This document shows, piece by piece, positions 1 to 35,812 of a stretch of 35,812 nucleotides of DNA. The stretch is from Kutzneria sp. 744. Its GTDB lineage: Bacteria; Actinomycetota; Actinomycetes; Mycobacteriales; Pseudonocardiaceae. The notes under the pieces were generated by a model. That model was not told where the DNA came from, did no database searches, and saw only the letters and a program-made list of their open reading frames with translations. Each line of letters begins with the position of its first letter. The first letter of the stretch is position 1. The DNA is taken from contig NZ_KK037166.1 of NCBI RefSeq assembly GCF_000568255.1, positions 8,325,920 through 8,361,731 on the forward strand, written 5' to 3'. The position numbers were made by a program, and so were the translations under genes.

Positions 1-441
1 CACCTTGGTCGGGAACAGGTCGACCGCCGGCACGTCCAGCGTGAACGGGCGGGTCGGGTCCCGGCGGGCCTCGGACAGGTCCCGGAACTCGTGCTCGGCC
101 TGCAACACGGCGCGCCCGGCGGCGGAAAGCCGTTGGACCAGAGGCTTTCGCCGCTCGACCCGGAACCGGGTGTGCTCGGCGTCCTCGCCGCGGGCGGCGA
201 CGCGGGTGCCGGAGCCGACCCGGCCCTCGGCGTAGCCGTCGGCCAGGAGGTGCTCGTAGGCGACGAGCACGGTGTTGCGGGACACGCCCAGCCGCTCGGC
301 CATGGCCCGCGAGGCCGGTAGTCGGCTGCCCACCGGCAGCTGTCCGGTCTCTATGTCCTTGCGCAGCCAGTCGTAGAGCTGGCGGTAGAGCGGCGTCTCG
401 GAATCCTTGTCCAGAATTGCATGCGATGGTAAGCCGGACAT
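1..441 (-). CDS. MocR/PdxR-type GntR-family transcriptional regulator, N-terminal part (gene runs off the window)
   Basis: The visible 147 residues start at an ATG preceded by GGAGAAG. They contain a GntR winged helix (about residues 15-80) with the typical LYRQLYDWLRKDI, GSRLPASRAMAERLGVSRNT and AYEHLLADGYAEGRVGSGT segments, followed by a linker (PFTLDVPAVDLFP) of the kind that leads into the aminotransferase-like domain of MocR proteins. The effector domain lies outside the window. MocR proteins use a PLP-binding fold-type-I domain to sense PLP or amino-compounds and usually act on neighbouring or divergent genes. The gene starts 25 bp after the stop of the adenylation-like gene, so the two are probably cotranscribed. 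A link to the nearby PLP-enzyme cluster is an inference only. Confidence 0.85.
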   Translation of the reverse strand, partial: MSGLPSHAILDKDSETPLYRQLYDWLRKDIETGQLPVGSRLPASRAMAERLGVSRNTVLVAYEHLLADGYAEGRVGSGTRVAARGEDAEHTRFRVERRKPLVQRLSAAGRAVLQAEHEFRDLSEARRDPTRPFTLDVPAVDLFPTKV

Positions 442-466
442 CTCTTCTCCCCCACGAGAAATGGTG

Positions 467-1561
467 TCACGCGATGTGGATGCGGCCCGCCGGATCGACG
501 TCCCCCTGAATGCCGAGCCGGAGCCAACCGTCCTCGGCCGGCCGCCACGGAATGATCAGTTTCGACTTGCTCTTGACCATCAGCTCCCCGTTCTCGCCCA
601 CCTTCAACCAGATATGGCTCAGCGGTTCCCCGACGCCGGGCCCGGGTGTCCCTTGCGCCGCAAGGGTGAGCGGGTAGACGCCGTCCACGGCGAATCCCCG
701 GTGCACGGGGACGCCGCGCGCGGCGAGCTCGGCGGTCGGCGCCAGCGGATCGAAGCACACCAGGTATGGCGCGGTCGGCGCGCCGAACAGGACCTGGCAC
801 AGATCCTCGCCGTCCAGCTCGGGACGCCGCTTCAGCACCGCCTCCAGCGCCTCGGCCACCGGCGCGGTCAGCTGGGCGGCGGTCGCCTCGGCATTGGCCA
901 GGTTCACGGTGGCGGACGAGCCCAGGCGCACGGTTCCCCGGTGCTGCAGCGTCAGGTAGACGAAGACCTGCTCGGTGAGCGTGTGCAGCGGCGTCAGGCA
1001 GAGGTAGCGTCGCCACACGCCGGTCGGGGCGCGCAGCCGGACGGCGCGCAGCACCTCGTCGATCGCCCCGCAGGGCAGGGCGAGCTCCTGTTCGGCGTTC
1101 GGGCAGACCACCAGCTTGCGGGCGTCGTCGGAGTCCCCGGCCAGCTCGGGCGCGTCCCCGGCCGGCCGGCCGGCGCAGTCGACCGTCCTGATCGGACGGT
1201 CGAGGCCCAGCCGGTTCACCGTGACCATTCCGTCGGAGTCACACAGCACGACGTCGACGCCGGCCGCTGTGTAGCGCAGTTCTGCCTCGTCAGAGCCCGG
1301 CGACAGGGCCGTGGTGACGGCGCCGGCGATGGTCGTGGCGAGATCGGCGACGATGTGCTCGGGGCTGTTCGCGGCGACGATCAGGACCCGCAGTTGGTGG
1401 TGGGAAACGATTGCCGTCAGGTCGGCGGCCAGTCCGGCGGCGGCCGCCAGCAGGTCGGCGTAACTCAGCGTGCGGGCGACCACGCCGGCCGCGGTGAGCA
1501 CCTCGACGGCGGGCCGGTGGCTGTGCCAGCCCCGGCGCAGCACGTCCTCCAGCCACTGCAT
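467..1561 (-). CDS. Degenerate AMP-dependent synthetase/ligase-like protein lacking the C-terminal lid domain
   Basis: This 364-residue protein follows the layout of the N-terminal domain of adenylate-forming (ANL) enzymes: LSYADLLAAAAGLAADL near the start, a segment like core 4 (YLCLTPLHTLTEQ), and near the end GENGELMVKSKSKL with DGWLRLGIQGDVDPAGRI, which corresponds to the GEL...DGW(Y/F)xTGDxGxxDxDG region. The ATP P-loop (SGTTGxPKG) is not recognisable, where one reads VVCPNAEQELALPCG. The TGD motif that binds ribose has become LGI. The protein stops right where the small C-terminal domain should begin. It may be a pseudo-enzyme, an acyl carrier or binding partner, or use altered chemistry. 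It precedes and is probably cotranscribed with the MocR gene. Family membership is fairly secure; activity is unknown. Confidence 0.7.
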   Translation of the reverse strand: MQWLEDVLRRGWHSHRPAVEVLTAAGVVARTLSYADLLAAAAGLAADLTAIVSHHQLRVLIVAANSPEHIVADLATTIAGAVTTALSPGSDEAELRYTAAGVDVVLCDSDGMVTVNRLGLDRPIRTVDCAGRPAGDAPELAGDSDDARKLVVCPNAEQELALPCGAIDEVLRAVRLRAPTGVWRRYLCLTPLHTLTEQVFVYLTLQHRGTVRLGSSATVNLANAEATAAQLTAPVAEALEAVLKRRPELDGEDLCQVLFGAPTAPYLVCFDPLAPTAELAARGVPVHRGFAVDGVYPLTLAAQGTPGPGVGEPLSHIWLKVGENGELMVKSKSKLIIPWRPAEDGWLRLGIQGDVDPAGRIHIA

Positions 1562-1671
1562 CAGCGCGCCCCGCCCGAAGGCTCGGTGAGCGGAGATAAT
1601 CGCCCGCCGCCGTTCGGTCTTCGGGCGCGTGACGACCGGCGCTCACGGAATGTGTTCACGGTTTTCCTCAT
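1561..1671 (-). CDS. Possible 36-codon leader ORF coupled to the adenylation-like gene
   Basis: Downstream of the predicted promoter an ATG opens a short arginine-rich frame (begins MRKTVNTFRERR) whose TGA overlaps the ATG of the following gene as TGATG. The downstream gene has only a weak ribosome-binding site, so translational coupling is conceivable. High GC content makes chance open frames common, so this is a weak call. Confidence 0.22.
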   Translation of the reverse strand: MRKTVNTFRERRSSRARRPNGGGRLSPLTEPSGGAR

Positions 1672-1714
1672 CCCCAGAAAAAGGTACCGCGAATAGCGGA
1701 AACGTGTTACGGCG

Positions 1715-1744
1715 ATGCTAAGCAGCGTATCTGTGAGGTGTCAA
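1715..1744 (-). promoter_or_regulatory. Sigma-70-type promoter for the adenylation-like/MocR unit
   Basis: On the minus strand TTGACA (1739-1744) and TAGCAT (1715-1720) are separated by 18 bp, a near-consensus vegetative promoter and the best in the window. It would leave a leader of about 145 nt before the start at 1561. Confidence 0.6.
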
Positions 1745-1838
1745 GGACACGGGCATAACGTGCGAACTGCGTCATGTCAGTTCCCGATGGGGTGTGACCA
1801 TTTGTCGATGTCCGCCGAAAGATGGCAGGGGCGATAGG

Positions 1839-2468
1839 TCAGTGCGCGGTGACGCGCACGGCCAGCAGGCGCAATGCGGTCACGATTTCGTCGACCGAAT
1901 GGCCCCGGGTGTGCCGCTGGAACCAGTAGACCTCCGGCGCCAGGCCGGCCAGCACGGTGTCGCACAGGACGTCCGCGTCGCGCACCTCGGCCGCGGTGAG
2001 CAGCAGCCGGACGTGCGAACGCCAGAACGCGTAGGCCCCCGTGGTGTACCGGGCGTGCCCGGTCTCCGCGCCCAGCGCCAAATGCAGGTGGGCCTCCAGC
2101 AGATGCACCATCGCGGTGAGGAACGCCGCCAGCCGATCGGCCGGGGCCGCCCCGGGGCCCAGCGGCGGCGCGCCCAGGATGATCTTCGCCTGCAGCGCCC
2201 GCTCGTGCTCGTCCAGCAGCGCGACCGCGATGGACCGGGTGTCCGGGTAGCGGCGGTAGAGCGTGGCCCGGCCGATGCCCGCGGCCTTGGCGATCTCGTC
2301 CATGGTGACGCTGTCGGTGCCGGCTTCCGCGAACAGCCGCTCGGCCGCGGCCAGCACCTTCGCGCGGTTGCGGGCCGCGTCCGCCCGTTCGACCGGACGG
2401 GCCGGCAACCCGCTGGAACCCACGATCGGCAGGTCGAACGGCTGACCGTCGTGAGTCCTGCTCGGCAT
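1839..2468 (-). CDS. TetR/AcrR-family transcriptional regulator
   Basis: The 209-residue protein has the TetR helix-turn-helix at about residues 33-80 (RAKVLAAAERLFAEAG, VTMDEIAKAAGIGRATLYRRYPD). The rest is the all-helical ligand-binding domain, not assignable to a ligand. The start is an ATG with AAGGTGG upstream. It is transcribed divergently from the DMT transporter operon. The 105-bp gap between them holds two copies of a GGACA-N3-TGTCC palindrome, so it very likely represses itself and the transporter/MBL/DsbA operon. Because this operon abuts the nitroimidazole cluster, the inducer may be a pathway product or intermediate (inference). Confidence 0.9.
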   Translation of the reverse strand: MPSRTHDGQPFDLPIVGSSGLPARPVERADAARNRAKVLAAAERLFAEAGTDSVTMDEIAKAAGIGRATLYRRYPDTRSIAVALLDEHERALQAKIILGAPPLGPGAAPADRLAAFLTAMVHLLEAHLHLALGAETGHARYTTGAYAFWRSHVRLLLTAAEVRDADVLCDTVLAGLAPEVYWFQRHTRGHSVDEIVTALRLLAVRVTAH

Positions 2469-2491
2469 GTCGCCACCTTAACCCAGTCGCC

Positions 2492-2511
2492 GGTAACTGG
2501 ACATCGTGTCC
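2492..2511. promoter_or_regulatory. Putative TetR operator, copy 1
   Basis: GGTAACTGGACATCGTGTCC contains the inverted repeat GGACA-TCG-TGTCC. A related sequence recurs 42 bp to the right, about four helical turns away, inside the divergent promoter region between the TetR gene and the DMT gene. Confidence 0.6.
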
Positions 2512-2533
2512 GCTTCTAGTCTATCGTCCGAAC

Positions 2534-2553
2534 CGTAACCGGTCACAGTGTCC
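2534..2553. promoter_or_regulatory. Putative TetR operator, copy 2
   Basis: CGTAACCGGTCACAGTGTCC matches copy 1 in GTAAC, GG, CA and GTGTCC, in the same orientation. The dyad GGTCA-CAG-TGTCC has one mismatch. It lies 21 bp before the transporter start codon, so binding would overlap the transcription start region. Confidence 0.6.
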
Positions 2554-2573
2554 ACTTAGCGGTGAGGTAGGGG

Positions 2574-3554
2574 ATGGACGCCATCTTCGTGATCTCGGCA
2601 CTGCTCATCGGCGGCCTGCTAGCCATCCAGGCCTCGGTGAACGTGCAGCTCAACAAGGCGGTCGGCACGCCGTACGGCGCGTCGACGCTGCAACTGGGGG
2701 TCGCCGCCGGCGTCCTCGTGCTGGCCACCGCGGCGGTCGGCGGCTTCGGCGGGCTGGCCCAGATCTCGCACGCCCAGCCGTGGCAACTACTCGGCGGCCT
2801 GGCCAGCCCGCTCTACATCACCAGCGGCATCCTGCTGTTCCCGAGACTGGGGGCACTGGCGGCCGGCGGCCTGTTCGTGACCGGCCAGATGATCTCGTCG
2901 CTGAGCATCGACCTGCTGGGGCTGTTCGACATCCCGCGCAAGCCGGTCAGCCTCGGCATCGCGCTGGGCGTGCTCGCCCTGCTGGCCGGCATCGTCGTGA
3001 TCATCCGCGGCCAGGGCAAGGCGGCCAAGCCGGCGGCGCCCGTGCCGGCCAAGTCGGTCGGCGCGGCCGGGGTGCCGGCCGCCACCCGCACCGGCGCCGG
3101 CCAGATCCCGTGGATCCTGCTCGGCATCGTCGGCGGCGGCGTGCTGCCCATCCAGGCCGGCATCAACGCCTCGCTGCGCGAGGTCGTCGGCAACCCGGTG
3201 ACCGTCGACATGATCAGCTTCCTGGTGGCCGTGCTGGCCATCTTCATCGTGCTGGTCGTGCTGCGCTCGCTCAACAAGACGCCCGCGCCGAAGTTCGCGC
3301 CGCTGCGGGAGATGCCGTGGTGGGGCTGGCTCGGCGGCATCTGCGCGTCGATCTACGTGCTGGTCACGTTCCTGGCGATTCCCGCCATCGGCGCCGCCGG
3401 CACCGTCGCGCTGACCGTCACCGGGCAGCAGATCGCCTCGGCCACCGTGGACAGCCGCGGGCTGTTCCGGATGGCCCGACGCAAGCTCACCGCGCCCCGC
3501 ATCACGGGCCTCGGCCTGCTGGTCGTCGGCTCGGTGCTGATCCAGTTCACCTGA
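2574..3554 (+). CDS. DMT-superfamily transporter of the YdcZ (DUF606) type
   Basis: The 326-residue protein is almost entirely hydrophobic and is built of two similar halves of about five membrane helices. Each half begins with a related motif (GLLAIQASVNVQLNKAVGTPYGAS and GVLPIQAGINASLREVVGNPVTVD) and carries a later VTGQ(M/Q)I(S/A)S(L/A)xxD segment (VTGQMISSLSID, VTGQQIASATVD). This internal duplication is typical of YdcZ-type members of the drug/metabolite transporter superfamily. A linker rich in Ala/Pro/Lys at about residues 145-180 joins the halves. The start has AGGTAGGGG just upstream. It is the first gene of a TetR-regulated operon with the MBL-fold and DsbA-fold genes. Efflux of a small toxic metabolite, possibly the nitroimidazole, is the natural guess. 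Confidence 0.88.
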   Translation: MDAIFVISALLIGGLLAIQASVNVQLNKAVGTPYGASTLQLGVAAGVLVLATAAVGGFGGLAQISHAQPWQLLGGLASPLYITSGILLFPRLGALAAGGLFVTGQMISSLSIDLLGLFDIPRKPVSLGIALGVLALLAGIVVIIRGQGKAAKPAAPVPAKSVGAAGVPAATRTGAGQIPWILLGIVGGGVLPIQAGINASLREVVGNPVTVDMISFLVAVLAIFIVLVVLRSLNKTPAPKFAPLREMPWWGWLGGICASIYVLVTFLAIPAIGAAGTVALTVTGQQIASATVDSRGLFRMARRKLTAPRITGLGLLVVGSVLIQFT

Positions 3555-3576
3555 TCTCCAGTGGGGGAGACCACCC

Positions 3577-4398
3577 ATGCGTGAGGCCTATGTCGCGGCC
3601 AAGGACGTGCACGTCCTGCCGTCGCAGTTACCCATTCCCGGCGCCGGCCTGCTCCCGGTCAACTGCTACCTGGTCAGGGGCAGCGAACCGGTGCTCGTCG
3701 ACACCGGGATGCCCATCGACGCCGTCGACTTCGCCGAGACCCTGTGGTCGGTGGTGGACCCCGCCGACCTCAAGTGGCTGGTGCTCACCCACGACGACCG
3801 GGACCACTCCGGCAACATCGTGCAGATCATGGCGGAGGCGCCCAACGCCGTCCTCGTCACCAGTCAGCTGTCGGTCGTGCGCCTGTCCGAGGAGTGGGAC
3901 CTGCCGCGCGACCGCATGCTGCTGGTGAACCCCGGCAGCTCGTTCACGGCCGGCGACCGCGAGTTCAGCATCCTGCGCCCGCCCGCCTTCGACTCGCCGG
4001 CCACCCTGGCCGCCTTCGACCACGGCTCGCGCACGCTGTTCAGCGCCGACAGCTTCGGCTCCGTGCTGCCGACCGTCGCCAACGACGTCGACGACGTCAA
4101 GGAGTCGGACTTCTTCGAGGGTTTCTCCCTGTTCAACCGGTCCAACCACCCGTGGGTCGCGCTCACCGACCCGGCCAAGTTCGAGGTGGTGCTGCACCAG
4201 ATTCGGGCCCTGGGGCCGGACCGCATCCTCAGTTCGCACGGGCCGGCGGTGGAGGGCCGGGTGGACCGGCTGCTCGACGCCATGGCCGAGATCCCGACCC
4301 TGCCGATGGTGCTGCCCCCGGACCAGCTCGACCCCGAGGCCGTGCTGGGCCGGCTCGAGTTCAACGACCAGCCGCCCGTCGTCGCCGCCGGCGACTGA
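3577..4398 (+). CDS. Metallo-beta-lactamase-fold protein with HxDxDH site, related to the diiron (ODP) domain
   Basis: The 273-residue protein reads PVNCYLVRGSEPVLVDTG (residues 27-44), then LTHDDRDHSG (H72, D74, D76, H77), LFSADSFG and SSHGP, the order of an MBL-fold enzyme. The usual HxHxDH is HxDxDH, like the acidic ligand pattern (HxExDH) of flavodiiron proteins and oxygen-binding diiron proteins rather than zinc hydrolases. The histidine that normally follows the first motif by about 60-70 residues is not obvious. There is no flavodoxin domain. The start ATG follows GGGGGAG, 22 bp after the transporter gene. An oxygen- or nitro-group-handling redox role is possible but unproven; a hydrolase role cannot be excluded. 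Confidence 0.85.
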   Translation: MREAYVAAKDVHVLPSQLPIPGAGLLPVNCYLVRGSEPVLVDTGMPIDAVDFAETLWSVVDPADLKWLVLTHDDRDHSGNIVQIMAEAPNAVLVTSQLSVVRLSEEWDLPRDRMLLVNPGSSFTAGDREFSILRPPAFDSPATLAAFDHGSRTLFSADSFGSVLPTVANDVDDVKESDFFEGFSLFNRSNHPWVALTDPAKFEVVLHQIRALGPDRILSSHGPAVEGRVDRLLDAMAEIPTLPMVLPPDQLDPEAVLGRLEFNDQPPVVAAGD

Positions 4399-4437
4399 GC
4401 CGCTCGTGTCTTCACGTTCTTCGCTGAGGAGTGACCC

Positions 4438-5112
4438 ATGGACCTGACGCCACCCAAGGGTGTCGTGATCGTCTTCTCCGACATCTGGTGCTCGTTCGCG
4501 CACATCACGATCCACCGCCTGCACGAGTCCAGGAAACGGCTCGGGCTGGAGGAGCAGATCCGGTTCGACCACCGGGCCTTCCCGCTGGAGCTGCTGAACA
4601 ACGCGCCGAGCCCGCGCACCGGCACGGACAGCGAGGTCGGGCGGATGGCCAGCGTCGAGCCGGGGGCGGGCTGGCAGCTGTGGCAGGACAAGGACTGGCT
4701 GTACCCGTCCTCGACGCTGCCCGCGCTGGAGGCGATCCAGGCGGCCAAGGAACAGAGCCTCGACGCCTCGGAACGGCTGGATCTGGGGCTGCGCAAGGCT
4801 TTCTGGGCGCAGTCGCGGTGCATCACCAACCAGCGGGTGATCCTGGACGTCGCGGCCGAGGTCGGCATCGACGCCGCGCACATCGAGGCGTCGCTGAACG
4901 ACGGCCGGGCCCGCTCGGAGCTGTCGGCGCAGGCGGCGGTGTCGGCGACCGAGGTCGTCAACTGCAGCCCGCACCTGTTCCTGCCGGACGGCAGCGACCA
5001 TGCCAATCCGGGCATCAAGGTCGGCTGGGAGGGCGACTACGGCGTGGGCTGGCCGGTGATCGGCGGGGACGACCCGTCGGTGGTCGACGAGCTGCTCAAG
5101 CGCTCGCTGTGA
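4438..5112 (+). CDS. DsbA-fold (thioredoxin-like) oxidoreductase family protein, paralogue of 10378-11076
   Basis: The 224-residue protein fits the DsbA/FrnE-like family: an N-terminal beta strand leading into SDIWCSFAH (C18), a long helical insertion, and a C-terminal CSPHLFLPDG segment in the place of the cis-proline loop. The CxxC redox motif is reduced to C-S-F-A, so disulfide exchange by the normal mechanism is unlikely, although other cysteines exist (RCITN, NCSPH). There is no signal peptide, so it is cytoplasmic. It shares long identical stretches (FDHRAFPLEL, ERLDL, VILDV, DGRAR-like, NCSPH) with the last gene of the roh operon. It ends the TetR-controlled operon, followed by a strong terminator. 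The start has GAGGAG upstream. Confidence 0.85.
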   Translation: MDLTPPKGVVIVFSDIWCSFAHITIHRLHESRKRLGLEEQIRFDHRAFPLELLNNAPSPRTGTDSEVGRMASVEPGAGWQLWQDKDWLYPSSTLPALEAIQAAKEQSLDASERLDLGLRKAFWAQSRCITNQRVILDVAAEVGIDAAHIEASLNDGRARSELSAQAAVSATEVVNCSPHLFLPDGSDHANPGIKVGWEGDYGVGWPVIGGDDPSVVDELLKRSL

Positions 5113-5151
5113 GGCCGTGACCAGCGCGTTCGGACCTGGTCCGTTCGGCAC

Positions 5152-5185
5152 AAGGGGCGCCACCGTGACGGGTGGCGCCCCTTTT
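5152..5185 (+). terminator. Rho-independent terminator after the transporter/MBL/DsbA operon
   Basis: A perfect 13-bp stem (5152-5164 with 5171-5183, core GGGGCGCCACC) closes a six-base loop and runs into TTTT. It separates the TetR operon from the roh operon. Confidence 0.9.
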
Positions 5186-5204
5186 CGCGTGCTCGGCGTA
5201 TCCC

Positions 5205-5248
5205 GAATTGGCCCCCATAAATCGTCGTGAATTGGCCCCGAAAGGGCC
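5205..5248 (+). promoter_or_regulatory. Direct repeats GAATTGGCCCC upstream of the roh operon
   Basis: GAATTGGCCCC occurs at 5205-5215 and again at 5229-5239, 24 bp apart. The second copy also forms GGCCC-N5-GGGCC (5234-5248). Tandem direct repeats are a common binding pattern for MocR/PdxR-type regulators, one of which is encoded at the left end of the window, but the match of regulator to site is a guess. Confidence 0.4.
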
Positions 5249-5345
5249 TGAATCCTGGGCATCGTTACCGTCCTGTTATCAAGACTGCGTGGTGTTCGGT
5301 CTAGGCTTTCGTTGTCTCCGGTGAACGCGATCGGAGTTCTATTTC

Positions 5346-5365
5346 ACGAACTGCTGTCAGTTCGT
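5346..5365 (+). promoter_or_regulatory. Perfect inverted repeat in the roh leader
   Basis: ACGAACTG-CTGT-CAGTTCGT lies 52 bp before the first roh start codon. It could be an operator or a leader hairpin. The surrounding stretch (5250-5417) is less GC-rich than the genes and presumably contains the roh promoter; no single -35/-10 pair stands out (TAGGCT near 5302 is a candidate -10). Confidence 0.45.
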
Positions 5366-5417
5366 TTCTCTCGGTGTTCGTCCGAATTATTTTGGGATAC
5401 CCGATCGAGGGGGAGTA

Positions 5418-6620
5418 ATGGCGGACAATGCGCTCACCGTTGTTGTCGACGAGGAATTCGCCGCCGCGTCCGGCCGGCTCGTCGACCTGACCCAGCACGA
5501 GATCCAGGCGCTCAAGACCCGGTTCAACCTGGCCGACGCGCACACCCACCAGCACCAGTCCGGCAGCCAGGAGGACATCGTCGCCCGGCTGCCCAAGCTG
5601 TGGTACGAGTCCGAGGACAACCAGCAGTCCTTCATGGAGCAGAAGTTCATCGACGCCTTCTTCCGGCTGCACAAGCAGCCGACGGCGGCCCGCCTGGGCA
5701 AGACGATGCTGTCCTACGCGGCCAGCGTGTCCACCATGGTGGCGGCGATGTTCCTGCGCCGGCGGGGCATGTCGGTGTCGCTGATCGAGCCGTGCTTCGA
5801 CAACCTGGTGGACCTGCTCAAGAACATGGACGTGCCGCTGGCCGCGGTCGACGAGTCGGTGTTCGCCGAGCTGGACGGCATCTACGACGGCCTGCGCCGC
5901 ACGGTCACCACCGACGCGCTGTTCATCGTGGACCCGAACAACCCCACCGGCTTCAGCCTGCTCAAGGACGGCAGCTCCGGCTTCGAGCAGGTGGTCCGCT
6001 ACTGCGTCGACCACAACAAGACGCTGCTGATCGACCAGTGCTTCGCCTCCTTCGCGCTGGCCGACAAGAACGTGGACCGCTTCGACGTGTACCGGCTGCT
6101 GGAGGAGTCCGGCGTCACGTACCTGATCATCGAGGACACCGGCAAGACCTGGCCCATCCAGGACGCCAAGTGCGCCATGCTGACCACCAGCGACGACATC
6201 TACTCCGACGTCTACAACCTGCACACCAGTGTGCTGCTCAACGTGTCCCCGTTCGTGCTGAACTTCGTCAGCCACTACATCGAGGACTCCATCGACGACT
6301 CGCTGGCCTCGGTCGGCGACGTGATCGCCCGCAACCGCGAGGTGGTCCGCACGGGCCTGGCCGGCACGGTGCTGGAGTACATCGAGCCGGTGGTCAACGT
6401 CAGCGTCGCCTGGTTCCACATCACCGACCCGAACCTGACCGCCACGCGGCTCCAGCAGATCCTGCAGGAGGCCGAGGTGTACGTGCTGCCCGGCACCTAC
6501 TTCTACTGGAACCGGCCCGAGCGCGGCGAGCGCTACGTGCGGCTGGCCCTGGCCCGCGACCCCGGCCTGTTCGCGCAGGCGATCCGGGTCATGAGCGAGA
6601 CGCTGCGCGCCCATGCGTGA
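5418..6620 (+). CDS. rohP: PLP- and O2-dependent L-arginine oxidase/hydroxylase, RohP/MppP family
   Basis: The 400-residue fold-type-I PLP enzyme has DPNNPTG (172-178), D206 for the pyridine nitrogen, and EDTGKTWP with K243 as Schiff-base lysine. The stretches [19 protein letters not shown], [13 protein letters not shown] and [11 protein letters not shown] resemble the MppP group, which despite its aminotransferase ancestry oxidises arginine with O2 to 4-hydroxy-2-ketoarginine. In azomycin biosynthesis the corresponding enzyme is RohP and catalyses the first step. GAGGGGGAG precedes the ATG. Its end overlaps the next gene by 8 bp. The downstream genes favour RohP over the enduracididine enzyme MppP, since no MppQ or MppR homologue is present here. 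Confidence 0.9.
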
Positions 6621-7107
6621 AGTCATCGATGCCGCCACGTTCATGGGCATGCACTGTGCCGACGAGCGGATCCGGTTGGCGTGCAAGGCGTTCTTTGTTG
6701 AACGGCTCGACGGCTCGGTGCTGATGAGCCAGGAGCAGGTCGGCCGCTGCGACGCGCTGGTGTGGACCTACGGCCGCGCCGACCAGGACGCCTACTACCC
6801 GTTCATGGACAACCTGCACACGGTGGTCCGCATCGAGCGGCCGGCCTACACCGAGGAAGACGTGCGGACGGCGCTGGACGAGCCGGCGCTGAAGGAACTG
6901 CCGATGCACGAGCGCCTGCTGATGGGCATGGTGATCGCCACTGGCTCGGTGCTGCGGACCCCGAACCCGCGGCTGGCGGCCCGCGCCGACCTGCCGGTGC
7001 GGCCGCTGCCGGCGGCCGCGAACACCGCGTTTCCCGAGCCGCTGGAACGGATGTACGCCGAGTCGCTCGCGCTGAGCGTGCCGACCGACTTCCTCGAGGA
7101 GCGTTGA
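6613..7107 (+). CDS. rohQ: Small protein in the position of the RohQ cyclodehydratase
   Basis: The 164-residue protein begins [20 protein letters not shown] and contains [23 protein letters not shown] and [19 protein letters not shown] do not recognise a domain from the sequence alone. It overlaps rohP by 8 bp and its TGA shares one base with the ATG of the aldolase-like gene, so it is certainly part of the operon. In the described azomycin pathway RohQ closes guanidinoacetaldehyde to 2-aminoimidazole. The assignment here rests on gene order and the identity of its neighbours rather than on motifs. Confidence 0.72.
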
Positions 7108-7883
7108 TGTACCAGGGAACCATCGTCCCGCTGATCACGCCGCTCGACGGCGGCGCGGTGGCGGAGAAGGGCGTGCAGCGGCTGATCGAGTCGGTGCGCG
7201 GCGAGGTCACCGGCCTGATGCCCACGCTCAGCTCGGGTGAGGGCTGGGCCCTGTCCGAGCAGCAGTGGCTGGACATGGTGTCGTACACCATCCGACACGC
7301 CAACGGACTGCCGGTGCTGTCGGGCATCCAGCTGCCCGACACCAAGTCCGTGATCGAGCGATCGCTGGTGGCCGAGGACCTCGGCGTGTCGGCGGTGGTC
7401 GTCACGACGCCGTTCGGGGCGGACGTCAGCCAGGACGCGATCCTGGCGCACTACCGGGAACTGCGGGCCGCGGTGCAGGTGCCGATCTTCCTGTACAACG
7501 AGCAGGCCCTGTCCGGCAACCACATCGCCGTCGAGACGCTGCTGCGGATCTGCCAGCTGCCGGGCATCGCCGGCATCAAGGAGTCCAGCGGCGACGCGGC
7601 GCTGACCAGCCGGATCGCCGCCGAGCTGAGCATCCCGGTGTTCGAGGGCTGGGAGAACCTGCTGTCCGAGGTGACCGGCGTCGCCGGCCTCATCGGACCG
7701 CTGGCCAACCTGGAACCCGGGCTGTGCAACGCGATGCTGGCCGAGCCGTCGGCCGACCGGCAGGCGGCGATCAACGCGGCGTGCGAGAAGTACGGCGTGT
7801 TCAAGGACGACTGGTACCGCTGGGTGAAGCAGGAGCTGCGGAGCCGGGGCGTGATCGACAGCGACGAGGTGGTCGCGACATGA
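7107..7883 (+). CDS. rohR: DHDPS/N-acetylneuraminate lyase-family retro-aldolase, RohR-like
   Basis: The 258-residue TIM-barrel protein has GTIVPLITPL at the N-terminus, LYNE with Y130, and GIKESSGD with the Schiff-base lysine K158, the hallmark of the dihydrodipicolinate synthase family. The substrate-carboxylate loop usually reading TTGE is SSGEGW here, and YNxP is YNEQ, so it is not a housekeeping DapA. The protein is also shorter than DapA (about 290). In the azomycin pathway the homologue RohR cleaves 4-hydroxy-2-ketoarginine to pyruvate and guanidinoacetaldehyde. Start and stop overlap both neighbours. Confidence 0.85.
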   Translation: MYQGTIVPLITPLDGGAVAEKGVQRLIESVRGEVTGLMPTLSSGEGWALSEQQWLDMVSYTIRHANGLPVLSGIQLPDTKSVIERSLVAEDLGVSAVVVTTPFGADVSQDAILAHYRELRAAVQVPIFLYNEQALSGNHIAVETLLRICQLPGIAGIKESSGDAALTSRIAAELSIPVFEGWENLLSEVTGVAGLIGPLANLEPGLCNAMLAEPSADRQAAINAACEKYGVFKDDWYRWVKQELRSRGVIDSDEVVAT

Positions 7884-8692
7884 TGCGCCGGCTCTACCAG
7901 CTCAACCGGTCGGTGCCGACCGCGCAGGAGTACGCCGAGATCCTGGAGATCGAGGAGAAGTGGCTGGGGCAGCGCATCTGCGAGCTCACCGCCGCGGCGC
8001 CGCACTTCGCCAGCCGCACCGCGTTGTTCACCGCGCTGTCGGAGCGATTACGGGACGAGGAAGCGGCCGGGTCCGAGGCCGACGCGTACATCGCGGAGCA
8101 CGCCACCCTGGAGCAGTTCAAGGTGATCGTGGGCGAGTTCGCGGTCGACGGGCTCGTGGAGTCGTTGTCCCACTTGCCGATCGTGCCGCGGCTGCCCCAC
8201 CGGGCCGGCATGTCCGTGTTCCGGGTGCTGATCGACGAGCTCGGCTGCGGCAACGTCGAGCAGGCGCACTCCCAGCTGTACCGGGATCTGCTGACCGAGC
8301 TGGACATGAGCACCGACCTGGAGTCCTATCTGGACGGCGGGAACGAGGAGAGCTACGCCTACGTCAACCTGTTCCACTGGTTGGCCCGGCGGGCCCCGGC
8401 CCCGGAGACGTTCCTCGGCGCCTACGCGTACTTCGAGTCCAGCGTGCTGTTCGCCTTCAAGTGCTACGCGGTCGCGGCCAAGCGACTCGGGATCAGCCAC
8501 GACAAGTACTACACCGAGCACCTGTACATCGACGACTTCCACAGCAAGCAGATGCGCACCGCGCTGATGGAGCTCGACGCCGAGCGGGGGCTCGACCTGG
8601 CCAAGGTGTGGGCCGGGGTGGAGCTGACCAGCGAGGTCGCCGCCACCGCGACCGAGGCCGCCGTGGCCAAGGCCCGAGAGGTGGCCCCGTGA
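7880..8692 (+). CDS. rohS: Heme-oxygenase-like diiron N-oxygenase, RohS-like (2-aminoimidazole to azomycin)
   Basis: The 270-residue all-helical protein carries the metal-ligand set of heme-oxygenase-like diiron oxidases: E86 (VGEFAVDGLVES), E120 and H130 in DELGCGNVEQAH, E186 in YFESSVL, and H214-x3-D218-x2-H221 in EHLYIDDFH. This spacing resembles that of N-oxygenases such as the central domain of SznF. In azomycin biosynthesis RohS oxidises 2-aminoimidazole to 2-nitroimidazole. All ligands are present, so the enzyme looks functional. The first of two adjacent ATGs (7880) overlaps the aldolase stop as ATGA; the second (7883) is an equally possible start. It is the signature gene that makes a nitro product likely. 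Confidence 0.9.
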   Translation: MMRRLYQLNRSVPTAQEYAEILEIEEKWLGQRICELTAAAPHFASRTALFTALSERLRDEEAAGSEADAYIAEHATLEQFKVIVGEFAVDGLVESLSHLPIVPRLPHRAGMSVFRVLIDELGCGNVEQAHSQLYRDLLTELDMSTDLESYLDGGNEESYAYVNLFHWLARRAPAPETFLGAYAYFESSVLFAFKCYAVAAKRLGISHDKYYTEHLYIDDFHSKQMRTALMELDAERGLDLAKVWAGVELTSEVAATATEAAVAKAREVAP

Positions 8693-8943
8693 TCGGCCGA
8701 CGGACCGGGTCGGACGTCCTCAGACCCCTCGGTGAGCACGAGGTCCTGGTGACCGCGGGCGGCCGGCACATCGTGGTGCCGGCCGCCTGCCCTCACCGCG
8801 GCGGACGGCTGCGTTACGGCTACGTGGACGAGAAGCGGCTGCGCATCACCTGCCCGCTGCACTTCGCGACCTTCGACCTGTGCACGGGGGAACGGGTGGC
8901 GGGTCCGGACTGCGCCGCCCTGCCGGTGAGGGAGGCCGAATGA
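8689..8943 (+). CDS. rohT: Small Rieske [2Fe-2S] protein, RohT-like
   Basis: This 84-residue protein starts at a GTG that overlaps the N-oxygenase stop (GTGA). It contains a complete Rieske cluster motif, CPH (C34, H36) and CPLH (C55, H58), but no catalytic-oxygenase domain. It is probably a ferredoxin that supplies electrons to the diiron N-oxygenase, which must be re-reduced between turnovers. A Rieske protein occupies the same place in the azomycin cluster. It overlaps the permease start by four bases (ATGA). Confidence 0.85.
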   Translation: MIGRRTGSDVLRPLGEHEVLVTAGGRHIVVPAACPHRGGRLRYGYVDEKRLRITCPLHFATFDLCTGERVAGPDCAALPVREAE

Positions 8944-10376
8944 GCGACACCGAGAAGGCCGGCAGGCTGGAAGCCCATGGCATTGACGTGATCCCGGAGG
9001 GGGAGCGCGTCTCGCGGCCGTCGGACTTCCTGTGGATCTGGCACTCCGCGCAGTTCTCCTTCGGCACGGTCGTGCTCGGCGCGCTGCCGGTGGTCTTCGG
9101 GCTGGGCTGGTGGGCCAGCGTCACGGCGATCACCGCCGGCCTGGTGCTGGGCGTGGCCCTGGTGGCGCCGGTGGTGTTGTTCGGGCTGCGGACCGGCACC
9201 AACGACGCCATCGCCAGCGGGGCGCACTTCGGGGTCAGGGGCCGGGTGGTCACGAACGTGATCACCATCGGCGTGGGGCTGGGGTTCTTCGCCATCACGG
9301 TGTGGACCGGCGGCACCGCGGTGATGGTGGCCGGCCACCGGATGTTCGGCACACCAACGGGTTCGGCGGCGCTGGCGGCCACGATGCCGGTCGTGGCGGT
9401 GGCGGTGATCCTGGTCGCGGTGTACGGCCACGCCACGCTGATCGCGATGTACAAGATCACGGCGGTGGTGGGCGGCCTGGTCGTGCTGGGCATGGTTGCG
9501 GTGCTGGCGCCGCAGTTCTCCGCCGACTACGCCGGCGGCGACTACGCGCTGGGCAGCTTCTGGGCGACCTGGCTGCTGTCGGCGCTCGTGGCGACCTCGG
9601 TGCCGTTGTCCTACGCCACTTTCCAGGGCGACTACAGCCGCTACTTCCCGGCGAACACCAAGGCGTCCAAGCTGATGCTGTGGAACGGCGGGTCGCTGCT
9701 GCTCAGCTGCCTGCTGGCGTTGCTGGCCGGCGCCTACGTCACCACGGTGTTCCAGGACAAGACCCAGCCGTGGGTGCAGTCGCTGACCGACTCGGTGCCG
9801 GTCTGGTTCGCCGTGGTGGTTATCCTGTTCGGCTTCGTCGGCTCGTTCCCGCAGGGCTCGCTGTGCGTGTACGCCGCCGGCCTGTCGGCCAACTCGATCT
9901 TCTGGCGCAAGTCGCGGGCGTTCGCCACGATCCTGGTGTCGGTGCTGGGCTTCGTGTTGCTGTACGTGGGAACCATGGTGTTCGACACCGTCGACTCGAT
10001 GGCCGCCTTCGTCACCATGCTGCTGGTCGCGGTGTCGCCGTGGGCGGCAGTGATGATCATCGGCTACCGGCACCACCAGGGCGCATACCACGCGGCCGAT
10101 CTCGGGGCCTTCGCCACCGGCGGCGGCGGAAGGTACTGGTACCGCAACGGATACAATCCCAGGGCGATCGCCGCGATGGCGCTAGGCGTGGTGGTCGGCG
10201 TGCTCTCGGTCGGCAACGCCGTCTACATGGGACCGATCGCCGAGCTGCTGGGCGGGCTGGACCTGAGCTGCCTCACGTCGTTCGCGGCCACGGCCGTGGC
10301 CTACGCGCTGCTGCTGCGGGCCTACCCGGAGAAAACGGCCGCACAGCGGGAAAATCCGGTTCTGGCTGGGGTGTGA
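8940..10376 (+). CDS. NCS1-family (cytosine/purine/allantoin-type) permease
   Basis: The 478-residue protein has about twelve hydrophobic helices and the usual NCS1 opening: a cytosolic segment (SRPSDFLWIWHSAQFSFG), GLRTGTNDAIASGAHFGVRGR and, in the middle, SYATFQGDYSRYFP, which resembles the NCS1 DYxRY signature. NCS1 carriers normally move nucleobases or hydantoins with protons or sodium. Since 2-nitroimidazole and 2-aminoimidazole are small planar N-heterocycles of similar shape, this member may move the product or an intermediate. Its ATG overlaps the Rieske stop and its own stop is one base before the next ATG, so it is an integral operon member. Confidence 0.88.
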   Translation: MSDTEKAGRLEAHGIDVIPEGERVSRPSDFLWIWHSAQFSFGTVVLGALPVVFGLGWWASVTAITAGLVLGVALVAPVVLFGLRTGTNDAIASGAHFGVRGRVVTNVITIGVGLGFFAITVWTGGTAVMVAGHRMFGTPTGSAALAATMPVVAVAVILVAVYGHATLIAMYKITAVVGGLVVLGMVAVLAPQFSADYAGGDYALGSFWATWLLSALVATSVPLSYATFQGDYSRYFPANTKASKLMLWNGGSLLLSCLLALLAGAYVTTVFQDKTQPWVQSLTDSVPVWFAVVVILFGFVGSFPQGSLCVYAAGLSANSIFWRKSRAFATILVSVLGFVLLYVGTMVFDTVDSMAAFVTMLLVAVSPWAAVMIIGYRHHQGAYHAADLGAFATGGGGRYWYRNGYNPRAIAAMALGVVVGVLSVGNAVYMGPIAELLGGLDLSCLTSFAATAVAYALLLRAYPEKTAAQRENPVLAGV

Positions 10377-10377
10377 G

Positions 10378-11076
10378 ATGGACCAGACGCGTTATCCCAC
10401 GAGCCCGGAGACCATCGTCGTCTTCACCGACCTGAACTGCTCCTTCGCGCACCTGGCCGTGTACAAGCTGCACGAGGCCCGCTGCCGGCTGGGCCTGGAG
10501 GGGCGGATCTCCTTCGACCACAGGGCGTTTCCGCTGGAGCTGTTCAACCTCACGGTGAACGAGCGGCCCGGCGTGGACTCGGAGGTGGCGGTCGTCGGCG
10601 GCATCGAGCCGAATGCCGGCTGGCGGCTGTGGCAGGGCCCGGACTGGACGTACCCGGTGACGATGCTGCCGGCGCTGGAGGCCGTGCAGGCGGCCAAGCG
10701 GCAGGGCTGGCAGGCCAGCGAGCGGCTGGATCTGGCCCTGCGTCAGGCGTTCTGGGCGCAGGGACGGTGCATCAGCATGCGGCACGTGATTCTGGACGTC
10801 GCCGAGGGCACGAAGGCCGTCGACGTCAAGGAGTTGGCCGCCGATCTGGACACCGGCCGGGCCCGGGCCGACGTGATGGCGCAGTTCGAGGCGGCCCGGG
10901 AGGGGCGGGTGAACTGCAGCCCGCACGTGTTCCTCGCCGACGGCACCGACGAGGCCAATCCGGGCGTGCGGGTGGACTGGGTGAACGGCGGTTTCGGCAT
11001 CGGCTACCCCGTGATCGAGGCCTACGACCCCACGGTGTTCGACCGCCTGCTCTGCCACGCCGCGTCACTGCTGTGA
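10378..11076 (+). CDS. DsbA-fold (thioredoxin-like) family protein ending the roh operon
   Basis: The 232-residue protein is a clear paralogue of the one at 4438-5112. TDLNCSFAH (C21) replaces the CxxC motif, with the same single cysteine and the same NCSPHVFLADGTD loop. By eye roughly half of the positions are identical over the full length. The ATG lies one base after the permease stop. It may act on a pathway intermediate, as a glutathione- or mycothiol-transferase-like or isomerase-like enzyme of the DsbA fold, or protect against the nitro compound. Neither copy has a signal peptide. Confidence 0.85.
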   Translation: MDQTRYPTSPETIVVFTDLNCSFAHLAVYKLHEARCRLGLEGRISFDHRAFPLELFNLTVNERPGVDSEVAVVGGIEPNAGWRLWQGPDWTYPVTMLPALEAVQAAKRQGWQASERLDLALRQAFWAQGRCISMRHVILDVAEGTKAVDVKELAADLDTGRARADVMAQFEAAREGRVNCSPHVFLADGTDEANPGVRVDWVNGGFGIGYPVIEAYDPTVFDRLLCHAASLL

Positions 11077-11093
11077 CGTGGTGGCCCGAACCA

Positions 11094-11126
11094 CCGGCTG
11101 AACGGTTCGCCACACCGTTCAGCCGG
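11094..11126 (+). terminator. Hairpin terminator after the roh operon
   Basis: A perfect 12-bp stem CCGGCTGAACGG / CCGTTCAGCCGG encloses nine bases. Flanking AACCAC and GTGGTT can extend it. There is no T tract, as is common for actinomycete hairpin terminators. Confidence 0.7.
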
Positions 11127-11141
11127 TCCTGTGGTTGACAC

Positions 11142-11290
11142 ATGACAATTCACGACCAACGCCGCGCCCTGGTCGTCGGCCTGGGCATCAGCGGCCTGGC
11201 GACCGCGAAGCAGCTGTCCGAATCGGGGTGGCGGACCGTCGTCGTGGAACGGGCTCCGGCCCGGCGCGGCGACGGTTACTTCCCGACCTG
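11142..11290 (+). pseudogene. N-terminal remnant of an FAD-dependent oxidoreductase/monooxygenase
   Basis: The 48-codon frame reads ALVVGLGISGLATAKQLSES followed by WRTVVVERAP, the GxGxxG dinucleotide-binding fold and the acidic end of its second strand, and then stops after GDGYFPT. Aromatic hydroxylases of this class are 400-500 residues long, so only the first tenth remains. The next 170 bp up to the TetR remnant include an open stretch (GFEPLPGLAPEDGEF and onwards) that I do not recognise; it may be debris of the same or another gene. Confidence 0.6.
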
Positions 11291-11460
11291 ACCACCCACG
11301 ACGGCGGGTTCGAGCCGCTGCCCGGACTCGCCCCGGAGGACGGCGAGTTCCGCCGGCCGCCGGCGGTCCACACGCGCAAAGCCCGCGGGCCCGAGCGCGG
11401 CTTCGCCATGAAGGACTACGACATCGCCGCCGCCCGAGTGGCCACAGTGGACGGAGAAGG

Positions 11461-12179
11461 ATGAGGCACGATCCCGCCAAGACCGAGCGGATTCTCGCGG
11501 TGTCACGGGAACTCGTGCTGAGTCGGGGCGTGCGCAACGTCAGCGTCTCCGACATCGCCCGCCCGGGCCCACATCGGGCGGGGCACGCTGTACCCTGTAC
11601 TGGAAGACCAAGGAAGACCTGTTCGTCGAGCTGGTCGCCCGCGACTACGTGGCCGCCACCGACGAGTACATCGACGCGCTGGCCGAGAATCCCGGCGTCG
11701 TCGGTCCACATCGGATGCTGCCCGCGATGGTCGAGTCCGGACTGCGGCACGCCTTCGTGCGAGCGGTGCAGACCGCCGACCTGGACACCTTGGGCCTGCT
11801 CGGCCAGCACGAGAAGACCCGGGCGCTGCTCGGCGTGCTGGGTCCCGGCCGGATGTCCGCCGCCCTGCTGCCGATCTGGCGCCGGCACGGCTTCGCCCGC
11901 ACGGACTGGCCCGTGGCCGAACAGGAATACGTGATCCGGGCCGTGAACGCCGGGTTCTACTCCCTCGCCGTCAACACCGATGCCGTGCTGCACCCTGACG
12001 GTTTCGACACCGGAGCCGTGTTCGCCAGTTCGGTGCACGCCGTTCTCGACGCGCCGGGTGTGACGCCGGATGTCGAACCGGCCGCCGCCGAGGCCCGGGA
12101 ACTGCTGATCGGGCACCGCAACGCCGTCGTCGAATCGCTTTCGCTCGCCCACCACGCGAGCCGATCCCTGAAACCGTGA
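11461..12179 (+). pseudogene. TetR-family regulator with two single-base insertions
   Basis: The reading frame begins MRHDPAKTERILAVSRELVLSRG and continues to SVSDIAR. One extra C in the run at 11562-11564 moves it to a frame reading AHIGRGTLY. A second extra C at 11593-11595 moves it to the frame reading YWKTKEDLFVELVARDYV and on to the end. Removing both restores a canonical TetR helix-turn-helix (DIARRAHIGRGTLYLYWKTK) and a 238-residue protein. Both lesions are CC to CCC, so either slippage has killed the gene or the assembly has homopolymer errors. The adjacent FAD-oxidoreductase stub favours true decay. Confidence 0.75.
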
Positions 12180-12392
12180 AACGCGGCACCCCGATGGTCC
12201 ACGACCCCGAACTGGCCGGTCAGGTGCCACAGGATCCCGCTTCGCCGGCCTCGACGTCCCCGGCCGCCGAACGCCTCATGAGCTGCGCGACGCTATCGCG
12301 CGGACCTCACGGCGCTGGCCGTCGACCCCGTGACGGCCGCGCCCGACGAACTGCCGAGGCGGCCGTGGTGCTCACGATGGTCGACGGCGAGG

Positions 12393-13217
12393 TCACCAGC
12401 GGGTGACGAGCTTGTCCAGGACCGCCCCGGCCATCAGGCAGTACCCGGCCGGGTTGGGGTGGATGTTCGGGCCGACCGGGGGCGGCTGGCACATGAACGT
12501 GTCGTGGCAGATGGTGGCCACGTTCAACGGAATCCCGTCCGCGCCGGGCGTGAAGTCCGTGGTGTGGAAAGCGGATTCCACGTCGGCCACCGGCACGTTG
12601 TGCTGGCCGTAGGCGGCGGCGAGAATGCCGTTGACCTGCTGCGTCAGCGGCACCGACTGCCGGGCCAGCTGCTGGCCGGCGTCACCCTGGAGGAACGCGG
12701 CGAGGAACGGGTCGTACAGGTTGAGGCCGACGAACTTGGCGTAGGGGGCGACGGCCTTGAGCCGGTCGAGGATGACCGGCAGGTTGGCCTGGATCGCGCC
12801 GACACCCTGGGCGAGGCAGGTCATGTCGATCCCGGTCGCCGTCGCGCAGTTCTCCACGTCGGTGGCGCCGATGACGATGGTGATCAACGCGACCCGATTG
12901 CGGTGCGCGGTCAGGAAGTTGACGGCGGCGTCGAGTTGAGACTTCGCGCCGGGATAGGTGCAGACGCCGCCGCCGATCATGCTGGTGGTGGTCTCGGCCG
13001 GGCAGCCGAGCTCGGTCAGCCGCAGTCCGTGGGCGAGGTCGTGGTCGAAGCCCTGGGCGGTGGGGTGGCCGACACCCTGGGCGTCGGGTTGGAAGCCGAC
13101 CGACAGAGAATCGCCCAGCGACAGGTAGATCGGGGCGGGGGATGCCGACGCGGCCGTTCCGGTGGCCAGCACCAGCGCGGCGGCCGACGCCGACGCCAGC
13201 AGCCATTTCTTGAGCAT
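12393..13217 (-). CDS. Secreted SGNH/GDSL-family hydrolase
   Basis: The 274-residue precursor starts with a clear Sec signal peptide (MLKKWLLASASAAALVLATG, cleavage likely after ASA at about 25). Block I is YLSLGDSLSVG with nucleophile S37. Block III reads GATD instead of GxND. The C-terminal histidine H253 is in NIHPNPAGY, but the acidic residue three positions before it is proline. Several cysteine pairs suggest disulfides in the exported protein. Similar exported actinomycete SGNH enzymes act as lipases or esterases. The start at 13217 is preceded by GGAGAT. It is divergent from the carboxylesterase gene. Confidence 0.85.
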   Translation of the reverse strand: MLKKWLLASASAAALVLATGTAASASPAPIYLSLGDSLSVGFQPDAQGVGHPTAQGFDHDLAHGLRLTELGCPAETTTSMIGGGVCTYPGAKSQLDAAVNFLTAHRNRVALITIVIGATDVENCATATGIDMTCLAQGVGAIQANLPVILDRLKAVAPYAKFVGLNLYDPFLAAFLQGDAGQQLARQSVPLTQQVNGILAAAYGQHNVPVADVESAFHTTDFTPGADGIPLNVATICHDTFMCQPPPVGPNIHPNPAGYCLMAGAVLDKLVTRW

Positions 13218-13326
13218 GGGATCTCCGTTCAGGACAGGTGACGGCGACGCTATGTGCGGCTCGGACGGCCGGCAAGGGAACGGACGCGGATGCCGGTCGT
13301 GACTGCACGGGCGGCCGGACTGTGTT

Positions 13327-13376
13327 CGTACGGGTAGTTTTGACTGATCGGAAGACGGGGAAGTGGTTCCCGTACG
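13327..13376. repeat. Inverted repeat CGTACGGG ... CCCGTACG upstream of the carboxylesterase
   Basis: Two perfect 8-bp arms at 13327-13334 and 13369-13376 are separated by 34 bp in the divergent promoter region. They might be half-sites for a regulator of either gene; nothing else supports this. Confidence 0.3.
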
Positions 13377-13400
13377 GTCACGGCTGATAGAAAAGCGGCC

Positions 13401-14690
13401 ATGCGCGATGCTGTGGTCCATACCTTGGCCGGCGACGTCCGAGGCCGGTGGACGGACGAGGTGTCGAGCTTTCTCGGCATTCCCTACGCCGCCGCGCCCT
13501 TCGGACCTCGCCGCTTCCGCGCCCCGGCTCCGGTGACGCCGTGGACCGGCGTCCGCGATGCGCTGGAGTTCGGGCCGACCCCGCCCGGCGCGGGCCTGAT
13601 CCCGGGCGGCGACCCGTTCCCGGATCCCAAGATCCCCGGCGAGGACTGCCTCAACCTCAACGTGTGGACGCCGGCGCTGACCGGGAAGCGACCGGTGCTG
13701 GTGTGGATTCCCGGCGGCGGCAACGTGATGGGCTCGGCCGCGCAGGCCGTGTACGACGGGGCCGCGTTCGCCCGTGACGGCGTGGTGCTGGTGTCGATCA
13801 ACCACCGGCTCGGCGCGGAAGGTTTCGCCCACCTGCCGGACGCCCCGGCCAACCGGGGCCTGCGCGACCAGATCGCCGCCCTGGAGTGGGTGCGGGACAA
13901 CATCTCCGCCTTCGGTGGCGACCCGGCCAACGTCACAGTGGCTGGGCTGTCAGCCGGGGCCGGATCCGTGATGTCGTTGCTGTCGTTGGACACCGGGCTG
14001 TTCCGGCGGGCGATCATCCAAAGTGGCCTGTTGCGCGGTGCGCACGCTCCCGAGGACGCCGCCCTGGTCGCCGCCCGGATCGCCCGGCACGCGGGGGTCG
14101 AGGCGACGGCCCAGGCGTTGAGCGCCATTGATCCGGAGACTCTGGCCGGTATCGCCCTTGCCGTGTACGGGGAGTTGCAGGCCAACCCGGATCCGGCGGT
14201 GTGGGGCGCCACGACCACGGGCTCCGCCCTGGCCTTCAGCACGGTCGTCGATGGCTCGTTGGTGATAGTTGACCCGTGGCAACGCGTTCTCGACGGATCG
14301 GGCCAGGAGGTGGACCTGATGGTCGGCTGCGCCTCGGACGAGCTGCTCCGCATGCTGCCCGGCGCCGCCGATGTCGCCGCCACGTTGACCCAGGCCCTGT
14401 TCCGCGGGCCCATTCATGAGATGGCCGAGCACCGTCCCGGTCGGACCTTCGTCTACGAGTTCGCCTGGCGCTCACCGCTTCCCGGCGTCGGCGCGGCCCA
14501 CGGCCTGGACATCGGCTTCGTCTTCGACACCCTCGGCCACTCCGCGCTGGAGGGTGACGCGCCGCCACAGGATCTCGCCGACACCATGCACCAGGCCTGG
14601 ATCTCGTTCGCCCGCGACGGGGCGCCGGGCTGGTCGGAGTTCCCGTCGGTGATGCGCTTCGACACCCCGGTCGAAATCGTGGCCCGGTAA
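13401..14690 (+). CDS. Type-B carboxylesterase
   Basis: The 429-residue protein follows the carboxylesterase B pattern: FLGIPYAAAPFGPRRFRAP, EDCLNLNVWTP, VLVWIPGGGNVMGS (oxyanion hole), RDNISAFGGDPANVTVAGLSAGAGS with the nucleophile serine in GLSAG, and AAHGLDIGFVFD containing the probable catalytic histidine. The nucleophile elbow has Leu where GESAG has Glu, an acceptable variant. It has no signal peptide and is shorter than the usual 500 residues, missing part of the C-terminal region. It hydrolyses esters; the substrate is unknown. It is followed after about 70 bp by the AfsR-like regulator. Confidence 0.88.
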   Translation: MRDAVVHTLAGDVRGRWTDEVSSFLGIPYAAAPFGPRRFRAPAPVTPWTGVRDALEFGPTPPGAGLIPGGDPFPDPKIPGEDCLNLNVWTPALTGKRPVLVWIPGGGNVMGSAAQAVYDGAAFARDGVVLVSINHRLGAEGFAHLPDAPANRGLRDQIAALEWVRDNISAFGGDPANVTVAGLSAGAGSVMSLLSLDTGLFRRAIIQSGLLRGAHAPEDAALVAARIARHAGVEATAQALSAIDPETLAGIALAVYGELQANPDPAVWGATTTGSALAFSTVVDGSLVIVDPWQRVLDGSGQEVDLMVGCASDELLRMLPGAADVAATLTQALFRGPIHEMAEHRPGRTFVYEFAWRSPLPGVGAAHGLDIGFVFDTLGHSALEGDAPPQDLADTMHQAWISFARDGAPGWSEFPSVMRFDTPVEIVAR

Positions 14691-14759
14691 GGAAACGGAA
14701 ACATCCGGGGCACCCTCGCGTTGCTAGGCTGGCAACGAGGACCGAAGGGAGGACACCGG

Positions 14760-17396
14760 GTGGCCGAGCTCGAGTTCCGTCTGCTCGGCGCCGTCGAGGC
14801 GTGTCGCGACGGCTCTCCGGTGTTCCTCGGCCCGGCCCGGTTGCGCAGCGTGCTGGCGGTGTTGCTGTTGGCCGGCGGCAATCCGGTGTCCCTGGACGAA
14901 TTCGTCGAACGTGTATGGGGCGACGCCTCGCCACGGCAGGCGCGCAGCTCCCTGCACAGCTACTTCACGCGCCTGCGCTACGCGTTCGACCTAGTGCGCC
15001 GCGGGCACGGATATGCGCTGGAGATCGACCCCGAAACCGTTGACGTGCACCGATTTCGGCGGCTCATCCGGGCCGAGGACCTGGACGGGGCGCTGGCGCT
15101 GTGGCGCGGCGAACCCCTGGCCGGGCTGGAAAGCCCGTGGCTCGACCGGATTCGCGCTGACCTGCTGGCCGAGCGTGAGGCCGCCCTGCTCGATCACGCC
15201 GACCGGAAGCTGGAGCTCGGGCAGCACGGGGAGCTGCTGCCCGACCTGATGGCCCGAGCCGAGCGGAACATGCTCGACGAACGGCTGGCCGGGCAGCTGA
15301 TGCTGGCCCTGCACCGCAGCGGCCGCCAGGCCGATGCCCTGCTGCACTTCGAGAAGGTCAAAGGCATGCTCGCCGAGGAGCTCGGCGTCGATCCCGGGCC
15401 GGCGCTGAGATCCGTGCACCAGTCCTTGCTCCAGAACGACATTTTCGTGCCACGGCAACTGGCCGCCGCCCCGCGCACGTTCGCCGGTCGGCGGGACGAG
15501 CTCAAGGTTCTGTCGGAGATGCCGCCCCTGTCGGTGATCGTCGGTCCCGGTGGCATCGGCAAGACGACGTTGGCGTTGCAGTGGGCGCATGAGCATGTGG
15601 ACCGCTTCCCTGACGGCCAGTTGTTCGCCGACCTGGCTGCGGTCGAGCCGGCCGACGCGATGCGGAACTTCCTGCTGGCACTGGGCGTCAGCCCGGCGGT
15701 GATCCCCGAGGACCAGGCCGCGATGACCGGGCTGTACCGCAGCGTGCTGGCGGCCAAGCGGGCGCTGATCGTGCTCGACAACGCCATCGGCGCCGAGCAG
15801 GTGAGCGCGTTGCTGCCGGGTGGCGCTTCCTGTGCGGTCGTGGCGACCAGCCGCAACCGGCTCACCAGCCTGGTCTCCCAGCACAACGCCGTGCTGCTCA
15901 GCCTCGACGTGCTGGCCGTCGACGACGCGTACTCATTGCTGGTGTCGCGCCTGGGTGTCGATCGAGCCGAGGCGGAACCCCATGCGGTGGAGGAACTTCT
16001 CGCCGCCTGTGGCGGGCTGCCGCTGGCGTTGACCATCACCGTCGGGCGGGCGCAGGAACATCCGGACTTTCCGCTCGCCGCGCTGGCCGCCGAGCTCAAG
16101 GACGCCGGGCTGAACGCCTTCGAGGTGGACACCGAACTCGGCGTCCGCGCCGTATTGTCCACCTCGTACGCCGCCTTGTCGGCCGCGCAGGCCGATGTGT
16201 TCGCGCTGCTCGGGCTCGTGCCGGGGCCGGACGTCGGGCTGGAGGGCGTCGCCGCGCTGGCCGGCCAGACCTTCGCCTCCGTGCGCACGATCCTACGGGC
16301 CCTGGAACGGGGATCGCTGATCCAACAACACAGCCCGGGTCGGTTCCGGATGCACGACCTGGTCCGCAGCTACGCCCGCGAACAGGCCGGAGAGCGCTTT
16401 CCGGCCGAGACCCGCGACGCCGCCCTGCGCCGGCTCGTCGACTTCTACCTGCACACCCTGGTCATTGCCGCGCACCGCGTCGACACGGGCCGTCCGATGA
16501 TCACGATGCCGCCGCCGGCCAGGGGCTGCGTGCCGCTGGCGTTGCGGGACGAGGACGAGTCCCGGCTGTGGTTCGACCTCGAAGCCGAGAACATCGCCGC
16601 CGCTCGGCGGCTGGCCGAGCAGCGGCTGTGCCACCGGTCGGTGTGGCAGTTCGCCTGGGCCCTCAGCAACTTCAACGCCTACGCCGGCAACATGCGGGAC
16701 GAGCTCGCCGGCTGGCACAGCGCCCTGGCCGCTGTCCGTGAGCTCGGCGACCTCGACGGCATCGGCCAGGCCCACCGGTTCATCGCCCGCGCCGCCGCCC
16801 GTCTCGGCGACTGCGAGGAGGCCCTGGCCCACGCCCGCGTCTCGCTGTGGATGGCGGAGGAGGCCGACCGCCCGTTCGACCGGATCTTCGCCATGATGAC
16901 CCTCTGCGAGATCCACTGGCGTCAGCACAACAACTCCGCCGCCACCGAGATGGGCCTGCGGGCGTGGAAGCTGGCCGAGTCCCAGACCGCGCCGGTTCGG
17001 GCCCGGGTGGCCAACGACCTCGCCTGGTACCTGGCTCAGGACGGCCGCTACGACCAGGCTTGGCGGATGGTCGAGGCGTGCCTGGAGCTGCTCGGCCCGC
17101 ACGGCTCGGCGCTGGAACGGGCCTCGGTCCTCGACACCAAGGGCTACATCTGCCGCCGCACCGGACGCCTGGAGCAGGCCGTCAGCTACCTCACCGAGGC
17201 CGTGGACTCGATGCGCCTCGACCCTTTCTCCGTCGCCGACACCCTGTGCACGCTGGCCGAGACCTACGTCGAACTGGGTCGCACTCGCGAGGCCCGCACA
17301 CATTTGGCCGAGGCGCTGGACATCTACGAGCGCCAGCACCGCAAGCCCGACATCGAGCGGGCCAGGGATCTGCTGGCGCGGCTCGAACTTCCTTGA
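14760..17396 (+). CDS. AfsR/SARP-family regulator with BTAD, NB-ARC and TPR domains
   Basis: From the GTG preceded by GGAGG with seven-base spacing, the protein has 878 residues. The order is an OmpR-type winged helix (ELEFRLLGAVEA; about 5-90), a BTAD domain (about 95-240, RLAGQLMLALHRSGRQADAL), an NB-ARC ATPase with P-loop GPGGIGKTTLALQW near residue 262, ALIVLDNA and CGGLPLAL, and a C-terminal TPR region from about 600. Proteins of this architecture activate secondary-metabolite genes or integrate phosphorylation and nucleotide signals. It lies 3.7 kb beyond the roh operon, with decayed genes and an esterase between, so a link to azomycin is possible but not shown. An upstream in-frame ATG at 14721 lacks a ribosome-binding site. 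Confidence 0.9.
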   Translation: MAELEFRLLGAVEACRDGSPVFLGPARLRSVLAVLLLAGGNPVSLDEFVERVWGDASPRQARSSLHSYFTRLRYAFDLVRRGHGYALEIDPETVDVHRFRRLIRAEDLDGALALWRGEPLAGLESPWLDRIRADLLAEREAALLDHADRKLELGQHGELLPDLMARAERNMLDERLAGQLMLALHRSGRQADALLHFEKVKGMLAEELGVDPGPALRSVHQSLLQNDIFVPRQLAAAPRTFAGRRDELKVLSEMPPLSVIVGPGGIGKTTLALQWAHEHVDRFPDGQLFADLAAVEPADAMRNFLLALGVSPAVIPEDQAAMTGLYRSVLAAKRALIVLDNAIGAEQVSALLPGGASCAVVATSRNRLTSLVSQHNAVLLSLDVLAVDDAYSLLVSRLGVDRAEAEPHAVEELLAACGGLPLALTITVGRAQEHPDFPLAALAAELKDAGLNAFEVDTELGVRAVLSTSYAALSAAQADVFALLGLVPGPDVGLEGVAALAGQTFASVRTILRALERGSLIQQHSPGRFRMHDLVRSYAREQAGERFPAETRDAALRRLVDFYLHTLVIAAHRVDTGRPMITMPPPARGCVPLALRDEDESRLWFDLEAENIAAARRLAEQRLCHRSVWQFAWALSNFNAYAGNMRDELAGWHSALAAVRELGDLDGIGQAHRFIARAAARLGDCEEALAHARVSLWMAEEADRPFDRIFAMMTLCEIHWRQHNNSAATEMGLRAWKLAESQTAPVRARVANDLAWYLAQDGRYDQAWRMVEACLELLGPHGSALERASVLDTKGYICRRTGRLEQAVSYLTEAVDSMRLDPFSVADTLCTLAETYVELGRTREARTHLAEALDIYERQHRKPDIERARDLLARLELP

Positions 17397-17479
17397 GGCC
17401 AAAGGGGTTGTCCTGGGCCGCCGTCCAGGGCACTTTCCCGGCCCCTGCCGATTTCGCCGCTACCGTTGGAGGTATGTCC

Positions 17480-17914
17480 GTGCACCGTCGCCATCTCGTC
17501 GACCTCGCCGCACGGCGGCTGCTGGTGAGCGACCGCGTCGCCGCCGCCAAGTTCGGCACGGGCAAGCCCATCGACGACCCCGTCCGCGAGCGCCAGGCCC
17601 TCGCCGACGTCCGCGCCCATGCCGCCGGTCTCGGCCTGGACGCCGACCGCGCCGTCCGCTTCTTCGAGGATCAGATTGCCGCCAGCAAGGTCGTGCAGCG
17701 CGGCCTGTTCGCCCGCTGGCGTGAACACCCCGCCGAGGCCCCGACCTCCGCCCCCGATCTGGCTGCCGTCCGAGCGGAGCTGGACCAGCTCACCAGGCAG
17801 TTGCTGGCCCGGCTGGAGGAAACCACGGAGCCGGCCTGTGTGTCCCTTGTGGACGGTCTCGACGCCCTGCACCGAGAGGCCCTGACCACGGCGTTGCGTT
17901 CAGTCATGGTGTGA
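17480..17914 (+). CDS. Chorismate mutase, AroQ class (gamma-like, without signal peptide)
   Basis: The roughly 144-residue helical protein contains LVDLAARRLLVSDRVAAAKF, DDPVRERQALADVR and FFEDQIAASKVVQRGLFARW, the arginine/lysine/glutamine pattern of AroQ chorismate mutases resembling the exported gamma subclass. It would convert chorismate to prephenate. No signal peptide is visible, so it appears cytosolic. The start is chosen at GTG 17480 because GGAGG sits seven bases before it; the ATG at 17474 is only one base from that Shine-Dalgarno. The convergent DUF998 gene originally ended 56 bp away. Confidence 0.82.
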   Translation: MHRRHLVDLAARRLLVSDRVAAAKFGTGKPIDDPVRERQALADVRAHAAGLGLDADRAVRFFEDQIAASKVVQRGLFARWREHPAEAPTSAPDLAAVRAELDQLTRQLLARLEETTEPACVSLVDGLDALHREALTTALRSVMV

Positions 17915-18004
17915 CGGCCAACGCGGAGCACGCGCGGCGCTGCCGGCATCGCCAAGGCCCTGCATTCCGTCACCCCGTGACTGCCAGCTCCGGCGTCCTG
18001 GGTG

Positions 18005-19445
18005 GATTCAACTGGTCGTCGCAACACCTCGACGTCAGGGGTTTGTGATGGCCGGATTGAAGCAGAAACTGGCGCGTGAGTACCGCGGTCAGATGCCGTC
18101 GCCTGGGCGTCCAACGGTGGCATGGCGCGAGGATCGAGTCAGGTTTTGGGCTGCGATCGCGCGAGGCGAGAAGACCGAGGACGCGGCTACGAAGGCCGGC
18201 GTGTCGGGACCGGTCGCGTTCAGATGGTTCCGTCACGCTGGCGGCGTGAATCCAGCTCTTCCTCCGACGGTGTCGGGCCGGTACTTGTCCTTCGCTGAAC
18301 GAGAGGACATCGCGATCTTGCGTGCGCAAGGCGTTGGCGTTCGTGAGATTGCTCGACAACTCGGGCGTGATGCTTCGACGATCTCGCGCGAGTTGCGGCG
18401 CAACGCATCGACCCGAACCTACAACCTCGACTACAAGGCCTCGACCGCGCAATGGCATGCCGAGCGTCGTGCTCGCCGGCCAAAAGCCTCGAAGCTAGCC
18501 GACAATGAACCGTTGCGCGGGTACGTGCAGGAGCGGCTCTGCGGCCAGGTTCGCCGGCTGGACGGGACATCTGTGGTGGGGCCGGGGACAGCGCCTTGGA
18601 AGGGGCGGAACAAGCCACGGCGTCAGGACCGGCGATGGGTCAACGCGTGGAGCCCAGAGCAGATCTCCCAGCGGCTGAAGGAAGATTTCCCGTACGACGA
18701 GTCCATGCGTATCTCGCACGAGGCGGTCTACCGGGCGCTCTACGTTCCCGGCCGCGGCGCGCTCGAACGTGAGCTGGTTGCCTGTCTGCGCACCGGCCGG
18801 GCACTGCGCGTTCCTCGTTCCCGTGCCCGTCGACGGGCAAGCGGTCACGTGACAACCGATCTCATGATCAGCGAGAGGCCGGTCGAGGTGGAGGACCGCA
18901 CGGTTGCCGGGAACTGGGAGGGAGATCTGATCATCGGCTTGAACAGCTCCGCGATCGGCACTCTGGTCGAGCGGACCACCAGGTTTACGCTGCTGCTACA
19001 TCTTCCTCGTATGCAGGGGTATGGCCACGGTCCGCGCGCGCACAACGGCCCGGCGTTGGCCGGCCGCGGCGCCGAAGCTGTCCGGAACGCGATCGCCGCA
19101 ACGATCACAGCGCTGCCCGAGCAACTGCGCCGGACACTGACATGGGACCGAGGCAAGGAATTGGCCCAGCATGCCCAGTTGACGATCGACACCGGCCTGC
19201 GGATCTTCTTCGCTGATCCGCACAGTCCGTGGCAACGGGGCACCAACGAGAACACGAATGGCTTGCTGCGACAGTATTTTCCGAAGGGCACTGACCTGGC
19301 CCGCTGGGGTCGCGACGAGCTCGATGCCGTTGCCGCCGTGCTCAACAACCGTCCACGTAAGACACTGGGCTGGAAGACACCGGCCGAAGCGCTGAACGAA
19401 CTGCTACTCTCCCAATGAGCCGGTGTTGCGACGACCGGTTGAGTC
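18005..19445 (+). mobile_element. Complete IS30-family insertion sequence, 1441 bp, with TG target duplication
   Basis: The ends form 24-bp imperfect terminal inverted repeats (18005-18028 and 19422-19445; GGTGTTGCGACGACC is common to both) with two mismatches. The element is flanked by the dinucleotide TG on both sides (18003-18004 and 19446-19447), which fits the 2-3 bp target duplications of IS30. Removing the element and one TG restores the convergent DUF998 frame. It holds one intact transposase gene and looks recently inserted and possibly active. Confidence 0.9.
18048..19418 (+). CDS. IS30-family transposase
   Basis: The 456-residue protein has an N-terminal helix-turn-helix region (YLSFAEREDIAILRAQGVG, GRDASTISRELRRN) and a DDE catalytic core: NWEGDLIIG (first Asp near 290), LTWDRGKEL (second Asp near 366) and QRGTNENTNGLLRQYFPKGTD (Glu near 400). 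The D-to-E spacing of about 34 and the PKGTD segment are typical of IS30. It ends three bases before the right inverted repeat. It has no frameshift or stop, so it should be functional. Confidence 0.93.
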   Translation: MAGLKQKLAREYRGQMPSPGRPTVAWREDRVRFWAAIARGEKTEDAATKAGVSGPVAFRWFRHAGGVNPALPPTVSGRYLSFAEREDIAILRAQGVGVREIARQLGRDASTISRELRRNASTRTYNLDYKASTAQWHAERRARRPKASKLADNEPLRGYVQERLCGQVRRLDGTSVVGPGTAPWKGRNKPRRQDRRWVNAWSPEQISQRLKEDFPYDESMRISHEAVYRALYVPGRGALERELVACLRTGRALRVPRSRARRRASGHVTTDLMISERPVEVEDRTVAGNWEGDLIIGLNSSAIGTLVERTTRFTLLLHLPRMQGYGHGPRAHNGPALAGRGAEAVRNAIAATITALPEQLRRTLTWDRGKELAQHAQLTIDTGLRIFFADPHSPWQRGTNENTNGLLRQYFPKGTDLARWGRDELDAVAAVLNNRPRKTLGWKTPAEALNELLLSQ

Positions 19446-20084
19446 TGAGCTGGTCACCACCCGAGTCACCGGCATCGCCAGCGCCACCAAAGCGGTCACC
19501 TCCGTGAACGCCATGCCCCGCTCCATCAGCCCCAGCGGGATGATCTCCCACCACGCCACGACACCCATCGCCGCCCCGACCGGCAACGCCGCCAAGATCG
19601 CCACGAACCAGCCCAGCGAGGCGTAGCCCAGCAACCGGGCCAACGCCCGCCGCCAAGGCGCGTCCGGAAAGGCCTGCGCCGCGGCCAGCAGCACAGCGAT
19701 CGGCAAGGCCACGAAGGCCACCACGCTGGCGTACCGATGCAGCAGGCCGCCGAGAGTGCCGGCCGCGTTCACGGCCCAGTTGTTCTTGGGGAACGCCACG
19801 ATCACCAGCAGCCCCACCACCCACAGCCCGCCCAACACCACCGACGCCGTCGGCAGCCGACGCTGCGACCGCAGCACGCCGATGATCGCCGCGGACCCGG
19901 CCGCGACCAGCAGCACTGCGAGGTTGAAGATCCAGCTGTTGTCGGTGAGGCCGTACTGGCTGATGGTCTGCCGCAGCACGCTGACCGGCTCGGACGACGG
20001 CAGCACGGACAGCAGGGCGATCAACGCGGCGCCCACGGCCAGGGCCGCGATGCCGAGCCGGGTGAAGGCGGTCGAAACGGTCAT
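19404..20084 (-). CDS. DUF998-family membrane protein with C-terminus replaced by IS30 sequence
   Basis: The protein has about six hydrophobic helices (for example LGIAALAVGAALIALLSVL, AVLLVAAGSAAIIGVL, VVLGGLWVVGLLVIVAFP) and the LRQTISQYGLTD motif after the first helix, as in DUF998 proteins of unknown function. From its VVTSS end the frame now runs into the insertion sequence and adds DSTGRRNTGSLGE. Before insertion it would have ended VVTSSPRTPELAVTG at a stop at 17970. Only the last ten or so hydrophilic residues are changed, so it may still work. The start at 20084 has GGAGG very close; an in-frame ATG eight codons upstream is an alternative. Confidence 0.75.
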   Translation of the reverse strand: MTVSTAFTRLGIAALAVGAALIALLSVLPSSEPVSVLRQTISQYGLTDNSWIFNLAVLLVAAGSAAIIGVLRSQRRLPTASVVLGGLWVVGLLVIVAFPKNNWAVNAAGTLGGLLHRYASVVAFVALPIAVLLAAAQAFPDAPWRRALARLLGYASLGWFVAILAALPVGAAMGVVAWWEIIPLGLMERGMAFTEVTALVALAMPVTRVVTSSDSTGRRNTGSLGE

Positions 20085-20257
20085 GCCTCCACCATCGCCA
20101 CCGATCATCGGCGTTTGCTCGGCGGAACCTGTCGGAAGGCTGTCGGCGCGGGGATCACACCCAATGCACAAGGAACGTGATCCATCCGGAGAAAGACGGT
20201 CACCACCGGCCGGCCGGCGGGCAAGATCTGAGCCCGACACAGCGGAGGAAGGGACTC

Positions 20258-21418
20258 ATGTCTGCTTTTCCGATCGACGGCCACGTCAACGAGGGCTACG
20301 AGCGGGTCGTCGACGCGTTCCGGCGGAACTTCGAGGACCGGGGCGAGCTGGGCGCCGCGGTGGCGGTGATCGTGGACGGCGAAACGGTGGTCGACCTGTG
20401 GGGCGGCTGGGCCGACCCCGGCCGCACGACGCGGTGGGGCCCGAGGACGTTGACGAACGTGTGGTCCGCGACCAAGGGCCTGGTGGCGGTGTGCGCGCTC
20501 CAGCTGATCGAGAGCGGCGACCTCGATCCGGACGCGCCGGTGGCCCGGTACTGGCCCGAGTTCGCGCAGGCCGGCAAGGCGCACATCCCGGTCCGCTGGC
20601 TGCTCTCGCACCGTTCGGGCGTGACGGGGGTCGAGACGCCGCTGATCGCCGAGGACCTGCTGGACTGGCCGAAGATGGTCGAACTGCTGGCGGCGCAGGG
20701 CCCGCTGTTCGAGCCGGGCTCGGTCAGCGGCTACCAGGCCATCTCGCACGGCTACCTGGTCGGCGAGGTGATCCGCCGCGTCACGGGCCAGACCCTCGGG
20801 CAGTTCTTCCTGGCCAACGTGGCCCGGCCGCTCAATGCCGACGTGCACATCGGTCTGCCGCCGCGGGACCTCGACCGCTGCTCCACGATGGTCGAGCCGA
20901 CGTCGATGGGGGAGTTGCCGTCGCCGGGGCCGGCGGCGCTGGCGGCGTTCGCCAACCCGCCGGTGACGGGCCGCCTGAGCAATGACCCGGGCTGGCGGCT
21001 GGCCGAGGTGCCGGCGGCCAACGGCCACGCCACCGCGCTGGGCCTGGCCACGGTCTACAGCGCCCTGGCCGACGGCTCGGAACGCCTGCTCAAGCGGGAC
21101 ACGATCGAGCTCGGGCGCACGGGGCAGGGGCGCTGCGTCGACATCGTCGCCGGGCTGGACAACGAGTTCGGGCTCGGGTTCACGCTCGGTGGCCAGCAGC
21201 GCAGCTTCGGCCCCAACCCTCATGCCTTCGGTCATGACGGATTCGGCGGCTCGACCGGGTTCGCCGATCCGGAGCGGGGTGTCGGCTTCGCGTACGTGAT
21301 GAACCAGATGGGCCCCGGCCTGCGGGACGACCCGCGCAAGATGGCGCTGACCGAGGCCCTGTACGAGGCCACCGATCCGGACACGATGATGTCTGGATCA
21401 GATCGTTTTCTTGACTGA
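20258..21418 (+). CDS. Serine hydrolase of the class-C beta-lactamase/EstB family
   Basis: The 386-residue protein has SATK (S70, K73) as the SxxK nucleophile motif, then LLSHRSGV, GYQAISHGYLVGEVIRRV in the place of the YxN motif, and GHDGFGGS, the family's HxGxGG element in place of KTG. There is no signal peptide, so it is more likely an intracellular esterase or D-peptidase-like enzyme than a resistance beta-lactamase. The ATG follows AGGAAGGG. It is divergent from DUF998 and just upstream of the catalase gene. Confidence 0.88.
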   Translation: MSAFPIDGHVNEGYERVVDAFRRNFEDRGELGAAVAVIVDGETVVDLWGGWADPGRTTRWGPRTLTNVWSATKGLVAVCALQLIESGDLDPDAPVARYWPEFAQAGKAHIPVRWLLSHRSGVTGVETPLIAEDLLDWPKMVELLAAQGPLFEPGSVSGYQAISHGYLVGEVIRRVTGQTLGQFFLANVARPLNADVHIGLPPRDLDRCSTMVEPTSMGELPSPGPAALAAFANPPVTGRLSNDPGWRLAEVPAANGHATALGLATVYSALADGSERLLKRDTIELGRTGQGRCVDIVAGLDNEFGLGFTLGGQQRSFGPNPHAFGHDGFGGSTGFADPERGVGFAYVMNQMGPGLRDDPRKMALTEALYEATDPDTMMSGSDRFLD

Positions 21419-21461
21419 CTCCAGATAGCGTGGTGGGCTGGCCGAGACCCGAGGAGGCGTG

Positions 21462-22928
21462 ATGGCTTTCGAAGAGAACACCAAGCCGCTGACCACTGCG
21501 GCCGGCGCTCCCGTCGCCGACAACCAGAACAGCCTGACGGCCGGCCCGCGCGGGCCGATGCTGCTGCAGGACCTGTGGTTCCTGGAGAAACTCGCGCACT
21601 TCGACCGCGAGGTGATCCCCGAGCGGCGCATGCACGCCAAGGGCTCCGGCGCGTTCGGCACGTTCCGGGTCACCGGCGACATCAGCCGCTACACCCGCGC
21701 CGCGCTGTTCAACAAGATCGGCAACGAGTGCGAGGTGTTCCAGCGCTTCTCCACGGTGGCCGGCGAGCGCGGCGCCGCCGACGCCGAGCGGGACATCCGC
21801 GGCTTCGCGCTGCGCTTCTACACCGAGGAAGGCAACTGGGACGTCGTCGGCAACAACACGCCGGTGTTCTTCTTCCGCGACCCGCTGAAGTTCCCGGACC
21901 TCAACCGGGCCGTGAAGCGGGACCCGCGCACCAACCTCCGCGACCCCGAGAACAACTGGGGTTTCTGGGTGAACCTGCCCGAGGCGCTGCACCAGGTCAC
22001 CATCGTGATGAGCGAGCGGGGCATCCCGCGCTCCTACCGGCACATGCACGGCTTCGGCTCGCACACCTTCAGCCTGATCAACGCCGAGGGCGAGCGGCAC
22101 TGGGTGAAGTTCCACTTCCGTACCCAGCAGGGCATCGAGAACCTCACCGATGCCGAGGCCGCGCAGGTCATCGCCGGCGACCGCGAGTCGCACCAGCGTG
22201 ACCTGTACGAGTCGATCGAGCGCGGCGACCATCCCAAGTGGACTTTGTGCGTGCAGGTCATGCCCGAGGCCGACGCCGCCGACTACCGCTTCCACCCGTT
22301 CGACCTGACCAAGGTGTGGAGCAAGAAGGACTACCCGCTGATCGAGGTGGGCGAGGTGACCCTCAACCGCAACCCCGACAACTACTTCGCCGACGTCGAG
22401 CAGGCCGCGTTCACCCCGGCCAACCTGGTGCCGGGCATCTCGTTCAGCCCCGACCGGATGCTTCAGGGCCGGCTGTTCTCCTACGGCGACGCCGCCCGGT
22501 ACCGGCTGGGCGTGAACCACCACCAGATCCCGGTCAACCACCCGCGGGCCGCCGCCCTGGTCAACACCTACCACCGTGACGGCGGCATGCGCGTCGACGG
22601 CAACCAGGGCGGCGTGCCCGGCATCGAGCCCAACAACTTCGGGCGCTGGGCCGAGCAGCCCGCCTACGCCGACCCGGCGCAGGCCGTCGGCGCCACCGCC
22701 GACCGCTTCGACTTCCGGGCCGACGACGACAACTACTTCCAGCAGCCCGGCGACCTGTTCCGGCTGATGACCGGCGACCAGCAGCAGGTCCTGTTCGACA
22801 ACACCGCCCGGGCCATCAAGGGCGCCCGCCGGGAGACGATCGAGAAGCACATCGCGAACTGCGCCCGGGCCGACCCGGCCTACGGCGACGGCGTCCGCAA
22901 AGCCTGCGAAGCCCACTCCGCCCTCTGA
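21462..22928 (+). CDS. katA: Monofunctional heme catalase, small-subunit type
   Basis: The 488-residue protein shows the entire clade-3 catalase pattern: [12 protein letters not shown] with catalytic H58, [15 protein letters not shown] with N131, [16 protein letters not shown], and [14 protein letters not shown] with the heme-ligating tyrosine near residue 341. Length and motifs are complete, so it should decompose hydrogen peroxide in the cytoplasm. The start ATG follows GAGGAGG; a GTG immediately before it is possible. It begins 43 bp after the serine hydrolase and may be cotranscribed or have its own promoter in that gap. The symbol is by family only. Confidence 0.95.
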
Positions 22929-22940
22929 CCCCTCCACCCC

Positions 22941-22969
22941 CGCGAGTCACGCTCTCCGGCACACCGAAA
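22941..22969 (+). repeat. Degenerate copy of the left arm of the repeat at 23150-23223
   Basis: CGCGAGTCACGCT followed after a few variable bases by CACACCGAAA matches the left arm of the inverted repeat 200 bp downstream. The matching right arm here is eroded, with ACACACCG at about 22979-22988. The rest of 22970-23149 shows no gene. Confidence 0.5.
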
Positions 22970-23149
22970 CACGGTTTCAGACACACCGTCAGCGGGGCGG
23001 CGAAGGGGTCCCGAGCCGCTGAGCTGCCCGTATCAGTAGAGGTCTCCAGGCTCGCCGCCGGCGATTGGCGGTGCCGGCAAAGGGAGTCGGGTGGGCAGGA
23101 GTCTTCAACCCCAAGCGTGGCAACGGGCGGGCCGGAACCAGTACCACCG

Positions 23150-23223
23150 CGAGTCCCGCTTAGCGTCACACCGAAAGTACGAAACGGATTCACACAGTTC
23201 GGTGTGACGGTGGGCGGGACTCG
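23150..23223. repeat. Long inverted repeat (26-nt arms, 22-nt loop) in the gap after catalase
   Basis: Left arm CGAGTCCCGC plus GTCACACCGAA pairs with TTCGGTGTGAC plus GCGGGACTCG, with a symmetric five-base internal mismatch. The total span is 74 bp. It could act as a terminator for the catalase gene, but a second degraded copy 200 bp away and the adjacent gene fragment suggest a REP-like or miniature mobile element. Confidence 0.65.
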
Positions 23224-23229
23224 CCGGGG

Positions 23230-23337
23230 CTGGTCGCCGAGACCGGGGCGGAACAGCCGGGCTCACACAACACCTCGCTGCACAACATGCTCCGCGCCGG
23301 CTTCCGCCCCCTGTATGAGCGCGGCAGCTGGATCTGA
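23230..23337 (+). pseudogene. C-terminal remnant of a GNAT-family acetyltransferase
   Basis: Thirty-five codons ending in TGA read TGAEQPGSHN...LHNMLRAGFRPLYERGSWI, which resembles the C-terminal strand-helix-strand of GNAT acetyltransferases (NILRAGFRPAYxRxNW type). No start or upstream domain is present. The fragment begins seven bases after the inverted repeat, so the repeat or an associated deletion probably removed the rest of the gene. Confidence 0.55.
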
Positions 23338-23341
23338 CGGG

Positions 23342-24186
23342 CTAGCTGACGAAGTCGGCGACCGTCTTGACCAACAGCTCCTGCTGCTCCTGATAGCCGA
23401 AGTGGCCGCTCTCGTGCAGTTTCAGGCACGTGACGCCGTGGATGCCGGCGACGATCTCGTCGGAGAACCGCCGCGCGCAGACGAAGTCGTACAAACCGGA
23501 GATCACCAGCGTCGGCATGTCGATCTGGCCGAGCCGGTCGCGAACGTCCCAAGTGGACCGAATGCGGTTCGGATCGTAGTGCGTCTTCAGGGAGACCGGG
23601 CCGAGCTGCGCGACCATCGCCCAGTAGTCGGCGAAGTACGCGGGCAGGATGCCCTGGAGGAATCGGGCATGCTCCGCCGCGCTCGTCGGCGGCTTGCCCG
23701 AAGACTCCTCCACACCTGGCCGGCGCGCACGGCTTTGGGCTCATTGGGGTAGCGCCGCACGAAGGCGGCCATCTGCCGGCCGCCTTCCGCGCGCAGCTCG
23801 GGCCCCGCCTGCGCGGCCGTGCTGTACGCGATGAGACCGCCCAGCAGGCCGGGATTCTCCGCGGCCAGCTCCAATCCGACGAATCCGCCGTGCGAGTGCC
23901 CGATGAAGCACGGCCTGGTCGCGCCGAGGCGCGCGATCAGCTCGCGGGCGAACCTGGCGTAGGCGATGCTGTAGTCGCCGCCGGGCAGGAAGTCGCTACG
24001 GCCGGTGCCGGATCGGGTCCAGTAGACCATCGTCATGTGCTGTTCCAGCAACGGCATCCGCGGGTAACCCGAGTCGATGCCCGGCCCTCCCGAGTGGACG
24101 ACGGTGACCGGCCCCTGCCCGCTCGCCTCGTACGCCTGCGTGACGCCGTCGATGTCCACCGCGTGCGGTCCCGGCTCCAGGTTCAC
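23342..24186 (-). pseudogene. Alpha/beta hydrolase (proline iminopeptidase-like) with a frameshift
   Basis: The first frame (from GTG 24186) contains VTVVHSGGPGIDSGYP, MVYWTRSGTGRSD and FIGHSHGGFVGLELAAE with the nucleophile serine in GHSHGG. Past AVRAGQV it goes out of frame. The continuation from EESSGKPPTSAAEHARF to ISGLYDFVCARR (acid) and LHESGHFGYQ (His) is two bases out of phase. The break lies in CACAC at 23711-23715, so duplication of a CA/TG dinucleotide explains it. Without that the gene would encode about 280 residues with a complete catalytic triad. It is third in a minus-strand unit after the LuxR and ketopantoate-reductase genes. A sequencing error is possible. Confidence 0.8.
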
Positions 24187-24206
24187 GGCTTCGACGCTGG
24201 CCCAAG

Positions 24207-25130
24207 TCAGGGGCGCGCACCGTCGGCGTGCACGGACAGGACGTCGGCGATTGCCCGGTTCGCCGGTGCCGGCACCCCGAGGGCCCGGGCCCGGTCGACG
24301 ACGTCGCCGCTGAGCCAGGCCACTTCCAGCCGGTTGCCGCGCTCCAGGTCGTGGTGCATCGAGGAGGTCATGGCCTGGTCGACAGTGTCCACAAAGGCCA
24401 TTCGGTCGTCGGCGTAGTCGGCCGGGAGCTCGACGCCCGAGGCCCGCGCGACCTCGACGACCTCGTCCATGACGTCGTGCAGGAACGCCCGGGAGCGCGG
24501 GTTGGCCCGGATCGGGCCGATCGCCGTGCGGGCCAGGCTGGTGACGCCGGACAGGCCGACCAGGAACACGAACTTCTCCCAGATCGTGCGCGCGATGTCC
24601 GGGCTCACCTCGGCGTCGAGGCCGCTTTCCCGACAGGCCTGGAGAAACGCCTCGACCCTCGGCGTGGACACACCGTCGTACTCGCCGAAGACCAAGCGCT
24701 GCAACGTGTTCGCGTGGTTGATCACACCTGGTTCGGCGATCGTCGCCGCGATGTAGCAGACGCCACCCAGCACGTGCTCGGGGCCGAGGATGCGACGCAG
24801 GATGTCGTCCTTCACCACGCCGTTCTGGAACGACACCACCGCTGTATCAGGCCGCAACAATGGCCGGATCTGGGCGGCGGCGGACTCGGTGTCCCACAGC
24901 TTCACGCCGAACAGCACCAGGTCGACGGGCTCCAGCTCGGCCGGATCGTCGGTGGCCACGACCTCGGTCAGGTGCAGGTCGCCCAACGGGCTCCGCACCT
25001 GAAGCCCGTTCTCCTGCAAGGCTTTCAGGTGGGTTCCACGAGCGACGAACGCCACCTCGTGACCATCCGCGGCCAGCCTGGCCCCGAAGTAGCCGCCGAC
25101 CCCGCCCGTGCCCATCACCGCGATCCGCAT
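24207..25130 (-). CDS. Ketopantoate reductase-family protein (2-dehydropantoate 2-reductase-like)
   Basis: The 307-residue protein has the NADPH-binding GTGGVGGYFGARLA at the N-terminus, VSFQNGVVKDD, TIWEKFVFLVGLSG with the catalytic lysine, and SSMHHDLERGNRLEVAWLSG, which corresponds to the SSMxxDxxxGRxTE substrate motif. It would reduce a 2-keto acid such as ketopantoate. The chosen ATG (25130) follows GAGGAC. An alternative ATG at 25151 overlaps the stop of the LuxR gene (ATGA) and would add seven residues. The unit LuxR, reductase and hydrolase lacks other pantothenate genes, so its substrate may differ. Confidence 0.88.
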   Translation of the reverse strand: MRIAVMGTGGVGGYFGARLAADGHEVAFVARGTHLKALQENGLQVRSPLGDLHLTEVVATDDPAELEPVDLVLFGVKLWDTESAAAQIRPLLRPDTAVVSFQNGVVKDDILRRILGPEHVLGGVCYIAATIAEPGVINHANTLQRLVFGEYDGVSTPRVEAFLQACRESGLDAEVSPDIARTIWEKFVFLVGLSGVTSLARTAIGPIRANPRSRAFLHDVMDEVVEVARASGVELPADYADDRMAFVDTVDQAMTSSMHHDLERGNRLEVAWLSGDVVDRARALGVPAPANRAIADVLSVHADGARP

Positions 25131-25147
25131 GTGTCCTCGTGGGTTGT

Positions 25148-25747
25148 TCATAGCACGCCGGCCCGGATGGCGAAGGCGACCGCCTGGGTGCGGTTGCGCA
25201 GCCGGAACCGGGTGATCAGTTCGTGCAGGTCCTTCTTCACCGTGCTCTCGGAGTACGACAGCGCGTCGGCGATCTCCTTGGTCTCGCGGCCTTCAGCCAG
25301 CAGCCGCAGGATCTCCACTTCGCGCGTCGACAGGCCGACCCCGGTGTAGCCGAGCGGGTGCAGGATCGTGCGCTGAAGGTCGCGGACCTGCCGCAGCAGA
25401 GGGCCCATCAGCTCCGGCGACACGATCCCCGCGCCCCGGGCGGCCGCGTCGATCGCCTCGACGAGCTGGGCCCTGCTGGTCGAGGCACTGTCCAACACCG
25501 CGCCCACGCCGTGGCCGATCAGCGTCAGCAGCGACCCGGCCTGGAGTTGGTGGGTCAGCAGCACGATCGGCACGCCCAGCGCGGCGGTGTCCTGGACCCG
25601 GCCCATGGTCGAGGGCAGGAAGACGTCGTCCACCACGAGGGCCACGTCGGCCGGCGGCGTGCAGGCCAGCGTGAACTGGCCGTCCAGCAGCGCGGCGACG
25701 GCCTTGCCGGTGATGACGTCCGGGGCCACCACGTGGACTCTGCGCAC
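25148..25747 (-). CDS. LuxR-family regulator with atypical receiver-like domain
   Basis: The 199-residue protein starts at a GTG with AGGAGAAGGGA upstream. The C-terminal 60 residues form a LuxR/FixJ helix-turn-helix (LSTREVEILRLLAEGRETKE, SYSESTVKKDLHELITRF). The N-terminal part resembles a receiver domain (VHVVAPDVITGKAVAALL, DVALVVDD, VPIVLLTH) but lacks the acidic pair at the first strand. No partner kinase lies nearby, so control may be phosphorylation-independent. It is related to the regulator at 27589-28161. Its stop overlaps the reductase start region. Confidence 0.85.
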   Translation of the reverse strand: MRRVHVVAPDVITGKAVAALLDGQFTLACTPPADVALVVDDVFLPSTMGRVQDTAALGVPIVLLTHQLQAGSLLTLIGHGVGAVLDSASTSRAQLVEAIDAAARGAGIVSPELMGPLLRQVRDLQRTILHPLGYTGVGLSTREVEILRLLAEGRETKEIADALSYSESTVKKDLHELITRFRLRNRTQAVAFAIRAGVL

Positions 25748-25786
25748 GCGACTTCCCTTCTCCTGTTGCCTTCGCCAGGCTACCCA

Positions 25787-25808
25787 AGTAACCATAGTTT
25801 CGGTTATT
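25787..25808. promoter_or_regulatory. 22-bp operator, copy 1 (MFS/LuxR intergenic region)
   Basis: AGTAACC-N8-GGTTATT lies between the divergent LuxR and MFS genes, three bases before the MFS Shine-Dalgarno. The same dyad with the same 8-base spacer recurs at 26919-26940. Confidence 0.7.
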
Positions 25809-25821
25809 AAGGAGGTCTCAC

Positions 25822-26934
25822 GTGAAGCCTTGGTTGCGGGCCGCCTCGGCCGTGCTGGCCGTCGGCTGGGGCGCCAACCAGTTCGCGCCGCTGCTGATCG
25901 TCTACCGCGACCTCGACCACCTCTCGTCCTCGCTGGTCGCGGCCGTGTTCGGGGCGTACGTGATCGGCCTGATCCGGGCCCTGCTGGTCGGGCCTCCGCT
26001 GTCGGCCCGGCTCGGCCGCCGCGGCGTGATGCGGCCGGTGCTGGTCCTGTCGGCCCTGGCTTCGGTGATCCTGATCTTCGGCGCGGACGACCTCTGGCTG
26101 TTGGGCCTCGGGCGGCTGGTCGCCGGCGTCGCCTCCGGCGCCGCTTTCGGCCCGGGCAGCGCGTGGATCAAGGAGTTGTCCCCGAGCGGGGGAGCGCGGC
26201 GGTCCGCCGGCGCCCTGTCGGCCGGCTTCGGCGGCGGCCCGCTCGTCGCCGGCATCCTGGCTCAGTGGCTGCCCATGCCGGCGGTCGTGCCGTATCTGGC
26301 GCATCTGGTTGTCGTGGCCGTGGCCGCCGCGTTGTGTTGGCACGCCCCGGAGACCAGCCCCGTCTCTGGCCGTCGGGTCCGGCTGCGCAACGCCTTGCGG
26401 CACCCCGAGTTCCTGCGCCGGGTCGTGCCCAGCGCCCCGCTGGTCTTCGGCGCCGCCACCACGAGTTTCGCCGTGCTGCCGACGATCTTGCCCGTGCCCG
26501 GCGTGCCCATCGCCAGCAGCGGCGCGATCGCCGGCCTCACGCTCGGCAGCGGGCTCCTCGTCCAGCCGTTGGCTCGTCGCCTGGAGGCTCGCCGCGCCGG
26601 TTCCGTACTGACCTTCGGACTCGCTTCGGCCGTTCTGGGCTTTCTGCTCGCCGCTCTGTCCGTGGGCCTGGACCAGGTGATTCTCCTGGTTCCGACCGCC
26701 ATCGTGTTGGGTTGCGGCTACGGCATGCTCCTGGTCGGCGGCCTCAGCCGGGTCGAGGCGCTGGCCTCGGCGGAGGAGCTCGCCGGCGTCACCGCCGTGT
26801 TCTATTGCCTGGCCTACGTCGGCTTCGCCGCGCCTTACCTGTTCACCGCCGTCAACGCCATCGCCCCGGCCGCCCTGGTGTTCGTGGCGGCGGCGTTCGT
26901 GGTCGCGCTTCTCGTCCCAGTAACCGTCAAATAG
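25822..26934 (+). CDS. Major facilitator superfamily transporter
   Basis: The 370-residue protein consists of about twelve short membrane helices. It has the loop 2-3 segment GPPLSARLGRRGVMRP, the place of the MFS GxxxDRxGRR motif, and GRLVAGVASGAAFGPGSAWIKEL in helices 4 and 5. GTG 25822 has GGAGGT five bases upstream. A drug- or metabolite-efflux role is likely from size and regulation. Its stop codon lies within the second 22-bp operator, six bases before the CGNR regulator gene, so the two genes form one regulatory unit. Confidence 0.85.
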   Translation: MKPWLRAASAVLAVGWGANQFAPLLIVYRDLDHLSSSLVAAVFGAYVIGLIRALLVGPPLSARLGRRGVMRPVLVLSALASVILIFGADDLWLLGLGRLVAGVASGAAFGPGSAWIKELSPSGGARRSAGALSAGFGGGPLVAGILAQWLPMPAVVPYLAHLVVVAVAAALCWHAPETSPVSGRRVRLRNALRHPEFLRRVVPSAPLVFGAATTSFAVLPTILPVPGVPIASSGAIAGLTLGSGLLVQPLARRLEARRAGSVLTFGLASAVLGFLLAALSVGLDQVILLVPTAIVLGCGYGMLLVGGLSRVEALASAEELAGVTAVFYCLAYVGFAAPYLFTAVNAIAPAALVFVAAAFVVALLVPVTVK

Positions 26935-26940
26935 GTTACT
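26919..26940. promoter_or_regulatory. 22-bp operator, copy 2 (directly before the CGNR gene)
   Basis: The perfect dyad AGTAACC-N8-GGTTACT contains the MFS stop codon and ends at the base before the CGNR ATG. Together with copy 1 it marks an autoregulated transporter/regulator pair. Confidence 0.72.
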
Positions 26941-27513
26941 ATGGGTGAGGTGGACGACACGCTGCCCAAGGTCCGGGTGACCGCCCAGCTGCGGGAGCTC
27001 CGGTACGACGCGGGCTCGCCGTCGCTGAACCTGTTGGCCACCATCGGCCGCCGCCCCAGCGCCGGCATCGAGCGTCTCACCGACGTGACGCGGCTGCGGA
27101 CCTGGGCCGACGGCATCGGCTTTCCCTTGGCCGAGGGCGAGGCCGGCGCCGACACCTTGGCCGGCCTGCGCCGCCTGCGGGAGGAGATCTTCGCCGTCGT
27201 CACCGACGCCATGACCGGCCGCCCCGTTTCTCCCGCCGCAGTCAACGCCGCCGCGTCGATCTCCCCGCCCCGCCTTGTGCCGGCCCTCCACGACCTGCGT
27301 TGGTCCGCCGACGATCTGACCGCTTTGTTGGCCCGGGACGCCATCGACGTGCTGCTCGATCCCACCCGCCGTTCCCGGCTACGGGCGTGCGATTCCCCGG
27401 TCTGCCGCATGATCTTTCTCGACTCTCCCGGCGGCCGCCCGCGCCGGTGGTGCTCCATGAGCCGTTGCGGCAACACCAACAAGGCCGCCGCCTACCGGGA
27501 CCGCGCCCACTAG
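26941..27513 (+). CDS. CGNR zinc-finger (ABATE-domain) transcriptional regulator
   Basis: The 190-residue protein has an N-terminal ABATE-type region (SPSLNLLATIG, LTDVTRLRTWADGIG) and a C-terminal CGNR zinc finger: C-D-S-P-V-C, RRWCSMSRCGNTNKAAAYRDR, with four cysteines to bind zinc. CGNR proteins are thought to bind DNA as stress-type regulators. Here Asn is followed by Thr where the name motif has Arg. The ATG is directly adjacent to the operator and lacks a Shine-Dalgarno, so it may be leaderless or coupled to the MFS gene; GTG 26950 is an alternative start. It probably controls itself and the MFS gene. Confidence 0.87.
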   Translation: MGEVDDTLPKVRVTAQLRELRYDAGSPSLNLLATIGRRPSAGIERLTDVTRLRTWADGIGFPLAEGEAGADTLAGLRRLREEIFAVVTDAMTGRPVSPAAVNAAASISPPRLVPALHDLRWSADDLTALLARDAIDVLLDPTRRSRLRACDSPVCRMIFLDSPGGRPRRWCSMSRCGNTNKAAAYRDRAH

Positions 27514-27588
27514 TTCACGCTCCGTGGTCAAGAATCCGCCAATGATCGCCGGTCATGCTCGCGTTCCGCCACGAGCAAGGGGAGTGTC

Positions 27589-28161
27589 ATGGATCAGGTC
27601 GCCGTGCGTGTCGTCGCCCCGGACGCCATCGCCTCGGCCGGGCTCGGCTCGCTCCTGCGCCGCCATCCCCGCATCGTCGAGTCGTCACCGCCCGACGTCG
27701 TCGTCTTTTCCGTCCCCCGCCTCGACTTCGCCGCCGTCGCCCGCCTCCGCCAGCTTCCGCCCGTGCCCCTCATCCTGCTCACCAGCTCCGTCGACGAGGG
27801 CGTCCCGTTGACCGAGTGCCGTGTCGTCGCCGTCGTCGACCGCTCCCGGGCCAGCGGCCCCGAGCTCACCGACGCCGTCCTCGCCGCTTTCTCAGCCCCG
27901 CAGCCATTGTCGCCCCGGGACCTGGCCGCGAGGCTCGTCCCCTTGACCTCGCCCCGGCCTTCGCCGTCCACCGGCCTCACCACCCGTGAGGTCGAGGTGC
28001 TCCGGCTCCTGGCCGACGGCGCCGAGACCTCCGAGATCGCCCGCAGGCTCACCTATTCCGAGAGCACCATCAAACACGTCCTGCACACGCTCTCCACCCG
28101 CCACAAGTTTCGCAACCGCGTCCAGGCCGTCGCCTTCGCCCTCCGCTCCGGAATCCTCTGA
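27589..28161 (+). CDS. LuxR-family regulator with pseudo-receiver domain
   Basis: The 190-residue protein resembles the regulator at 25148-25747, with the same VVAPDxI start and a LuxR helix-turn-helix at the end (LTTREVEVLRLLADG, SESTIKHVLHTLSTRHKFRN, AVAFALRSGIL). The receiver-like half has no phosphorylatable aspartate after the third strand (PDVVVFSVPRLDF), so it cannot be a classical response regulator. ATG 27589 follows AGGGGAG. It stands alone between the CGNR gene and a convergent hairpin. Confidence 0.85.
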   Translation: MDQVAVRVVAPDAIASAGLGSLLRRHPRIVESSPPDVVVFSVPRLDFAAVARLRQLPPVPLILLTSSVDEGVPLTECRVVAVVDRSRASGPELTDAVLAAFSAPQPLSPRDLAARLVPLTSPRPSPSTGLTTREVEVLRLLADGAETSEIARRLTYSESTIKHVLHTLSTRHKFRNRVQAVAFALRSGIL

Positions 28162-28219
28162 CTCACGTCAGCGGTTCCCGCCATCCACCCGCGGCGTCAC
28201 GCACAACACGTCGAAGCGG

Positions 28220-28262
28220 GCCGTGCGGGCGCTGATCGCTTCTTCCTCAACGCCCGCACGGC
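28220..28262. terminator. Hairpin between convergent LuxR and DM13 genes
   Basis: GCCGTGCGGGCG and CGCCCGCACGGC form a perfect 12-bp stem around a 19-base loop. It is placed to stop transcription from both sides. No T tract is present. Confidence 0.6.
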
Positions 28263-28286
28263 ATCCCGTCAGCGGAATTCCCGGCA

Positions 28287-28763
28287 CTAGGCCCCGAGGC
28301 CGGCCACCCCGAAGCCCACCGAGAACCGTTCGCACCACACCAGCACACTCTTGTACTGCGCGATGTCCGTGCCCGCCGGCACCGCGTAGACCTCGTTGCC
28401 GTTGGTGGCCTTCAGATTCCCCAGATCCAGGTGGCCGTCCCTGCCGAAGGCGGCGTCGCCGGCGTCCTGCGCCTTGTCGGTCAGCCACACGTGCACCGCC
28501 GGGCCGTCGCTCGTGCTGAAGTCCCTCAGCTGCACCGTGTACGAGCCGCCCGCGCCCTTCACGATCTCCGCCTGGCCGCTCGTCGGGTGGGCCAGCGTTC
28601 GGAACGTCCCCTTCTGCACGGCCCCGTCCGCCAGCTTCTCGTTCACCGTGCTGCTGGTGAACAGCTTCCACGGCTGGAACGCCCACAGCCCCACGCCGAC
28701 CAGGACGATCACCGCCACCGCCACCGGAACCACGATCTTGCGCCGTGCCAGGAGCGCCCGCAT
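28287..28763 (-). CDS. Membrane-anchored DM13-domain protein
   Basis: The 158-residue protein has one N-terminal membrane anchor (IVVPVAVAVIVLVGVGLWAF) and an extracytoplasmic DM13 domain with GTFRTLAHPTSGQAEIV, LRDFSTSDGPAVHVWLTD, DLGNLKATNGNEVYAVP and SVLVWCERFSVGFGVAGL. The single cysteine in WCERF is the conserved DM13 residue proposed to take part in electron transfer. Its function in bacteria is unknown. It has its own start and lies 93 bp downstream of the LLM gene on the same strand. Confidence 0.88.
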   Translation of the reverse strand: MRALLARRKIVVPVAVAVIVLVGVGLWAFQPWKLFTSSTVNEKLADGAVQKGTFRTLAHPTSGQAEIVKGAGGSYTVQLRDFSTSDGPAVHVWLTDKAQDAGDAAFGRDGHLDLGNLKATNGNEVYAVPAGTDIAQYKSVLVWCERFSVGFGVAGLGA

Positions 28764-28856
28764 CGAACCACCTCGTCCATCGGCGGCCGACCCCGCCGGT
28801 CGGCCCTACTGCTGTCTGTAACGAGGCCTGCACGCGCCGATGATCCCGTTGCGTCC

Positions 28857-29771
28857 TTACGGAGCGGTGACGTCCGTTGTGGACGCCGCCTTGACCGCCG
28901 GCGCGATCTCGTTGGCCCAGCGGGACAACGAGCCGGCGTCGGGGGTGCCGCCCTCCGGCGAGAACAGCATGAAGCCCGACGCGCCGTGATCCACGACGGC
29001 CGAGGTCAGCTCCTCGATCCACTGCTCGACGGAGCCGCCGATCCAGCGGCCGTCGCCGTCCCGGGTGGCGGGCAGCGGGCGATCGGTGATGCGGCCGGGG
29101 AAGTTGAACACCGTTCGGATCTCGCCCGGATCGCGACCGACGGAGGCGGCCGCCTCGTCGATGACCGACCGTGACTGCCGGTACCGGTCGCTCAGCCAGT
29201 CCGCCGCGTGGCCGGGGATCCAGCCGTCCGCGACTCGCCCCGTCGCGGCGAGGGACTTCGCCCCGACCGACCCGGTCCACACCGGCGGCGCCGTGATCGG
29301 GGCCGGCTCGATCTGGTGCACGCGATAGTGGGCGCCCTCGTGGCTGACCGGTTCCCCGCCGCCGGACAGCGCCTTGACCAGCGTGATCGCCTCCTCGAAG
29401 GCGTCGACCGCGTCGCCGGGCGACAGCCGTGGCACGCCCATGTCGGCGATCCGGTCCCACAACCCGCCCGCGCCCATGCCCAGCACGACGCGGCCGTCCG
29501 ACAACGCCGACAGCGTCGTCACCGCCCGCGCCAGCATCGGCGCCGGCCTCGTCGGCAGGTTCGTGACGTTGGCGAAACCGGCCAGCCGCTCCGTGCGGCC
29601 CAGGACAAAACCGATCGTCGCGTACGCGTCGAGGCGGTCCCCGAGATACGGGTGGTCCGAGAGTGAGAACAGGTCAAGACCCGCCCGGTCGGCCTCGTGG
29701 GCCATTCGCAGCAGTTCCGCCCGCTCGTCGATCCGGCTGTGCGCGCCGAACCCGAAAACAACGCCGTCCAC
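28857..29771 (-). CDS. LLM-class (luciferase-like) F420- or flavin-dependent oxidoreductase
   Basis: The 304-residue TIM-barrel protein matches bacterial luciferase-like oxidoreductases: ADRAGLDLFSLSDHPY, LAGFANVTNLPTRPAPMLAR, LSDGRVVLGMGAGG, PPVWTGSVGAKSLAATGRVADGW and a C-terminal SVEQWIEELTS. Actinomycete proteins of this class mostly use F420, though FMN cannot be excluded. GTG 29771 follows GAGGGGGAG. Two palindromic MarR sites lie 17-54 bp upstream, so it is probably induced by a compound sensed by the neighbouring MarR protein and may detoxify it. Confidence 0.88.
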   Translation of the reverse strand: MDGVVFGFGAHSRIDERAELLRMAHEADRAGLDLFSLSDHPYLGDRLDAYATIGFVLGRTERLAGFANVTNLPTRPAPMLARAVTTLSALSDGRVVLGMGAGGLWDRIADMGVPRLSPGDAVDAFEEAITLVKALSGGGEPVSHEGAHYRVHQIEPAPITAPPVWTGSVGAKSLAATGRVADGWIPGHAADWLSDRYRQSRSVIDEAAASVGRDPGEIRTVFNFPGRITDRPLPATRDGDGRWIGGSVEQWIEELTSAVVDHGASGFMLFSPEGGTPDAGSLSRWANEIAPAVKAASTTDVTAP

Positions 29772-29787
29772 GGCTCCCCCTCAAGTA

Positions 29788-29802
29788 GTTCGTGCCACGA
29801 AC
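29788..29802. promoter_or_regulatory. MarR operator, copy 1
   Basis: GTTCGTG-C-CACGAAC is a perfect 15-bp palindrome 17 bp before the LLM start codon. Confidence 0.75.
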
Positions 29803-29808
29803 AGTAGT

Positions 29809-29825
29809 AGTTCGTGACACGAACT
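29809..29825. promoter_or_regulatory. MarR operator, copy 2
   Basis: AGTTCGTG-A-CACGAACT is a perfect 17-bp palindrome centred 22 bp (two helical turns) from copy 1. It ends directly at the stop codon of the MarR gene. Confidence 0.75.
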
Positions 29826-30260
29826 TCAATCGAACACCGCCGGCACGTCGTTGGTCAGCACGATGCGGCTCAGCAGCCCGTCGAGCGCCGCCCGCTCGTC
29901 CTCGTCGAACCCCTTCGGCAGCTCGTCGATCCGGCGGCAGGTCTCCGCGTAGAACGTCGCCGCCACCTGCTCGCCCCGCTTCGACAGCGAGACGTGGATT
30001 CCGCGCGCGTCCCCCGGATCCTGCTCCCGCTGAACCAGGCCGTTGCGCTCGGACCGATCGACCAGTCCGGACAGGCTCGACTTGGCCAGGCCGAGCACCG
30101 CTCCCAGTTCTCCCATCCCGTACGGGCGGCCCATCAGCACGCACAACAGTTGTCCCTGCTGCGAGGTCAGTCCGTGCTCACGCGCCGATTCGGCGTACAC
30201 CGCATTCACCAGAAACGTCGACCGCACCAGGGCCGGCACCACACCCAAACGACCAGTCAC
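29826..30260 (-). CDS. MarR-family transcriptional regulator
   Basis: The 144-residue protein has the MarR winged helix: LTSQQGQLLCVLMGRPYGMG, GAVLGLAKSSLSGLVDRSER and NGLVQREQDPGDARGIHVSLSKRGEQ, the last containing the DxRxxxxxLTxxG wing in slightly altered form. The start is GTG 30260. A third copy of the operator seen before the LLM gene lies 14 bp upstream of this start, so the protein most likely represses itself and the LLM oxidoreductase. It is divergent from the ABC operon. Confidence 0.9.
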   Translation of the reverse strand: MTGRLGVVPALVRSTFLVNAVYAESAREHGLTSQQGQLLCVLMGRPYGMGELGAVLGLAKSSLSGLVDRSERNGLVQREQDPGDARGIHVSLSKRGEQVAATFYAETCRRIDELPKGFDEDERAALDGLLSRIVLTNDVPAVFD

Positions 30261-30273
30261 GCCGCCAGCCTAC

Positions 30274-30290
30274 AGTTCGTGGTGCGAACT
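30274..30290. promoter_or_regulatory. MarR operator, copy 3 (before marR itself)
   Basis: AGTTCGTG-G-TGCGAACT matches the other two copies with two mismatches in the inner right arm. It suggests weaker binding and autoregulation. Confidence 0.65.
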
Positions 30291-30371
30291 TTCTGGGCCG
30301 AGCGGCGCCGATCCGGCGGTCGTCGGCCCGCGTCACGTCACGCTCCGTAGCTAAGAGTGGGCCGTTGCAGG

Positions 30372-30395
30372 CTTTCACTACTTAAGTAGTGAAAG
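30372..30395. promoter_or_regulatory. Perfect 24-bp palindrome, likely YtrA-type GntR operator
   Basis: The half-site CTTTCACTACTT is followed by its exact reverse complement. It lies 55 bp before the first ABC gene and has the TACT..AGTA core often seen for YtrA-type GntR regulators. One such regulator is encoded third in the operon. Confidence 0.75.
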
Positions 30396-30450
30396 ATGGT
30401 AGGGTCGGGCCAATATGGCGTTGAGCTGGGAGAACGTGGGGAGAACGGGC

Positions 30451-31323
30451 ATGGTGGACGGACAGGCCCCGGTGCTGACCGAGGGGCTGGGCAAGAAGTA
30501 CCGGCGAGGATGGGCGCTGCGTGACTGCACGCTGCGTGTCCCGGAGAACCGGGTGGTGGCCCTGGTGGGGCCCAACGGGGCGGGCAAGAGCACGCTGATG
30601 GGCCTGGTCACGGGCTTGGTGAAGCCGACGGCGGGGGAGATCGCGGTGTTCGGGGACGTGCCGAACGGGCGGGGACTGCACCCGGCGGTGGCCTTCCTTG
30701 CGCAGCAGAAGCCGCTGTATCCGCAGTTCACGGTGGCGGAGACGCTGAGGTTCGGGCAGCGGACCAATCCGACGTGGGACCAGGAGTACGCGGAGGGTCT
30801 GGTTCGACGGGCGCAGGTGCCGCTGACTGCGAAGGTGGGGACGCTGTCCGGCGGCCAGCGGACCCGGGTGGCGCTGGCGTTGGCCCTGGGCAAGCGGCCG
30901 AGGTTGCTGCTGCTGGACGAGCCGCTGGCCGACCTGGACCCGCTGGCCCGCGAGTCGGTGCTGCGCAACCTGGTCGAGGAGAGCCGCCGGCAGGGCATCA
31001 CGGTTTTGCTGTCCTCGCACGTGCTGGCCGAGCTGGAAGGCGTGTGCGATCACCTGGTGCTGCTGGCCAACGGCCAGGTCCGGGTCGCCGGCGACGTCGA
31101 CGCCCTGTTGGATAGGCACGTGCTGCTCGTGGGACCGCCCGAAGGCCCGTTGCCGTTGCCGGCGAGCTCGGTGATCGACGCCCGCCGCACGGCCGAGGGG
31201 CAGGAGGTGCTGGTGCCCGCATCCCTGGCCGGTGGAGCGCCCGGTTGGCGGCAACTGCGCCCCAGGTTGGGGCACCTGGCCCTGGGCTACATGCGCGACG
31301 CTTCCCGTGAGGTGGCGGCATGA
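30451..31323 (+). CDS. ABC transporter ATP-binding protein
   Basis: The 290-residue protein has Walker A GPNGAGKST, Q-loop region AFLAQQKPLYP, signature LSGGQRTR, Walker B LLLLDEPLADLD and the switch histidine in SSHVLAEL. It is followed by about 80 residues of C-terminal extension. ATG 30451 is preferred because GGGGAG lies nine bases before it and it aligns with the start of the second ATPase; ATG 30415 upstream is an alternative. Its stop overlaps the permease start (ATGA). It energises the ABC-2-type permease that follows. Confidence 0.9.
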   Translation: MVDGQAPVLTEGLGKKYRRGWALRDCTLRVPENRVVALVGPNGAGKSTLMGLVTGLVKPTAGEIAVFGDVPNGRGLHPAVAFLAQQKPLYPQFTVAETLRFGQRTNPTWDQEYAEGLVRRAQVPLTAKVGTLSGGQRTRVALALALGKRPRLLLLDEPLADLDPLARESVLRNLVEESRRQGITVLLSSHVLAELEGVCDHLVLLANGQVRVAGDVDALLDRHVLLVGPPEGPLPLPASSVIDARRTAEGQEVLVPASLAGGAPGWRQLRPRLGHLALGYMRDASREVAA

Positions 31324-32297
31324 TCCGGGTCGTGTGGCGTCAGCAGCGCGCCCAGTTGATCACCATGCTGGCCGTGTTCGTGGTCGGGGCGGCGGCGTTG
31401 CTGGCCGTCCGCGCGTCGATGGTGTCCTATCTGGACGGACATGCGCTCGGGAACTGCGTGGCCATCGGCATTCGGGCCGACGGCGGCTGCGGGAACGATG
31501 TCGTCCAGTCCTTTCAGGACATCTGGTTCGACCGGATGAAGGTCGGGCAGCTGTTCGTGCTCGCGCTGCCTGTGCTGGTCGGCCTGTTCGGCGGGGCGCC
31601 GCTGTTCGCCCGTGAGCTGGAACAGGGCACGCACGTGCTGGCGTTCACCCAGTCGGTGAGCCGGATCCGATGGATGTCCAGCAAGATCGCGGTGGCCGCG
31701 GCGCCCGCGCTGGTCGTGGTGGTTGCCCTGCAGTTGCTGGTGGAGTGGTGGGTCGGCGCGGCGGGAAAGATCGGTCCGCTGGCCAGCGGACCGTACTTCT
31801 ATGCCACGTTCGGCACCAGCGGCCTCGCGCCCGTGGCCTACACGCTGTTCGCCTTCTCGCTGGGCATGTTCGTCGGCGCGGCGTCCCGGCGGACGCTGGT
31901 GGCGATGACCGTGACCCTCGCCGTCACGGTTGTCCTGCGCTACGCGCTGTCCAGCCTGCAGAAGTTCCTCGTGTCGGCGCAGCGAATCGTCTCCGACGAC
32001 CCGTCGGTGTCCAAGGTCGAACCGGGCTCGCTGACCGTCTTCGGCGGTTATCTCGACGCCAACGGCAATGTGGTGCCCAACGCCAACAGCGCCGTCATGA
32101 ACTGCGGCTCGAAGGGCGACGCGCCGGTCACCGACACCGCCACCTGCTACCGCGACCACGGCCTGGTGAAGTGGTTCGCCGACGTCGTCCCGGCCGAGGC
32201 CGCGGGCACCGTGCACCTGGTGGAGGCCGCGATCTACCTCGGCCTGGCCGTGGTGCTCGTGCTCGCCACCGGCTGGGCCGTGCGCCGGCAGGCATGA
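31320..32297 (+). CDS. ABC-2-type membrane permease
   Basis: The 325-residue protein has about six membrane helices: one near the N-terminus (LITMLAVFVVGAAALLAV), a pair at about 75-140 with LFARELEQGTHVLAFTQSVSR between them, two in the middle, and one at the end. A large extracytoplasmic loop at about 210-290 carries two cysteines (NCGS, TCYRD). It overlaps the upstream ATPase by four bases. The operon has one permease and two ATPases, so it could work as a homodimer with mixed ATPases. The substrate is unknown. Confidence 0.85.
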   Translation: MIRVVWRQQRAQLITMLAVFVVGAAALLAVRASMVSYLDGHALGNCVAIGIRADGGCGNDVVQSFQDIWFDRMKVGQLFVLALPVLVGLFGGAPLFARELEQGTHVLAFTQSVSRIRWMSSKIAVAAAPALVVVVALQLLVEWWVGAAGKIGPLASGPYFYATFGTSGLAPVAYTLFAFSLGMFVGAASRRTLVAMTVTLAVTVVLRYALSSLQKFLVSAQRIVSDDPSVSKVEPGSLTVFGGYLDANGNVVPNANSAVMNCGSKGDAPVTDTATCYRDHGLVKWFADVVPAEAAGTVHLVEAAIYLGLAVVLVLATGWAVRRQA

Positions 32298-32333
32298 GCC
32301 GTGGTGACCGACCCCGGGGCCTATGCTGGCGGC

Positions 32334-32732
32334 GTGATCGAGTTCCGGATCGACCGACGCTCCGGGGTCGCCACCTACATCCAGATCGTCCACCAGGCCA
32401 AGCAGGCGATGCGGCTGGGGTTGCTCAACCCCGGTGACCGGCTGCCCACCGCGCGCGAGGTCGTCGAGGCCACCGCGGTCAATCCGAACACGGTTCTCAA
32501 GGCATATCGGGAACTTGAGCGGGAGGGACTGGTCGAGGCCCGGCGTGGACTGGGTACCTTCGTGACCAAGTCCCTGGCCAACGACGCCACCAACCGCGGC
32601 GCCCCGCTGCGCCAGGAACTCGCCGACTGGATGGGCCGAGCCGTGCACGCCGGGCTCGGTGTCGACGACGTCGACGCCCTCTACGTCGACGTCCGCGAGG
32701 AGCGTTACCCGATCGGAGAACCACGGTCATGA
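32334..32732 (+). CDS. GntR-family regulator, YtrA type
   Basis: The 132-residue protein is little more than a winged helix (IEFRIDRRSGVATYIQIV, NPGDRLPTAREVVEATAVNP, VLKAYRELEREGLVEARRGL) with a short helical tail, as in YtrA-type GntR regulators that control ABC operons. GTG 32334 matches the usual family start; TATGCT lies six bases before it, which suggests an internal promoter with a leaderless transcript. It overlaps the next ATPase by four bases. It probably binds the palindrome at 30372-30395. Confidence 0.88.
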   Translation: MIEFRIDRRSGVATYIQIVHQAKQAMRLGLLNPGDRLPTAREVVEATAVNPNTVLKAYRELEREGLVEARRGLGTFVTKSLANDATNRGAPLRQELADWMGRAVHAGLGVDDVDALYVDVREERYPIGEPRS

Positions 32733-33595
32733 GCACCCCCGCCCTTTGCGCCGCGGGCCTGTCCAAGCACTTCGGCCGGGTCCGCGCCCTGGACGACTGC
32801 ACGTTCGACCTGCCCGAGGGCCGGGTCATCGCCCTGGTCGGCCCCAACGGCGCCGGCAAGAGCACGCTGCTGTCGCTGGCGTCCGGGCTGATCCGGCCGA
32901 CCGCCGGCTCGATCAGCGTGCACGGCACTCCCGTGCGCGGCCGGATGCATCCTGACGTGGCCTACCTGGCCCAGAACCGGCCGCTCTACCCGGATTTCAC
33001 GGTGCGTGAGGTCATCCAGGCCGTCGGGGCGATGAACGAGCGGTGGTCCCAGCCCCGGGTCGAGGAGGTCCTCGACATGCTGGCCGGTGTCGACCGCGAC
33101 GCCAAGGTCCGTGCCCTGTCCGCCGGCGCCCGCACCCAGGTGGCGATCGCGCTGGCGCTGGGCCGGCTGCCCAAGGTGCTGCTGCTCGACGAGCCCCTGT
33201 CCGACCTGGATCCGTTGGCCCGCGACGAGACGTTGCGCATCGTCATGACCGAGGTCGCCGACCGGGGCACCACGGTGTTGATGTCCTCGCACCTGCTCAG
33301 CGACCTCAGCGAGGTCTGCGACCACCTGCTCCTCGTGGTCGAGGGACAGGTCCGCCTCAACGGCGACGTCGAGGACGTCCTGGCCGAGCATCGGGTGCTC
33401 GTCGGCCCGCGCGACGACGAGTCGGCCGTGTCCGGCGTTGTCGTCTCGGCCTCCCGCGCCGAACGCCAGGCCACGCTGTTGGTCCGCGGCGCCGATCCCG
33501 TCCCCGCCGGCTGGGTGGCCGACCGGCCGGACCTGGAGTCCTTGGTCGTCGGCTACCTCCGCGCCGCCCGCGAGCGCGCCGCCGCCCGTCGTTAA
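32729..33595 (+). CDS. ABC transporter ATP-binding protein with altered signature motif
   Basis: The 288-residue protein is a paralogue of the first ATPase in the operon. It has Walker A GPNGAGKST, AYLAQNRPLYP, Walker B LLLLDEPLSDLD and SSHLLSDL. The signature LSGGQ is LSAGA here, so this subunit may contribute one weak ATP site. It retains the same type of C-terminal extension (VLVGPRDD, ESLVVGYLRAARERA). No second permease follows, so it may pair with the first ATPase on the same permease, or serve another membrane protein. Confidence 0.88.
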   Translation: MSTPALCAAGLSKHFGRVRALDDCTFDLPEGRVIALVGPNGAGKSTLLSLASGLIRPTAGSISVHGTPVRGRMHPDVAYLAQNRPLYPDFTVREVIQAVGAMNERWSQPRVEEVLDMLAGVDRDAKVRALSAGARTQVAIALALGRLPKVLLLDEPLSDLDPLARDETLRIVMTEVADRGTTVLMSSHLLSDLSEVCDHLLLVVEGQVRLNGDVEDVLAEHRVLVGPRDDESAVSGVVVSASRAERQATLLVRGADPVPAGWVADRPDLESLVVGYLRAARERAAARR

Positions 33596-33740
33596 GAGCT
33601 TGCCCGGCAAGGAAAATTGGTCGGACGCATGCGGTTGATCGGCCTTCCGGACAACGCCCCCGGTTGCCGCCCGGGGCGGGAATAGCCTGCGATCTCGTGA
33701 ACCGAATCCTCAACCGCCGCAACGTGCTGGCACTGACAGC

Positions 33741-33985
33741 CGGTTGGTCTATGCCGTCAATGCCGGCAGCGACACCATGACCGTCTTCGCCGTCGACGAC
33801 GCTCGACTGAGCTGTACTCAGGTTTACCGACAGGCGGCCATGTGTCGTTTTCTGTCTCGAAACCTTTCCGCTGGACCGCTTCGCCCGTGGAGTGAAGGCC
33901 GGTGGCGTCGACCGCGAAGGTCGTGATGTGTACGGGGCCGGTTCCCTTGGCAAAATTGGCCACATGGACGCGATCGGCCGCCCGA
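33741..33985. pseudogene. Rearranged debris of a possible beta-propeller (lactonase-like) gene
   Basis: On the plus strand 33741-33830 reads RLVYAVNAGSDTMTVFAVDD, like one blade of a lactonase-type propeller, preceded by a stub starting at GTG 33697 (MNRILNRRNVLALTAG) that looks like a signal sequence. On the minus strand about 33860-33985 reads RVHVANFAKGTGPVHITTFA, which is also blade-like. Neither is a complete gene. The rest of 33596-34109 holds nothing else that I can identify, apart from an AT-richer stretch near 34050 that may contain the promoter of the next gene. Confidence 0.35.
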
Positions 33986-34109
33986 CGACGACCTCGGTTT
34001 TCGACATGGCCAGGATGCAACCAGGCCTCTCTCTAACCCATCAAGCGCAGTTTAGTAGTTAGTATTCGGTCATAACGCGCCCGTCCACGCCGTGTGGGAC
34101 ACTCCAGCG

Positions 34110-34682
34110 GTGACCCGCAAGTTGTGTCTCGCCCAGGAATCCGAGGCTGACGCCCTCCTCGCCCGCGACTACCTCGCGCTCCTGTTCGGAATGTTGCTCG
34201 ATCAACAAGTGCCGATGGAGAAGGCGTTCAAGGGCCCCAAGCTCATCCTGGACCGCATGGGTTCGTTCGACGTGCATGCCGTCGCCGAGGCCGATCCCGA
34301 AGAGTTCGCGGCGTTGGTCTCCACGCCGCCGGCCATCCACCGGTTCCCGGGCTCGATGGCCAAGCGCCTCCAGGCCCTGGCCCAGTTCCTGGTGGAGAAC
34401 TACGACGGCAAGGTGGAGTCCCTGTGGAAGCAGGGCAAGCCGAACGGCGCGGAGGTGTTGAAGCGTCTGACCGCGTTGCCGGGCTTCGGTGACCAGAAGG
34501 CGCGGATCTTCTTGGCCCTGCTGGGTAAGCAGATGGGCGTGAAGCCGACGGGGTGGCGTGAGGCGGCCGGGGCGTACGGCGAGGAAGGCTCGCGTCGGAG
34601 CGTGGCCGATGTGGTGGACGCGAAGTCGCTGGGCGAGGTGCGGGCCTTCAAGAAGGCGGCGAAGGCCGCGGCCAAGGGCTGA
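34110..34682 (+). CDS. HhH-GPD-type base-excision DNA repair protein
   Basis: The roughly 190-residue protein has the helix-hairpin-helix LTALPGFGDQKARIFLALLG (LPGxGxxKA type) and an N-terminal segment YLALLFGMLLDQQVPMEKAF. It corresponds to a small actinobacterial family of HhH-GPD proteins of uncharacterised glycosylase type. A lysine/alanine-rich tail ends the protein. GTG 34110 is chosen because GACACT lies six bases upstream, as in leaderless actinomycete genes; GTG 34092 is an in-frame alternative. The catalytic residue is not evident, so the lesion specificity is unknown. Confidence 0.85.
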   Translation: MTRKLCLAQESEADALLARDYLALLFGMLLDQQVPMEKAFKGPKLILDRMGSFDVHAVAEADPEEFAALVSTPPAIHRFPGSMAKRLQALAQFLVENYDGKVESLWKQGKPNGAEVLKRLTALPGFGDQKARIFLALLGKQMGVKPTGWREAAGAYGEEGSRRSVADVVDAKSLGEVRAFKKAAKAAAKG

Positions 34683-34684
34683 CC

Positions 34685-34800
34685 GGGGTCGGGCTGCGGC
34701 GATGCGGTAGCCGTCCCCGCGGATGGTGTGGATCACCTCCGGCTTGTGTCGATCACCAGATCCCCGCAGGTCTTCACGCCGACCGGTGCCACCGGCATCA
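34685..34800 (-). pseudogene. Collapsed OmpR-family response regulator (C-terminal fragments)
   Basis: Reading leftwards, CGDLVIDTSRR resembles the start of an OmpR winged helix and HKPEVIHTIRGDGYRIAAAR resembles its end (the VIHTVRGxGY hallmark), but the 60 or so residues between them are missing and the frame changes. The last part runs on into the 3' end of the HhH-GPD gene. It is a clear remnant of a deleted two-component system. No sensor kinase is left in the window. Confidence 0.5.
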
Positions 34801-34911
34801 GTTCCTCAGACGCCCAGCACCTGGCCGACAGCGCCGGCCTGCCGCTCACCGCCTTCCTGGTGACCACCGCCGCTCGTGGTCAGCCCGAAGGGCTCTTGGG
34901 GTAGGGTGGCC

Positions 34912-35012
34912 GGCGTAGTGCCTAGGGTTCCGCCGCCTCGCGGGTCTGGTCCGAGCGGCACCGTCAGCCACGAAGGGACGTGGCTGTTCAGCTGACGGGA
35001 CAAAAGCCTGGA
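34912..35012 (+). ncRNA. ykkC-class riboswitch aptamer, probably guanidine-I
   Basis: The conserved elements occur in order: CTAGGGTTCCG (34922-34932), CTGGTCCGAG (34946-34955) and ACGGGACAAAAGCC (34995-35008). CCGTCAGC (34961-34968) pairs with GCTGACGG (34991-34998), and inside it GCCACG pairs with CGTGGC (34967-34972 with 34979-34984) to form the variable stem. These are hallmarks of ykkC RNAs. The ACGG in the third stem favours the guanidine subtype over the ppGpp, PRPP or nucleotide subtypes, but I cannot exclude those. It precedes an EamA-family transporter. Confidence 0.82.
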
Positions 35013-35013
35013 G

Positions 35014-35048
35014 GCCTTCCCGGGTCCGCGCGGACCTCGGAGGAAGGC
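35014..35048 (+). promoter_or_regulatory. Expression platform: Shine-Dalgarno-sequestering hairpin
   Basis: GCCTTCC (35014-35020) pairs perfectly with GGAAGGC (35042-35048), which contains the ribosome-binding site of the transporter gene. Inside, GGTCC-GCGC-GGACC forms an extra stem. No T tract follows, so control is probably at translation: the ligand-bound aptamer would free the ribosome-binding site. Confidence 0.65.
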
Positions 35049-35054
35049 GCTTAC

Positions 35055-35812
35055 GTGGACGGCTTCGCCCTCTCGCTCGTGCTCGTCGCCGCCGTCGTGC
35101 ACGCCATCTGGAACCTGGCCGCCAAGCAGGTCGGCGACGGCGGCGCCCGCTTCGTTTTCCTGTACTACACCGCGTCCGCGGTGGTCTTCGGCCCCTTTGC
35201 GGTGGCCCAGCTGATCCTCGAACGTCCACAATGGACCTGGCTGGCGGCCGCCTTCGGCACTGCCGTGCTGCACGTCGTCTACGGCATCGTGTTGCAGCGT
35301 GGTTACGCCGTGGGCGACCTGTCGGTCGTGTACCCCTTGGCCCGTGGCACCGGGCCGCTGTTGTCCGTGCTGGTCGCCGTCCTGTTCCTCGGCGAACATC
35401 CCGGATGGCCGGGCCTGGTCGGCGCATTCCTGGTCATATCGGGTGTTCTGGTCATCAGCTCCGGCAAGGCCACCCACGCCGATCCGTCCCGCCGCCGCGC
35501 CGGCGTCTTCTACGGTGTCCTCACCGGCGTCGTCATCGCCGCGTACACCCTGTGGGACGCCCACTCCGTCACCGCTCTCGGTATCCCGCCGCTGGCCTAC
35601 TTCGGCGTCGGCACGATCTTCCAGAGCCTGCTCATGGCCCCGCAAGCCGTTCGCTCGCGGGCCCGCACGGTGTCGATCTGGCGCCAGTACCGCCGCCAGA
35701 TCCTCATCGTCGCCCTGCTCTCGCCCCTGAGTTACCTGCTCGTTCTGTACGCGCTGCAGATGGCCCCGGTCAGCCTCGTGGCCCCCGCCCGCGAGCTCTC
35801 CATCGTCCTCGG
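35055..35812 (+). CDS. EamA/DMT-family transporter under riboswitch control (3' end beyond the window)
   Basis: The visible 252 residues begin at GTG, about eight bases after AGGAAGG. They form at least eight membrane helices of the EamA type: LSLVLVAAVVHAIWNLAAKQ, GIVLQRGYAVGDLSVVYPLARGTGPLLSVL, LGEHPGWPGLVGAFLVISGVLVI, and a second half beginning VFYGVLTGVVIAAYTLWDA with VLYALQMAPVSLVAPARELSIVLG at the edge. The conserved helix-4 Y(P)LARG and PxRE segments are present in both halves. With a guanidine-type riboswitch upstream it is a candidate guanidine or guanidino-compound exporter, although EamA proteins are not the classical SMR-type guanidine exporters. Confidence 0.87.
   Translation, partial: MDGFALSLVLVAAVVHAIWNLAAKQVGDGGARFVFLYYTASAVVFGPFAVAQLILERPQWTWLAAAFGTAVLHVVYGIVLQRGYAVGDLSVVYPLARGTGPLLSVLVAVLFLGEHPGWPGLVGAFLVISGVLVISSGKATHADPSRRRAGVFYGVLTGVVIAAYTLWDAHSVTALGIPPLAYFGVGTIFQSLLMAPQAVRSRARTVSIWRQYRRQILIVALLSPLSYLLVLYALQMAPVSLVAPARELSIVL

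Follow-up and report, generated by a model that had tools for sequence, protein, structure and literature searches.

The window analysed here, a 35,812-nucleotide stretch of the Kutzneria sp. 744 genome, contains five overlapping genes on the forward strand in the order rohP-rohQ-rohR-rohS-rohT (5418–8943), followed by genes for an NCS1-family permease and a DsbA-fold protein (8940–11076). The core consists of rohP (5418–6620; Aminotran_1_2), encoding a predicted PLP- and O2-dependent L-arginine oxidase, rohQ (6613–7107; DUF6190, 3.6e-69), a putative PIN-fold cyclodehydratase, rohR (7107–7883; DHDPS family PF00701, 1.2e-26), a probable DHDPS-fold retro-aldolase, rohS (7880–8692; Haem_oxygenas_2), a predicted haem-oxygenase-like diiron N-oxygenase, and rohT (8689–8943, GTG start; PF00355, 1.1e-11), a Rieske ferredoxin. 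The permease gene (8940–10376; Transp_cyt_pur, PF02133, 1.8e-48) and the gene for the DsbA-fold protein, DsbA2 (10378–11076; DSBA, NCSFAH motif, FrnE/kappa-GST-like fold), complete the run. Successive genes from rohP to the permease overlap by 8, 1, 4, 4 and 4 bases, and a single base separates the permease gene from DsbA2. A 12-bp perfect hairpin directly after DsbA2 (11094–11126, forward strand) probably marks the end of the operon. Just downstream (11143–12179), the sequence reads as a shortened piece of a flavoprotein and a disrupted TetR-like frame.

A previous sequence-only reading had placed an operon of these seven genes at 5418–11076; all of them lie there as claimed, but the cluster is larger and extends upstream to about 1839. 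At its upstream edge, a TetR-type regulator gene (1839–2468, reverse strand; PF00440, 2.8e-14) diverges from the gene for a YdcZ-type DMT membrane protein, a candidate exporter (2574–3554, forward; PF04657, 2.5e-59). An imperfect palindrome between the two (2532–2549) is a candidate operator; in a congener locus (L009) it recurs, with 2 mismatches, ahead of the exporter gene. Two more forward-strand genes follow. The first encodes a protein with a metallo-beta-lactamase fold, of the ODP/flavodiiron type but lacking a flavodoxin domain (3577–4398; PF19583, 2e-12), whose closest solved relative is flavorubredoxin (8.5e-13) and whose residues H72, D74, D76, H77, D139, D158 and H221 show ≥95% conservation across 38 sequences; the second encodes another DsbA-fold protein, DsbA1 (4438–5112; PF01323, 6.6e-12), with a WCSFAH motif and conserved cysteine. 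A 13-bp perfect hairpin with a TTTT tail after DsbA1 (5152–5183, forward) is a probable terminator, although a terminator scan requiring five T did not return it, and an 8-bp inverted repeat upstream of rohP (5346–5365) is a weak operator candidate because it was not found in L009. All frames from rohP to DsbA2, together with the upstream genes, are intact, and L009 carries the same order with 87–94% identity to the window genes over the matched length. The genes added to the core resemble ones for transport, redox chemistry or protection, in line with part of what had been proposed for the neighbours; a tailoring role was unsupported, since methyltransferases, ligases and comparable enzymes of the sorts that accompany other roh lineages were not detected at the window cluster.

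Q-family matches turned up in 2 of 396 genomes sampled across the phylum and in 16 of 297 sampled from the window's family (own genome counted in both), and in 18/18 loci fetched around Q-family matches P, R, S and T adjoined Q in unchanged order. Because Q is rare and its neighbours are constant, the rohPQRST arrangement is, judging from these sequences, not a chance one.

The individual proteins support the same assignment. RohP matched 6c3a, which we take to be Streptomyces cattleya RohP, best among solved proteins (2e-164, 550 bits), far ahead of the arginine oxidase MppP (1.1e-55, 193 bits), and its predicted catalytic residues K243 and D206, together with N175 and R375, are kept in 85/85 aligned relatives. 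The protein at the RohQ position had 9c5w, the "Cyclodehydratase RohQ" crystal structure, as its top solved match (5.4e-26; profile 1.5e-43), and its structure model (pLDDT 95) has the same fold (TM 0.89/0.90 to 9c5w); the solved RohQ proteins (9c5w and 9oq8, TM ~0.9 and 34–35% identity) are nevertheless more distant from the window protein than its lineage I or IIb relatives are. RohR, comparable only as a DHDPS-fold aldolase with Tyr and Lys given that the PDB copy holds no entry named RohR, retains the proposed Y130 and K158 in 83/83 aligned relatives. The proposed Rieske ligands of RohT are likewise conserved, C34 and H36 in 82/82 and C55 and H58 in 81/82. The sequence-only reading had named as contrary evidence best homologues from other pathways for the PLP enzyme, aldolase and diiron protein, together with a RohQ-position protein unlike RohQ; among solved proteins, Roh proteins came first for P, Q and S, and the reading was not refuted.

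Comparison across genomes resolved the actinobacterial roh loci examined into three lineages (I, IIa and IIb) that differ in companion genes. From 152 stretches we obtained 125 confirmed matches, of which 80 were kept; 12 loci were dropped as duplicates by identical RohP (11 fetched twice, plus L087, identical to L084, which sits on the shorter contig), L106 and L115, which have no RohS, were excluded, and 85 loci remained, window included. The window belongs to IIb, with 44 of the 85 loci, in a sample biased toward its close relatives. Lineage labels were taken from the S tree, in which lineage I holds 23 rows (100/99), lineage II 51 (100/98) and IIb 44 (100/99), except for L084 and L098, which lack S and were assigned by P or R. 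The P tree agrees with the S tree on the lineages, the Q tree leaves them unresolved, and in the R tree L033 joins IIa among the rows listed. The window RohS branches apart from lineage I, which includes the Actinokineospora terrae enzyme; identity to lineage I is 40–48% for R and 45–50% for S. Characterised RohS enzymes that could be placed were in lineage I or proteobacterial-looking, and none fell in IIb. Six genomes carry two roh clusters, Streptomyces eurocidicus and Streptomyces sp. Root431 among the two-cluster strains, and because in five of them the clusters come from different lineages, different roles are suggested.

The companion genes follow the lineages. Lineage I loci are accompanied by PRMT5-like methyltransferase, multicopper oxidase, YceI and MarR genes and lineage IIa loci by a PDH E1 gene, none of them seen at the window cluster, whereas the IIb set, window included, comprises the exporter, metallo-beta-lactamase fold, NCS1 and DsbA genes. 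The YdcZ-type gene was present in 37/44 IIb loci, the NCS1 permease gene in 34/44 and, in comparisons whose E-value and identity thresholds, like those for DsbA, were set after viewing the lists, the metallo-beta-lactamase fold gene in 38/44, each against 0/41 other loci; these presences are inherited together and do not count as independent events. A related TetR gene was called by a simple gene caller in 28/44 IIb and 9/24 lineage I loci. The IIb companions are spread across Actinomycetota families, from Pseudonocardiaceae to Streptosporangiaceae.

The top solved match of RohS was 9pfx, "PbrRohS" (5.8e-50), and SznF, a diiron N-oxygenase of the same superfamily with related chemistry, was far weaker (8.1e-10). 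The iron ligands E94, E120, H130, E186, H214, D218 and H221 are kept in 83/83 sequences, and PbrRohS (9pfx, 9pfw) agrees with the window protein in diiron ligands and length. Six of these ligands had been called correctly before; the seventh call, E86, falls at a variable position (E 45, Q 33, D 4, H 1; n=83), and the first ligand is predicted to be E94, whose spacing of 26 to E120 equals that of E189 and E215 of SznF. Around this site, IIb proteins have Y182 (44/44), four residues before ligand E186, and Y216 (41/44; H216 in the remaining three rows), between ligands H214 and D218; the 39 other sequences have L or I, and H, at these positions. No lineage I or proteobacterial row has S95 or L190, which IIb shares with IIa, and F185 and V189 also occur in 6/9 proteobacterial RohS. 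PbrRohS has A, I, P and H at window positions S95, Y182, L190 and Y216.

With the same five genes, order, catalytic residues and best solved homologues as the rohPQRST azomycin clusters (Streptomyces cattleya RohP; RohS of S. eurocidicus, Actinokineospora terrae and Kitasatospora azatica; Pseudomonas DF41 and CMR5c), the locus belongs to this family, with azomycin as its most likely product; this reading as a whole has a probability of roughly 0.8. The assignment draws on homology, gene order, catalytic residues and lineage, all observed here. Following the literature on relatives, RohP would convert L-arginine and O2 to 4-hydroxy-2-ketoarginine, RohR would cleave this to guanidinoacetaldehyde and pyruvate, and RohQ would close and dehydrate the ring to give 2-aminoimidazole. 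At 90% conservation, 4 positions in P and 0 in Q separate lineage I from IIb; the two proteins show little lineage-specific difference, so that the steps to 2-aminoimidazole should be common to both. RohS, with RohT as its putative electron donor, would then oxidise the amino group, most likely fully to azomycin (2-nitroimidazole). The YdcZ-type protein and the permease may transport either the final compound or an intermediate, and thiol protection or conjugation of reactive species is a possible role for both cytosolic-type DsbA-fold proteins. PMC10724926 reports azomycin formation by the lineage I RohS of A. terrae, and PMC12713392 reports roh-dependent azomycin in Pseudomonas DF41; these two systems bracket IIb on the midpoint-rooted tree. 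The latter source also describes two P. syringae strains with roh whose azomycin was undetectable in broth. Against azomycin we counted these two strains, the IIb residues Y182 and Y216, the coexisting lineages and the low R and S identity to lineage I.

A functionally distinct IIb is an unlikely alternative, in which RohS, with its tyrosines at 182 and 216 beside the iron site, would take 2-aminoimidazole to a different oxidation state or act on an imidazole that is carried or imported, the latter accounting for the NCS1 permease in the cluster, and the exporter, flavodiiron-like and DsbA-fold genes would shield the producer from that product. Somewhat less probable still, IIb RohS might make another product of 2-aminoimidazole (hydroxylamino, nitroso or coupled) or act on another substrate, yielding a relative of azomycin. 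The tyrosines adjoining the iron ligands in sequence, S95 and L190 (although shared with IIa), the coexistence of lineages within single genomes and their differing companion sets favour such a product, but the seven iron ligands and the P, Q and R residues are intact, the window cluster has no added tailoring enzyme, F185 and V189 recur in proteobacterial RohS, and three IIb rows keep H216. It is very improbable that the cluster is silent or decayed and gives no product under natural conditions, as the damaged genes just downstream might hint, given the intact frames and close conservation in L009. Least credible is another arginine-oxidase pathway such as that to enduracididine or indolmycin: RohP is an MppP/Ind4-type PLP enzyme with endura_MppP as its best NCBIfam model, but it scores just 177 bits there, short of the cut-off of 450, the other genes of the MppP/enduracididine and SznF pathways are absent at the window, RohT is present, and the matches of RohQ to 9c5w and of RohS to 9pfx rule this identity out.

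Azomycin is the natural model of the nitroimidazole drugs. What is new here is the division of actinobacterial roh loci into three lineages with different companions, the window lying in one without a placed characterised enzyme. If IIb makes azomycin, the locus would supply further N-oxygenases along with a conserved set of companion genes where producer self-protection could be sought. Titles, opening parts of abstracts and some passages of the azomycin, Roh and nitroimidazole literature gave no account of this. Were IIb functionally distinct, the differing companions of the four groups (methyltransferase, PDH E1, exporter set) would represent alternative self-protection around one core, and a different IIb product would mean that nature's nitroimidazole chemistry extends beyond what is known.

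The seven genes that the sequence-only reading had called as an operon are real and correctly positioned in the gene reading of the window. In order, they encode the PLP enzyme RohP (starting at 5418; 400 aa), RohQ (Pfam family DUF6190; 164 aa), the DHDPS-fold aldolase RohR (258 aa), the haem-oxygenase-like diiron protein RohS (270 aa), the Rieske protein RohT (GTG start; 84 aa), an NCS1 permease (478 aa) and a DsbA-fold protein (232 aa). Successive genes overlap by 8, 1, 4, 4 and 4 bases, with a 1-base gap before the DsbA-fold gene, 3' of which lies a perfect 12-bp hairpin (11094–11126). Directly outside the operon, 11143–12179 holds what by eye are decayed genes, a flavoprotein N-terminus ended early by a stop and then a frame-broken TetR-like gene; ~7 kb downstream of the operon, an ORF at 18045–19418 resembles, by eye, an IS30-type transposase.

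Comparison with solved proteins confirmed the earlier assignment of RohP, RohQ and RohS to Roh families. RohP matched PDB entry 6c3a (2e-164, 550 bits) ahead of the enduracididine enzyme MppP (1.1e-55, 193 bits); 6c3a, titled 'Uncharacterized protein' in the structure listing, is what we take to be S. cattleya RohP. The DUF6190 protein matched 9c5w, 'Cyclodehydratase RohQ', at 5.4e-26 by sequence and 1.5e-43 by profile, and its AlphaFold2 model (pLDDT 95) superposed on this entry with TM 0.89/0.90, PIN-domain proteins coming next. The diiron protein matched PbrRohS (9pfx, 5.8e-50) ahead of the diiron N-oxygenase SznF (8.1e-10), RohR matched generic DHDPS-type structures only, and every gene of the rohPQRST scheme is present in the window.

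The catalytic and metal residues proposed earlier held for RohP, RohR, RohT and six RohS ligands. Aligned relatives keep K243, D206, N175 and R375 of RohP (85/85), Y130 and K158 of RohR (83/83), E120, H130, E186, H214, D218 and H221 of RohS (83/83), and C34 and H36 (82/82) and C55 and H58 (81/82) of RohT. The proposed RohS ligand E86 did not hold, being present in 45/83; E94, kept in 83/83 and spaced from the next ligand as in SznF, is therefore assigned as the first iron ligand.

The RohQ family is rare, being found in 2/396 genomes drawn from the phylum and 16/297 drawn from the Pseudonocardiaceae (own genome included in both), and in 18/18 loci fetched around RohQ matches (17 genomes) the other four genes adjoin it in identical order. 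A genome scan with the RohP alignment gave 125 confirmed matches, from which 80 loci were kept; removing duplicates and two loci without RohS, the final set comprised 85 loci including the window. The RohS tree (83 rows; all roots are midpoint roots) divides into a proteobacterial set of 9 rows, a lineage I of 23 (support 100/99) and a lineage II of 51 (100/98). Lineage II in turn splits into IIa, with 7 rows (100/100), and IIb, whose 44 rows (100/99) include the window. In a separate RohP tree, a branch splits each of the four groups from the rest (SH-aLRT 96, 95, 93 and 100); the RohQ tree did not separate lineages I and IIb from each other or from the proteobacterial group, and among the rows listed for RohR one IIb row (L033) joins IIa. 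S. eurocidicus has one lineage I and one IIa cluster. Two clusters each were seen in six genomes (L042/L085, L065/L083, L070/L091, L060/L096, L056/L076, L061/L092): four I + IIa, one I + IIb and one IIb + IIb.

Aligned with window RohP, 6c3a carries I104, V133, T213 and R360; T213 occurs in 24/24 and R360 in 23/24 lineage I rows, each in 0/61 others. The PbrRohS residues at window RohS positions 95, 182, 190 and 216 are A, I, P and H, as in proteobacterial rows. A passage of PMC7497351 gives S. cattleya as the source of RohP, and PMC12713392 shows that Pseudomonas DF41 no longer makes azomycin once rohPQRST is deleted. A. terrae RohS makes azomycin (PMC10724926, Table 1) and is taken to be the protein encoded at L095, a locus from this species that falls in lineage I; the family search matched one RohQ in that genome. 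A. terrae RohS is 63–90% identical to lineage I, 44–47% to IIa and 41–49% to IIb RohS; K. azatica RohS, 64% identical to it according to the same table, lies above the IIa and IIb values and is thus placed in lineage I. Published S. eurocidicus–Pseudomonas CMR5c identities (54.6, 38.2, 36.1, 40.6 and 38.8% for P, Q, R, S and T), compared using other Pseudomonas as stand-ins for CMR5c, agree better for P, R and S with the S. eurocidicus lineage I cluster L070 than with its IIa cluster L091, with no clear preference for Q or T. As the tested enzymes that could be placed fall in lineage I or look proteobacterial, none could be assigned to lineage II.

Two positions separate IIb RohS from all other groups. 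Y182 is present in 44/44 IIb rows and replaced by L in lineages I and IIa and by I or L in proteobacteria; Y216 is present in 41/44 IIb rows and replaced by H in 39/39 others. S95 and L190 are common to IIb and IIa (A and P in lineage I and proteobacteria), and F185 and V189, fixed in IIb, are present too in 6/9 proteobacterial rows. Residues 182, 189 and 190 sit a helical turn away from ligand E186, 95 adjoins E94 and 216 falls between the ligands H214 and D218; judging by this placement all five may face the substrate. We put the probability that the main product of the window cluster is azomycin at about 0.8 and consider a different N-oxidised product unlikely. The azomycin-type operon stands as observed and its interpretation is supported in its core: the cluster is a member of the known rohPQRST family, in a lineage where no tested enzyme could be placed.

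Companion genes were counted around 24 lineage I, 8 IIa, 44 IIb (window included) and 9 proteobacterial loci, some ending at contig ends, and the counts follow the tree and do not represent independent events; families were checked with Pfam in L070, L091, the Pseudomonas locus L117 and the window's TetR. A YdcZ-type exporter (37/44), a metallo-beta-lactamase-fold protein (38/44) and the NCS1 permease (34/44) accompany IIb and no locus of lineage I (0/24), IIa (0/8) or proteobacteria (0/9). This cassette occurs in Pseudonocardiaceae, Streptomycetaceae, Streptosporangiaceae and Micromonosporaceae and, lacking NCS1, in Nocardiopsidaceae. Seven IIb rows are without the exporter (L041, L043, L082, L088, L092, L099, L033); the L043 stretch starts directly upstream of rohP, leaving upstream genes outside it, and the L088 match is partial only. 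The DsbA-fold gene is shared by I (21/24), IIa (8/8) and IIb (39/44), with 0/9 in proteobacteria. Multicopper oxidase (18/24) and YceI (21/24) occur in lineage I and in 0/8 IIa, 0/44 IIb and 0/9 proteobacterial loci, MarR in 21/24, 0/8, 0/44 and 1/9, and GntR in 0/24, 8/8, 1/44 and 0/9, respectively.

Treating the DsbA and RohQ searches of 297 family genomes as one draw, and with thresholds picked after the lists were seen, DsbA-fold matches at E <= 1e-74 occurred in 15/16 genomes with RohQ and 4/281 without (15/16 and 32/281 at E <= 1e-20). The four exceptions have tandem DsbA genes with none of the rest of the window's ten genes nearby. In L119 (7003–10042), from a genome without a RohQ match, tandem DsbA-fold genes lie with ORFs that by eye resemble the YceI and MarR proteins of lineage I clusters, the same small module in the absence of roh. 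Lactamase-fold matches of >= 48% identity, a threshold likewise chosen afterwards, occurred in 8/10 IIb roh genomes, 0/6 of lineage I and 0/281 without roh, the next best identity being 43%.

PDH E1 was counted in 0/24 lineage I, 8/8 IIa, 0/44 IIb and 2/9 proteobacterial loci. These aceE-like genes lie <=10 kb from rohP in IIa (L091, L083, L085, L096, L093, L094, L103, L084) and Pseudomonas (L111, L117), with 48–49% identity between the two, and may be a spare copy of an azomycin target or use pyruvate released by RohR. A PRMT5-like methyltransferase gene is found in 23/24 lineage I (in L070 at 13640–14713), 0/8 IIa, 0/44 IIb and 5/9 proteobacterial loci (L107, L109, L112, L116, L118), which raises the question of whether a methylated product is made, or inactivated, by lineage I and proteobacterial clusters.
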